64,000 nt of DNA, taken from positions 1,054,001-1,118,000 of the forward strand of contig JAXQJY010000030.1 in the NCBI GenBank assembly GCA_037042185.1, read 5' to 3'. The stretch is from Sordariomycetes sp. S80-01Y (taxonomy: Eukaryota; Ascomycota; Sordariomycetes). The notes under the pieces are model-generated. The model had not been told where the DNA came from. It ran no database searches and was given only the letters and a program-made list of their open reading frames with translations. Position 1 is the first letter of the stretch. Each line of letters starts with the position of its first letter. Both the position numbers and the translations under genes were made by a program. Below are positions 1 to 64,000 of the stretch, in pieces.

Positions 1-1525
1 CGAGCCGTTGGACCTGACCGTTGACCCTTTCCCCCGCGGCTCAGGACTTCCGTCCGGCTGCAACATGCGGCTCTGGATGAAAGGAAGCAATCTTGCTTGA
101 AGCTAGGACCAGCGGGATCTGTTCATGTGCTCTTAGGACCACCGCCTCGTTCATGCGATCACTTCAAGTTGCAGTGGCATGCAGTGCCAGCTGAGCCTGG
201 GGGAGTGGGGTCTGTCCTCGTTCGAGAACACCAGGGGGACAAAAAGAAAAGCCATATGTAGGAAGCGCCAGTCCAGAGAAATGCGCTGACAGACCGCCTT
301 GGCTGGGTTAGTTTCAAAGGACCCAAGAGCTCGCCCGAAGACACGACGGGTGTTGTGCAGAAGGGGAGATTTGTTGAAACCAGGTCGAAACTGGACTCGT
401 TGCGCCCCTCGAGCTGCCGGGTCATTTAGTCACGAGTCCCTCTTTTCTGTTTTTGGCACCCCACTTACACCTCGCACTCCTTTGCGCCGAGCTGGCTCAC
501 GAGGGGTTGCAGCTCTTCGTCTCAGACAAGCCTCGGCCGTCGGGACAAAAGGCTGCAGGTGGATGACTGCCTGCGGCTGCCTGTATGGCGTGGCGTCCTA
601 GGAAGGATGGTTCCGATGAGCATTCGCAGCAGAGGGAGCCAAGAATTGATCGATTCAAGCGGGTTTGGCAGCTGTACTTGCTGGACCAAATGAGCGAGGA
701 AATCATTACTGTCCAAGACGTCATTTGCTGGGCAAGTTGTGGGGTGTGCTTGAGCCAACACGCAAAATGATGCATCTCTTGACGGCAGATGGTGGGGAGT
801 AGCAGCAGCGAGAACACCACCATCACCCTGATGGACTTTCGGACAACCCCTCAATCCCAGACTCGCGACGGCTGTGCTCACTTCCGATGGGCGGGAGCCT
901 CGATGCGAGGACACTATTAGGTATTCCACACCAGCGACGAGCGCCTAGCTTCGTAGGACGAACCGGGGAGCAGCCTCATTGGTCCGGTCTTGCGGGGAAG
1001 CTTGACATCTTCAACGCATGTTTGTGAGGGCAAAGGAAGCTAGAATTCCAGCGAGGCATGTCATTCGCCACGAGGGGAGCGCCGTCCTTCCTCTCCGCCG
1101 CAGCGTTCGGGCCTGGAGCACCTGGCGGGGGAGGTGAGGTCAAGCGGTTTCGTGTCCCTTCGCTCCGCACTCCGGGACTCCGTCCACCTCGCCGAAGATC
1201 TCGGTCTCAATGTGCCAGTCTGAGCCTCCATGTGGGCTTCAGAGTGGGTTCCTTTGCCAGCCGTTACCACTATGGTACTGAAGCCGTCGGGTCAAGGTGG
1301 GACAGATCCAGTGGGCGGCCAAGGACCCCGCTCTACGTAAGTCACAGTCGCGCGTTGCTCTGGCAGACAGGCAGTTGCAGTGACCGGACCCTCCTTCCTG
1401 CTGTTTGTTCATCGTGACGACCCGCGTCCCCGATTTAAAAGCTCCCAGTCCTCCTCCTCCTCCCCTCCTTCCTCTTCCCATCTCCCCCATTTCACTTTCT
1501 GTACCAAAAGATACCCCTGCCATAC
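1..1525. other. Intergenic, upstream of aldehyde dehydrogenase
   Basis: No recognisable gene in the first 1.5 kb. Several overlapping short open frames occur on both strands (for example 497-826 and 522-929 on the minus strand). None shows a known domain, signal peptide or convincing splice structure. The last ~100 bp is pyrimidine-rich and is probably the promoter and leader of the downstream gene. Confidence 0.5.
1447..1500 (+). promoter_or_regulatory. Pyrimidine-rich tract before ALDH start
   Basis: A run made almost only of C and T ends about 25 bp before the ATG at 1526. CT-rich tracts just upstream of the start are common in strongly expressed filamentous-fungal genes and often mark the transcription start region. 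The role here is inferred. Confidence 0.4.
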
Positions 1526-3124
1526 ATGACCATGTCTCTCACTGTCGATCTCAAGACCCCCGCCACGGGCAGCTACAAGCAGCCCATTGGCCTCTACATC
1601 AACGGCGAGTGGGTTGAGGGTGCCGAGAAGAAGAAGTTCGAGACCATCAACCCCTCCACCGAGGAGGTCATTACCTCAGTCTGCGAAGCCACCGAGAAGG
1701 ACGTCGACATTGCCGTCAAGGCTGCCCGCGCTGCCTTTGAGGGTGAGTGGCGATCAGTTGCTCCCCACGACCGCGCCAAGCTGTTGTGGAAGCTCGCCGA
1801 CATCGCCGAGAAGAACATTGACCTGCTCGCTGCTGTTGAGAGTTTGGACAATGGAAAGAGTCTCGCCATGGCCAAGGGTGATGTTGGCGCCGTGCTGAAG
1901 ACCCTGAGGTACTACGCTGGTTGGGCGGACAAGATCGAGGGCAAGACCATCGATGTTGCCCCTGACATGTTCCACTACACCCGCTCCGAGCCTGTAAGTC
2001 AGGTAGCATGGCAGGCTGGACACGGAAGCTAACAATGAACAGATCGGTGTCTGCGGCCAGATCATCCCCTGGAACTTCCCCCTCCTCATGTTCGCCTGGA
2101 AGATTGGCCCCGCCCTGGCCACCGGTAACTGCGTTATCATGAAGACCGCCGAGCAGACCCCTCTCTCCGCCCTCGTCTTCACCCAGTTCATCCACGAGGC
2201 TGGCTTCCCCAAGGGTGTCTTCAACCTCCTCTCCGGTTTCGGCAAGGTCGCTGGCGCCGCCATCTCCTCCCACATGGACATCGACAAGGTTGCCTTCACC
2301 GGTTCCACCGTCATCGGCCGCACCATCATGAAGGCCGCTGCCGCTTCCAACTTGAAGAAGGTCACCCTCGAGCTCGGTGGCAAGTCCCCCAACATTGTCT
2401 TCAACGACGCCGATATTGAGCAGGCCATCTCGTGGGTTAACTTCGGTATCTACTTCAACCACGGCCAGTGCTGCTGCGCCGGTACCCGTATCTTTGTCCA
2501 GGAGGGCATTTACGACAAGTTCCTCGAGGCTTTCAAGAAGCGCTCCCAGCAGAACAAGGTCGGCGACCCCTTCGCCGCCGACACCTTCCAGGGACCCCAG
2601 GTCTCGAAGCTCCAGTACGACCGCATCATGGGCTACATCAAGGCCGGAAAGGAGGAGGGCGCCACCGTCGAGATCGGCGGCGAGCGTCACGGTGACAAGG
2701 GCTACTTCATCCAGCCCACCATCTTCTCGAACGTCCGCAACGACATGAAGATCATGCAGGAGGAGATCTTTGGCCCTGTTTGCGCCATTGCAAAGTTCAA
2801 GGATGAGAGCGAAGTCATCAAGCTGGGCAACGACACCAACTACGGTCTGGCCTCTGCCGTCCACACCAAGGACCTTAACACCGCCATCCGGGTTTCCAAC
2901 GCCCTCAAGGCTGGTACCGTCTGGGTCAACTGCTGTAAGTGCATTCCCCCAATCTACCACACTGCGTATGCTAACTCATTTAAACAGACAACCTGCTCGA
3001 CCCCCAGGTGCCCTTCGGTGGCTACAAGGAGTCTGGTATTGGTCGCGAACTCGGAGAGGCTGCCCTCGCCAACTACACCCAGAACAAGTCGGTCGCTATC
3101 CGCCTGGGTGGTGCTCTGTTCTAA
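1526..3124 (+). CDS. Aldehyde dehydrogenase (NAD(P)+), ALD/aldA type
   Basis: Oxidises aldehydes such as acetaldehyde to acids; ALDH superfamily. Three exons, 1526-1993, 2043-2934 and 2988-3124, give 498 residues, the usual length. Introns of 49 and 53 bp have GTAAGT donors and GCTAAC branch-like motifs. Visible family residues: PWNFP with Asn167, FTGS at 241-244, general base Glu266 in LELGGK, and catalytic Cys300 in the GQCCCAGTR motif. The C-terminal [15 protein letters not shown] motif is present. No mitochondrial presequence is obvious, so a cytosolic enzyme of the aldA/ethanol-acetate type is likely, but the exact substrate cannot be read from sequence. A second in-frame ATG lies two codons downstream. 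Codon use is strongly C-ending, suggesting high expression. Confidence 0.95.
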
Positions 3125-3762
3125 GCAAACGCTGGTTTCGACTTGAACTGAAGAGTGGCAAATGTATGGATGATGATTTTTAAGGGAACACCTTGATGAA
3201 CCACGGTACGGCAGCGAATTTGGCAAACACTTTACCTTTTTGTAAATGACTTCTCCGATGTCGGAAGGGAGCAGAATGAATTGAATGATCAAAATACTCC
3301 TTAAAGCTCATATATTGCATCGTCGCAACCATCCCTGCCCAATCTTTCGCAAGTGAGCCAGCTCTGTGTACTCCTTGAAAGGGAAGTCCAACTCGGGATG
3401 TCCGGCAGTACCTCACTTACACCATCGCTCAGGCACACCAATAGAGGTTGCAGATGCGGCTACCCAGCTCCCCTGTTTAGGACAGCCACGCCCAAATGGG
3501 AAATCTTTCAGCTCTCAAAAGTCAATGCTTCTCAGGGTGACACGTCGTTTAATTTGTCATGCGAGGTTGCTTACGGCCATTATCTAATGGCCTACACGTC
3601 AATATGTTCAACATTAGGTAGAAAGAGATTGCGTGGTTGCGTCTCCTCATTCACAAACGAACTTCAGGTGGAGTGGGCACTATAGCCAGGCGTGACCTAT
3701 CGAGACGTTCTAGTCATGCCATGCATTTGGGCTTAACAAGCTTAAAATTACTTCAACAAGCC
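3125..3762. other. Convergent intergenic spacer
   Basis: Lies between the 3' ends of the aldehyde dehydrogenase and the DBP6-like gene. It should hold both 3' UTRs. I see no coding or RNA gene signal. Confidence 0.5.
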
Positions 3763-6212
3763 TTATCTTTTCCTGGCCTCTTCGCCCAACTTCGCCAGCG
3801 CCTCCTCAAACATCTCCAACTTGTCATCCTGCCTCTCAACCAGCACCCTGGCGACGGGTCTGGCCCGCCTGACGGCCGGGTTCTTGAGCACCTTGCCCCA
3901 GAACCACCTTTCGGAGTCGTCGTCGCCGACCAGCGTGAAGGCCTGTCCTCGCCTGCCAGCACGGGCCGTGCGGCCCACGCGGTGGACGTAGATCTCCGTG
4001 CTCTGAGGGCAGTCGTAGTTGATGACGTGCTCGAGCTTCGGCAGATCGATACCGCGGGAGACGAGATCTGAGGCGATGAGGAGGCGAACAGGGGAGGCTT
4101 CCGACGTGAAGGCTTGCAGGGTTTTGCGACGGATGTGGGTGGGTGTCGTGGAGGTTATGGTGCCGATGTGAGGGGCCAGGTCTTCGTCCAGCAGCGCGAG
4201 AAGCCTGGACAAGCGCAGGGCGTCTTCGTTCGAGCCGGTGAAGATGAGTGATATGGGAGGTAGCGTCTTGGAACCCTTTGGCTTCTTGGCCTTGGCAACT
4301 GGCTTCTCATCATCCGAGTCGCTGTCGCTATCATCCGAGCTCGAGTCCGAACTGCTGGAGCTCGTGTCCGATGTAGCATCCGAATCGACATCCATCCCTT
4401 CGCTCTCAACCACAGTGCCCTTCATGTGATTGCGCAGGAGATCCAAAAGATAAAGCGGCCTCATTTGCGGCGCATGCACACGAACGGCGTACTCCTCCAG
4501 CTCAGCGGGCAGCGAGTGTTTCGCAGCAGCCTTACTGTCACCTCCGTCATCCACGACGATGAGCTTCGGTCGCTGCAGCTTCAGTTGCTCGAGCACGCTG
4601 AGATCCCTCGCTAGTGTAGCACTGAGGATGATCTTGCGCGGGCCCTTGTAGTCGAAGTCAGGAAACTCCCGTCGGGTAAACTTGTCGATGCTGAGCTTGG
4701 CGAGAACGGTATCGAGCCAGCCTTGGTAGCTCTGGGAGAGCAGTTTGTCTGCTTCGTCAACGACCAGCCAGCGGACGTAGTCCAAGTAGTCGGGCGTCTG
4801 TTCGATATGTTCCACGAGTCGCCCCGGTGTGCAGATCAACACGTCAACAGTCGAGACAAAGTCGACGACCTCGCCCTCCCAAGGCCCAAGCCTAGGGTCC
4901 GACTCAGCATATAACTCCAACGGGTCGCGGTTCGCGTCTTGCTCCTCTGATATAGCTTTGTAGGCTTCAGGGTCGAAACGGCGCTCCCGCCTGAGAAGAA
5001 CTTCCTGCTCAGCCTTCAAGGTCTGGCTACCCAACGCGATGCCGATTTGCACCCTCCTCCGACCCCGGCCCTCGAAAGCTCTGGCAGCGCACTCGAACGC
5101 CTCGGCAGCCTGCTTTACCAAATCTCGCGTCGGTAGAACGACCAGAGCCCGTAGTCTAGTCACGCGATCCTGGCTTATGTCGCGGACGATTGGAAGGGCG
5201 TACGCTAGCGTCTTACCAGATCCCGTTGGCGCTTGCACGAGCACGTCACCAGACCGTCGCTTGCTGGTAGGAAGCAACAACGGAATGGCTGCCGTTTGCA
5301 CCGCGAAGGCATCCTCATAGCCCTCTTGGGATAAGCGCTCCTGCAGCTTCGCTTCCGACAGCCCTACTTCTGCGAAGGATGACCGTGCGCTTTGTGAAAT
5401 GTGTATTGGCTTCGATAGCCATGGCGGTAGAGTGTCGTACGTCGGGGTTGCTGTTTCTTCGGAGACCAATTTGGGCTGAGGTAGAGGTTCCAGATCATGC
5501 ACCTCCATTGGTTCGTCTCCGTCCTCGTCATCGGATTCAGGGGCTTGTTTGCGAGCTTTATCGGCGAGTTGCAAAGATTTCGCCATACTGTCCAAGACAG
5601 TCTTATGCCTCGATGCCTTGCCATCTTTCTCATCCGCATCTTGCATTGCAACATCTCCAGTCTCAGTCTTAGAGCCATCTATTATCACGTCAGCAGAGTC
5701 TTCACATAGTCCGAGTGCAGAGATAATGTACCTTGCTTGGCCTTCTTCTCCTTTTTCTCGCGTTTTCGCTCTTTTCTTGCTTCCTTTTCTTCTTCAGTTT
5801 GCTCCTTCCTCTTGCTTTTAGCCGCGCTTTCCGTCTTGTCCTTCACTTTCTTGTCTTTCTTAGCCTTCTTAGTCTGAGGCCCCGGTGACCCTTCCTCTTC
5901 GCCATGTCCGTTCATTTTGCGCTTCGGGCTTGATTGCCTCAGACTCGACTCAGCATCGTCAAAGTACTGCACGGGGGGCGCGGCTGGTTGTGAAGTTTGG
6001 GACGGTTTTGAAGTGCTGGGAGGCACGTATCGCTGGTACTGGTAGCCCTGTCCTCCGACTGTCTGCGGTTGAACCGGCGCGGGTGCCTCATCATCAAAAC
6101 GAGTGACGTTTGGCACGGCTGACTGAGGCGATGACTGAGACTTCGATTGGCCTGGCGGTACCCAGCGCTGATATGAGTACCCTTGCCCACCAACGGTCCT
6201 GGAGGAGTCCAT
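3763..6212 (-). CDS. DBP6: ATP-dependent DEAD-box RNA helicase, Dbp6/DDX51 type
   Basis: Nucleolar helicase needed for early 60S ribosome assembly. Two exons, 6212-5732 and 5678-3763, with a 53-bp intron, give 798 residues. Motifs in order: Q-like region, APTGSGKT (motif I), PTRDL (Ia), TPGR, VDEAD (II), SATL (III), IASDLVSRGID, and HRVGRTARAGR (VI). A long Ser/Asp acidic insert sits between the two RecA domains, before the LIFTGS motif, as is typical of Dbp6/DDX51. The N-terminal ~160 residues are Lys/Glu-rich and contain two copies of TVGGQGYxYQR[W/Y]VPP (residues 6-20 and 51-65). The start is the only ATG joining this exon. It is divergent from GPI3 across a 451-bp shared promoter. Confidence 0.9.
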
Positions 6213-6663
6213 GGCGCGAGACGTGAAAGCCTTCGCCTGTATGCTGTAGTACTCTTGGCAATTAGCGTTGGTAGGCCTCGATCAATGAGTTGGACTGCTG
6301 CTTGGAGAGTGGAAGGATTCCACTTTGACTGGCCCACGCAATTGGCGTAAGAGATGACTTTTACTTTGAGATGTACGCTGAGGTCGAAGAGGCCTGATTT
6401 GCGCCAAGACGGTCGTCCAAAATTTTAGTGGGGCCAGGGCCTTATCGCTTATCGTGACGTTGGAGCTATGGGGAACTCGGCGACCGCGTCTCCCCCTCCA
6501 CGAAGCAGATCTCGAGACCTACATCCATCGAAAAGAGGCCATTGGTGCTGCATGAAGCATCTAACGACGATGAGACGAACGATTTCATCATACGACGGAC
6601 CACAATGATACCGCGCCATCGACGGATACCTCTGAATCCCCTCCACGAACGACCACCGTCAAC
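6213..6663. promoter_or_regulatory. Divergent promoter of DBP6 and GPI3
   Basis: A 451-bp spacer between two head-to-head genes; it must contain both promoters. No specific operator was identified by eye. Confidence 0.5.
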
Positions 6664-8197
6664 ATGGCGCGTCGAACATACACGATCGCAATGGTCAGCG
6701 ACTTCTTCTTCCCTCAACCTGGCGGCGTGGAATCCCATATCTACCAGCTTTCCTCCAAGCTCATCGACCGTGGCCACAAAGTCATCATCATAACCCACGC
6801 CTACGACGACCGCAAGGGTATCCGGTATCTCACCAACGGGCTCAAGGTCTACCACGTACCCTTCTTCGTCATTTACCGATCAACGACCTTCCCGACCGTC
6901 TACTCGTTCTTCCCCGTCTTCAGAAATATATGCTTGAGGGAAAAGGTGGAGATCGTCCACGGTCATGGAAGCTTGAGCAACCTGTGCCATGAGGCGATCC
7001 TTCATGCAAGGACGATGGGGCTGAGGACTGTCTTCACGGATCATTCTCTCTTCGGGTTTGCGGATGCAGCGAGTATTCTGACGAACAAGTTATTGAAGTT
7101 CATATTGAGCGACGTGGATCATACAATATGCGTAAGCCATACTTGGTAAGCTTGCCCCTTCCAACTGCTCAGACTGATGCTAATGGCAACTCAGCAAAGA
7201 GAATACCGTCCTGCGCGCATCCCTCGACCCATTAATGGTTTCCGTTATCCCCAACGCCATCGTCGCTGAATCCTTCCGACCACGGGACTATCCGTCAACA
7301 CCAGCTGCCGGTCTCCGTCCCGAGCCATCGCCAGCCCGCCTCATTGGGCCGCGGGATATGATCACCATCGTTGTCATCTCCCGCCTCTTCTACAACAAGG
7401 GCACCGACCTGCTCACAGCCGCCGTACCTCGAATTCTCGAGAACAATCCCAACACTCGCTTCATTATCGCCGGCTCCGGCCCCAAAGCCATTGATCTGGA
7501 ACAAATGATCGAAACAAATGTCCTTCAAGATCGCGTCGAGATGCTTGGTCCCATCCGCCACGAAGAGGTCAGGGACGTCATGACAAGAGGGCACATATAC
7601 CTCCACCCCTCCCTTACGGAAGCCTTTGGCACGGTCATCGTCGAAGCGGCATCCTGCGGCTTGTACGTGGTCTGCACCCAGGTGGGAGGTATCCCCGAGG
7701 TCCTCCCCTCGCACATGACGACCTTTGCGAAACCTGAGGAGGACGATCTGGTAGCGGCGACGAGCAGGGCCATCACCGCCATGCGCGCCGGACGCGTAAG
7801 GACCGAGAAATTTCACGACCAGGTCAAGAAGATGTACTCGTGGGCTAACGTCGCCATGCGTACTGAGCGTGTCTACGACGGGATATCGGGAACCATATCG
7901 GAGGAAGATTTCTACGGATTCGACACGGGCGGGTTCAACGGGAGTCGGGCGAGGAACTTCGCTCTGGTTGATCGATTGAAGAGATATTACGGCTGCGGCA
8001 TCTGGGCCGGAAAGCTGTTCTGCCTGTGCGTGGTGATAGATTATCTGTTCTTCCTGCTGCTAGAGTGGTTGTATCCACGGCAGAACATCGACATCTGCCC
8101 TGACTGGCCGAGGAAAGTACCGGCCGAGGACAAGACCAGGGGCTCGAGGAAAAGCAATCGCTCGAGCGCATCCCATGAAGTTAGAATAGACGAGTGA
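6664..8197 (+). CDS. GPI3: GPI N-acetylglucosaminyltransferase catalytic subunit (PIG-A)
   Basis: Catalyses the first step of GPI-anchor synthesis, UDP-GlcNAc to phosphatidylinositol, on the cytosolic face of the ER. Exons 6664-7145 and 7195-8197 (49-bp intron, GTAAGC donor) give 494 residues. The N-terminal PIGA domain begins [14 protein letters not shown]. The GT-B/GT4 domain has [16 protein letters not shown], and the EX7E motif in [11 protein letters not shown] single hydrophobic segment near residue 440 ([18 protein letters not shown]) is the expected C-terminal ER anchor, followed by a short basic tail. ATG context is good. The splice restores the conserved [13 protein letters not shown] segment, which supports the intron. 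Confidence 0.95.
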
Positions 8198-8432
8198 CGA
8201 CGGGGTATAGGTGGAGCAGGCGTTCTGGGCATTTCGAGCGGATCTTTCCATCATACACTACACAGCATGTTTAGTCCTTCTTAACGTGGGGATTATAATT
8301 AATATTATCATTCTTCCCATGGACGTTGATCCTAGAGAAGAAGTCCTGACCTACAGGCGTGCGTGTCTACTATGCATTTCATCATCTAGCCCTGCGTCCA
8401 AACCCAGCCATGTCCGACTAAGATCTCCGTTT

Positions 8433-11345
8433 CTAACCCCTCAAAGTTCCGGTGCGCCTTCGTTTCGCCGTGCCAGACGTGTGGTTCTCCCCGTCGGCAG
8501 CCAGCTCGTCCTCTTCCTCGGCCGTATCGTCGGCCGGCGTGGCGACGTTCGGCGTCGACAACGGAGGGGGACCTCCAGCCGTCCGGTCCTTCTCTGCCGA
8601 ACGTAGATCGCTGAGGTTCTGCTCAACTTCGACGAACATGGTTCGCGTATTGTGCACAAAGGCATTCTCATCGAACTGGTATCCCACAGCATCGGTCTCC
8701 TCCTCGGCGGTGGTTTGGAGGAAGTGGCGGCTGAAGCCCTTGTCAGGGTCGGGGTTGTACATGATTGCATTCGACAGCATGTGCATCACCTCCCTCTCCA
8801 GCTGGCCGGAATTGACGATGCCTCTGGGAGGGGTCAGATCCTCGGATATCGGCAGCCATACGCTAGGTGTACCGGGGTCGCCGCCTGGAAGTGCGCTGGC
8901 CGCTTGGACCGCGGCTCTGTTGCCTTGCTTGACAGCGGACCGGATGGAGTTAAGGTGTTGTGGTTGAAGGACGATTTGACTGTAGTTGGGAGCGTCTTTA
9001 TCGCGAATGGCGGAGGCGAACATGTTGCCATCTTTGTGACTGGAGATATGTTCGATGGCGGAGGACGAGACTTTGATGAAACCCCGAGTCCAGAGCACGT
9101 GAGTTGGGGGGCCTGGAGGTTCCGCCGGCGTGTCTTGTCTCTTTCGTTTGAGAACCCGAGACACGCTCCCTGGTGTAGGCATCGGCCTACCAGAGGTGCT
9201 TTCGTCGGCCGTGGTATCTCCAATCTCATCGTTTGGTCGAGGCGTGGTCTCCTCATTCTTGATATTCGCGACAGGCTCGGGGAAGTCCATCGACAGCTCA
9301 TCGGCTGCCGAGGTAACAGACTCGCTACGCCTGCGTGCATCAACCGCAGTGGCGTCCTTGAGTTTACGCGTGCGCTTACCCTTTGGAACAGTTGCGGACA
9401 AAGCTGGCTGGCGGACCTGACTCGACGCCTTCGCTTGCAGAGGCATCGTCCTCGACCTAGGAAGAGTTGCCGGCCGAAGCTGAGGGCTGATCTGTTCATA
9501 AGCTGGGCTGGCGGGCTCTTCGACAAGCGGCCGAGGGGTAGATGGTGTGGAAGTCGGCGCCCATTTAGTGCCGAAGCCACGAACCTGGCCCAAGTTTCCT
9601 AAGTTAATGTTGAGTTGCGAAACAGGTGTCGTGGGTGCCACAGCAGCGGCTGCGCTGGCGCGTCTAGCTTGTGGTGTTGTCGAAGCAGCATGGCGGATCA
9701 TGTGCTCTGGAATAGGTGGTCGCGGCGCCGCATATGGTGACTGGGTTGGCTTGTTGCCGTGGGCTCCCGCCGGCGCAGGCGACACCGCGGGTGAGATCCG
9801 CTGGCCAGGGGGTACATGGCCTTGAGGCCATCTCTGAGGCTGTGGTGGGGGGAAACCACTTTGCGCAGTCCCTGGAGTAGGTGAAGCAACAATCGGCCTC
9901 GGCTGCTGAATCTGTGGCTGAATGGGCCGGTGCGGAGGAGGAACAGGGGTCTTGGATTGTGGACGAGGTTGAGGTGACGGTGCCGCACCCGTTGGTCGCG
10001 GCGGGCCGGGCTGGATTTGAGGTACTGTTTGCCCGGCGTTTTGAGGAGCCGCCAGAGGTGGTTTTCCCTGCTGTGGCACTTGCTGCTGATGTGGAGAAGG
10101 GTGTTGCTGAGGAGCTGTGACCTGCCCCTGGGTGTATTGCTGTTGTGTCGCCTGATTATGCCAGTGTTGCTGCTGATGCTGAGCATATTGCTGTGGTGTA
10201 GCCACTCTTGGCGGAGCTGGTGATTGAGTCTGCCGTTGAGGTAATTGAGCACCTTGCGGAACTTGCGGCTGGTAGGCAGGCTGCCAGTTGAGCTGTCCAT
10301 CGGCCGGTGGTGCTGGGGGCCCCTTGGCAGCTTGAGGTGCCTTATCCTTGGCTTTGGCAGCCTCTGGTCGCGGTGATATCGCTTTAGGAGGTGCCGGCGC
10401 CGGCGCTTGCAAGACACGCTGCGGTTGCTGAGAGTGTGGTGGTTGCTGCGGTGGAGGGCCCCCGGGAGCTTGCAAAACCCCGGTTCCATTAGAGGCTTGA
10501 GCTGCCGGCGAAGGTTGTGGTGTTGACGCTCCAGCGGGAAGCTGTGGCGGTGCAATCGGCGTTGGGGGCTTGGGAGGGGCGACAGGCGTTTGCAACTTAG
10601 GAGACGGTCGCTTGGAGGCAGCCGCTTGCGCCGGAGTCGGCACAGGAGACTGGACTGGCACTGTTGGCGGCACCGTAGGCTTGCTCTCCTTCGGGGCCAG
10701 GACAGGCTGCTGCGCAGGAAGACGGTCGAGCCTCTCCTTCTCATTCTTTTCCAGAACCTTGACCTCCAGAGACGTCTTTTCAAAAGCAACCTCGTCTTCC
10801 TTGATAGCTGAGACTTGATGCTGTTTGTACCGCTCCCACGAGCGATGGATAATCGCGGGTATCAGGTCCAGGTTCTCAGCCAACTCCTTCAGACCAGGCA
10901 ATGGTCTCTCGCCATCCAACCTCCTCCTCTTCGTGCCGCCGGGCGAAGTGACCTCCTCATTTTGTCGTCCGTTATCTCCCAACTCCGCCTGCAGCGTCTT
11001 GAACAGGTGTGTCTGTAGGGGCTCTGGTTTCAGTCGGTTCGCGTCGTACGCCGGGTTTTGCTTGACGAAGTCATTCTTGGTGAGCTTGTCAGAGATGCGC
11101 GTCCAACCCGCAGGATCCACGCCCTCCCGTAAGATGGACTCCCAGAGCAGCAGCGTCTCAAGGTGAGTGTAGGTTCCGGCTGGGTTATTCATGCCACCAG
11201 CGCCGTTCTGCGCAGCGTCCACACCTCGCCAGCGATCGAGGTGCCCGCCGCGGTTCGGTAGGAGATGAATCGGCGCCACGGTCTGCGAAGGGTTACTGTC
11301 AGCTTCGAGCTCTTGTTGTTGTTGTGGTCCGCGACGTGGTCGCAT
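8433..11345 (-). CDS. BRD8/Bdc1-like bromodomain protein (putative NuA4 subunit)
   Basis: Probably a subunit of the NuA4 histone acetyltransferase, related to human BRD8 and S. pombe Bdc1. A single open frame gives 970 residues from the ATG at 11345. A later ATG at 11192 starts right before the conserved N-terminal block (TYTHLETLLLWESIL) and may be the true start; the frame also extends upstream only to a GTG. The middle 500 residues are Pro/Gln-rich low complexity. The C-terminal bromodomain begins near residue 764 with HISSHKDGNMF and DAPNYSQIVLQPQHL, then MYNPD with the acetyl-lysine-contacting Asn. About 40 residues of Ala/Gly/Pro-rich loop interrupt it. A GTAAGT donor on this strand at 11411 hints at a 5' leader intron. 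NuA4 membership is inferred from homology. Confidence 0.8.
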   Translation of the reverse strand: MRPRRGPQQQQELEADSNPSQTVAPIHLLPNRGGHLDRWRGVDAAQNGAGGMNNPAGTYTHLETLLLWESILREGVDPAGWTRISDKLTKNDFVKQNPAYDANRLKPEPLQTHLFKTLQAELGDNGRQNEEVTSPGGTKRRRLDGERPLPGLKELAENLDLIPAIIHRSWERYKQHQVSAIKEDEVAFEKTSLEVKVLEKNEKERLDRLPAQQPVLAPKESKPTVPPTVPVQSPVPTPAQAAASKRPSPKLQTPVAPPKPPTPIAPPQLPAGASTPQPSPAAQASNGTGVLQAPGGPPPQQPPHSQQPQRVLQAPAPAPPKAISPRPEAAKAKDKAPQAAKGPPAPPADGQLNWQPAYQPQVPQGAQLPQRQTQSPAPPRVATPQQYAQHQQQHWHNQATQQQYTQGQVTAPQQHPSPHQQQVPQQGKPPLAAPQNAGQTVPQIQPGPPRPTGAAPSPQPRPQSKTPVPPPHRPIQPQIQQPRPIVASPTPGTAQSGFPPPQPQRWPQGHVPPGQRISPAVSPAPAGAHGNKPTQSPYAAPRPPIPEHMIRHAASTTPQARRASAAAAVAPTTPVSQLNINLGNLGQVRGFGTKWAPTSTPSTPRPLVEEPASPAYEQISPQLRPATLPRSRTMPLQAKASSQVRQPALSATVPKGKRTRKLKDATAVDARRRSESVTSAADELSMDFPEPVANIKNEETTPRPNDEIGDTTADESTSGRPMPTPGSVSRVLKRKRQDTPAEPPGPPTHVLWTRGFIKVSSSAIEHISSHKDGNMFASAIRDKDAPNYSQIVLQPQHLNSIRSAVKQGNRAAVQAASALPGGDPGTPSVWLPISEDLTPPRGIVNSGQLEREVMHMLSNAIMYNPDPDKGFSRHFLQTTAEEETDAVGYQFDENAFVHNTRTMFVEVEQNLSDLRSAEKDRTAGGPPPLSTPNVATPADDTAEEEDELAADGENHTSGTAKRRRTGTLRG

Positions 11346-11540
11346 TTTGCCCGACTGTCCGGGGACGTCGAGAAGTCGCCGGAGGTGGGGAAAACGCGTC
11401 GTCAACACTTACAGGCAATCTGGCCTATGACCCCCGGCACACGAAGATTGATTTCGACTTCTTTCATCTGGGTTTGGGGCCGTTTGAGGCTTCGCTCGTT
11501 GTCGCGTTCATTCGTCGGTCGCGGTGATGATTTTGCGCTA

Positions 11541-11550
11541 ATCACGTGAT
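11541..11550. promoter_or_regulatory. ATCACGTGAT palindrome, copy 1
   Basis: Perfect 10-bp palindrome with a CACGTG E-box core, the kind bound by bHLH factors such as Cbf1 or Pho4. It is directly followed by TGG, giving ATTGG, an inverted CCAAT box. It lies about 200 bp upstream of the bromodomain-protein ATG. Confidence 0.45.
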
Positions 11551-11666
11551 TGGTCGGATACGGCTGGTTGGGTTGGGGGGGTTGCGATAAGAAAAGTGGA
11601 ATGGAGGAGAGAGATTGAGTTGCAGCGCGAGATTCAAAGCCGTTTGCGACGTCACTTCCTCGAGAC

Positions 11667-11676
11667 ATCACGTGAT
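11667..11676. promoter_or_regulatory. ATCACGTGAT palindrome, copy 2
   Basis: Identical decamer 126 bp from copy 1. About 20 bp away is a GACGTCAC element resembling a CRE/ATF site. Exact duplication of the decamer favours a real regulatory element over chance. Confidence 0.45.
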
Positions 11677-12083
11677 GCCCCTGAATCGCAACTTCTTGAT
11701 TAATCCTTGAGGCTAACGTCAAACTATAGCACAGGTTGAGGTTCGACTGTTCCACCTCAAGATGTTTCGAGGACTTTATATGGAAGAAGGAATTCTGAAA
11801 TCATTTGCAAAGGTCGAAATGGAAGTGATGCATTGAAGTGTCCAGCCTTCCTGGCATAGTTGGCTTAAGATGGCCATGGGGTCTAAACGCCTAAAAACTC
11901 CGGTGCAAGTGGTATCAATCCCTGTCGCTCTTGCAGCGCTCTCCTAAGTCCAGTGCCTCCTCCCTTGATACCATCGATGTGCCTGTAATAACCAATGATT
12001 AACTCCAAAACGCCTCTTGCCCCTTCCCCCCTTCCCAAGGGCTCCCGATACCAAGAAAAAAAGAAGAAAAAAGCTTTGCAAAG

Positions 12084-15000
12084 TCAAGGCGATGAGGACC
12101 CTGAGCGGCCACCTACACTGCCATTACGCCCTTCCTCCGGGCTTTCACTGCCCGGTTCCCGTGGTTGGTAATTCAACTTCATCTTCTCGTCCAGCAACGT
12201 GACAAGTCGCTCCGAGTACTGATCCAGGAGTCCGCTCAGAACAGTCTCATTCATGGCTTTGCTCCGGATTGCCCTGTCGCCGAGAGCAGCGGCTGTGAGA
12301 CGGAGCTCCTGATCTAACTCCGTCAGGACCTCTGGGCTTAGAGGTTCAGCGGATGTGAGTTTCTTTCTGTATGCGCGTAGCGTGCGACATGTTTGCTCCG
12401 TAGACATGTTGAGCGTGCCGAATGCACTACGCAAGTTCGTTCCTGACGTCTTCTTTCTGGCTGAAACGCCCAACGCTGGTAGAGACGGCCGTCGGGTGAC
12501 CTTTGACTTCGGGCTCGACGGAGGGCTGTACTGCCGACAATCGCCAGAAGGTCGCCGTGAAGGCGTGTCCTCGGCTATGGTGGTCTGGCTTGGACTGGTC
12601 TGCAGGTTGTTGGTCGGAGTCTTGACGTTGCTGTTCACGGCAAGATTCATCCGAGATGTTCTTCTTCGCAAAGTGCGTGGGGGAGATGGCTGGCGACTGC
12701 ATGATGATGGTCTTTGAAATTCAGCCAGGTCGGCCTTGCTGAGAACCTTTCTCAAGGTTGGTCGGCCTGCGACTGCGTCCTTCACCGGTGAGGGATCCCT
12801 ACTCATCGACCTCGGGGAGGGATCGTTCAAGTCCAAGGTCCAGATCATAATGGTGGCGTCCGAGCCAACGCTGACGACCTTCTTCGTTCCGTCATCTTCT
12901 TCGATCAAACAGACGCCATTTATGGCCTCTGTGTGGCCCCACTCACGACTCACGAAGGAGCCAGAGTTGGCGTCGTAAAGTCGTATGGACTTGTCGGTGT
13001 TGGATGTTCCCAGAAGGAAATCCATATCCTTGGGGGGCCACTGTCCGATTGAGAGTGAATCGAGCACAGCAGTTTCTGCGCCGCCCTCGTCCATGCATTT
13101 GAACGAGTAAGTCTGTCGGCCGGTGCCTAGATCAAACTGGCAGATCGAGCGGTCTAGGAAGGAGACAAAGGCTGTTTGTGTATCCTGGCCCAGAGTCATC
13201 GAGGTCGGGGATGCTTTCAACGAGATGACTTTACTTGGAACCGCTGCGATCACATCAGGCTCATCCTCCTTGGTAAGGATGTCGTGGACCTGCATTGTCC
13301 GATCCATCGAACATGTGATGACCCGGTCGTTCGATGGTATCAGCACTTGAACAACCTTTGAGTTGTAGTCGATCGTTTGGAAATGCTCGATATCGCCATT
13401 TGAGTTTCGCTGGAACAGCTGTGCGGTACGATCACGGCCGCATGTAGCCATGAGAAACTTTGAGTCGTCCTCGTACAAGCTGATACACAGGCAATCAGCC
13501 GAGTGCGCCTTGGTGTCGAGCAAGCATTCACTCGTAGCCATGTCGGTAACTCTTAAGACACCCTGACGGTCCGAGGTGATCAGAAGCTTCCCGTATTTTG
13601 ACACCCGGGCACAAGTCATCTGATTCATGATGCCCATTTCCGCATCTTGCTCAGAGGTCTCGACGGGTATGTGTATCAATGACTTCACCTGGCCCTCCAA
13701 GTCCCAGAAAGCCACGATGCCCGAGCCCGACCAGGTGACAAACGCAGCGTCCATGCGATTCGGCTTCTGCAGGGGCTGTATCCCGACAATCGCTTCGCCG
13801 TGCCCGGGAAGCGTGATGTGCGAGCCGACCTCAGCCTTGTTACCGGGCATGTTGTCGGGGTTCCAGATGTCGATAGAGTGGTTGGAGTCGATGGTGACGA
13901 ACTTGTGGTCCAGAAAGCCCATTGCAACGAACCCTCTTGCCATCGTCGTCGAGCTTAGGACACTCTTCTCACTACCGTCCATAACACCATCCACGTCAAG
14001 TGTCGCAAAGTCGCCGTCCCTGCCTCCGACATATGCAATGTTACCCCGAATGGTGATGGTCGCAATGGCGAATCCGATGTTGAGGACCTTGAGCAGTTTC
14101 ATCTGCTTGTCGTCATCGTCGAAAACGCACACATCGCCACCTTCGGTGCAGATAATCAGCTTCTTACCGTCTACACCGGCGCACGAGAAAGTTGCCTCCA
14201 ATAGGTTGCCGAGTAATACGTTTCGTCCAGGCAAGGCCTTTTGCGACGGTGGTGTCGATGTTGATTCACTCAAGAAGCGTTGCTTTGTGGGCGATGTAGC
14301 TGCGCCCTCCTCGATCTTCCACATCTTGACGTGTCGCACGCCGAGGGTGATGAGTGAGTTGCCCAGCCACACCATATCCTTGATATAGGAGGTGCACCGG
14401 TTCTGCTGGAAGAGCCTCGCAGAACCCGTTCGGGGGTCGATCTTCCAGACATATAGGAAGCCATCGTTCGCGGCACCGAGAGATGCTAGCCACCTGGAGT
14501 CTGGAGACCAAGCGACGGCCCTGACGCCAAAGGCGTGCTCACTTATTGACACCAAGGGCACGTCGGAGGATGCATCCTGGAGGTTGAATATGAGCACCCG
14601 CGGGGCATATCCTGTTTCGCCAACGGCCAAGTATCTCCCGTCGCGACTCAGAGAGAGGCATGTCGCCGCTTTTATGCGCTCGCGACTAGTCCATGTCTTC
14701 GAGCTCGGGGAGTCCCCCCAATCACCACCGTTTCCGTAAGGGGATCCGTATGTCGATTCCCTCAGTGCAACTCTGCCCCGACTGTCGTTTGCTTTAGGAG
14801 TTGCAGTCGGTGTTGACGGCGCATTCTGAAAGACGGAAGCAGGGTATATAGGCTGCGCCGTCGGCCGGGCACGGAAAAATCGTTGCGAGTAGTTGTCTCC
14901 TTGTACGTCCACCACCACCACAGCGCCACCGGCGATGTATGCAAATGAGGAGTTGACGGCGTCGAAGCCACTTGGAGACGAGCATGTAGTCCCGACTACT

Positions 15001-15128
15001 CGTTTCAAGGACAGTCGGGATTCATGGTTCGTGGCCCGGCCGCGCAAAGGAGATCGAGAGGGTCGGCCGAGGTAGGGAGAGTTTGAGGGAGTCAACTTCA
15101 GCCTGTTGCTGGAGGGAGTGGCGGCCAT
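12084..15128 (-). CDS. WD40-repeat protein, MABP1/WDR62 family
   Basis: Single exon, 1014 residues. Two WD40 beta-propellers fill about residues 45-760; repeat cores such as AVAWSPDSRWLASLG, VYVWKIDP-like strands and TCGRDRTAQLF are visible. The N-terminus is Ser/Pro/Arg-rich and the C-terminal ~250 residues are disordered, with a short helical stretch (ALGDRAIRSKAMNETVLSGL) near residue 950. In animals this family (WDR62/MAPKBP1) scaffolds JNK signalling at spindle poles. The fungal role is not established, so I give only the family. Start is the first ATG, followed by a basic Ser-rich segment. It has same-strand neighbours on both sides but no operon is implied. Confidence 0.8.
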   Translation of the reverse strand: MAATPSSNRLKLTPSNSPYLGRPSRSPLRGRATNHESRLSLKRVVGTTCSSPSGFDAVNSSFAYIAGGAVVVVDVQGDNYSQRFFRARPTAQPIYPASVFQNAPSTPTATPKANDSRGRVALRESTYGSPYGNGGDWGDSPSSKTWTSRERIKAATCLSLSRDGRYLAVGETGYAPRVLIFNLQDASSDVPLVSISEHAFGVRAVAWSPDSRWLASLGAANDGFLYVWKIDPRTGSARLFQQNRCTSYIKDMVWLGNSLITLGVRHVKMWKIEEGAATSPTKQRFLSESTSTPPSQKALPGRNVLLGNLLEATFSCAGVDGKKLIICTEGGDVCVFDDDDKQMKLLKVLNIGFAIATITIRGNIAYVGGRDGDFATLDVDGVMDGSEKSVLSSTTMARGFVAMGFLDHKFVTIDSNHSIDIWNPDNMPGNKAEVGSHITLPGHGEAIVGIQPLQKPNRMDAAFVTWSGSGIVAFWDLEGQVKSLIHIPVETSEQDAEMGIMNQMTCARVSKYGKLLITSDRQGVLRVTDMATSECLLDTKAHSADCLCISLYEDDSKFLMATCGRDRTAQLFQRNSNGDIEHFQTIDYNSKVVQVLIPSNDRVITCSMDRTMQVHDILTKEDEPDVIAAVPSKVISLKASPTSMTLGQDTQTAFVSFLDRSICQFDLGTGRQTYSFKCMDEGGAETAVLDSLSIGQWPPKDMDFLLGTSNTDKSIRLYDANSGSFVSREWGHTEAINGVCLIEEDDGTKKVVSVGSDATIMIWTLDLNDPSPRSMSRDPSPVKDAVAGRPTLRKVLSKADLAEFQRPSSCSRQPSPPRTLRRRTSRMNLAVNSNVKTPTNNLQTSPSQTTIAEDTPSRRPSGDCRQYSPPSSPKSKVTRRPSLPALGVSARKKTSGTNLRSAFGTLNMSTEQTCRTLRAYRKKLTSAEPLSPEVLTELDQELRLTAAALGDRAIRSKAMNETVLSGLLDQYSERLVTLLDEKMKLNYQPREPGSESPEEGRNGSVGGRSGSSSP

Positions 15129-16655
15129 TGTTGCGCCATGGACTCATGTAGACGGTTTCGGGAAGGAATTGAACAAAGCGAGAGTCGGATATCATGAAGA
15201 CCAAAGAGAAGAAGCAGTTGTGTTGTCGTAGTGGTCGGTAGGTATTTCGAGAGTTCGGCGAGAAGGGAAATGTGTGTGCGTGTGTGTATGTAAGTCGTTT
15301 AAAGGTTCAAAAGCTGGAGCCGGTCAATTCACATTCAGCATGCGCCACACGAGGGAGCACCACTCACAATGACTGTAGAAGAAGGAACAAAGGCATTGCT
15401 GCCCGTAGCGAAAGACTTATCCTGGTGATCAAAGTTGTTGCGAGAGGCAGAGGTGACGAAGGAGAGGAGAACCGGAGCTGGCAGAGCTATCAAGAGGTGA
15501 CAAGGGTTCGCCTTTGTTTTTGCGCTGGTGACGGTTGTCCGGGGGCTGGGTGGCTGATGTGCGCTGTGAGTGGCTGATACCTGGGCTGGCACAGGGGGGG
15601 CTTGGGGGGGTTCTGGCCAATCCCTGCGCTAACGCCGGCGGACAATCAGGGGCCGTGCGTTGGCGCTGCTGCGAGGTTACTGGACCCGAACAAACGGGAT
15701 GGCGTGGGAGGGCAGTGTACTTTGTAAATGCTGCTCTTAGGTTCGACGTAGATGGGGGAGAAGATCCGCCTTGGAACTGAGCATGTAGAGGAAGAGGGAG
15801 GTTGAAAAAGGCTGTGAGACTCTGCCTCCATAAGACAAAGGAGGGAAATTGTGTTGCTCAAGCCACGTTCGTGCCTCGTTTCTCTTGTCTCCAAGCTCGA
15901 GGTCAGTGCTTATTCCCCTTTCCCACAGGTTGAGCTGCCGTCACGGCGCCACCAACAGCACCAGCTGATCTGCGATAAGCTCGGCACCCCTATCAAGTAG
16001 CTATTTGCCCACGCCTGCGGAGTATAGTACTATGTCCAGATGTGCACGTTATCACTGCTCAGGCAGCACCATGACCCTCCAATGTTCCACAGCACCAGTC
16101 CATGTGAACCTTACGATCCCTCTTCGAACCTCGCCCTTTTCCTCGTACACACGGAGAGCCTTTGGATTCGAGTCCGGCCCTCGTGATCCCAGCTCCAAGC
16201 ACTCCCCACCCTCGGCAGCCCGGCGCTCTCTGGCAACCCTGTTAGCGCCGTGACCGTCTGCTGGGTAAATGAGGATGCACCTCACCCCCGGTCCGTCACG
16301 TTGGCGTCGGCATTGAGCCGTGACCTTGCTCTCTTAGGACCTTTGGCGACGCATGCATGTAGCTTTTCCGCAGGAACTTGTGGCGTGCTCCAATGGGCCT
16401 CGTGCCGAGCCTCGACGCGGACGCTAAAGGAGCTGTGATGATGAGGGGTGACGGCGCGCGTTTTGACGCGTCTTCAACTTGCCGTGTCTGCTGCCGAAGT
16501 CGTCGCACTTCCGGCGTCGCAAGTGCTCAAAGTAAGCCGTGGATGGATGTGTCGTCACGGTCCGAGGTCGGTATGAGGGTGCGGCAAGATGGTGATGAAG
16601 TTGATATGGAACTACCTTCTGATGGCAACGGTGCTGTACATGGTGTTGATAGATA
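15129..16655. other. Intergenic, 1.5 kb, no gene seen
   Basis: Between the WD40 gene start and the CWC27 stop, both on the minus strand. A short TG repeat lies at 15271-15290, about 150 bp upstream of the WD40 start. The many short frames show no domain or splice support. Confidence 0.5.
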
Positions 16656-18269
16656 TCATCGCGCTCCTCTCCCAGCTAGCGAGGAGGCCTGCGCCAGCTT
16701 TGCGTTCCTCGCTTGATCTCTCCTCTGGTCCCATTGCCTCCCCGACTGTCCATCCTTTGGCTCCCTATGCGCTCTCTTCTCCTCCTTGAGATTTCGGGCC
16801 TTTTCCCTGGGGTCAATCACTACCAGCTCTTCCTCCGCTTTCTTGCGATCGTTGAGGTCTTTTCCTAGTTTCTCGGCGACACAGGATAGCGAATGCGACA
16901 TCCAACCTTCGTCGTCGCTGTCCTCCTTCTCCTGCTTGTCCCAGGACGTGCAACTTTGGCAATTGGCGATAAAGTGTAAATCGCAAAGCTCGGCCTCGTC
17001 GTCCCCGACAGGTGCCGAGCCTTCCCTCCCCTCGGCAAGATTGTGAGCAGCCGTGTCCGTCTCCTTTCCTGGAGGTGCCCGATCCAGCTGCGACTGAAAG
17101 GCCCGCAGCATCCGCGCCGTCTTGGGGTCGTCATTCCCGCCAGGCCGCCGTTTACGGGCGCCTTTGATTGATGTCGGGGGTATCATGGCGCCCAAAGCCG
17201 ACTTCTTTTCCTCTTGGACCTTGGGTCCAGTATCGACATTGCGCCTCATTGACGCTTTGAGAGCAGCGATCTCCTCATTGGCTTTCTCAAGAGCGGTCTT
17301 CTGCTGCACAGGCTCGGGCTCCGGAGAGGAAGATGACTCCAGAGGCTTTGAGGATTCTTTTCTTGCTGGCTCTGCCTCTGGCGCGTGGCTCTCCGTCGTC
17401 TTCCCAAGTTCGGGACTTCTTCGCTTCGGAGATTCTCGTCGTTTCTTTGGTTTCGACTTTGGCTTCTCGGTTTGCTCTTCTTCTTGGGCTTCCTCGGCAA
17501 ACAAGGCTGTGTTGAACTTCGGCTTCTTCAGAACTGGAAGTTCCTCCTCACCGTCCTCATCGTCGCCGAAGCTCAGCAACTGCTTACCCCCCTTGCGCTT
17601 TTTCTTCTTCTCCTTCGGTGCAGGTGCCTTCGCGGGTGCTTGTGTCGCTACCCTTGATCTCTTCACCATGTCTTCGAATGGATTGATCAGCACCTCGACG
17701 CTCGTGACCTTGACCGGATATAGTGGCCGTTCCGTAGCCTCGTCAATCTCAGATTCTCCAATCTTGGCCAAGTTGTAGATTGTATCTCCAGCCACTCTTC
17801 CAAACATCGTATTCTTCCCGTTCAACTCCTCCGTCTTCCCAAGTGTGAAGAAAAACTGGCTTCCATTCGTGTCAGGCCGCCCATCGTTGGCCATTCCCAA
17901 CAGGCCTCTCCTGTTGAACTTCAACCTCGAATGGAACTCGTCCTTGAAATTGATGCCCTGCGGTCCAGCATTCTTCCCCTGGCGCATATCCATCGGCCAC
18001 GGGTCCAAGTCCCCGCTGAACGCCCCGCCATCGTATATAGACTCGCCACCATTGCCAGTTCCTGTGGGATCGCCGCCTTGGAGGATGAAGCCGGGAACGA
18101 GGCGGTGGAAGATGGTGTTGTCATAGTATCCGTCAAGGGCGAGCTGAAGAAAGTTGCGACACGTGAGTGGAGCTTGCTTTGCGAAGAGCTCGACGGAAAT
18201 CTCGCCGAGGGTCGTGTGAATGATTGCCGAGGCGGTCGGCTGGGGCTCGAGGTTGTAGATGGCCGACAT
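16656..18269 (-). CDS. CWC27: Spliceosome-associated cyclophilin Cwc27
   Basis: Component of activated spliceosomes (Bact stage). The ATG at 18269 gives 537 residues and starts exactly at the conserved MSAIYNLEP; the upstream open frame lacks a better start. Cyclophilin domain at residues ~8-190 has FHRLVPGFILQGGD (Arg56, Phe61, Gln64). The position of cyclophilin A Trp121 is Glu148 and that of His126 is Asn153. A Trp-to-Glu change is the known hallmark of this family and predicts little prolyl-isomerase activity. An extra segment of about 27 residues (after GGESIYDG, ~81-108) enlarges one loop. The C-terminal half is Lys/Glu-rich with the conserved MRRNVDTG, ARKRRPGGNDDPKTARML and HFIANCQSC blocks. 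Confidence 0.92.
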   Translation of the reverse strand: MSAIYNLEPQPTASAIIHTTLGEISVELFAKQAPLTCRNFLQLALDGYYDNTIFHRLVPGFILQGGDPTGTGNGGESIYDGGAFSGDLDPWPMDMRQGKNAGPQGINFKDEFHSRLKFNRRGLLGMANDGRPDTNGSQFFFTLGKTEELNGKNTMFGRVAGDTIYNLAKIGESEIDEATERPLYPVKVTSVEVLINPFEDMVKRSRVATQAPAKAPAPKEKKKKRKGGKQLLSFGDDEDGEEELPVLKKPKFNTALFAEEAQEEEQTEKPKSKPKKRRESPKRRSPELGKTTESHAPEAEPARKESSKPLESSSSPEPEPVQQKTALEKANEEIAALKASMRRNVDTGPKVQEEKKSALGAMIPPTSIKGARKRRPGGNDDPKTARMLRAFQSQLDRAPPGKETDTAAHNLAEGREGSAPVGDDEAELCDLHFIANCQSCTSWDKQEKEDSDDEGWMSHSLSCVAEKLGKDLNDRKKAEEELVVIDPREKARNLKEEKRAHREPKDGQSGRQWDQRRDQARNAKLAQASSLAGRGAR

Positions 18270-18753
18270 GATGGCCGCGCGCGCTCGCGATGCGCTGGCA
18301 GATCCTGTATGACGGTGCGCACCGTCGCGCTTATTATAGAAAAGAGCCCGCCTTCGAGGTTTCGAGGAAGATGCGTGGTACTGCGAAAGGGTGGTCGCGG
18401 CTGGGGTTGGTGTCGCGACTCTCGAGCTCGAGCTCGATGTCGATGTTTCTGCGCTTATCGATAGGCAAGCGGAACGAAATGTCAAAACATAGCGCGGGAT
18501 CCACACCCTACGTCGACAGCACTCCCCCTTTCACCTCGTCAGTTCACATTTTATAAATGAGCTTTCAGGTTTCAGACACGTTTAATTGTGTGGTCTTCAC
18601 TTATTGTTTGTGTTATTCTGCTTGAAGCCGCGAGGTTGGCATTGGGCAGACAAACCCCGAGTTCCAGCATACCTGCCAGCCCCTCGGAGCGTGTGAGAGG
18701 AAGCTTGGCTCAGGAGGCCTGATGGACCTCCCCTGCTCGGGACTTTTTACTGC
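18270..18753. other. Intergenic, CWC27 promoter side
   Basis: Short spacer holding the CWC27 upstream region and the tetraspanin 3' end. No gene signal. A minus open frame continues upstream of the CWC27 start to 18506 but lacks an ATG suited to the family. Confidence 0.45.
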
Positions 18754-19695
18754 TCAATTACTGCTCCAGGCATTGTGCTCGTGAGGGGCAGAGGGTTCGA
18801 CCCGCGGTCCAGCTTCCTCGGCCCCGTCTTCTTCGTCGATCGAGCCATAGCCCTGGCGCCTGTCCCCTTGTTCCCCGTCCTCTTCGTCCGCGGTACGGCC
18901 AGTCAGAAGTGGACGACTACTTCCAGTTTCGTGTTGACCCATGGCTTGTTTCCAGCCCCCGGCTCTCCAGGAATCCCACCAGTTTGTTCCTTCTCTCATC
19001 ATCAACAGTCCGAACATCTGTCAAGGTCAGTGTAAGACTATCATGGAGGGCTTGCATTGCAAACGAGACATACCTGCAACAGCATGACAGCGAGGACGAC
19101 AGCCAGATCAATGCCGGCGTTCGTCTGCATCGCCTTCGTCCACGGCCCCCTACACGCCTTGTCCCTGCCGTAAGTGTCCGCACAAGTACTCGCGTGACCA
19201 TCCTTTGGCCAAGGATATCCTCGATCCTTCACGCTGTTGAAGCCACAGCAATCCAGTGTGTCCTGGATCTGCCTTACAGCGTGAGCGTCGTGGGCCTGGA
19301 ACTTGCCCTTCCAAGTATTCTCAAGAACACAATTTAGACCCTCTGAGGGAATGACCCCCTCGAAAAGAAGTGTCACAAGTATAGTAGCGATCAAGCCCTG
19401 CAGTGTTTGAAGAATGAAGGGTGCGAGCTGCTGAAGACGCGAGGCATCGTGGTGGGCTGAGTGGAGGAGGCTGGGATGAACGTAGGCATTAACGAATCCC
19501 GCAATAGGCAGGATCGCCACGAGGATGGAGAATGCGCCGGAGAATGGAAGTGAGAGCGACGAGGCGTGGAAATGGACGACCCTTCGCCAGCTGTTAGTTG
19601 AGGTAAACGTGGAGGGAGCATGAGGGTGCCTACACAGCGACACCGAAGAGCAACGCGCTCACCAGGAGGTACGCAAGGCCGATTTTATTGATCAT
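18754..19695 (-). CDS. Tetraspanin-like membrane protein
   Basis: Three exons, 19695-19634, 19590-19074 and 19017-18754, give 280 residues. Introns of 41 and 56 bp keep frame and restore the protein. Four hydrophobic segments: TM1 near residues 5-21 (IGLAYLLVSALLFGVAV), TM2 ~37-58, TM3 ~75-100, and TM4 ~185-205, which is rebuilt by the second splice. The large extracellular loop between TM3 and TM4 holds the tetraspanin signature CCGFNS plus two further cysteines. The C-terminal cytosolic tail is long, acidic and Glu/Asp-rich. Fungal tetraspanins fall into PLS1, TSP2 and TSP3 groups; the CCG loop fits, and I favour the TSP3-like group, but this is not certain. Possible role in membrane organisation or polarised growth. 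Confidence 0.72.
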
Positions 19696-20423
19696 GTTGC
19701 AGGTTTCGCCGTGAGCTGCTTTGCCTCGACTGGCAATGCAGATTAGTGTCGCGTTCAAGAGCGTGTGGTTGTTCGAGGTAGAAGGAAGCTTCACCGTCCA
19801 TCGTCAAGTCGATGCGGGGAAGTGTTGTTATTGTTTCCTCTTCTCCCCTCGGTGCCAAGGGTGCCTCGTTAAAGCCAGAATTTTACCAAGCTGGCCAATA
19901 CTTGAGGCGCAGATCATTAAATCACGAGGTGAGACCTGCGGGAGGCCGGCTGTGAAGCAGACGAGGGTGACATCATGATGGCCGCTGTTGAACGTGGCCT
20001 CAGACAGGAGCGTGACAGCTGAGACCCCGAGTCTAAGCCATGGGCGTCTAGTCTAGATGCTTGTGTTACACCAACCACAACGGTCCCATACTCCACGCAA
20101 ACACAAGCCAGCCTTATCACATTCTTTCTCTTGATATGGAGGAGCCGCGCAAAGTGTAGTGTACAATTCGCGTGGGGCTGGGGACCACCCGCCCAGTCCT
20201 GCCACTAAACTGGTCGCGGAAAGGAGATAAAAGAGGGGTGTCGCTTGTTTACGACATCGGCATGATTACATCTCTCCTGGTCTCTCAAGCACTATTTCGG
20301 TCAATGAAGAGGACGATGGACAAGTCAATCACTCGGTAGGTCGGTAGATCGTCGGAGAATCCATCAATTGATTAGGTAGCGGAGTTTCTTGTTGATTCTT
20401 AGCCGCCTTTTCCGAATGCTTAC
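19696..20423. promoter_or_regulatory. Divergent spacer, tetraspanin / hydrolase
   Basis: 728 bp between two head-to-head genes. A GATAAAA stretch near 20227 could serve as a TATA-like element for the plus-strand gene. No gene seen. Confidence 0.4.
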
Positions 20424-21365
20424 ATGGAATTCCTGAAAATTGACGAGTACACACATCTCACCATGGAATCTTCACCCGAACTCTTCGTGCGCCTTTCGAA
20501 CGGTGTTCGTATCTGCTATCAAACCTTCGGCAAATTAAGCGATCCAGCCGTCATTCTCATCCCCGGCAATGGTGGTTCAATGCTGGATTGGCCCGAGGGA
20601 CTTGTCCAGATGCTGAACCCTCCCGGCGGTGCTCCTCGACGCTGCATCATCCGGTTCGATCAACGCGACACTGGCTTGTCGACCGAGTTCCCAGTTCCAG
20701 GAGGCTACTCTCTCCAAGATATGGCTGGGGATATAGAGGGTCTGGTAGATCACCTCGGACTTAGCAATGGCTTCCACCTTGTCGGTGCAAGCAAAGGCGG
20801 GCCGTTGGCGTATACCGTTGCCGCGCGCAGACCAAAGCAGGCGAGAAGCCTGACTCTGGCATATACTTCACCGGGTGTGAGCGAAGAGCTGCCGTTGGAG
20901 GAAGGGCTCGAGCTGGGCGTGTTGCCAATGACAGGGGGGATGGGAGACCAAAAGCCGGCCTATATTCGCTATGGCATGGCTCTCTACGATGCGCTCACCA
21001 CCCAGCCTGATGAACAGGAGAGGGAGGAAATGGAGGCGCTCGTGTCCAGGATCACGGATCGGGATGCCAAAGCCGGGACGCTGTACAGCAAAGGCCCGAA
21101 TCACGGAGCTGCGTCGTTGGAAGGCTCCGGTTGGCCTGGCGTAGAGACACTTAGGGATGTGAAATGTCCAGCAACGGTGATACAGGCCGCAAAAGACCAA
21201 TTCTTCGGCGTGAAGCACGGCGAGGCATTGGCGGCAGCTATCCCAGATAGCGAATATGTTGTGTGGGAAGATATTGGGCATGAGCTGCCGCGCCGAGTCT
21301 GGGGTCGTTTCGCAGAGGTTCTCTGGCAGACCTGGGAAAAGGGCGACAATAGCTGGGGATCCTAA
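20424..21365 (+). CDS. Alpha/beta hydrolase, RdmC-like esterase family
   Basis: Single exon, 313 residues. Alpha/beta-hydrolase fold with oxyanion region PGNGGS (47-52), nucleophile elbow GASKGG with Ser123, candidate acid Asp258 (AAKDQFF) and His286 (GHELP). The FDQRDTGLS strand is typical of the aclacinomycin methylesterase (RdmC)-like group. The substrate is unknown; no biosynthetic cluster surrounds it. A second in-frame ATG at 20463 has a stronger context (CACCATGG) and would shorten the protein by 13 residues without touching the fold, so it may be the real start. No signal peptide or membrane segment, so probably cytosolic. Confidence 0.85.
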   Translation: MEFLKIDEYTHLTMESSPELFVRLSNGVRICYQTFGKLSDPAVILIPGNGGSMLDWPEGLVQMLNPPGGAPRRCIIRFDQRDTGLSTEFPVPGGYSLQDMAGDIEGLVDHLGLSNGFHLVGASKGGPLAYTVAARRPKQARSLTLAYTSPGVSEELPLEEGLELGVLPMTGGMGDQKPAYIRYGMALYDALTTQPDEQEREEMEALVSRITDRDAKAGTLYSKGPNHGAASLEGSGWPGVETLRDVKCPATVIQAAKDQFFGVKHGEALAAAIPDSEYVVWEDIGHELPRRVWGRFAEVLWQTWEKGDNSWGS

Positions 21366-21932
21366 AAGACTATAGCCAGCGCACTTGAAAAAGCATGGTG
21401 ACAGCCGTGTCGAGCCCCCTTCTCCCCTGACGTCCTCTAGGTTTCTGAGGAGATTCACAAGGCCACGGGATGTGAGATCACCGCACTAACAGGCTGATGG
21501 TACTACGCTAACCCCGCCGACAGTGGTGGGAGATGAGGTTCCGAATGTGATCGGTGTGAACATGACACTGACTCGGAATGAAAAGGAGGCGCCCTCAAGT
21601 ATGCATCTTAGAAAGAGACTTGCCCTTTCGAATTCCGTTCCGATTCACGGAAAAGTGCCGTCTCATCTACAAACGTTCAACGCGCAGATTGACTTGAGGG
21701 GTTGTATTTTCGTACGGACAATTATTGCTTGTTTACACGAAACTAATTACGAGAACATAAAAAACGCAGACAATGTCGCCATGGACTACACCAGGCCCCG
21801 TATCGCACAGCAACACTGAGTCTGGACTTCACCTAAGACCTACAACAGCGTATTCCGAACTGTCCAGTGGATATCCTACAATTGAGCCCAATACAAAGAA
21901 ATCAGCGAGCGAGAAAACGATACAAATGAGAA
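21366..21932. other. Convergent spacer
   Basis: 567 bp between the hydrolase stop and the C2H2-like gene stop. A+T content rises from about 21600. No gene signal seen. Confidence 0.45.
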
Positions 21933-23733
21933 TCATTGGAAATACCCCTGAGCATAAGGATTGTCGTGGGGCAGGGTCGACTGCTGCGGCAGCGCCAAGG
22001 TCTGCTGCATCCCCTGGACTTTGTTGGTGCCGTTGTAGTAGTCCTCGACGGATGTGTTCGAAGACTGAGACGTTCCATTCAGGTCGTCAGATACGTACGA
22101 AGAAGAGTAGTCCGATCCGGGCTGGTAGATCTGGCCCAGGTTCGGTTCATCGTTATTCAAGAGGTTCCAGTCGAATCCATCAGACTGTGCGAAAGTCGCG
22201 GAGTCGAAGCCATCCAAGAAAGTGAATGAATCGAACAACTGCGAAGGATCAAGGCCAGGTGGCATGACGAAGCTTGACTTGTCATGTCCTTCGCCTTTGC
22301 ACATTTCCGAGTATTCAGGGTCTGTCTGGAAAATGCGCTGGACGGATTCCGCAACAGACGGGATGCGGGCCAGAACGTGGCTCCTGATCTCAGGCTGCAG
22401 ACCTTGAAGCTTTCTGTCGAGTTCCGTTTCAAAAAGCGACCGAACGACATTGAGGACATGCCTGCGCCACGCATCGAGATAAGGCCCGTACTTTGAATTC
22501 GAGGTGTGGCCCTCACGCCAAGTTGTACCCCCTGAAACGCCCATGTCTGCACAGTTGTCAATGATGGCTCGGCGTAGCATCCACAGTCGACTTACACGGG
22601 GAAGGGAGATGAGGAGATTTGGGGTCCTCCTCTTCGAAGAGAATGCAGTACCACCCCATCCACTTTTCGTGACCGGGACCGTTGCGCGCCTTCTTCAACT
22701 GGTCCGCCTGTTCCTTGTTGAAGCCGTCGGCGAGGTTCCTGGCAGTGTTACGAGGGGCCTCTTTGATCCTGCAGGCTTTATCTGCCCGCTGATGCTTGAC
22801 CAGCAGATTCTCCTTTGCGAACGATTCGAGACAGCGTGCGCACGAGAACTCTGGCAACTTATGACAGCGATTCAGGTGCTCCCTATCCACGTTAGATCCG
22901 GGTCCCACACGTACTCACTTCAGAACTTACTTGAGTCTATGTAGTTCATACCATCCCGGGCCCATGCACGTGCGCTTCTGTCCAAAGATATCTGGGGCGT
23001 ACTTATAGTAAGGACACGCGTACATTAGTTTTGCCTCTGGTATAGTCTTTGAGCGCTTGTTGTTGTCGTTTCGTCGATCATCGCCCTCATCCTGGTCATC
23101 GCCGCTGTCTTCGTCGTCATCCCTCTGACAGGGCCTCCTCTTCTTCCCAATGCTCTGTATTTTGGACGAGATTTCGCCCTTCTTGCAAGCCGAGCTCTTT
23201 GGAGAGGCCCGCGAAGAGGAAGAGGAAGGGTTGCACCCTTCCCCATCGCAGGGCTCTTCAAAGGGTTCGAGCTTCCTATCAATACATTCGGCGATGATAG
23301 CCATAAATTTGTCTACAACTGCCTTCTTCTGTTTTCCGAATTTAGCTTGAAGATGCGCGTTCCAGTACGCTGTGGTGTCTGCGGCGGAACTGGGGTCCAG
23401 CGGCTGCTGGTTACTGCTCGGAGAAGCCTCGCGCTTCGAGCCGTCTTTCGCTTTATTGTGACTATTCGACATCAGTCAGAGAGCACAGTTTTGGCTTGTT
23501 CCCATATCCTTACCTCTTGGAGTGGTCGCCCTTGCTAGGAATCACCTCCGTTGACAGGACGCGAGCAGCGCTCTTGTGACCGCTGATTGATGGTGTCTTT
23601 TCCCATTCAGTTAGCACGAGTCCAAGATAATATCCAGCAGATGGCATACCTTGGCTGAGCCGCGAGTGGGCTTGGACTTGGCGATGGACTCACAAGGCTT
23701 CTTCTCTTGCGAGGACTTGCGGGCCGTCGACAT
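21933..23733 (-). CDS. Fungal C2H2-like zinc-finger protein, unknown role
   Basis: Five exons: 23733-23650, 23596-23514, 23461-22931, 22882-22596 and 22546-21933. All phases agree, giving 532 residues; introns are 48-53 bp. Residues 1-200 are basic and Ser-rich with an acidic Asp run. The core has ACPYYKY...C...GPGWYELHRLKEHLNRCH, giving Cys205, Cys221, His235 and His240 (C-x15-C-x13-H-x4-H). A second CxxCLESF...LLVKHQR segment follows. This pattern defines a Pezizomycotina-specific, poorly studied family. The C-terminal 200 residues include a helical block and a Gln/Asn/Asp/Tyr-rich tail that could act in transcription. DNA binding is inferred only. Confidence 0.72.
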
Positions 23734-25443
23734 ATCCGCAATTCTGAGATAGAATAAGGGACGAAGGGGATGAGGAGGCACTCCTTTCGGGGGCCAAGCA
23801 GATTTTTGCCAGATGGTTCTATAACAGTAGTTCGCTCTTCGTTGTGAAGAATAGGCTTGGGGCTCTTGCGAAAACCGTAAGACGTTTACCAAAGATGGCA
23901 TCCTCTGAACTTATGCCTTAGTGCATTCTTGGGCCAGCAAGGGAGGGTAAGCGAACAAAGAGCGACCGGTGATCGCCAGATGGAGCTCTTGACGAGAAGA
24001 TAATCGGGCGCCTGCTGGCTCTGATGCATTGAAGCCCAGCAAGCCTGATGGAGCCGGAGACGGACGAGTCGTTTATATACACGTCAAAACACTGTGGAGG
24101 AGATGGAGAGAATTTGTCACGCAAGAGCGCATGGGCGAGCGAAGTATGCTCTGCAGCGGGATCATTATGCAGTCCCGGGAGTCTGGTCGCCTCACTTTCG
24201 TGGGGGACGACGCCGCTTCCTGATTGCGAACCACGTCGTCCCCCGCACACTTGAGGAGGAGAGGCCAATGGACGGTTGCGATCGTCGCCGAGTTTATCGT
24301 AGACACTTTCGCGCATTCTCGAAGCGGCCGAGACGCCATTGAGTGCGCATTTGCGCAGTTCATGTTCCATGTTGTTCCGGAGACGAGAGTTCGAGGCTCA
24401 CCTGCTTGTCCTGGCTGCTCGACCTGGTGAGCGTTGACGATCGTGGCCGAGTACACCTCCGTGCCATAGAAACATTCAAACTGGTCTAAGGCATGAAGCA
24501 GACTTTCGTCAGAGTCAATTGATTGACAATACCGCAGCTGGTCCTTCCTTTTGGCAGTTGACGACTTGCTTACTGTCTGGCTGGATTCGAACGACGCGCC
24601 TCAACCCTCGATCGCGTAGAGCGTCTCCGTGTCGTGCCCTCCAACCCTCCGTGGCGCACAAATACCTTCTCTCGGTCAACCTGCTTCGCCCGATTCGCCC
24701 CTCAGGCGTGCGCACGTTCCGTATCGTCCACGGACATGTTTGCCGTCCTGGCTGTATCCCTCATTGGGCCGCACGCTCTGCACAAAGTGCAGTGCAGGTC
24801 GAGCTGAGGTGGTCACTTGACGCACACGCGGGCGCATGCTGACGGGACGCGGAATGAGCTGGCATGCGATCAGTGGAGGATCGATGCGCGCAAGCAGCAG
24901 CAGAATTGCGGAGGGCGAGACACGGGGAGGACAGGTGGAGGTTGTGGGAAAGAAGAGGTTGCTTCAGATTGATGTCGAGCGCCGCGGCATCTGGTTGAGC
25001 CAGGCAGGGCTAGGAAGGCCAAGCTGGACGACCTACCCTGCGGCACCTCAGGAGATGGCTTTGTCTCGGAAGCTACACCCCAATGCCCTTGAAAGCGCAG
25101 AGAAAGAAAAGGGGAGGATTCAGATTGTTATATTGTTTCGAAATGTTGGCAGTGCTAGAGAAGTATAAATGTTTATCCAGTAATAATGGAACTTGGTAGT
25201 CACTGAGCACAACGTAGTTCCAGGTTTCCGTGCTCGTGAAAAAGGGGCAACCTCGACAGGGTGTGGAAATGTAAATCTGCTACTCGTTCCAGCAATCCGC
25301 AGACTGCGCGAGAATAAAAAAAGGCACGAGAAGTAACAAGGTAGCTCTGGAACGCGAAAGGCTCAAAACCGTGACATCCGGAGTGCCCACCAAGCGAGAC
25401 CTGCGTATGTAGTCCGCATGGTCTCCGTCTTTCGTCACCGGAA
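23734..25443. other. Intergenic, 1.7 kb, no convincing gene
   Basis: Contains several 60-150-codon open frames on both strands (for example 23918-24370 minus and 24519-24842 plus). None shows a domain, signal peptide or consistent splice sites. The last ~200 bp is the 5' flank of the initiator tRNA gene. Confidence 0.45.
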
Positions 25444-25566
25444 AGCAATTTGGCGCAGTGGAAGCGCGCCGGGCTCATAACCCGGAGGGTACGTCTCGCA
25501 GAACTCCCAAGTTCGAATCTCGTCTAACAACAACTCTAGTCCTAGGATCGAAACCTAGAATTGCTA
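25444..25566 (+). tRNA. Initiator tRNA-Met (CAT) with a 51-bp insert in the variable loop
   Basis: After removing 25489-25539 the remaining 72 nt fold perfectly as eukaryotic initiator tRNA. Acceptor stem AGCAATT/AATTGCT pairs 7 of 7 with the initiator-specific A1:U72 pair; D stem is GCGC/GCGC; anticodon stem CCGGG/CCCGG has the initiator GGG/CCC pairs; anticodon CAT is at 25476-25478. T arm is CTAGG-ATCGAAA-CCTAG with the initiator AUCGAAA loop; discriminator is A25566. The A box is TGGCGCAGTGG. The insert interrupts the variable loop (AGG^TC), not the usual 37/38 intron site. It begins GTACGT and ends CTAG, with CTAAC at 25524-25528. All stems being intact and a T7 run downstream argue for a live gene, not a relic. 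How the insert is removed is unknown. Confidence 0.9.
25489..25539 (+). other. Intron-like insert within tRNA-iMet
   Basis: 51 bp starting GTACGT and ending TAG, with a CTAAC branch-like motif whose A lies 12 nt before the end. The same donor hexamer is used by both TSC13 introns in this window, and the length matches local protein-gene introns. It also contains GTTCGAATC at 25511-25519, which fits the pol III B-box consensus. Confidence 0.75.
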
Positions 25567-25983
25567 TCTTTTTTTGCTCTCCTGCCTTTTGCGTTTGATC
25601 TATACGTGTTCAATCTTTTTATTCCCGTGAAATGCTGCTAGGAATTCCCTGAATACAGCAATACTATGGGAATTTGCGTTCGCATCTGCGCACTTTGTGG
25701 GCAGAGGATCCTCTCGATGGTGGACCGTTGAAGTGGATGTGACTCACCAGGGGTGGTGGACAGGAGGCTCGTGCGAGTAGCGAGGTTGGCTACACAACCA
25801 CCAAGACCGTCGACGGGTTTGTCTCCGCAAACTTCGAGGTATTGCGGGGATAACTATGAGGAGACGCGTATCTCTTTTGGTATCTTGGTATCATGGTATC
25901 ATATAACCCCAGCGAAGTCCCCCACAATTACAAGGCCCTATCTGGCCGGTATCCCGTCTTCCTACTCGTGTATATTACAACCC
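25567..25983. other. Spacer between tRNA and Zn2Cys6 gene
   Basis: 417 bp holding the tRNA terminator and the 3' region of the minus-strand regulator. A direct TATCTTGG/TATCATGG-like repetition lies near 25880. No gene seen. Confidence 0.4.
25569..25575 (+). terminator. RNA polymerase III terminator (T7)
   Basis: Seven consecutive T residues start 2 bp after the tRNA discriminator base. This is the normal pol III stop signal and supports transcription through the whole interrupted gene. Confidence 0.85.
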
Positions 25984-28456
25984 TCAACCCAGCTCCCACG
26001 AATCACCCCAAAGCTCGTTCAGGTTCAGCCCCAACAGCTCAAGACTAGGGTCGAGGTTGAAAGGCTGTGTCTGATCACCGGGCAGCATCCACGATGCATT
26101 CGGATCAAGAGGCGCAGGTCCCAGATTGGGCGTGAAGCTGAACGGAGTGACAGACTGCCATGATGGTTAGAATTTGAATATGAAGAAGACATAATGGAAG
26201 ACATACCTTGGCTCTGTCTGGCATATCCATGGTTGGCCCGGGCGTGTGTCCCGTGTGAGCAGCCAAAATCATGGGTGGTCCCATCGCACCGACTGGTGTC
26301 TGCGGCGGGGGAATCTGCGTCTCAGACAGCGGCTGTTCTTGATTCGAAAGGAGCTTGTAGTGAAGGTTGACAAAACGCTCGGCAGACGTCGACTTGGCGG
26401 CCTCGGTGGTCTTGGTGCCCAGATGTGCTTCCAACAGACCCAGCGCGGCACACATGATCGAGTAGCCCCAAGGCTCATTGTTTCCGCAGCGCAAAAGGCG
26501 GTCCTCCTTCATGGATATGCACTTCTCGATCAACTTGACAGTATGGTGTGAATTGATCATAATCATGTTCGTCGAGCCGCGCGGTTGCAGCATGGTCACG
26601 CTGCACAGGTTGATCGCGGTCGTCAACGCATCTTCCCTCAGGAAGTTTAGCGCTCTGATGCCCTGGTCATACAGCTTGTCGTGGAGCATGACAATGTCCC
26701 GGGCGGCATTGTAGTAGATGATCTCCGAGTACTGGTACTTGGAGTTCTGCCTGCGCAGCTTGAGGTATGGCTGATGGAGCGGGATGATGTACTGCCGAAG
26801 TTGGACGTGGAGGAGGGTGTACGCAGTGAGGGGGTTCTTCTTCGCCTTGGTGTTGTCGACGTTCATGTCCCAGGAGGGAAGAGCATCGATTTCGTGGGTG
26901 AGGTCGTTGGTGTAGCGGATGACCTGGTCGTAGTCGATCTCGGAGGTCGGTCCAGTCAGGAGTCGACTGAGCTCGAGGCGGAGGGGGAGGCTTTGACGGG
27001 CCAGATGCTGGAAGGAGCAGAACGTATACTCCTTGACCGGCTTGGACGGAGGCAGGATGGTGGTGGTGTCGTCGAAGTCCTCGTCGTCGAGGTTTCGTGG
27101 AGGATTGGTGTCGTAATGCAACTGGCTGAGCAGCGTAGGGAGGCCGTGGTCGAAGGATGCCTGCATGTCGAACTCCTGAACCGTAGCCCAAATACGTCGG
27201 CGCATCTCTTGGTTGTACACGTCAATCTTTCCACCCATGTGGCTGGGCTCACGATGCAACCCAACAGCAATGCCATCCTGAATCAACGCCCCCGATCCTG
27301 TCCAGAAGCGCTTCTTCTTGATGGTGTTGACCCGCTTGCCGAGGTATAGGAGGCAAGCCACTTGGTAGTGTATCAGTCTTCGGTGCTTCTGACTCTGCTG
27401 TGAGTACCAGCTGTCGATAGCCCAGATCCACTTCTCCGCCCAATGCCGCGCATTGGACATCATGCCAATGAACTTGAGGTCGGGATGGGTGTGGACGCAA
27501 CTGGCGACCGCCATCATGGCGAGCACGAGTGCTGTGAAGGCAGCATGGCGTTGTCCTACTCCGGGCTCCCAGAACCGCGCATACTCCTTCTTGAATGTTG
27601 GTATGTGCACTATGCGGTGCACCTGTTCGAACTGATCCAGGTAGACCGACACAAGGGCATCTGTTTCTTCCTTGGTGGGGAGAAGTGCCTCCAGCTCTGG
27701 ATCTGGCTGTTCAAACAGGATGTCCCTCTCCTCCCTTCGGCGCTTGCGGTCTTTGCGGTCATGAACTATGACGGGACGGAGCCACTCATCTGCGGTTTCT
27801 CGCATGAAGGGGCAGAGACCCGTGAGCTCTACAAAGGCCATGCTGGCATTGTGAGGCCCGAAGTATCTCGTCCTGAAGTTCTTGCCCCTGAAGAAGCGCA
27901 GCTCGCCTTGATCAGCCGACATCTGTATCGCTTCCATACACTCCTGCACCTCAGGGCGAGGCTCGTTCGGATCCTGCGTCTCATCCTTCTGAGTCCCCCC
28001 AGGCGAACTGACGGCCGCAATGGTGCTACCGTCCAGCGACCCACCCGGCTTCGTCAACAGATTCTTGAGCTGTGATATTTCTAACTCCAGCTTTCGAATC
28101 CGATCGTGGTCCTGCCGAATGGTGTCCGAATCTCTCGGACTCAGACTGTCACCAATGCCGAACCTCCGCGCGTCGAGCTGAGCAAACGGAGGTGGGACCC
28201 CCGAAGAAGCATTGACTACCTCGCCATTCCTGGATTCGTAGCTGCACCTATCCGGGGTGCCGCTTTTGATGCATCGCTCGCAGGGGAAGCCGCGGTCACA
28301 CGACAGCTTCCGGCGTCGACATTCGAGACAACTCAATCTGACGCGCTGTCTCTTTCTTGCAGGCTGGCCATGATCGCCGCTGGACCCATTCTGGCTGTTG
28401 GCGCCGTCGAGCCCGCCCTCGGACTCCGGCGTCTCACTCCGCGGATGTTCAGCCAT
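25984..28456 (-). CDS. Zn(II)2Cys6 transcription factor with fungal_trans domain
   Basis: Two exons, 28456-26207 and 26154-25984, with a 52-bp intron (GTATGT, TTCTAACC). 806 residues. The ATG at 28456 is the first true ATG; the frame extends upstream only without one. The binuclear cluster is CLECRRRKLSCDRGFPCERC... with C-x2-C-x6-C-x5-C-x2-C-x8-C near residues 43-70. It is followed by a short coiled coil (IRKLELEISQLKNLL) for dimerisation and a middle-homology domain around residues 260-560. The last exon encodes 56 residues ending in a Leu/Trp/Asp-rich amphipathic tail, a plausible activation segment. Nuclear DNA-binding regulator; its targets are not evident from neighbours, which are intergenic. 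Confidence 0.9.
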
Positions 28457-30559
28457 GGTTGGTGGTGAAGGCTTCGGTGATGTTCGGGGCCGCACGTGGC
28501 TGGCCTCGGAGTTACAAGCAATCGACCGAGATGGTGGACAGGTGAGGAATGGGCTTTGGCATGAAAACCTGGGGAAAGCCGGGAGGGGGCTTTTGATGAG
28601 GCTGGTCGGATCAAACGAATGTTCTTTCAGAAATCATTTATCAATCTCATCAGATAATTCCTACGTGGAAGAAGTTTGAGGAGAGTTACTCATTGCGGCT
28701 AATCGCCGAGCGGAAATACGAGCAGAGGAAAGCCCGGTGTTGCTGACTTAGCAGCCGCCTCCGGTGTCGCAACGCTGTTTCCTCACCGAAGGTGAAGGAA
28801 AAGGACCCCAAAGAGGCTGACCTTGAAAGCTGCCCACGTCCGTTGGGCGACTTTCTTTTTCATATACAAGATCAGAGTGCCTCTCTCTTCAGATATCCAA
28901 TGCACCGACTTTACTGATGTTGATATCTCTCCAAGAGTGCAATTCCCGACAGAAATACAACCTGAGCAAACTGCAACTCCTCGGGACCCTGCTCGGACTT
29001 CCGAGCGCGAAAACGCGAAGCGCGACGCGCTTACAAACCCGGCATCATCATCGTCCAAAAGGCCCTTGGTATCCTGGCAGGCGAAGTCGTAGAGGCGGAG
29101 GGCATCGGCTCGCGAGAGGTCAGTTCATGGGCCATCCATTTCCAGGATGACTCAAAGGTGCGACGTCGCTCCAGAGCGTACAGAGGTAGCAGGCCATTCT
29201 GAGGGATGTTCCCAATGCTCCACGGGAGTGAGCGTCTCGCTAACATCGTTGCTGAAAGGTCGCCAGGGTTGTTGCGAAGTCGGCGTGAGCTCTATTGCCG
29301 ACCTCATCGTGCAAGACCAGCTGCGTCGCTCGTCCCCGAGCCAGACACCGCTGCTCCTGGCAAAGGGCGATACATTTTGGAAAAGTTAAAAGTCAAGTAG
29401 AAGCGAGGCTATTGCACCATTTATTATAAGTTCTATGTTTCCCCATTGCACGATATTTTCGCGGAATGACAAAGCACCCACATAGCCAGATTTCGCCAGA
29501 AGCCGGAAGACTGTCGGGCAGACGGAGCTCGTCAATCGCGGCACTCGGGAGTTCCCTGGTCTCCAAAGCCAATCGAGTCGATAATCCTCCGTTTCTGGCG
29601 GGGCTCCCCAGTCTATCCACGTCGACACGTTAATTGCCAGCCTTCGAGCGGGATCGTCAGGTCTATTCTCGTGTGATCGTTCCCACACCACTGCAGTGCT
29701 CAGAAGCACACTGTGAACATTACTACTCTGGAACTGAAGGGTTGCTAGAACCCCACATCAAGCGTGTCGTTGCGGACTCAGTCTGTGAGACTGTTCAAAT
29801 CGTCCATCCATACCGTAGGGTCAGCCATGTCGCCCTATCCGAGCGGCCCAACCAACATCTGGCATAGACCGCTGGTGGAAATACCGTAGGGACAAAGACA
29901 AGCAAATGTGACTTCATGGCCTCGCATCGACTCTGAGGAAGTCTGCAGCACCTGTCAAAGCATACTCAATAAAGCCTATGTTCAGAGTAGCCAACTCGCA
30001 GCCAATGTTTTCCAGAGCTGTACCAAATCCCTTGACCAGATAACATCAGACTTGCCTGAGAAAACTCTGTGACCTTTGCACTCAAAAGCCTCGCGAGGAT
30101 CTCACCATGAGTTTTAGTCACGGGAATGATGAGCCGTAGGTTATGCTGGAGCTGTTGGCTGCAACATCATTCCTCTACCCCTCCGTCAGCGCAAGGGTTA
30201 GGAAGACAAATATATTACTAGCACAACGGGCCGCTGGGTGACCGCAACAGGACGACCGTCTCTTTGATCGGAAGGAGCTGAGACACCGCAGATATTCGCC
30301 GCGGAAGCTTGGATACACGCTGGCATGTTTGTTTGGCCTTTCTGGTCGGCGAACCCAGACTCCGAAGGACTGGGTGACGGACGTCCAACTTGTTTCGAGC
30401 CTCAAGAGCTTAAGTGTAGTCCTGGACGAGGCTCTGAGCAAACTCAAGTGCCCCTCTGCGTGTTCTACGACACTTTAGCCGGCGTCATTGTCACTGATCT
30501 TGCGGACGGAACCATCCAATGAAGTTTGTAAGCAGATGCGGCTTTCCTGGAACATTTTC

Positions 30560-30577
30560 ATGACCAGCGCTGGTCAT
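30560..30577. repeat. 18-bp perfect palindrome
   Basis: ATGACCAGC followed directly by its reverse complement GCTGGTCAT. Reads identically on both strands with no spacer. Confidence 0.7.
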
Positions 30578-30578
30578 A

Positions 30579-30599
30579 GTGTTCACGAAACATGAACAC
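30579..30599. repeat. Inverted repeat with 7-bp arms
   Basis: GTGTTCA and TGAACAC separated by 7 bp, one base after the neighbouring 18-bp palindrome. The pair resembles operator-like dyads, but no adjacent gene is recognised. Confidence 0.65.
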
Positions 30600-31883
30600 G
30601 CATATATGGGCTTGTACCGCAAGATGAGCGAGCCTCAAGCACTGGACTTAAGTCTTAGTATGGTCGATCCGATGTGTTCGAGCTCATTCACACATCGGAG
30701 CTGTGTGATGTTATTTGTGTCTAAACTTTGCTTTTGACCATGGAAAGCTGAGGGTGCTTGTATTACTACGGAGCACTTCACGTCCATTCCGGAACTCCAG
30801 CTGGCTTCTCGTCTTACAAGATGGCAAGCTGGTCGTGGGTTGTGACGCTTGAGTAATCATCCTGGCACGCGGCCGATGCTCAAAACCGAGCACGAGTGCC
30901 GAATCACCGTCTGGGCCTGGAAAATAAGTGCCGATGAGTTTCGAACCGTCACATCGCAAACCAAGGGTGCTCCATGAGATCCAGGCAGATCCACTGCGCA
31001 TTGTCCACTGCTTTGTGCGCGACTGACTCAAGGTAGGGCAGTGTAGTCGCGTTTTCTGGGCGGGCTCTTCGGAGCGCAGCACGCGCATCGGAGATTTTTG
31101 GGGCCCTTGGCACAGGTAGCGTCCCATAGTGTCAGAGATGAGAATGAATAGCACGACACTGGTGAATCGGCCAGATTCTGGGAGAGCATCATAGATTTGG
31201 AAGAAGTGACAAATCATCAAACGCGGGTGGACTGGCCAGGCTTCCCACCAGGGCGGCCAATCACATTACACCATCCTTGGCTGCGACGTCGAGCTGAGAA
31301 AGGGCGACAAGATCTGAATCATGTCGACATAAGAGCCTCGCAAGCAACAACAAAGGAGGAATTGAACGGTAGTTGTTTCATTCCCACCTGCCGCCTCCTC
31401 TCCGGCCTTAGCACCGGCAGGCCCTCGACGCGAGCGTATGCGTATCGTAATAATTGGTACCCTCAGGGTTGTCCGCGTGGAGTCGTGGAGTCGGAGAGAG
31501 GGGCGGGCCGGTGGGCTGCACCAACCATGAGTCCAACAGCAGCGGTGCGCATGATGCTGTGTGTCCGGGATGCCAGGATGCCTCTGTCGCGTTTGGTGCG
31601 GTGAGACGATGCGAAACTTCCCCCACTGCGGCCATGCGCCCGGTGGAGCGGCGCACGAGGGATCGGCTGCGATGCGAGCCTGCGGCCCCCTGTGCTGCAG
31701 TTGATCAGTTACAGTACATCTGAGAAGCAATCATATCGTGAAGGGGCCCTGCCTATATTCGATCCCGCGTCTGCGTGTGTGTAAGTATCATGTAGCTGCT
31801 CGGAGCTCCCGTTCATGAAAACTCTGCTAGTTAAGCTTTCGCTGGCGTCCAGGAGGGCCACAAACGACTCGACGTCTGTCTGG

Positions 31884-31910
31884 CAGCAGCAGCAGCAGCA
31901 GCGGCAGCAG
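31884..31910 (+). repeat. CAG trinucleotide microsatellite
   Basis: Six CAG units, one CGG, then two CAG units. In one frame it encodes a short Gln run inside an otherwise unsupported 231-codon open frame. Confidence 0.8.
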
Positions 31911-32829
31911 CGCACCAGCACCATTGACGGCCAAGACGCCAGGCGACTGTGGAGGACCGCACCGGCGCCAGCACGGGAGACGCAGCGAGTGGCTTGCCCT
32001 GTCTGGGATAACCTTGGGCTGCTGGGTTCCCATCTTGAGCGAGTCTGGGACCAGCCTGTCAGACGGACCCGCCGCGTAAAACTTCCTAGCACCCTCTGGG
32101 GTGCCACCGGGAGTGGCGCCGTGCTTGGGTCCAGGTCAGCGTCGAGTCAACGAGTCAGTCGCAAAGTCTCTGTATTGCACCCCGTTAGTCGGCGAGGGCC
32201 CCTGGCGCGGCATTCAGGGCGCGCCTCGCCCCAAAAGCCGTTAGCCACGTCTGCACGTAACATGATAGCGCGGGGCCCTGGGGCGACTGTCAAACAAATC
32301 CTCGCCAAACCTCCTCCGCTTGGGCGCCCAAATAGCGGACGGAGAGCGAAGGCCCTTCTGGACTTGGGGCGGGCACTACTGACCAAAGACTGGGTCGTCG
32401 TGGTTGGCGTTGGCGTCGGCGTCGGTCAGGGCCCTACGGTTCATACCATGTACGGTAGATCCAGTCCCCCGGACGCGCCAGCGCCTCGGGGGGGCTCAAG
32501 CATTAATTAGCACCGCCGCCGCGGATCGCTCATCTCAGATGCGCAGATGATAATATCTGACATGTTAAGTGCGTCGACCCGCCAGCGATTGGCAGCCCTT
32601 GACCTTGATTAAGTGCAACCTCCTCGCCGGCCATCTCGGTTGCGTCCCGCTCATGTCTCTCGGGGAACCACATCAACTCGTCCACGTATAGGCTGGATCA
32701 GGGAACTCTGGCATTGTGTCGCTGGTCGGCCTGTCTATTCAAACCTTGCCTTGACCTGCTTCGAGGCTGGACCCTGACCTGGCATCTCCTCCGACGAACG
32801 CCTGCCAGCGTTGACGGCTCGTCTTCACG

Positions 32830-34333
32830 ATGAGGACAGACTGGGTCTCGCGGCTCGCCCTCTTCCTGTCACTCGCTGCTGGTTGCTGCGCGCAGGCAAA
32901 TCTGCTCTCCGCTCTGAGCGAGTTGCCCGCTTGCGGAGTAGGCAAAACCTAGGAATCAAATTGGATCGTTGGCTGACATCTGACTAGTCCGAATGCCTCA
33001 CATCCATGATCGCGGAGTCGTCTTGCGGCTTGAACGTGACGTGCATCTGCACCGACACCAAACTCTACAACACGGCACAAGCATGCATCATCGACAGCTG
33101 CTCCGTCCAAGATGCCCTAGGTATGTATTCGGGACGTCGTCGCCACGAGAGCCTGGCTAACCGGTTCCAGATGTTGCTAGGATAGAGGCCGAGGCGTGCG
33201 AGCGTCCGCAACGCTCGCGGAAGAGCGACCTATTCATACCGCTGGCAGTCGAGATTCCAGCATGGCTCTGCCCCTGGCTGCGCGCCTACTCGCGATGGAC
33301 GACCTCGAACGACTTCGCTCTCGACGACTGGCTGATGTTGGTCTGCGGCGTCATCTACACGGCCTTCCTCATCATCGGCCAGTATACGGGCCAGCTCGCC
33401 TTCGGCGTCGACACCTGGCGCGTTCCCGTCGAGTCCGTGACCAAGGGCTTGCAGCTCTTCTACATCGACCAGTCCCTCTACCTCACCTGTCTCTGCCTCA
33501 CCAAGGTGGCCATTGTGTGCTTCTACCTGCGCATCTTCCCGCAGCAGAGCTTCCAGTGGACCGCCTACGCCACCATGGCCTTCGTTGTCGTCTCGACCGT
33601 CATCTTTGTCTTCATGCAGATCTTCCAGTGCACGCCCATCAGCACCGCCTGGCAGGGCTGGACTGACGGCTCGCAGGCCGACCTCTGCATGAACGTCAAC
33701 ACCCTCGCGTACTCGGCCGCCAGCTTCAGCATCGCGCAGGACTTCATCATCCTGATCCTGCCGCTGCCTCTGCTCATGAGGCTGAACACGAGCTGGAAGA
33801 ACAAGGCGGGCATCATCCTCATGTTCAGCCTGGGCGTCTTCGTTCTCGTCACGAGCTGCGTGCGCCTGCGCTACATCACCAAGTTCGGTGAGACCATCAA
33901 CCCGTCCTGGGACCTGGCCGATCCGCTCATCTGGTCCGGCGTTGAGGTCGCCGTCAGCATCATCGTCGCCTGCCTGCCCGCCATCCGGGTCCTCATCGTG
34001 CGCGTGCTCCCGGGCATCCTCACGTCCATCACCAGCGGCCGCCACAACTCCAGGACGGGCTACGTCAAGGATACCAACAACTCCTCCCTCACGAGGTCCG
34101 GCAGGCAGGCTTCCGGCCGGAGGAGCGTGACCTTCTTCTCCAGCAGGGACAAGGATGGGGACGGCAACGAGAGCCAGATCGAGCTGGGGCTGCAATTGGG
34201 CGACAAGATGCGCGGCGAGGTGCAGACGGAGATCTGTGGCCCGCAAGAGGCCTTCGATGGGAGGGACGATGGCGGGATCCGAATAAAGACGACAACGACG
34301 ACACAGTCGACGAGGGTGGATATGGATGACTAG
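32830..34333 (+). CDS. CFEM-domain seven-TM receptor (PTH11-class GPCR-like)
   Basis: Three exons, 32830-32937, 32988-33120 and 33171-34333 (two 50-bp introns), give 467 residues. Signal peptide is residues 1-22. The CFEM domain has eight cysteines at 35, 39, 49, 55, 57, 69, 74 and 90, matching the family spacing including CxC and the final x15 gap. The membrane core follows: hydrophobic segments around LMLVCGVIYTAFLIIG, YLTCLCLTKVAIVCFYL, MAFVVVSTVIFVFMQ, SFSIAQDFIILILPLPLLM, GIILMFSLGVFVLVTS and VEVAVSIIVACLPAIRVLIV, with the conserved DLCMN and QDFIILILPLP motifs. The region before DDWLML is short and only weakly hydrophobic for a first TM. The cytosolic tail is ~120 residues, Ser/Arg/Asp-rich. 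The class senses surfaces or hosts in plant pathogens; ligand unknown. Confidence 0.88.
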
Positions 34334-34469
34334 ACATAGAGCACGTAATGACAATTGAAACAAAAAATTAACCAACTTCGACTTTGTCCAGTCTACGGAT
34401 CTACTCGTGCTCGCTATGGCGACTGACTGAACATGTAGCTCACACAACGTGGACATGTCTAGGACTGCT

Positions 34470-35168
34470 CTACTGCGTCTTCTTCTGCCTCTCAAAGCAC
34501 CTCTCGGCCCTGCCGAACGTCGTAATGCCCTCAATCCACACATTGACCATCCACTTCCACCAAACCGTGCTGCCTCTGTTGACGCCATACCTCTCCATCC
34601 TGACCTTGTCGAAGATGACAGCCTCGCCAGTGTGCAGAAGCACCGTCGGCCAGAAGATGGCCTTGACCACCCAAGCATACCACTCGACGCCGCCGGGCCA
34701 GAACTGGTCGATCAGGTCGTACGCCCGTGAGCCCGGCACGACGAGGTGCAGGGTCGCGCGGCAGCAGAAGTAGAACAGAACGGAGCCGAAGACGACGGCG
34801 CCGTGGCCGGAGGGGGCCGCGTACGTCGTCAGGCGCATGGCGGGAGACGATGCGTCGTGCTCCTCGTTGAGCGCTCTGCGAGCCTTGGCGTCCATTTCCA
34901 CAACCCGCGGTCGGATGTCGGCCCAAGAGTCAAGCGGTGGGTCGAAGGGGATCGTATGTTCCTGCGAGTCGCTGGCGCTGATCACCATGCGCGACAGGGA
35001 GACGTCGACGAGGGAGCAGGACGAGGCGATTGCGGATGCAGAGGGCACTTGTGCAAAGTGACGGAGGTAGCGCGAGAGCTCGGGGCGGTGGGAGGCGTTG
35101 ATGTGTTTGATTATGCGCGTGCGACGTTCAGGATCTGCTTCGGTTGAAGAGGGAGAGGGGAGGGACAT
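34470..35168 (-). CDS. DUF2470-domain integral membrane protein
   Basis: Single exon, 232 residues from the ATG at 35168; the longer open frame begins with GTG. Residues ~10-100 match the DUF2470 fold (HugZ / pyridoxamine-oxidase-like C-terminal domain): IIKHINASHRPELSRYLRHF...VDVSLSRMVIS. Three hydrophobic segments follow (GAVVFGSVLFYFCCRATLHL; EWYAWVVKAIFWPTVLLHTG; VWWKWMVNVWIEGITTF), fitting a DUF4499-like membrane part. Its biochemical role is unknown; relatives suggest haem or flavin handling at a membrane, which is only a family-level hint. It is convergent with the CFEM receptor, 136 bp between stops. Confidence 0.75.
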   Translation of the reverse strand: MSLPSPSSTEADPERRTRIIKHINASHRPELSRYLRHFAQVPSASAIASSCSLVDVSLSRMVISASDSQEHTIPFDPPLDSWADIRPRVVEMDAKARRALNEEHDASSPAMRLTTYAAPSGHGAVVFGSVLFYFCCRATLHLVVPGSRAYDLIDQFWPGGVEWYAWVVKAIFWPTVLLHTGEAVIFDKVRMERYGVNRGSTVWWKWMVNVWIEGITTFGRAERCFERQKKTQ

Positions 35169-36011
35169 GGCGAGGCGAGGCGAAGTCGAGGTTGTATCTA
35201 TGGTCACGGATGCTGTCAGGGTGCGTGGACGGCTTGGGTGGGGTGGAAGCTTGTACAGTGTGCATTGGGACAGACATCAATCTACACCGTACGAATCAGT
35301 GATGGACCCCAGCGTTTGCACAGTGTGAATTGATCGCGATGAAGAGCGTCACAAACTCCAAAACGCCCAGTTGCGCATCATTTTTCTTCAGAATCCTGCT
35401 CTTCGCAAAGTCACCATAGTCTCGACGTCGCCTTGCGAGCAAACGCTACGGACCGGCGTCAGCTCCACCATTACAATCTACCAGTGAGAGCTAATGTGGG
35501 GGAACCTCGGCATCTGCCCCTCAATTCTCCAACCCCCTTTTCCCCGTCTCGTTGCAAACCATATTCAAAATGATCGGCGCACCCGACTCGGCCGCCAACG
35601 AACTGGGTGCTGCATTGGGATGGCCTCCCTCACGGTCCTCTCATGGGCCGTTGGATGGGCGAACATGACTCGACTGATCTTTGTAGATCTCCCGCTCCGG
35701 TGACAACAGTCAATTTCACCTAAGGATTAGTGTTAGAGCTCTACTCGTTCTGAAAATCACATTTGCGGTTTTGCGGGGCCGTGAGATGAGGATAGCTTCA
35801 ATTAGGTCATTCTTGATGGAAAAGGAAAGTGTTCGGCCCAGGCCTTTATTACTAATATTACGTTTTCGTACTCGTCGACATGATGAGACTAGCCACGACG
35901 CGGCCAGCCATCATCCCGTCACTTGGGCAAACCAGGTTCCAAAGATCGTGTGCGGAAACAATACGTTGCTTCCCCTAGTCTTCCAAAGCAAGCTACCTAG
36001 CCCATTACTGC
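35169..36011. other. Intergenic, 843 bp
   Basis: Upstream region of the DUF2470 gene and 3' region of the secreted protein gene. No coding signal seen. Confidence 0.45.
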
Positions 36012-36710
36012 CTAGGGATGGTAGCAGCAGCACTCCTCCTGGCAGTGCTCCTCGGGCTTCTCGTACTCGTGGCTGCTGCTGCTGCTGCAGCTGACCTTGA
36101 CCTTGACGTACTTGGTAGCCTGGCTGTAGTCTTCGTAGTTGTAGTCATCGTAGCAGACATTGTTGCCGACGGCGAGGTAGATCTCCTTCTCGCAGAGGTC
36201 GGGGTAGCTGGGCAGATTCTCGGTGGGGACCTCGCAGCGGTCGTCGTGACAGTAGTTGTTGTAGTTGAGCTCCTCTGGCTTGTAGTAGCTCTGCTGCTCG
36301 AGGTAGATGCCCAGGTTGCACTGGGAGATGGAGGAGCGCTTTCCGTAGCTGCTGTCGCCGTAGTAGACGTTCAAGCACTCCTGTCCAGAGTACTCGCCGG
36401 AGGAGCACGACTCAACCTTGACCTGGAGGTCGTAGGAATAGTCTTTGGGGCAGGAGATCTCCTCGCTATACTGGAGCTCGAAGCTGAAGCTGTTGGAGCT
36501 GCTGTAGCTGTGGTCTTTGCCGTAGTCTTCCTTGCACTGGCGGTACTGCTTAGGACACTCCCTATGGCAAGAGTTGCCAAACCATTCATGGCTAGGAGAG
36601 GGACAGTGGTCGCAAGAGGGGATGTCGTAGGAGTAGTCGTGGCAACCACCAGGGGCAGCAGCGCCGGTGGCGGCGAGGAGCCCGAAGGCAGAGAGGATCT
36701 GGGCCTTCAT
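36012..36710 (-). CDS. Secreted Tyr/Ser/Cys-rich protein, candidate effector
   Basis: Single exon, 232 residues from the ATG at 36710; the frame continues upstream but this ATG begins a clear signal peptide (MKAQILSAFGLLAATGAAA, cleavage near 19). The mature chain is acidic, unusually rich in Tyr and Ser, and has 19 cysteines by my count, ending ECCCYHP. Repeated SYxYxxxS patches and Cys spacing suggest a disulfide-stabilised extracellular protein. No enzyme motif and no known family recognised. It is flanked by gene-poor DNA on one side and near a CFEM receptor, a setting seen for secreted host-interaction proteins, but function is unproven. Abundant third-position G/C produces a full-length antisense frame that I regard as an artefact. 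Confidence 0.7.
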   Translation of the reverse strand: MKAQILSAFGLLAATGAAAPGGCHDYSYDIPSCDHCPSPSHEWFGNSCHRECPKQYRQCKEDYGKDHSYSSSNSFSFELQYSEEISCPKDYSYDLQVKVESCSSGEYSGQECLNVYYGDSSYGKRSSISQCNLGIYLEQQSYYKPEELNYNNYCHDDRCEVPTENLPSYPDLCEKEIYLAVGNNVCYDDYNYEDYSQATKYVKVKVSCSSSSSHEYEKPEEHCQEECCCYHP

Positions 36711-38656
36711 TTTGGAGCTGTTGAGGATAGTTTGAAGGGGTTGTAGTGATTGATGTCTTAGTAAAAGTGTTGCTGTGGAAGTTGATGAGGATAGAGAACG
36801 GAAGACTCCTCGGAAGGACGTGCAGAATTTATAGACAACTCTGCCCTCTGTCGAGACTGGTCTGAACGGTCGTCGAGCCTTCCTGTGGCCTTTTCTGCCT
36901 CGTATCCGCAATATCCGGCCTGTGAGCCGCCCTTCCCTACACTAGGCGAAGCTTTCAACCCCCCGTGAGTCTATGATTCGTATCAGACGTTGTCCAGAAC
37001 GTCGAGAAGAACCAGGTCCCGGCCGGCCATCGGGTACTGCGCGCCACGGACATCAAGGTGGTGTTGTCCAGAGGTGTCGATACGCCCCGGATATCCGAAT
37101 TAGACCAAGGCCGTGCCTGAAATCGAGCGAAGAGCACCTTGAGGGTGTCCGTCTCACCCCTTGGGGTTGACCGGGGTTCAAAGGTGCCCCGTACCGGAAG
37201 TCATTTGCTGCTGTGAGCTTACATCGCCGTAATAGAGCCGTCATGAGCTCGATGAAGTCGATCATAAGTTCTCTACAGGATTCACTCAGTCTAAGAATCT
37301 ATTTCGAGGCTGTGCCACAGTACTATAAGCTGACACCTCTGAAGAGCGTCGTTATCGGATGGACATTTGGTCAAGCAACTCCTCGGTACCGGAATCCCGC
37401 GAGCTCCTCGTAGAATACAGACAGACTCCCAATGACTTCGAAAGCACCGTATCTATGAGCATGTATACTGACAAACATTTCGAGGTGCTAAAGAAGGTTT
37501 AATTCTTTGCGCATCCGACTCTTCCAAGCCACTGCGACGCGGCGCGCCACGATCTTGAGGACGGCGCTTGCGCTGCAAAGTCGAACTAAGAGACACCTAG
37601 CGGCTTATGACAGTGGCTCTCCTCTGTCTGTGATCCTGACACAAGGAGATCTTACAGCTCGGTGAAACTTTGCCAAACGTGGGGATCGTATGGGCTCGCC
37701 TGGCCTTGGTGTGAAGCTTTCCAAACACATGACGCGTACAAGCTAGAGCATAAGGCCCCTGCATCGAGAAAGACCACAGGAGAATTCTCCAGCCTAGCAA
37801 GCGGACTTTCGCGACAGCGTCGGGAAGAACAACGTTGTAAGTTCGGTCGCCGTAGTTGCACCAGCGTGCGATGGATGTTCATCCGTATAGCGAAAACGAG
37901 CACATGTTCAAATAGTGAGGCTTCAACTTGAGCGTCTCGCAACATCGTAAAGCACCTTATTTCAAACATCATCTTCGAATGGGTCTCACTCGAGCAGGGT
38001 TCTCAGCAGCCGTTGTGATGGTGTGGTACGTCCTTTTAACTTCATCCCGCTGCTACCAGTGCCAAAGTGCGCCTCGAACAGCCTTGGTGCGTGAGATACA
38101 CATCACGACCAGCTTTACAGAGATACATTGCCTACCGCACCATTCTTATGGTGTGGGTGCAGGGTGGTGGTAGAACCTCACCTGAAGTGACGGACATCTA
38201 CCGAGGGTCCCCCCACGACAAGGTGAAAGTGGACTCCCAGTATGGATGATAACCGTATATTTATGAAATCACATTGGTAGTATATCAAGGTAATAACATC
38301 CTGCACCACCAGATCTCCGCCCAGTTGAGGTCAAAGAAGAGGATCCGAGCTCCAACGCTTGCCGTGCTCCCGGACGAGATAAGGTTCATATACCGTTCCG
38401 AGCCGCGGGGAGCTAGTGAGAGTCTCCTTCCACTATAATATGAGAGATTGAGCCCCTAGTATATGCACGAGCGACCATTGCTACCGCCGCTGACCGGGAC
38501 CACTCCGGTGGAACTAAGAACACTCAGGTTTGTGGTCAGAATGAGAAGAGAAGGTGGCATCTCGACCAAGGGACTGTCAAGATCAGAAACCACTATACAA
38601 GGGCTCTGTCCCCATTTCCGGAGAAAATTTCCGGACCAAATCTCCGAGCAATGTCC
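36711..38656. other. Gene-poor interval, 1.9 kb
   Basis: No supportable gene. Open frames are all under about 110 codons and mutually overlapping. Composition is more AT-rich than the genes on either side. I saw no terminal repeats that would define an element. Confidence 0.45.
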
Positions 38657-40155
38657 TCAAACATTCGCTGTCACCTTCCATCCACCAACCCGCGTTCGAA
38701 CAACAATGAACCCTACGAGTGTAATCACAAAGCTCAGACCGGACATGATGCATGTCCCCGTGTAGCTGCCCCCATTGGCAACAGTGATGGCTCCACCAGC
38801 AGGAGGACCCGTCAGAGTAGCGACAGCAGCCATAACGAGAATGAGCCCAAGACGTAGTCCGATTTCGTCCATAGGAGAGATGCTCGCAACAAGTACCGTA
38901 CCGAGTCCAATATTGGCTCCCGAACTGAAACCGAAAAGCGCCGCGAACGCATATATTGCCCCAGTCTGACGGGCGGGAAGCCAAATTCCGAAGACGAATA
39001 TGGCCGACAGGATGACGGATAGTATTGCCAGATTGAAACGTCCGAACTTGTCGGCGGCAAGAGAAGGTAGGATGCGTCCAAATAAGCTGTTTGACGCAAA
39101 TTTATCAGCATCTTTTGGGTTCCTGAAGGCAGACTTCTAGGCAAGATCTTACCTAACACCGTTCATGATAGGCACGAGCGATAACGCTGCACTCGGCGAC
39201 ATGCCATAGTGGATCGCGTGCGTGACGAGATAGTTGAAAGGCACAAACATTCCCCCTTGCGCCAACACATCAGTCGAAGCCCTTGATCCAACCCCCCGGG
39301 GCGGTACTTACAATAAAGGAAGAAGATAGAAATGCAGAAGATGAGGAAGTTGGTCTCACTAAGCGGCCGAACGAACTTCGACAACTTGAATGCCTTCCGT
39401 CCATGGGTGAGATTGGAGCTGATTGTAACATTGGCCAGAGCAAGTAGGCCGAAGATCAAGAAGGCACAGCTGCGAATCGTCCAGGCAAATCCGATCTGGG
39501 GGATCAACTGTCGAGCCATGAGGGGGAAAACCACGCCTCCAATGGCTGAGCCAGACACGCATATCCCAAGTGCCAAAGCTCGTTTCTTTGTGAACCAGGT
39601 CTGCGGCTGTGGCAAAAGTCAGTGGCCGATACAAGAATCGGTCTGTGCTACTCACAGCAGTCAAGGAAGGTGTGAAAAACAGAGACAGTCCGAGGCCCGA
39701 GCATATAGATTGGCTCAACATGATCTGATAATACTCGGTCGAAAGACTTAGCATCATCAGTCCAAAGACATGCATGACAGAACCTAGTAGAATCGGGACC
39801 CGGGGACCATAGTTGTCGAAGATATAGCCGCTTAGGGGTGAGAATAAAAACATGAAGAAAACTGGGCTGCTGTCAATAATTTTTCCAAATAGCCCTCAGG
39901 TCACTGACACTGTGTCGAAGTGATCCACGCGATTGTTGACGGTGCGTAATCCTTCAAGAGATCTCTCTCATACTCTGCCTGAAAGACGCCGAGACAATTC
40001 GACCATCCAAAGGAGCACATATTGGCAGCGAAGCTTCCCAGGACTGTCAGCCATGCGTTTTTACCTCCATCGGGAGGACCAAGGGTTTTGTCTAGTCGGC
40101 TGATGGTTGCTTTCGTCTGGTCCTTCTCAAGGCCATCCGAGGACTGGCTAGCCAT
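38657..40155 (-). CDS. MFS transporter, monocarboxylate-porter (MCT) type
   Basis: Five exons: 40155-39911, 39866-39656, 39606-39312, 39255-39153 and 39086-38657, giving 427 residues. Introns are 44, 49, 56 and 66 bp; the first has an atypical GTGTCA donor and the weakest support. Twelve hydrophobic segments. Family marks: PPDGGKNAWLTVLGSF at the start of TM1, WITS, FDNYGPRVPILLGS, TWFTKKRALALGICVSGSAIGG and FLYWGMFVPFNYL. These fit the fungal MCH/MCT-like group of plasma-membrane carriers; the substrate (monocarboxylate, riboflavin or a metabolite) cannot be told. It is divergent from a Zn2Cys6 regulator across 352 bp, suggesting local control. Confidence 0.85.
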
Positions 40156-40507
40156 GGTGGTTACGTCGTCGTTTTGTGTAGATGGGTTGAAGGAAAAAAA
40201 GGTGCTTAGAGGCTATGAGTTCTTGCGAAATTTGTTTGGAATACATGCTGAACTACTTATATAGAGCTCCCTTGCCAGAATCCGCGGCTTGTCTGGTGTT
40301 TGCAACGGAGATGTAGTGCGGCCTTACCCCAACGCCGGGCCTAAGGCTTAGGAATGTGCCATCTGTTTCCACTTTGACACCACGGGTCGGCTGGGAAGCT
40401 CGGGGATAAATGTCGGCGCTGACAGTACCCGGAGTGAGAAATCGGACAAAACTTTGTTGATTCTGCCTTCATGACGACGCTCAGACAAAATTTCATTTTT
40501 TCCAGCG
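40156..40507. promoter_or_regulatory. Divergent promoter, MFS transporter / Zn2Cys6 regulator
   Basis: 352 bp between head-to-head starts. It contains scattered CGG/CCG triplets, the half-sites used by Zn2Cys6 dimers (for example CCGCGG at 40282-40287), but no clearly conserved operator can be fixed by eye. Confidence 0.45.
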
Positions 40508-42891
40508 ATGATGAGAAGCAGCTCGTCTCGACAAGTTGTGACAGCAGCTCGACCACACGTTCGCCGCAGGCGGGCAGCTAATTCCTGCGAAGCGTGCCGT
40601 CGGCGCAAGGTTCGATGCGACCAGAAACTGCCCTGCGCAGCTTGCGTTCGAGCCAAAGTCTCCATGACATGCGTCTACCGTGATCGAGCTCCTTCACAAG
40701 TGATCTCAGATGAAGACTCGCAGACAAGCCATCTTCCCGATGACTCTCCGAGCTCTGGCGTCCAACTAGGCACCCCGGGCACAACCGTTTCGCAATCCCA
40801 TCAAAGTGATAGCGATTTGGCAGCCAGGCGAACTCATAATGAGCCGCTACCAGGACAGCCATCATTGCGCCGATCGCTGCTGCAGGGTGGTTTGACAACT
40901 CCTAAAGCTACGACGTCTAGGGAGTTGAGTCAGGCAGCTATACCCATACCCACCCCTGCGCCCCGACTGCGACATGTAGCAGACAAGACAAAGATGTTTG
41001 GCGAGTCCCATTGGGTGCATCTGGCCGATAAGGTTGGGTTCCTCGCCATGACACCCGTCTAGACGACTAACGTTTGTTAGATGCCCTCTCGTCACGGCTT
41101 TGACGGCGTCGACGACCGGCTCTCTTTCGACGACGCAAAACAGGAAATACTAGAAACGTGCCAGGAGATCACCACGCAGCGCAAGATCGTCAAATACCAC
41201 AGAAATAACAGAGACCCAGTTCCTGTATCCGATTTGCTGGGCACCTTTCCTCCAAAGTCAACCTGTGACGAGTTAGTTCGCGGATATCTTCGGACGTTCG
41301 AGCCTTTGTATCGCATCTTGCATATCCCCAGCTTTTGGAAGATGTACGACGGGCTTTGGAAGCCGGGAGCTCCGACCCCGGCTGCTAGCCTCAGCGATGT
41401 CGCCGGAACAGCTTTGATCATGGCTATTGGCACCACGTTCTACCCTTGTGAACACGACGCCGAGCGGGCTTCGTTGCGAGATCTCGCCGACACATGGGTC
41501 TCTTCTGTGCAGGCATGGATGATGAAACCCAACAACAAGACAAATTGCACATTCAACGGTCTACAGGTATATTGTATCCTCTTCTTGACGCGACACAGCA
41601 CACATCACTGTGCTGGACCGGCTGGTTGGATATCCGGTGGCTCGCTTTTGACTATGGCGATGTGGATGGGCTTACATAGGGATCCCAGCGTGTTCCCCAA
41701 CCTGTCGCACTTACAGAAACAGATGCGAACACGCCTGTGGACGACAGTACTCGAACTAGCAGTCCAATCGAGCTTTGACATGTCAATGCCTATCTGCATT
41801 AGCCCCGAAGGATATGACGTCCCATTGCCCTCCAACGTCGACGATCATTGCCTAGAGTCTGTGGCTGGGACGGATGCTCTGGAAGAAAGCGAAGGAGTTA
41901 CAGATGCCTCGCTGCAAATACTCATGGCCAAATCTTTGGCTCTACGCTTGAGGATCGTTCATCTACTCAACGACTTTCGGAACGAGCAAACTTACGAGAC
42001 CGTTCTCGAGCTCGGCTCCCAGCTTCGTCAGGCTAGCCGCGATGCCGCGGCTTTCTTCCGCTCAGATGCATTCGCCCGCAGCGATTCAAACCCCGAACCG
42101 GCGCTTCTAATCAGCGACTTCCATCGGAAAACGATAGATATCCTCCTCCGGCGCTTCTCCCTGCGACTACACCGCAATGCAATGATACAGTCCCGATCGG
42201 ATCCGCGCCTTTACTTCGCACGCAAGATTTGTGTGGATTCATCCATGATCATACTAAGCCACTCAGGTGACACCAACTTGTCAGCGCCGGCCAACGAGCT
42301 AGATGATCTCTCGAGGCTGGCTCTTGTGGGCAGAGGCCTGTTCAAGGGGCCACTTGATTTCGATGCCTTGCTTTGCCTTTGCTTTGAGCTGTTCTCTCAA
42401 TTAGGCAAGCATGCTTCTTCAGCGTCTGAGATTGAGCCCATGGACGACTTGGCCAGAGCTGAGAGAGCTCCGTTGCTCAAGCAGCTTTGGAGAAACAGCA
42501 AGCAGCTGTCTCAAATAGTAGACACAGGTACTGTCAGTTTCAAAAGACACCTGGTGCTCCTGGCAAGTCTAAGCCAGATCGAGTCGTTGGAGAGAGGCGA
42601 GTCTATTCAGCCAAAACTCGCTGCAAGCGTTGTGTCAGAGGCGAGGAGATGCCACCGAAGACTTCAAGAGCAGCTGCCAGATACACAGCCACAACTGCAA
42701 TGCCCAGCTTTCTTGGACGACGCTGCTCAGTCGTCTGAAATTTTCTCTTTTGGTCTCGGCCTCGAGGTCAGCTTCCTCTGCTCTTCCATGCAGTGTTCAC
42801 ATGCGCTAACAGTCTGCGACAGGATGTGACGATGGGCTGGGATCTGTCAGATATGTTCAACCTCAACGTCGGGTCAATGGGCATGACGTAG
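40508..42891 (+). CDS. Zn(II)2Cys6 transcription factor with fungal_trans domain
   Basis: Three exons, 40508-41032, 41081-42766 and 42823-42891, give 759 residues. The cluster CEACRRRKVRCDQKLPCAAC..C (C-x2-C-x6-C-x5-C-x2-C-x8-C) lies near residues 27-53. The fungal_trans middle domain starts around YLRTFEPLYRILHIPSFWKMY. The first intron has an unusual GTTGGG donor but a good GACTAAC branch and phase; the last (GTCAGC, GCTAAC) adds a 22-residue Asp/Met/Trp/Asn-containing tail. It is divergent from an MFS transporter, so it may control it. The stop lies 13 bp from the RecQ stop on the other strand, so the 3' UTRs must overlap. Confidence 0.88.
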
Positions 42892-42904
42892 CCAGGGTGA
42901 TAGG

Positions 42905-44512
42905 CTAGTATACATCGTCGTAGACGGTGTCATAATTGACATCGTAAGTGCCTTGCAATGCTTGTGTATAGATGAAGTCTGGGCTTGCGAGACCCCTCAT
43001 ATAGCGAGCGTCGAGATCGTCGGCGTCCTTATGCCAGTCGCAGGCAAAGTCACATTCTTTGACTTTGTCAGCGCCGAAATAGCTGCAGATCACCGCGTGC
43101 CGGCATTCGCGAACGTTCTCGCAATACTCTGCTAGAGCATTCAAGCTTCGTCGACGTGCCTCCAGGTTACCGCCCCCTTTCGGATCGCTCCCTATCATCC
43201 GGTTGTTTCGCTCCAGGTCTTCTCGACTGTAATACAGGAAGCAGTAGCTCGCATTGCCATCGCGGCCGGCCCGACCGACTTCCTGGTAGTACCCTTCAAA
43301 AGATTTCGGTAACCGCCAATGAACGACGAATCGCACGTTGTCCTTGTCTATGCCCATGCCAAATGCAGTTGTTGCCACTATGATGTCGTAACCTGGCTGG
43401 TTGTCGACCCATCTTGACAAGGTCTCTTCCTTGATTTGCGGGGACAGCTTCGCGTGAAACGGACGGGCGGCGATGCCCTCTTGACAAAGAGTTGAAGCTA
43501 TTGATTCACACTCATCACGGGAGATGGTGTAGATAATGCCCGGCACGTTCTCAGGGCGCTCCCCAGCGTCTTGGAGTTCCTTCTTGCGGTCGCCTGCTTT
43601 TCGACGCTCATACACTCCACGTATCCAAAGCAGGAAGTCACTCATCCGCTCGTCGTTATCCTGGTCTTGGGTGTACCGGATTTCCAAGTGCAGGTTTTCA
43701 CGGTGAGGGGTCATGATGAACGACTTGGTCCGACTAGAATCAGGCAATAGTCCCAAGATGTTCATGATATCCTTCCGCACTTGCAGATTTGCCGTCGCCG
43801 TCACACAAGTGATCGGGACATCAGGAAAAGTCTCTCGAAACCACGAAAGCCGTTTGAAGTCTTTGCGGAAGTCATGACCCCATTCAGATATGCAATGTGC
43901 CTCATCAATGGCAACTCGTGCCAGTTCCTTCTGCTCGTACACAAGCTGCAGTCGTCTCCGAAAATTGTCCCCTGCACATGCCTCGGGTGTGACGTACAAC
44001 AGGCGGGTACGGGGATGACCGCTTTCCAAGTCTCGCTGAATCCGTCGTCTCTCCGCTTCAGTAGTAGTACTGTTGAGAGAGCTTGCATCGATTCCGGAGG
44101 CTCGCAACGCTTCTACCTGGTTGATCTGCCTGGTTGTCAGAAGTCCACGTTTGGAAGTGTTGGGCACACATTAACTCACCATCAGGCTCAACAAGGGCGA
44201 CACGACAATAGTAACTTGACAGAGTGAGCATTGCTCCAGAGCGACCCTTGGACTGACTCACTGCCGACATCGACAACCGCTGGGAGTTGGAAGCACAGAC
44301 TCTTGCCGAAAGAGGTGGCCGCCTGAACATATACATCGTGGCCACGTAAGGCTGCCTCAATAATTTCACGCTGGTTTGGTCTGCAAGCCACCATTAGTGC
44401 CTTTAGAGTGATTATCATACGCGGGCACGAACCGGAATTCCTGCTTGTTGAACTGAGCTCGAAGGGTGAAGTGAATGTCCGTGCAGGAGTGGGTACGCAC
44501 GAGGGGCGGCAT
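42905..44512 (-). CDS. Small RecQ-type DNA helicase
   Basis: Four exons: 44512-44433, 44380-44262, 44214-44180 and 44125-42905, giving 484 residues. Introns are 52, 47 and 54 bp; the second ends in AAG and is less typical. Helicase core: RPNQREII (motif 0), AATSFGKS (motif I, residues 47-54), DEAH at 152-155 followed by CISEWGHDFR, VTATA, ATTAFGMGIDK and YYQEVGRAGRDG (motif VI). A cysteine-containing zinc-binding region follows (YCENVRECRHAVICSYFG...CDFACDWH). No winged-helix RQC or HRDC domain remains. Motif I has SF where most RecQ proteins have GxG. The start is provisional: the same frame is open for over 50 codons upstream without an ATG, so an additional 5' exon is possible. Confidence 0.82.
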
Positions 44513-45480
44513 GGTGGGCGATAGAGGCAACCGACTTCTAGACTGACGTTGCAGCAGGCTCGGGTCTCGTAAAAGAGTCCATAACTCTCGTCGAAGCCTT
44601 TCGTCGCGCCGCGTCGCTTTCTGAATCGTGGGACGCGTTGATCACGATGAGGCTGCACGTCGCTGGGCGTAGGTGGAGCTAGTGGAGTTACAGTCGGAGG
44701 TTCCACATCCATGGCATGCGCCTGAGCCTGAGCCTGCTAGAGCCTCCTGCCCGAGTGTGAGCCGCCCACCCCAGCACACACGCGCCCCGTTGCCCGCTAT
44801 CCCAGAATGTCGGGAAGGAGCAGTCAGACATCCGCACTGTCTGTTCCGCGCTCGCTCGGCTAGGTCAGACCGTGTGAAACTAGACCCTCACAGTGCCAAG
44901 ACCTGGAATCTCACTGTCGTCCCCTTTTCTTAGTGGCCCAGGCACGCAGCGCTAGCGTTTGAGGGGGGTTGGGTCGACAGGAACATCTCGAATCTCTTCC
45001 TTTGCCATACCCGAGTCTCCTGAACTCAGCTGCTTAGCCGACAACCCATCGATTCGACCCCTACTGGCGACGCCATTGCGATCTTCAAGGCCTTGTGCCT
45101 GCGAAACGACCGATCCTCGACACCAGCCACCTGTGACCGAGCTCGTATGCAATCTGACGACAGCCTCACCAGTTGAAGGTTTCTCAACACAACTTACTCG
45201 ATATCGCAAGGGCGTGTCGGAGTCTGCTATTGCACGGCAACGACGAGGCGGGTGCGAAATTTAACAGCACATTCTTTTGAGACACATCCCGAATCATCAT
45301 GAACGACGGCACACCCTTGAATTAGTCCAGCTTTGACCGGCCTCCGTCCCGTCCAGCCAGCCGCGCGACTAGGAATCACGAGAGCTCGAGGGACTCTCCT
45401 CACACTGGGTACGGAAGGCTTCACAGTCCTAGTCTCAGTGCATACTCGACAACCCTCCACTCTTTTCGACCATCGCGCCG
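44513..45480. promoter_or_regulatory. Divergent spacer, RecQ / SOG2
   Basis: 968 bp between head-to-head genes. The first ~200 bp may contain an unannotated 5' exon of RecQ: one frame encodes a basic helical stretch directly upstream of its ATG, and another begins ATG at 44712. The rest shows no gene. Confidence 0.4.
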
Positions 45481-48400
45481 ATGATTCCCGCGCCAACGGC
45501 GGTTTGGTCGCCCTCTGGTTTCCCAGGCATGGATCTCCCCGAACGTATGCCGGGCGCTTCTATGCCAATCGCGGCAAGGAATGTCCCTGAGAACCCTTCG
45601 GGAGGCCGACGACCGATTCCGAATTCAGCTGCGACATCGAATGGTCCGACTCCTACACCGCCCATGCCGACTTTGCGCAAGATCCCATCGAGTACGAACC
45701 TATCTGCCAGCGACCCGCTACCCCCATCGAAAGTTGTTGCGCTTGCACGAGATGCGTTGCGCAGTGCGCTTGAAAACGAAAGCCAGGTAGCTGAAGGCGG
45801 TGTGCCTGGTGGAAGTATCAAACCCGGTGTCACCGTGGATTTGAGCCGGAAGAATATTCAGAAAATCCCTGATGAGGTGGTCAATATCGTGAAAAATGAG
45901 CTTGAACGGTGAGATACTTCCTATTCCTTCCGGAGATGTCAAAACGCTAAACACTGCGCTTGCTCGTAGGCTTGCGCTTTCTCACAACCAGATCTCCAGC
46001 TTACCTTCTCGGTTCTCCGAATGCACTTCGTTGCGTTACCTCAACATAAGAGCAAATAACATCAGAGATTTTCCAATATCGGTAAGTGAGAATTCTTGGC
46101 AAATGGTGGGAACGCATCTAACAGCCCCAGCTTTGCGACCTACAGTCACTGGAGATTCTGGATCTAGGGCGAAACCAGATCCAGGTTCTCCCACCCGACA
46201 TAGCGAAGTTGACATCCCTCAAAGTCTTCTCGGTCCGCAAGAACTTGATAAGAGAGCTTCCAATATGTCTCGCCGAGATGGGGTCATTGCAGGTGCTCAA
46301 GTTCGAAGGCAATCCGCTGGTGTTCCCTCCCAAAGAAGCCCTGCAACCACAAGTGCCGATGCCACCAAACGAGCCGTACGCAAGAGAGTCGGAGGTCACG
46401 GAAATAGCCATCACCGTGCAAGTCAAGCGGTATCTCAAGCAGTACAGCCTGAGTGGCCGGTTGGAGACGGACTTACCACCAGTTGACGAGTCCGGCGAAC
46501 CAGCAGAAACTCCACGCGTTCATTCCAAGCGCAGGATTAGCGGTCGGTTCCCCATCAAAGTCCAAGGGGCTGATTTACCCGATACTCGATCGCCTGGCAT
46601 ACGCGGTATACCACCGGTCCCCCAGCGATCTCACTTCCGCGGTCTATCTCAGCAGAATACTTCGACACGACGGCCGGGTGTAATGCCACTCACTTTAGGC
46701 AGCGCCAACGAGCGTCTGCGCAGCAATTCGGAAACCCACATTCGCCAAGAGCGTTCGGAAAGTCGCAATCGACGGATGGGTATCGTTTCGAAGAAGGCCT
46801 CAGAACTGGGGACGCTGGATGAGACAGAAGCCAACAACCGCTTCAGTCATTATCGCGGGCTTAGCCACGGGTCAGCCATGCAGGGCGCACCTATTGGTCC
46901 CAAAGAACCGCCGACTCCAACGGAGCAGTATCCCCAACGACCGGTGTATGTTCGGAGGTTGTCGGTACTGCCCGAGCGGCGGCGCGAGTCCAAGATCTTC
47001 GACCCTGTTGTAGAGACTGCAAAGGGCATTCTTTACTCGGTCTTCACGATACATCCACAGATCCAGATGCTCATGAGTCTGACGAATGACGGGTCAGCTA
47101 AGAGATCAAGTCTAGAAATCGTCTTCTACAACACCAACTCTCACGTAGAGGAGCTCGAACAGGAGATTCAGAAACATGTCGTCGCCTCCGCAGAAGAGGA
47201 CGCGCCTCGCGAGAATGAAAGCGTACATCGAGCTTGTCAGACGCTTGTCAGCGCCTACGGTCATGTCTGCACGCTCCTGGCTGACAACATCGAGACATTC
47301 GTTGACAACGGCGACCCTCGTTACATTCGGAGTCTGCTCCAAATGCTGTATGCTAGTATAATGGAGTTGAGAGCAACCCTCTCTTCCGTCAGTAAAGAGG
47401 AGCGACACTCAAGGCAACCGTCTGAGGTGGAGTCTACCCATGACAGCTACACCTTGAAGCCACATAGTCAGCCTCCTTCGACACCTTCCACCATGCCTCG
47501 CCAGGGCATTACGCGGAGCCGTAACGGCACGCTTGTACACAACCCGGCAAACCTTCGTGTGGCGACAAACGTCCCTGTGCCCGTACCTTATACCAACGGA
47601 CACAACCACATCGACTCTTTGGCATCGGCAACACCCCGCTCAGGAGAGTCGTTCACATCCGCCGTCAGCCGCGACGTCCGATCAGACACCTCTGAAGAGG
47701 ATGCTGCCTTCGAGAAGATCTTCCTGTCATTGCAGAGGTCTGCCGATATCGTCGTGCGGACTTTGCCAGCCTTCAACCTCCAGCTGAGCGGTGGCCTCAG
47801 AAACGCCATGCAAAGGGGGGCGCCGCCAGGTCTGATCAAGCAATGGAAGGACTTGATCGCTATGTGCGAGACATTCGTCCACCAGACTGAGATCATTCGG
47901 AGCCGCCTGTCACTTCTGAAGCTCAAAGAGCCTGGCGTGCGATCGCAGCCCAGCTTCTGGATATTATGCAATAATTTTGTCGTCTCGTGGACCGACATGG
48001 CCCATCACATCAAATTCTCCATCAACACTGTTGCTTTGCCGTCAGACACCAAAGCCCGGCTGAAGCCTATCCAGCAGAGCATGCAAGAAACCAGCGGTAC
48101 CATCTTGCAGTCACCCTGGAAGGATCTTTTCCACCAACCCGATGCTCACGCCAGCCACACCACCAACGGATCACTCGGAAGCATCCAACAACCAATGTCA
48201 CCAACTCAAGTTTCCATCACACCGCAGAGCGCAGCCTTGGGTCCGGCAATGCAAGCTACTGTTCCCAAGACACCGCGCAATGACTCCTTCGCGGCAGCAT
48301 TTCACGGCAATGTATTCGATAGAGCCGATACCTTGATGGCCAATCCAGGCAAGTCCATGAGTCGACCTGGTATGCCGCGCAAAGGACACTCAAACCTCAG

Positions 48401-48524
48401 CTCCTTATCCTCCGTGTCCTCGTTCTCGTCTGAGGGGGGCAACGGAACGCCATCGGCCATGAGTCCCAACACCAACGTAGGCAATGGCCCTGGCCGACTG
48501 AACGGGGGTAGAGCTGCCTTCTAG
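45481..48524 (+). CDS. SOG2: Leucine-rich-repeat protein of the RAM pathway (Sog2)
   Basis: Scaffold of the RAM (Cbk1/NDR kinase) pathway controlling polarity, cell separation and wall integrity. Exons 45481-45908, 45970-46081 and 46131-48524 give 977 residues. The second splice restores LRR spacing. N-terminal ~140 residues are Pro/Ser-rich. LRRs run about residues 120-245 (LDLGRNQIQVLPPDIAKL, FSVRKNLIRELPICLAEM and similar). A basic Ser/Arg linker follows, then the SOG2 domain from about residue 480 to 850 (FDPVVETAKGILYSVFTIH; HRACQTLVSAYGHVCTLL; FLSLQRSADIVVRTLPAF). The C-terminus is low-complexity Ser/Gly/Asn. Numerous RxxS sites could be Cbk1-type phosphosites, which is inference. Confidence 0.9.
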
Positions 48525-49031
48525 GTTGAGGAGTTCGATTCTTCGAGTTGGATCTGAGACGAACGCTCGTTTTGCATACCAGGTTGCAATCTGAATGCGG
48601 TGGATCCTTTTAAACAAGCAGAAAGACGCGAATGGAAGGGTTGGCGAATGTATGACTTTTATGCATAGCGCAGGCGTTGGTATCTTCTTTCATGTCATAC
48701 CGCCAGCAACACGCAGGCGCCTGTCTTGAGCAATGATGGTTTCTTTCTTGTTTGCAATAATGTTTTCTAATACAAGCGGGACGCTTGGTACAGTAAACGG
48801 ATAAGGGTGGGACATATACCTGGGATAAACAGGTCTTCGTTGGGAAGCAATCCCAGCGTCAGCTTGAAATTAATGTATTTCAATATTCAACCTTACCCTC
48901 AACGCAATACTATACTTTCAAGATACCGCGGCTGCTAAATGAACATAGTCCGCCAACACAGGGGCAAAGGACAAAGCCACAAAGATTAGAACCTTTCCGA
49001 TCCATAAAGAAAGCGCACTCCTTCACGCAAG
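48525..49031. other. Convergent spacer
   Basis: 507 bp between the SOG2 stop and the BLOC-1-like stop; holds both 3' UTRs. No gene seen. Confidence 0.45.
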
Positions 49032-49766
49032 TTAGGAAGACGTCGATACGGATGCAGTCTCTGATCCCTTGGCCCTCCCAGTCCCCGTACTCGACTCTGG
49101 CCCGTGCAGACTGCGACTTGTGTCCGACCAAGCCGTAGCCGCAGCTTCCTGGCCATCAAGAATCATCTTATCTCCTCCGCCATCTTCGTCCTGTGAACCC
49201 TTGCCCCCATCCACCCCCTCTTCGCCCTCCCCATCGTCGGTCCTCCCGCAGTCACTGCAGCTACAGCTACAGCTGCTGCCTCTGCTCCTAGTCCCCGCGC
49301 TACCTTCACTCCCACCATTAGCCAGCCTCACCGTCTCCTCGAGCGTCATGAACTGTCTCTCCAGCACCTCGGCCCAGTTCTGCACATGGCCAACCTCCTT
49401 CAGCCCCTTGGCGGCGCGGTCCGCCTCCTTTTTCAGCTTGTCCGTCTCGCGCCGCAAGCCGTCCGTCGCCTTGACCACCTCCTTCTCCTGCTTCTCCAGG
49501 GAGCGGGCGTTCTCGTGGAGGATGGTCGCGCGTGGCGTGAGGGACGTGTCGACCATGTTGGAGAGGGAGGCTATGACGGCGGTGCGGGCTTCGGAGACGT
49601 GTCGCTGCGTCGACGGGGAGGGGAGGTTAGGGTGGATGTGGAGGGGCGCGGATGGGGAGGTGTGGGATTGGGATGTTGTTGTTATGGGGGTGACGGTGGG
49701 TTGCGTTGTTGTGTTGGAGGGAGGGGAGAGGGGGCGGGGTGAGGTTTGGCGTGATGTTGTTGCCAT
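49032..49766 (-). CDS. GCN5L1/BLOC-1 subunit 1-like protein
   Basis: 244 residues from the ATG at 49766 (MATTSRQTSP), which has A at -3; the frame continues upstream to an ATG at 49937 and a GTG at 49943, giving a longer but less typical N-terminus. Residues ~60-150 match the BLOC1S1/GCN5L1 coiled-coil domain: RHVSEARTAVIASLSNMVDT...KEVGHVQNWAEVLERQFMTLEE, including the family G-(H/D)-V-(Q/E)-N-W motif. In animals and yeast, BLOC-1 acts in endosomal tethering and traffic. The flanks are Ser/Thr/Pro-rich and an acidic C-terminal tail contains a CxCxCxxC-like cluster (SCSCSCSDCG) of unknown meaning. Confidence 0.72.
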   Translation of the reverse strand: MATTSRQTSPRPLSPPSNTTTQPTVTPITTTSQSHTSPSAPLHIHPNLPSPSTQRHVSEARTAVIASLSNMVDTSLTPRATILHENARSLEKQEKEVVKATDGLRRETDKLKKEADRAAKGLKEVGHVQNWAEVLERQFMTLEETVRLANGGSEGSAGTRSRGSSCSCSCSDCGRTDDGEGEEGVDGGKGSQDEDGGGDKMILDGQEAAATAWSDTSRSLHGPESSTGTGRAKGSETASVSTSS

Positions 49767-50162
49767 GCTAGCGGTGGCCGGAGACTCTTGTGGTAGGGGG
49801 AAGTTAATCAATATGGGTTTTGTGATGTTTAAATCAGAGGCATGTAGATGGAAGAGCGAAAGTCGAGGGGTCGGCTTCCCCAACTCCGGCGTCGAGATAT
49901 CATGCAGATGATTGAGAAGAGGGTGGGTGGGGTGCATATGCACTCAGCTCTCGTCCAACGACTATGCAGGTTCGCAACACAAGAGCCTCGACGGATTTAG
50001 AGACATGAGAAGAGCTGTCGCCCAGCTCGGGGGATCGGAAATCAAGTGTCCATTGCTTCGTTAGATGCTGGGGTCTCGGTGACCCCTCATATGCGTAACC
50101 CCTTTTTGTTCCTTCGCGCTGATCCAGCCTCTATTGTCGCCACCCATGCTGCCATCTTTACA
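49767..50162. other. Spacer, BLOC-1-like promoter / TSC13 3' end
   Basis: 396 bp on the minus-strand path between two same-direction genes. Part is an open upstream extension of the BLOC-1-like frame. Nothing else seen. Confidence 0.4.
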
Positions 50163-51222
50163 TTAGAAAATTCCCGGGAACATGACGTAGCGCTTATTCT
50201 TGTACTTGTCGCCGAACTGCTTCCGGTACGCCTTCTCCTTGTCATTGCCCCATTGCCTCATCCAGGAGCCACCCCAGATGATGAAGAAAGCAACCGCCCA
50301 ACTGCGGCTCGCGACAATAACGCCCAGCCACGAGATGATCTCAAACATGTAGTTCGGGCAAGTGACAATGTTGAAGCCCAGGCCGGTGGGAATCCTCCTC
50401 TCCGTCGAACCGGGAGGCCTCAGGCTCGACAGGTGCTGGTGCACCATCGCATTGCAGATCTCTCCAAACAAGAAGATCAGGGCTCCGACAGCATCAATTG
50501 CGGGCTTATCGGCAGTTGCAGCCAAAGAGTTGGGCTTGTAGATGAAGTACGCGCACAGCAGCCCCGAGGAAGACCAGTAGAAGTAGCTGTTCCTGAAAAT
50601 GTTGATCCAGGGCATCGTTGCCGCGGAGAACCTGTGGACAAACAGGGTTTCGAGTTCGCGCTTGAGGAAGTGCAGCTGGAACATGGCGAAAACGACCCAT
50701 TGGGTTGGGGAGAGGTCAAAGGACTCGGCGGACGGGAAGTTCGCGTAGATGTAGGGTCTGAGGGGGCCGGCGAAGAGGGCGTGGATCAGGAGGGGACCGA
50801 AGTATTCGATGAGGAAGACGTCGCGCCATGCGATTTGCATACCTGCCAGACAGGTTGGTCAGTGGAAGTAGAGAAAACGATCCAGGGAGTGACGTACCAA
50901 GATCCTTGACCGAGACTTGACCAGCAGCGACGACGGACGGCAGGTCGTCAATGCGAGCCTGGCGGTCTTTGAGGGTCCTCTTGGTCTCGGGATCGAACAG
51001 ACCAATGCGGTGATGGTCCTTCAGGCCCACGGCCTTTGCGATCAAGACCTTGACATCCTCAACGGTGGCGTCGGGCGAGAGCTCGACCTCGGCAGGGAGC
51101 TTCTTGACGGGCTGCTTGGGGGCTACACTTGATGTCAGTGATTGCTGAATCGCAGCCGCGATAAAAGATAGAAGGATGAACGTACACCTCTGGGTCAGCT
51201 TCAATGTCTTGAGGGTCGACAT
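50163..51222 (-). CDS. TSC13: Very-long-chain enoyl-CoA reductase
   Basis: Catalyses the last step of each very-long-chain fatty-acid elongation cycle (trans-2-enoyl-CoA reduction, NADPH) in the ER membrane, feeding sphingolipid synthesis. Exons 51222-51186, 51122-50898 and 50842-50163 give 313 residues, the normal size. Introns of 63 and 55 bp both use GTACGT donors. N-terminal ubiquitin-like region (residues ~15-85) precedes the steroid-5-alpha-reductase-like membrane domain. Visible marks: KRELETLFVHRFS (the conserved Lys/Arg-Glu stretch), TCPNYMFEIISW with the catalytic-type Tyr, and the C-terminal YKNKRYVMFPGIF. The first exon encodes only 12 residues plus one base; the splice gives a continuous, family-like N-terminus. 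Confidence 0.95.
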
Positions 51223-53021
51223 GTCGGCGTTGGTAGCAGACGTTGGTGGTTGTCAGGAGTATTTGTTTGGGACAGCAGAGTATCCGTACAGGAAACTAAG
51301 TTGTTGGGGGAGAAGTTTAATAAAAGACCCCCCCACCTCCAGTTGGCACAGGGTAGCTCGAGCTGCCCTAGCAGTGGCTGCAACTGACGGCAGCGGTTGG
51401 TCTTCACATGCCGACTGGTCGGGCCCACTTCTAGCAAGCCGGCCGTGACCGTGACTGCCGTAAACTCCACAGTGCCCCTTTTCGAGACCACCATCATCCC
51501 CACCCTCAAGCTCTATGGCACTGCAGAAGCTTACAGGTACGCTATCAAGTTGCAATTCGACCTCGCTCATAGCATAGAGTATCTCTTCAGAAGCTTGAGG
51601 ACCGCTGTTCTTCTTTGCCCCCTCGGTGTACCTTCGCTTCGAACTCATAAGCCGCCTTGTTGATCTAAACGACAGCCTTTGATACCGGGTTCACATGTCA
51701 TCACAAGAACAAAACAGATTTGAACACCTCAGTTCTTGATAATGTTCCCTAGTAAAGCTGTCGGCAAGCCCGCATGTTGTTGGGCGGCTACACGGAGCCA
51801 TCATCAGCGCTTCGAGCCTAATGAGGTGGCTGCCTTCAAGCGTTTCTCACCAGCCATTCACTAGGTGACATAGAGGTACAGCTGGAATAGCCACGTAGTT
51901 AACATATTTGATGTTCTGAAAGGACGGCGATTTAATACCAAGTGCTATTCGTGACCCGCGGCTCGCTCGACAGGAGAGGTCCGTCGTCTGGCCTCCTTGA
52001 ATCGTGTGCCTGTTTCTAGGCATTCGGCGGCGGACGTTGTCCCGAGCTGCATTGGTCTCAAGCACCATTAACATCAGTTTATTGCGAGGTAGCGCTAAGG
52101 TCATGGGGGAATGCCAAAAGCGGCTATAGAAGGTGGCACTACCGCCGAGCTCTGTGACGGTGAACTGGAGTACGGTAGACACTCGCGATATACCGCCCAT
52201 CCTCCGCAGAACTTATCCAATGTAATAGAGATCGCTACCTTATTTTAGTATTCATACGTAACTAATAGCGTACTGACCGCACTCACGGGGCTATGCTTCC
52301 CTGCTTTCCTGTCACTTGAGTGTTGCCAACCTTCTTCTGGTTCGTTCACACTCAACTTCCACTGAACAAATTTCGCCCTGTCCGCCTCCACCTAAGAGAC
52401 TTCCATTTCTTTCAGAAGTTTCCAGTTTACTGGAAGGAAACAACACGTCTGGAACGCGTCAAGTGATGCCTCACGTGCTGTTTGACTCGTCTCATCTCGA
52501 CGGTATGTCGCGGAACACGCGTACGCAGAGGGTTACGCCATTTCTGACTCGCCCAGGGACCATAGAGACAACACTCGCTCTCAACAATTGACGCTGCTGC
52601 CTTGCGGCAAGAACAACAAGAACCTAGGATGACCACGGGACAGCCTCACAAAGGCCATGATTCACCGCCTTCGTCCCTTGTCAAGTTTTGCTTCGAGATC
52701 AAGATCTCTCCACTGTCAGGTGGTACCTTAGCTCCAGCTGAGCGATCAGATCACCGAAAGCCTTCTATAACTCACTTCCAGTATAAGAGGCTCACGGGTC
52801 GAAGAGAGGTCTTTCCCTCAGTCTCAAACATCACGAAACCCACGCGAGATCCGAAGCCACCAGACTTCGGTCCTCCAAACGTTTGTATCCAGCCAAGTCG
52901 AAGACCACCCGGGTACATTCACCGAACGACGTCTCGTCTGCTGCGTCAACCATTTTTTGCTTCACCACTCAAAGCCATTTCGGCATGGAAATACGATTCT
53001 ATATCAACAGCTGTTACCAAA
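51223..53021. other. Intergenic, 1.8 kb
   Basis: TSC13 promoter and the 5' region of the PAM2-motif gene. Open frames of 80-130 codons at 51253-51648 (minus, with a true ATG at 51648), 51397-51663 (plus) and 51847-52200 (minus) lack recognisable domains. The frame of the next gene is open back to 52602 with an ATG at 52629, so a longer start for it cannot be excluded. Confidence 0.45.
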
Positions 53022-55199
53022 ATGAATCCAGCAGCCTCGAGCTTTGCACCCAAGCCCTCCTACGCCGAGACCGTCAAGGCCACCTTGCCACAACGCGGCA
53101 CTGGAGAGCACAAGATGCCCACTAAAGCTACAGAAGAATTAGATGTTGAAGCAAAACATCAAAAAGCTTCTCAGATCCCTGCTCAAAATCTGGTGCTACA
53201 ACGTAAAGGTGAGGGTTCTGTTGCAAGTGAATCATCTCGTGGTCCCGTTATCACGAAAGATGGCTCTTCTGCGCCAGGTACACAAAGTACGAAGCGCGAT
53301 TCAGGTCGCCATATGCCAGCTGGTGATTTATCAAATCCGCTTGCGCAAACGAGGTGAGGTGTCACGGTATGGCCTGAAAGGTTCATGACTGATGAATGTT
53401 CTTGCAGCAGACACCCGCATGATTGGCATCCCCGATACAATCAACAACCACCACTTCTCTGGCCGAATCCTCTGGTTGGCCCGTACGAAACGTGTTTCCC
53501 TGTGCCTGGCACTGAGTATCTGTACCATGGGTACTATCAACCTCACTTCCACGGCGGTTCCCCCTTCAATGAGGGTATGCCGCTCGTTGATCCAGCGGCT
53601 TCTGTTGGTTGGGACGAGCGCCGCCGCCCTTACGGCGGCTGGGATTTATTCGGATCCCTTTGCCCTCCAGCGATACCGATCCCGAGTTTCAATCATCATC
53701 CAGCTTACATCTCCTATCCGATGCCGCCATTTGCTCCTTTTCCTGGATGGCCTCCAGGTCAACCCGCATCCAGCATCTACATGACAGATCACATGTACCA
53801 AGCTCATTCAGAACCAAGCACAAGATCCCCTTCAAGGGGCAAATGTTACCAGATGGCCCGAGAGGCAAAGCGGCCAACACGGTCGAGAGAACAGGGCCGC
53901 AACACGGTAGCAGCGTGGCGTGCTCGCGAAAGCAATCCGGCAACACCAATCCATTCCGAAATCAAACATCTCCGAGGAGCCGCTTCGCAGGCATCTGCTC
54001 AGGATCAAGCAGGTCCCCGTCAAACCCATCCCACACGAGCCGGATCAGCACAGGAAGAAGAGTGCAATATGCAACAACATCGATTGGACGCCGCACCTAA
54101 GGCGCGACATGAACGAGGTAGGGCCAGATACCGGCTGATTAGTACAAACCCCGCAAATTCGAAGCACTCCTTTGACGATACCGACCGCTTGAAGCAGAAG
54201 ATATGCTTTGAGCGCGAGTCTGAATCATCAGCCGACTCTTCTCTAAGACTCGGGAACGACAAGGTCGATCCTCGCGAACCCACCCCTTCCAGCAACTATT
54301 GTGCAGGGGAAACTGCCGAGGTCATTGCACTTCGGCTTGGATCCCCAAAATCCAACTCTGTCAAAGCTGACGGGCCCCCGACAAATGCTCCTACTGGGCC
54401 GGCGTCCACACGCCGGCATGCTAGTACACAATCATCCCGCGCACCCCAATTTCTTACTCCGAAGCCCGCCGAGCAAGGCTCGCAAGGTTCGTGGTCCCAG
54501 TCTAAGAGATGGGTAAGCCAGGAGACGAAGGAGCGTATCGCGTTCCAAAAGCTGATGCACAACTTGCACTACATGGGAGCTGACAAGTCACCATGCTTGC
54601 CCAAAACGCCTGCGGAACTGACAAGGTTTAAAGTAGCTGAAGCAGAGAGAAATGTGAAGAGAATGGCACAGGAGTTGCTTAGGTTGCAAGAAAAGAAGCG
54701 TCGAAGAAGGGGATCCCAGGCGGCGGAAACAATGAATAGCGTCAAAGTTGAGCTTTTCAAGGGGAGAAAGGTGGCCGGAAACTTATCGCCGGTTTTTGCG
54801 TCAGAGTGTTGCTTCAACGACGGCCTTCCTGCTGAGCGAGAGCTAGCCGACTGGCCGTCGCGGGCTGAACTGAAGGAGGACGGAGATCGAAGGGCTGCTC
54901 GTTATGGACGATATTTACCCCTGCCACGCCTCAACATTGTCCACCCTCGCATACTGGAAGACGAAGAAGACCCATACAACGCCGACGGCACGATTAGCTG
55001 GGAGAAGAAGGCTTTGAAGCCGATTGCAATGTTTATTCGACCTGTCACGTCCGAGCTCGATACACCGTGCTGGAAGGAGGTGCAGTTCAGTATGGAAGAG
55101 CTGCACATGCCATTGCGAGGCTTCCTAGAAGAGATTGATGGGGTTAGCCAGCAGACTGGAGAAATAGAGCGCGCGGAGGCGGAGGAGTATTGGATGTGA
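53022..55199 (+). CDS. Uncharacterised protein with N-terminal PAM2-like motif
   Basis: Two exons, 53022-53353 and 53408-55199 (54-bp intron), give 707 residues. I chose the ATG at 53022 because it begins MNPAASSFAPKPSY, close to the PAM2 consensus (L-N-P-x-A-x-x-F-x-P) that binds the MLLE domain of poly(A)-binding protein. An in-frame ATG at 52629 would add 131 residues of low-complexity sequence. Residues ~110-230 are Pro/Tyr/Gly-rich (prion-like); the middle is Ser/Arg/Gln-rich. A helical segment about residues 500-560 (basic, EKKRRRRGS) precedes a more conserved-looking C-terminus with PLPRLNIVHPRILEDEEDPYN. No enzyme domain. An mRNA-associated function is inferred from the motif only. 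Confidence 0.65.
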
Positions 55200-55531
55200 G
55201 TAGCGTTTGCTTGTTTTCTCGATCCTCGGTTAGTATTGGACCTCATAGCTTGCATATCCGCATCGACGAGCTCTCCGAGCAGGAATGTGTTGGGACATGT
55301 CACACGAAGGGGGGAGGGACCATGTCAAGGAAGCGGTCGACTTCAGATGGGCGGATGTAGAAGATTGAATGAGAACCGACATGTATCCGGAAGACTCGCA
55401 TCCCATCACACGTAAGGTATGCCGTCACGTTGTTGCGATTCAGGGGTTTCTGGCGGAGTTACCAACCGTTGACTGGGCCGGCCGACACTAAACCTGCGCG
55501 GCGGCTGTTGGAGTGGGGTTCGAATTGGAGT

Positions 55532-55559
55532 CACGTGCAAATGAAAAGCTCAGCACGTG
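55532..55559. promoter_or_regulatory. Paired CACGTG boxes upstream of eS8
   Basis: TCACGTGC at 55531 and GCACGTGA at 55553, 22 bp apart (about two helical turns), ~370 bp upstream of the ATG and ~180 bp upstream of the proposed leader intron. CACGTG is the Cbf1-type bHLH core, which is used at ribosomal protein genes in some ascomycetes. Confidence 0.45.
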
Positions 55560-55730
55560 ATGTCAAAGCCCCGGCTATGCCAAGTTCGACTCAGGGCGCT
55601 AGCGCAACCCACGAACCCACAACCACAGTCAATTTTCGAGGCCCTCCATTCCGCCCAAAAAGTTCATCCTTCCTCCAACCCACGACCAAACCGACAATTC
55701 GATTGCCCTGGTGAGCAGCAGATTCATCAG

Positions 55731-55801
55731 GTGAGTAGTATCGCGACGAGATCAGTCTCTGTGTCCCTACATCAATTTACCCATTTCCCTACTACATTCA
55801 G
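55731..55801 (+). other. Probable 5' UTR intron of the eS8 gene
   Basis: CAG|GTGAGT donor at 55731 and CATTCAG acceptor at 55801, 71 bp with a pyrimidine-rich 3' half. Leader introns are common in fungal ribosomal protein genes. An alternative donor lies at 55711. Confidence 0.4.
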
Positions 55802-55920
55802 CAAACTCGCTGCAGCCCTGCCTTCGTGGGGTTGATCTCGCCGTCACCCGCCGCCAACCACAAGAAAAAGTATTCAGACATCAAGGCTAACCCGTCTGCC
55901 TCTGCACAGAAACCGCAATC

Positions 55921-56614
55921 ATGGGTATCTCTCGCGACTCCCGCCACAAGCGCTCCGCCTCCGGCGCCAAGCGATCATACTACCGTGCGTAATACCATCG
56001 AAAGCCCGTATAGGCTTCACCCTTGAGTGAACCATACGTTCTGACCTCTGTCAACAGGGAAGAAGCGCGCTTTCGAAGCCGGTCGTCAGGGTGCCAACAC
56101 CCGTATCGGCGCCAAGCGCGTCCACACCGTCCGCACCCGTGGCGGCAACCACAAGTACCGCGCCCTGCGCCTCGACTCCGGCAACTTCGCCTGGGCCTCC
56201 GAGGGCTGCACCCGCAAGACCCGTGTCATCGCCGTCGCCTACCACCCTTCCAACAACGAGCTTGTCCGAACCAACACCCTGACCAAGTCCGCCGTCGTCC
56301 AGGTCGACGCCGCGCCTTTCCGTCAGTGGTACGAGGCCCACTACGGCCAGCCCATCGGCCGCAGACGCCAGCGTGCTCAGGCTGCCAAGGAGGGCAAGGA
56401 CGCCGAGGAGGAGAAGAAGAGCAAGGCTGTTGAGAAGAAGCAGGCCGCCCGCCACGCTAAGGAGGGCAAGGTCGAGAACGCTGTTGAGAAGCAGTTCGAG
56501 GCTGGTCGTCTGTTCGCCGTCATCTCGAGCCGTCCCGGTCAGTCCGGTCGCTGCGACGGTTACATCTTGGAAGGCGAGGAGCTTGCTTTCTACCAGCGCA
56601 AGCTCCACAAGTAA
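55921..56614 (+). CDS. RPS8: 40S ribosomal protein eS8
   Basis: Structural protein of the small ribosomal subunit. Exons 55921-55984 and 56058-56614, with a 73-bp intron after codon 21, give 206 residues, the usual size. The N-terminus [18 protein letters not shown] and the block [20 protein letters not shown] are diagnostic, as is the C-terminal [20 protein letters not shown]. The splice yields [15 protein letters not shown], matching the family. Codon use is extremely C-ending and the coding part has few rare codons, consistent with very high expression. Confidence 0.98.
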
Positions 56615-57063
56615 AGGGCTTTATGAGCGTGGTGGTCGGTCCCCTGGTATGGTGTTCATGGATTTCTCTCTGGTTCGGTCAATGAGACCAAGAGCTTAAC
56701 GAAGCATCGGAATGGGTCCATAGGGAATTCAAAATTTCTCGCGATCAATAATTTTTTCCACTTTTCTGTCAAATCTGGTGACAAAGAGGTCGTGGATACG
56801 AACCGCTGCCCTCACCGTTGCCAGCATGCTGCACTTCACTGCCCCTCAAAAGTGCTTCAGTGCGAATGCGACTAATTTCTCTTCTTCATGAGTCTACAAA
56901 AGGTTAACGGAATCATACAGCCGTAAGCCTGTCAAGTTCGGACACCGTTTCCCATGCCGCCATCATCCCACATGCTGCGCCTGCAGAGCTGAAGGAGCAA
57001 GTCTATATACATGGAGGTCCAAGCGTCCCAGGCACACCATACATGACCAGTGGACAGGAAGGC
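56615..57063. other. Convergent spacer eS8 / GYP5-like
   Basis: 449 bp with both 3' UTRs. No gene seen. Confidence 0.45.
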
Positions 57064-59962
57064 CTAGGCAAACTGACGTTTCATATCGGACCATTTGCGA
57101 GTCAGAGTCTCGTGCTGAGAGTTTATCTATTCGGATTAGTGTGATGGTTGGCAGAATGGTATGATGATATACGCACCTCCGCGAATTGCATCTTGGTTTG
57201 CACCAGCTGCTCCTCAAGGTCCTGAAGAGTTTTCTCCAGCTCTTGGTTCTCTTCGTGTACCTTCTGGTTCCGTTTCATGAGGTCCTCTTGCTCGAGCTTC
57301 CACTGCGCCTCGATCTCTTGCGGCTGCTTGTCGATGACGATCTTCAGCTCCCGCACTTGTCCCTTGAGGCTCTCGTTCTCGTCTCTGAGCTCTTCATTTT
57401 CGACTTTCGCATGTACCATCTCAGTCGCTAATGCAGCTTGTTCGCGATCGCAGACTTCGACTCTCTCCTCCAGTTTGCGTACTTTGATAGTAAGCTGCTG
57501 ATTCGACGTCCTGAGCTCATACAACTCCGTTTCTCGCGCCTTCTCCACCCTGGTCTTTTCTTCCCATTCTGCAGCGTATGCTTTGAGTGTCTCAGGTGCT
57601 ATCTTTACCTCACAGGCATCCCTGATAAGCTGATCGGCCCGGTAGACTTCCTTCTCCATATTGGAGCTTGAGGATCCAAAGAATCCGCTTTCAAGCAGAC
57701 TTCCTTGGCTAGGGTCCTTATCAATGTAGGCGTCGAACAGCTTGTCTTTCAAGTAGGTCGTCAATTGCTGCATATCAGACATCTCCAGGAGAGTCGAGGC
57801 ATTCTTCTGCATCAGCACTATACCAAACCGAAGGATGGCGGAAAGACCCTCAGAGAGGATAAGATCGTATATCCGGAGGACGAGTTGTAGGGGGAATCGA
57901 TAGGCGAACAGCGTGAGGAACCATTGGGTGGCGTACAGGTGAGGCGAAATGCCTCGCCTGTGAAGATGACAATACAATGCAGGCTCGAAATCCTCGAGCA
58001 AGCGTTCGAATTGATACAAGCGCATGTGTAACCCCGGCATGTCTTGCGTAAAGAGATCGCGTAGGCCGTAGTGGTGCATCAAACGAGCTAGTAAGCAGAA
58101 GGCCTCCTGTTCAGGCATCTGGCAACAAGGTTAGCAAGACCGTGATCCTCAGTTGCTTACAGGGAGACAAACATTGAAGAGCAAGGGCATGATGAGAAAA
58201 TTCATGCCTTGGGCGTACCCCACGCCTTCGTCATACAACGCATATGCCTTGCAGACACCAAACAGGCCGTCTTGTAGTCCAGCTGCTGCTGCATATTTGG
58301 AGTAGCTTGTTCGGGCACCAAGATCCCGGCGGATAGTCTTCTCCAGCTTTTGTAGCGCCGCAGCGTCCTCCTTGGCCCTCTTCTTCCGTTCCGCGTCATG
58401 TAGAGCAGCTTCGGCGCTCTTCTCCACTTGGGGCGATGCTTGACCGTTGATGTTCGAGTGCTCGGAATGAATGGAAGATGATGACGATGCTAAAGCATCC
58501 CCACTATGAACACTGAGGTTCGTGTTGCTGGCAGAGCTCGTAGTCGTGCTGTTGCTATTCCTCGCCTTGTCCTTGTCCGTACCTTTGACAGACAGCTCCC
58601 GGTACAAGAGCTCCAGATCGTCGTTCTTGCTTTGGGACAAGACCTGCCAGATGACCCCTCGGATAGCACTGGGAATGCCTGTAGCAATTGCCCGGTTCAG
58701 TTCTTCAGCACTGGTGCGTGCTACAGCAGCTGGACCCTCGTATACCACTGACTGCCATAGATCCCAGTCTACCTCAGTCTCAGGCATGCCTGATGGTCCC
58801 GCGTTGACCCCTGACATCGTGCCTGGTGGCAAGTCGGGATTAGGCTCAGGTACTGAGGAAGCCGATGGCTTCTCGCCAAGTGAAGATTCGTCTCCTGCCG
58901 GAACCCCACCGTCAGCCCCAGGCTCCTCGCCTAAAGGTGATGTTATTCCGGCTTCCTCCCGCATTCGCAGCATCTTGAAGCGGTCCTTCAAGCTGTGTCT
59001 CGTGTTACCCTCACCCTCCCTGCCGTCCTTTTCTTCATCAAGTCTGCTCAGCATCATTTCCGGGTTGCTAGTCAGCGTTGCGACCGAGCTTGCTGTGTTC
59101 CGCCGCGGGGATGCCTGCGTGGTAGGCATCGTGTCTTTATCTTTGCTCGAAGAATTGCGAGAAAGCCATGAGAATGGACTGGTGAGTTTTCGCGTCGGCG
59201 GAGGGGGCGGCGCCGTGGCTGTCTTCTCGGGGACAGGAGGAGGTGGCGGCTGAATTGCTGATGTCGGAGGTACAGGACTGCGAGAGGGCGACTCTGCCGG
59301 GGGCGACCATGGCATAGACGGAAGGGCGCTTGTTATGCTACTCAACGATATGGTCTTGCTCGGTTGCTCCTTTTCTGCAGGGCTGTTTCGTTCTTCGGAA
59401 ATGTCAGTTGATTGGAACACGTTCGCTCTTGTCATGCGGGTTGGTGGGGACTACCTTCTGGTGCCGGAGGAACCTCAGGAACCTCGTCTTCCAAGTTGAC
59501 ATTATCCAGGTTCGAGGTACTCGAAAATCGCTTGGATACAGGCGATGAGCCCCGGCGCGTGGTCTTATCATCAGCGTCCTCGTCCACGGTTGCTCGGCTG
59601 ACCTCATTCGCATCGTCGTTAGACACCGCTGATTCAGATGGCCTCGTGTCTTTGCTATCCGTGTCCTCGTGGCTTTCGACTTCGCTGCCGTTGTCGGGGG
59701 TGTCAGGTTTGTTCGCAGACGCAGATCTTTTGGTCAGGGAGCGGACAGAGCTTGTGTCGACGGCGTCTTCGAAGGTCTCAGTATCGGCAGCCTGCCTTAT
59801 TAGCATCTGCAATGTTCAAATGCTGCCCAGGTTGCAATATGTTGTGTGACCCGCCTAGCAGACCTCACTTACATTTTCTGGGTCTGAATCGGAAGAGGAG
59901 ACAGATTCCCTTTTGTCCTTATCCTGAGACGCCCGGGAGGCCATCTCGTCATGCTGCGACAT
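57064..59962 (-). CDS. GYP5: TBC-domain Rab GTPase-activating protein, Gyp5-like
   Basis: Stimulates GTP hydrolysis by Rab GTPases (Ypt1/Sec4 type) in ER-Golgi and exocytic traffic. Five exons: 59962-59873, 59806-59455, 59392-58161, 58118-57177 and 57126-57064, giving 892 residues; introns are 66, 62, 42 and 50 bp. N-terminal ~385 residues are Ser/Asp/Pro-rich. The TBC domain (about 386-665) has GIPSAIRGVIW, IRRDLGARTSYSK (arginine-finger region, about 501-513), GYAQGMN (glutamine finger, about 539-545) and LYATQWFLTLFAYRFPL. A Ser/Asn-rich insert interrupts the domain before IRRD. A long coiled coil spans about 745-870. The tiny last exon ends ETLTRKWSDMKRQFA, a Gyp5-like tail that supports the final splice. 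Confidence 0.88.
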
Positions 59963-62470
59963 GTTGATCCGAGGGGGCACGGGGGCTGCGTGGAAAGCGG
60001 TGGCTTGCGGTAGCGTCACGAAGACCGACCCCTCAATCGGCAGCCATTAAGCTGTTGCGTAGGTTTCGGAGGAAGATGATGTAGGTTGAGACGTAGTTGT
60101 AGAGCCACGAGTGTGGGATGGGATAAAACCAGGGTACGCTGTCAAGAGGTTGCCGAAGTTGATTGATACCGTAGTGTTTCTTGTTTTTTGGAGGGCAACG
60201 CGCTCGGCAATTCTCGAGGTCGACGAATCGGATGGGGGTTATGGTAGTTCGTGAATCGATTGCGGGCTCGAAGCCGGCTGCGGCGAAGGGATGTGGCGTT
60301 TGTTTGCTCAAAGGGCATGTGCCATGATGGCAGACTCTTGGAGCTGGGTCTGGTTGCTAGGAGTTTCTTGGTTCCAGGGGGATCTGCTTGTCTCAGCCCC
60401 TGAGCTTGATCCTTAGCGGCCGTTGACTCCACTACCACAGCACACTGCAATTGCAACCCGCTACTACAGTACTAACTATCAAGTGGATCACACACTCATT
60501 CAGTGACCTCAAAAAAAGAGTCGTGGTAACAGTTGCAAGATACTCCTGGGGTCGCAAATGGACCCAAAGTTCGTGGAAATACTCCCACATGGTTGGTGGC
60601 GACAGACACTCGAGTTACGAAAGCCACAATGATGTGCAGCGGCAGAAGGAAACGCCACGGGCAAGGGGCTGCTCGAAACAAACAACCAGCTGTCAGTCAA
60701 CAGTTGTTGAGCTCATGTAACTGAGGGAGTTGTGATATATTTTGATGGCCTGATACTGATGTTAATCCAAGTCGGTGGGCCAGCAACGTTAGTCTGGCTT
60801 TTGACTTCGAGTTCCGAGAAAGGAATCGTACTTTGGTATTCCGCACTAAGGCAGGAACCGGAAACAAAACGAAGAGGTCGATCGTCACCGACATGGGCCT
60901 GTGTAGCAGTAGTCGCGGCTTTCATCTGCCTACCAGCTTTTCTAGTTTATAGGAGTGTGCGACTAGCATTACCTTTAGTACCTATAGGAACTCTAATTCG
61001 CATGGTACTGGGTTATCCAGCCTCATTGCTCCGTACCCTGCACCAGGGATCCGTTTGGGTATCTTCTGTCAGTTGAACGGCTTGAATGATGATGTAGACG
61101 CCGCCATCACGCTATTGTACCAGAAACGCGCCGGAGTCTATTTCTTACGCGCACCAGTGATCCGTACTTATGGGATGGCTATCGGCAGTGCGATCCTCGA
61201 GGCTCGGATAAGGCTCTCACAGCATCGACACTGACCTGCAGGCATGGATTGGAACTGACTTCGATGTGTCAAGGTGGGGCTGTAAACTCTTGGGGTGGCA
61301 CCTAACTATGATGTAGCTCACGCGTCAAGCAGCTGTGATCGGAATGGGAGTCGGAAAAACCGCTGGTCTGATTCCCACGTAAAACAATTTCATCGCAGTT
61401 CCACATGCGAGTCTGTTGAGTCTTCGTAGATCTAAAGTGCCGTGATATCAATGTGTCCGCTGTCAGTCAGCTCTCCAACGTTTGGTTGACAAAGCGCGGG
61501 GCAACGCAAGAGCTTAGTACGCAGCTAAGGTACATATAATAGACCGTGGAAGGCAGTCACGAAGCTAGCCTTGTGAGCGGAACGCATCGTAGAGTAGTAC
61601 CTTTATGAACAAGGACCTTAACAGTATTTGCTCTGATCCCAAAGTACCTCACTTTCCTACTAAACAGTACTTATAAGGTAATACTCAAGGGCTGTAGGAG
61701 TTGAGCTTCGGAGGTGCCTTCCAGGATGCTTCGGCGAGATTCGGTGCACGGACCATCCGGACGGCTCTTGCCTCACCCCAGCGGGCACTGGCTCTGAACG
61801 CATTACGCACTGGCAGAGGCCCACCAGCACCACTTCAAGTTCAGTTCGAACTTGTTCAAGTGACGATTTCAACAAGCAACCGCGTTTTCCTCCCACAACC
61901 CCAACAACTCTTCTTTACCAACCCCGACCGACCAGTGTCAGCTGCCTTTCAACGCAGCCAGAGCTGGCACGTCATATAAAAGTTGTCAAAGCATTCTCTG
62001 CTGCGCCGAGACCGCTGCTTGATCGTCAACTCAACGAGCTCTTCTCCCACGGCGACCTGCACTCGCCTCTGGAAGCTGATCTCCGGTCGACCTCCTCGCA
62101 GCCCTTCTTCGCCGAAAGCCCGCTCGACGAACTCTTGTGAGCTCTCAAGCGGCCTGCACATGCGCTTTTCGAGATCTTCATCTACAAATAACCAGGCCCG
62201 AACCATCGACGACATTATCCCACCGTACCCTTGCAGCCTTCCTGCCCACGGCCCACGTCTCGCAGGCGATAGCCCGCCCGCCGCACGAGTCCAAGAACCA
62301 ACCAACCTCTGCCTATCTTTAGAACCTGTTCAAAGGGGACGCGGAGCTGTCCATCGCTGGGCATCTCCACACCCCATCTCGAGCAACGTTGTCGACTAGC
62401 CAGGTAGCTCGATAGCTGTGGAGGGGGAGCTAGCAGCTGGTCTCGCGGCTCTGCCGCTACGATCGCCAAG
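59963..62470. other. Divergent intergenic region, 2.5 kb
   Basis: Between the GYP5-like and TOM1-like genes, head to head. Short frames near 60033-60456 (minus) and 60732-61076 (plus) have no domain support; the latter includes a hydrophobic stretch but no sensible start context. A long leader for the TOM1-like gene probably occupies the last 500 bp, where CT-rich sequence and several short upstream open frames occur. Confidence 0.45.
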
Positions 62471-64000
62471 ATGGGCAAAATCACAAAGACGATGCAGGAT
62501 AAGCACAGGGAGTTGCTGGTAAGTCCGCCGCTCCCGCAAAGCCGAATACCGACTGATACAAACCTTCACAGACTCCGTGGGTGCAATCCTATGTCGACGA
62601 GGCATGCAAGAAGCCCTTGCCGCTCTTACCAAACCATCTTGCGGAATTCCCGAGCAGATGGCCGATGGGCCGTGGCGACTTATATCACTGGATTCCACTA
62701 CTCAATCGCTTCGATGCAATCTTGGAACGTTTCTGCAGCGTGTACGAGCTGAACAAAGGCCCGCAGCCCCGTGACTTCGGCTGTGAACTGCTGGTCAACC
62801 ATAGTGCGGACCCAGAACTTTCAGGCAAGGACGACTGGCGCCAGAACCTACCCGACGGTTTCGAGATTCATCCTGAAGGAGATAGACTCCTGGTGGAAGC
62901 CGTCTTGAATTTCACCAGTATGCTTTTGGAACACTGCGGCAACAGGAGCATCTACGCCAGCAGCCATCACCTCAACGATCTCTTACATACGACGTCATGG
63001 ACTGTGCTCCTGGCTGCGCTGCAGGTCAGCTCTGAATTGGCTCAGCGATACCAGGCTTCCGTCAAGAGACTGGGTAACAGTGCTTCGTCCCGCCACCTAA
63101 GTGCAGCTCTGCTCGCCAATCACTACAACATTGATCTTGAGAGAGTACAGTTTCTTGCATCGCCCTTTGTCAAGACACCGATTATCGGACTTGGAGATGT
63201 GGCTACACCGACACCTACGTCGGCGTCAAAGGCCAAGGATAAGGTGCAGCCAGGCGGTAGCAAAAGCGCATCGGTACAATATGCCAACGACCTCGTAGGC
63301 TTGGTCTTTTCCGACAATGAACGCTGGTCGGGTTGGGGGGATATCAAAGTCTCCTATTACCCGGAGGAGCAGCTTGTTGAGCGAGATCCCAACGCCGACG
63401 CTGGACGCTCATCGCTTCCCTCAACGCCCACCCCTCTGCGAAGAAGCCATACAATGAACACACAGACACATGCGACCCCAAGAGCTCGCCATACGTCTGG
63501 AGAAGACTCATCTCCTATGGGCCCCAAGACTCCAAATTTGCAGGATGGCGGTTCCTCTACTGGACCCAAGGTCTTTGAGTTGCCCCAGGCGATACTGAAA
63601 ACCTCTTCTGTCAAGGATCTCATGGCACTCTGCCCACCAAACATGCCTTCAAACGCAAGGTATGAAGTATTCAACCGATGGAGGGTTGCCAAAGCGCTCC
63701 TTAGTTCACCTGAAGAACGCCGCTTTGCACTGGCGACCCGACTACTAGCCATACTCAACCTCGCCTACATACATAACGAGTCTGTTCTTGTTGAGAAAGT
63801 GCTGCGCCAGGATATGGATGAAACACGACGCTTTCAGCTCGTATATCAGCTCGCAGAGCTCATTCGGCCATCATCCGACGGGCAGGTCGCTGTGCCCATA
63901 TGGATTCAGACTATATCTCTGACGCTATTGGAGGCCATTTCAATGTTCGTAGGCAAGTTCAACGATGTGCTCTCGGCACTCAATGCCACCGTTAATCACG
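62471..64000 (+). CDS. TOM1: HECT-type E3 ubiquitin ligase, Tom1/HUWE1 family (5' part, cut by window end)
   Basis: Giant ubiquitin ligase acting on nuclear and ribosomal proteins and in mRNA export. Only the N-terminus is present: exon 62471-62518 (16 codons), a 53-bp intron, then an open frame from 62572 to the window edge, about 492 residues. The sequence begins MGKITKTMQDKHRELL and continues TPWVQSYVDEACKKPLPLLP, matching the DUF908/armadillo-like N-terminus of this family; YSYYPEEQ-like and DLMALCPPNMP segments are also typical. The catalytic HECT domain would lie beyond the window. Full-length relatives exceed 3500 residues. Start chosen because it fits the short conserved first exon. 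Confidence 0.88.

Follow-up and report, generated by a model that had tools for sequence, protein, structure and literature searches.

Probable mRNA-type introns in the initiator tRNA-Met gene and other nuclear tRNA genes of a sordariomycete fungus

Results

An initiator tRNA-Met (iMet) gene of Sordariomycetes sp. S80-01Y is interrupted by an insert that is very probably a spliceosomal (mRNA-type, GT-AG) intron, and it belongs to a group of at least nine nuclear tRNA genes, in five families, that appear to carry such introns. The gene lies in a 64,000-nt stretch of DNA (the window), which is C13:1054001-1118000 of a 30.87-Mb genome in 16 contigs. A first-pass annotation of the window had proposed that this tRNA may depend on the spliceosome, or on an unusual endonuclease, for its maturation. 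The present analysis supports that proposal and much strengthens its spliceosome limb: a copy on contig C15 is interrupted in the same way and keeps its splice signals, seven more genes, from four further families, have inserts of this kind at four positions other than that in iMet, and all nine inserts resemble a protein-coding intron and lack the complete helix of a strict endonuclease motif.

The initiator tRNA gene in the window

Positions 25444-25566 match the Rfam tRNA model with a large insert included. Once 25489-25539 is excised, 72 nt remain, which ARAGORN calls as tRNA-Met(cat). The hallmarks of initiator tRNA-Met are A1:U72, GGG/CCC, A54 and A60, and a CAU anticodon, and the spliced sequence and the ARAGORN call together show all of them, with four of four stems paired and the loop ATCGAAA. 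The first-pass reading of a paired 72-nt initiator tRNA, interrupted by 51 bp with GTACGT, CTAAC and a TAG that ends 12 nt past the branch-like A, is borne out in its coordinates. The boundary is ambiguous by one base, since AGG/G...TAG/TC and AG/GG...TA/GTC give the same spliced product, and only the first of these yields GT-AG. On sequence, the gene is of the pol III tRNA type, with an A box, a B box and a T-run terminator. Its features are as follows (insert positions in the tRNA, here and below, come from exon lengths, with standard numbering applied by hand).

25444..25566, + strand: initiator tRNA-Met gene with insert, 123 nt (Rfam RF00005, 53.4 bits; ARAGORN after insert removal)
25444..25488, + strand: exon 1, 45 bases, mature tRNA nt 1-46 in standard numbering (identical in the C15 copy)
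25451..25461, + strand: A box TGGCGCAGTGG, pol III internal promoter (consensus match)
25489..25539, + strand: probable mRNA-type intron, 51 nt, GTACGT...CTAAC...TAG, in the variable loop at nt 46/47 (homologous 52-nt intron in C15)
25489..25494, + strand: 5' splice site GTACGT (identical in the C15 copy)
25510..25520, + strand: intronic B-box-like element AGTTCGAATCT (block conserved between the two iMet copies)
25524..25528, + strand: branch-point-like CTAAC, likely branch A at 25527 (conserved in C15)
25537..25539, + strand: 3' splice site TAG (comparison with the C15 copy)
25540..25566, + strand: exon 2, mature tRNA nt 47-73 (reading of the spliced sequence)
25545..25555, + strand: the tRNA's own B box in the T arm, GGATCGAAACC, 83 nt past the A box (consensus match)
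25569..25575, + strand: T7 run, pol III terminator-like (C15 has T5 at the same place)

ARAGORN in its default run calls no tRNA in the window, and with introns allowed it calls the two iMet loci Gly and SeC; tRNA finders can therefore mislabel interrupted genes of this kind.

Other initiator and methionine tRNA genes

A whole-genome DNA search with the iMet gene found two places, and the insert is present in both. The second standard copy, C15:1952371-1952494, is 89% identical over the query. The exons of the two copies are identical (72/72), the introns (51 and 52 nt) agree in 41 of 55 alignment columns, and the flanks are little alike. Common to both introns are GTACGT, AGTTCGAATC, CGTCTAACAA and TAG, and CTAACA is kept. 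The D-arm word GCGCAGTGGAAGCGCGC matches exactly, genome-wide, only at these two copies. With up to three mismatches it occurs at 147 places, compared with 127 for a control pattern, and among the best 30 of the 147, which were inspected, a Met anticodon arm follows in two. The word GGGCTCATAACCC is exact at five places, namely both iMet copies and three where ARAGORN calls no tRNA.

C6:475296-475367(-) encodes an uninterrupted 72-nt tRNA with a CAT anticodon, A1:U72 and the ATCGAAA loop (45.3 bits). It shares 56 of 72 bases with the spliced iMet, carries G14 and A53, and has two mismatches in the T stem. Fourteen consecutive T lie about 10 nt downstream. The copy may have decayed or taken on a specialised role. 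The first-pass annotation had asked whether other iMet copies share the insert, and the answer is divided: the standard C15 copy does, and this diverged initiator-like copy does not. Because it exists, the interrupted copies need not be indispensable, and no other result here weighs as heavily against the view that splicing of iMet is obligatory for the cell.

The elongator Met genes, C14:917743-917851(-) and 917415-917523(-), are read as carrying ordinary 37/38 introns, in place of the His(atg) label that ARAGORN gives them. Another locus labelled Ile(aat) by ARAGORN is read here as Ala-AGC from its likeness to a second locus.

Interrupted genes in other tRNA families

The same anatomy recurs in tRNAs of other families. 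Together with the two iMet genes, the following seven make nine genes in five families, on five contigs.

C11:2323230-2323368, - strand: Gln(ttg), 52-nt insert GTGCGT...CACTAAC...TAG at 34/35; the longest tRNA match
about C3:685163-685296, - strand: Arg(ccg), insert at 19/20; the sole Arg-CCG gene found
about C7:341078-341224, - strand: Leu(aag) copy 1, insert at 18/19
about C7:343507-343656, + strand: Leu(aag) copy 2, insert at 18/19
C11:2157029-2157153, + strand: Ile(aat) copy 1, insert at 26/27
C11:2157693-2157817, + strand: Ile(aat) copy 2, insert at 26/27
C11:2160812-2160936, - strand: Ile(aat) copy 3, insert at 26/27

The five positions (iMet 46/47, Ile-AAU 26/27, Leu-AAG 18/19, Arg-CCG 19/20, Gln-UUG 34/35) do not include the canonical 37/38. 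All nine inserts are 49-52 nt long, begin with GT (GTACGT, GTATGT, GTAAGC/A or GTGCGT), end with AG (TAG or CAG) and have CTAAC or CTAAT near the 3' end, with the branch A 9-12 nt before the end of the intron. Conservation within families follows the pattern of the iMet pair. The Leu-AAG pair has identical exons (98/98) and introns that agree in 46 of 52 columns, and the Ile-AAU trio has identical exons (74/74) and introns that agree in 42, 49 and 42 of 51 columns. The three Ile-AAU genes lie within 4 kb (C11:2156880-2161080), two on one strand and one on the opposite.

In three of the five families (Gln, Arg and Leu) the interrupted genes also have an ordinary 37/38 intron; the Gln gene retains one of 15 nt after excision of its 52-nt insert. 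Gln-UUG has two copies, one with the mRNA-type insert and the other with an ordinary intron only. Every standard iMet, Ile-AAU, Leu-AAG and Arg-CCG gene found is interrupted (two, three, two and one genes, respectively), and neither in the Rfam tRNA search nor in the B-box pattern searches of the genome did any Ile-AAU or Leu-AAG gene lacking the insert turn up. The survey gives minimum counts, since the Rfam search scored 63 of 683 candidates. The B-box pattern GGTTCGANTCC gave 93 places (64 fetched, 29 already known tRNAs) and GGTTCGANCCC gave 78 (67 fetched, 11 already known tRNAs). For GAGTTCGANCCTC, allowing one mismatch at most, the listing gave 100 of 195 places, from which 11 of the 12 exact places (the twelfth being a known tRNA) and seven hand-picked one-mismatch places were fetched. 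Genes for Asn-GUU, Pro-UGG and Gly-UCC were not found in this lower-bound survey, and the Asn-GUU pattern GGCTGTTAACC has four places in the genome, none called as a tRNA. Two genes read as Pro-AGG, which lie on separate contigs (within C9:381170-381470 and C16:3537666-3537966), are identical over the tRNA and 18 downstream bases, and not over the whole fetched stretch. For SRP RNA, a single match spans the full model at 280 bases, a length that shows no insert of the mRNA-intron kind.

Statistical and comparative tests

In a virtual splicing test, each GT[AG]NG...CTAAC/CTAAT/CTGAC...AG stretch of 45-61 nt was cut out and a tRNA was sought across the junction, in 338,739 bases of this genome (247 loci and the window). 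The 155 cuts gave 14 tRNA junctions, which are exactly the nine genes; the excess over nine comes from overlapping loci and from two alternative 3' ends each in Gln and Arg. Five decoy motif sets (143, 58, 58, 186 and 96 cuts) gave 1, 0, 0, 0 and 0 tRNA junctions, and the lone decoy junction falls inside the interrupted Gln gene. Most of these loci had been selected by tRNA words and not by intron signals; the Gln gene had been noticed beforehand.

Away from the candidate loci, ARAGORN gives 38 further unique tRNA introns. Some of these parses are surely wrong, and none of the introns runs GT...AG even with a one-base shift allowed. The signals in the iMet insert go beyond chance: in the fetched sequence of this genome, 49 of 495,782 start positions, real introns among them, begin a stretch of 48-53 nt that runs from GT to AG with CTAA[CT] 9-12 nt before its end. 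Over the whole window, intron-like triples number 23, compared with 18.7 +/- 5.7 in shuffles, which is weak evidence alone.

A protein-coding intron in the window provides a yardstick.

46082..46130, + strand: intron of the SOG2 gene, 49 nt, GTAAGT...ATCTAACAGCCCCAG (flanking protein homology, joined in frame)

The nine tRNA inserts match the size and signals of this single homology-confirmed mRNA intron. The C-terminal 800 residues of the window SOG2 have their closest named matches in the Hypocreales (Stylonectria, Cosmosporella, Fusarium, Amphichorda) at 65-67% identity, and further matches reach 87%; the homologues of this one protein place the fungus in the Hypocreales. A search by 5.8S rRNA for the species gave no match. 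Pattern scans for relatives found no places in genome_contigs and viral_contigs. A common origin of the intron families was considered and rejected: across families, intron interiors aligned no better than shuffles, and alignment beyond shuffles was confined to the iMet pair and to the single Ile pair compared.

Promoter elements and terminators

All nine introns sit between the A box and the B box. The A box reads through intact, and in the Leu-AAG genes it is completed by the first G of the intron. Across the nine genes the tRNA's own B box lies 83-109 nt past the A box, and each gene has at least four consecutive T starting no more than 18 nt past the tRNA end (within 22 nt downstream).

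The two iMet introns share the B-box-like AGTTCGAATC, which belongs to a block that both copies have conserved and lies 48-50 nt beyond the A box. It agrees with the consensus at 9 of 11 positions in the window gene and 10 of 11 in C15, the N position being counted as a match. A score of at least 9 was reached by 131 of 5000 random 51-mers, so the match alone is mild evidence, and conservation between the two copies is the better sequence argument for a putative intronic B box. The other seven introns score 5-8 and have no such element.

A U6 snRNA gene with an intron

In fission yeast, the B box of the U6 gene lies within its intron. The U6 gene on C8 in this genome reads ...GAAACGATAC/GTAAGT...CACTAACGTCATAACAG/AGAGAAGATTAGCATGG..., where an mRNA-type intron of 51 nt, at C8:978366-978416(-), interrupts the ACAGAGA box, and the intron contains the B-box-like GGTTCGAAC. 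The Rfam match (978300-978404) is misaligned, with intron bases taken as the 5' part of U6. The precedent that the first-pass annotation had drawn from fungal U6, an mRNA-type intron in a pol III RNA, is present in this genome too. The C13 iMet intron and the U6 intron have only GTTCGAA in common. A second, diverged U6-like gene, C8:546034-546133(+), has no intron and has a T run, and it parallels the diverged intronless initiator-like tRNA on C6.

Discussion

Alternative explanations

One alternative is that the tRNA splicing endonuclease cuts the inserts at bulge-helix-bulge (BHB) motifs, which would make the inserts noncanonical tRNA introns like those of archaea, Cyanidioschyzon merolae or cryptophyte nucleomorphs, and their GT-AG look a coincidence. 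The BHB motif is a 4-bp helix between two 3-nt bulges. A test of the strict motif, with a one-base boundary shift allowed, found this central helix complete in none of the nine genes (two or three of four pairs at best), and the reading was rejected on this pairing. Predicted precursor folds of the two iMet genes also differ around the junctions. Archaeal noncanonical introns do occur at sites such as 20/21, 25/26 and 45/46, and those of nucleomorphs are known from the D and T arms, according to the available part of PMC4090602; the inserts here, however, combine GT, CTAA[CT] and AG in all nine cases, and the 38 other tRNA introns offer no instance of GT...AG. Cutting at BHB motifs is thus very improbable.

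Slightly less credible again is the idea that the interrupted genes are dead, disrupted copies and that working copies elsewhere (C6:475296-475367 for iMet, for example) serve the cell. The intronless initiator-like tRNA on C6 and the Gln-UUG copy with only an ordinary intron are what it would expect. However, in the iMet, Leu-AAG and Ile-AAU families the introns have diverged and the exons remain 100% identical, the searches made found no Ile-AAU or Leu-AAG gene without the insert, and the C6 copy has the departures listed above. Dead genes are unlikely to keep exon identity and splice signals, and the reading was rejected for this reason. The least credible alternative is that the precursor works unspliced with its insert, or that the insert is an assembly error. 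Coherent signals in nine genes on five contigs speak against both, and a working tRNA is unlikely to tolerate a 56-nt variable loop, a split anticodon (Gln) or a split D loop (Leu, Arg). Spliceosomal introns in pol III tRNA genes are the preferred reading.

Proposed maturation and its consequences

If the inserts are spliceosomal introns, pol III would transcribe the iMet gene as far as the T run, using the A box and B box; the intron disrupts none of these elements. The major spliceosome would recognise GTACGT, CTAAC and TAG and remove the 51 nt as a lariat in the nucleus, which would leave an initiator tRNA of the normal 72 nt. The ordinary 37/38 intron of the Gln, Arg and Leu genes would then be cut out by the tRNA endonuclease. 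This enzyme would presumably act second, because the mRNA-type intron breaks the D arm or anticodon needed for recognition. The B-box-like AGTTCGAATC of the iMet introns may aid TFIIIC binding at a more usual distance from the A box.

The wider proposal has several parts: that the spliceosome matures iMet, Ile-AAU, Leu-AAG and Arg-CCG, that some precursors are then cut by the endonuclease, that the B box in the iMet and U6 introns serves transcription of its own gene, and that translation would thus depend on splicing. We consider the chances for and against it to be evenly balanced. Protein synthesis in this fungus may depend on the spliceosome in a previously unknown way. If so, the spliceosome can process pol III tRNA precursors, translation initiation is tied to splicing capacity, and the five positions and the Gln pair with and without the insert offer a natural system for the invasion of new genes by introns.

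Comparison with known systems

In the textbook account, nuclear tRNA introns are endonuclease substrates and spliceosomal introns belong to pol II transcripts; the small-RNA exceptions named are U6 (and U3). Spliceosomal introns also occur in the rRNA of lichen fungi. Among the titles and abstract openings listed by searches of the open-access literature, none reports mRNA-type introns in tRNA genes, which does not imply absence in print. The accessible portions of PMC8450103, PMC3978253 and PMC11782384 hold nothing that alters this picture.

Canonical nuclear tRNA introns (37/38, Sen/TSEN endonuclease) likewise lie within nuclear tRNA genes, but they differ from the inserts described here in position, sequence signals and expected enzyme. 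The noncanonical tRNA introns of archaea, C. merolae and the Guillardia theta nucleomorph resemble them in lying away from 37/38 (PMC4090602, in the text available). The same text supposes that eukaryotic tRNA genes with D- or T-arm insertions are mostly pseudogenes and that noncanonical introns are rare, the nucleomorph and C. merolae excepted (PMC4090602). In contrast to those introns, the inserts described here have no complete BHB helix and carry GT-CTAA[CT]-AG signals.

The closer likeness is to small noncoding RNAs. Fungal U3 snoRNA has a spliceosomal intron, although its host is not a tRNA. Among small structured RNAs, frequent interruption by an intron is known for U3 and U6 alone, according to the available text of PMC5832005, which names no interrupted tRNA and cites a survey of U6 intron insertion in fungi. 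For the fission yeast U6 intron, reverse splicing has been proposed as the origin (PMC10484740, available in part). Fungal U6, in fission yeast and others and in this genome too, has an mRNA-type intron in a small structured pol III RNA, as the interrupted tRNA genes appear to have. The U6 host, however, is itself a part of the spliceosome, whereas here the hosts are tRNAs of five families.
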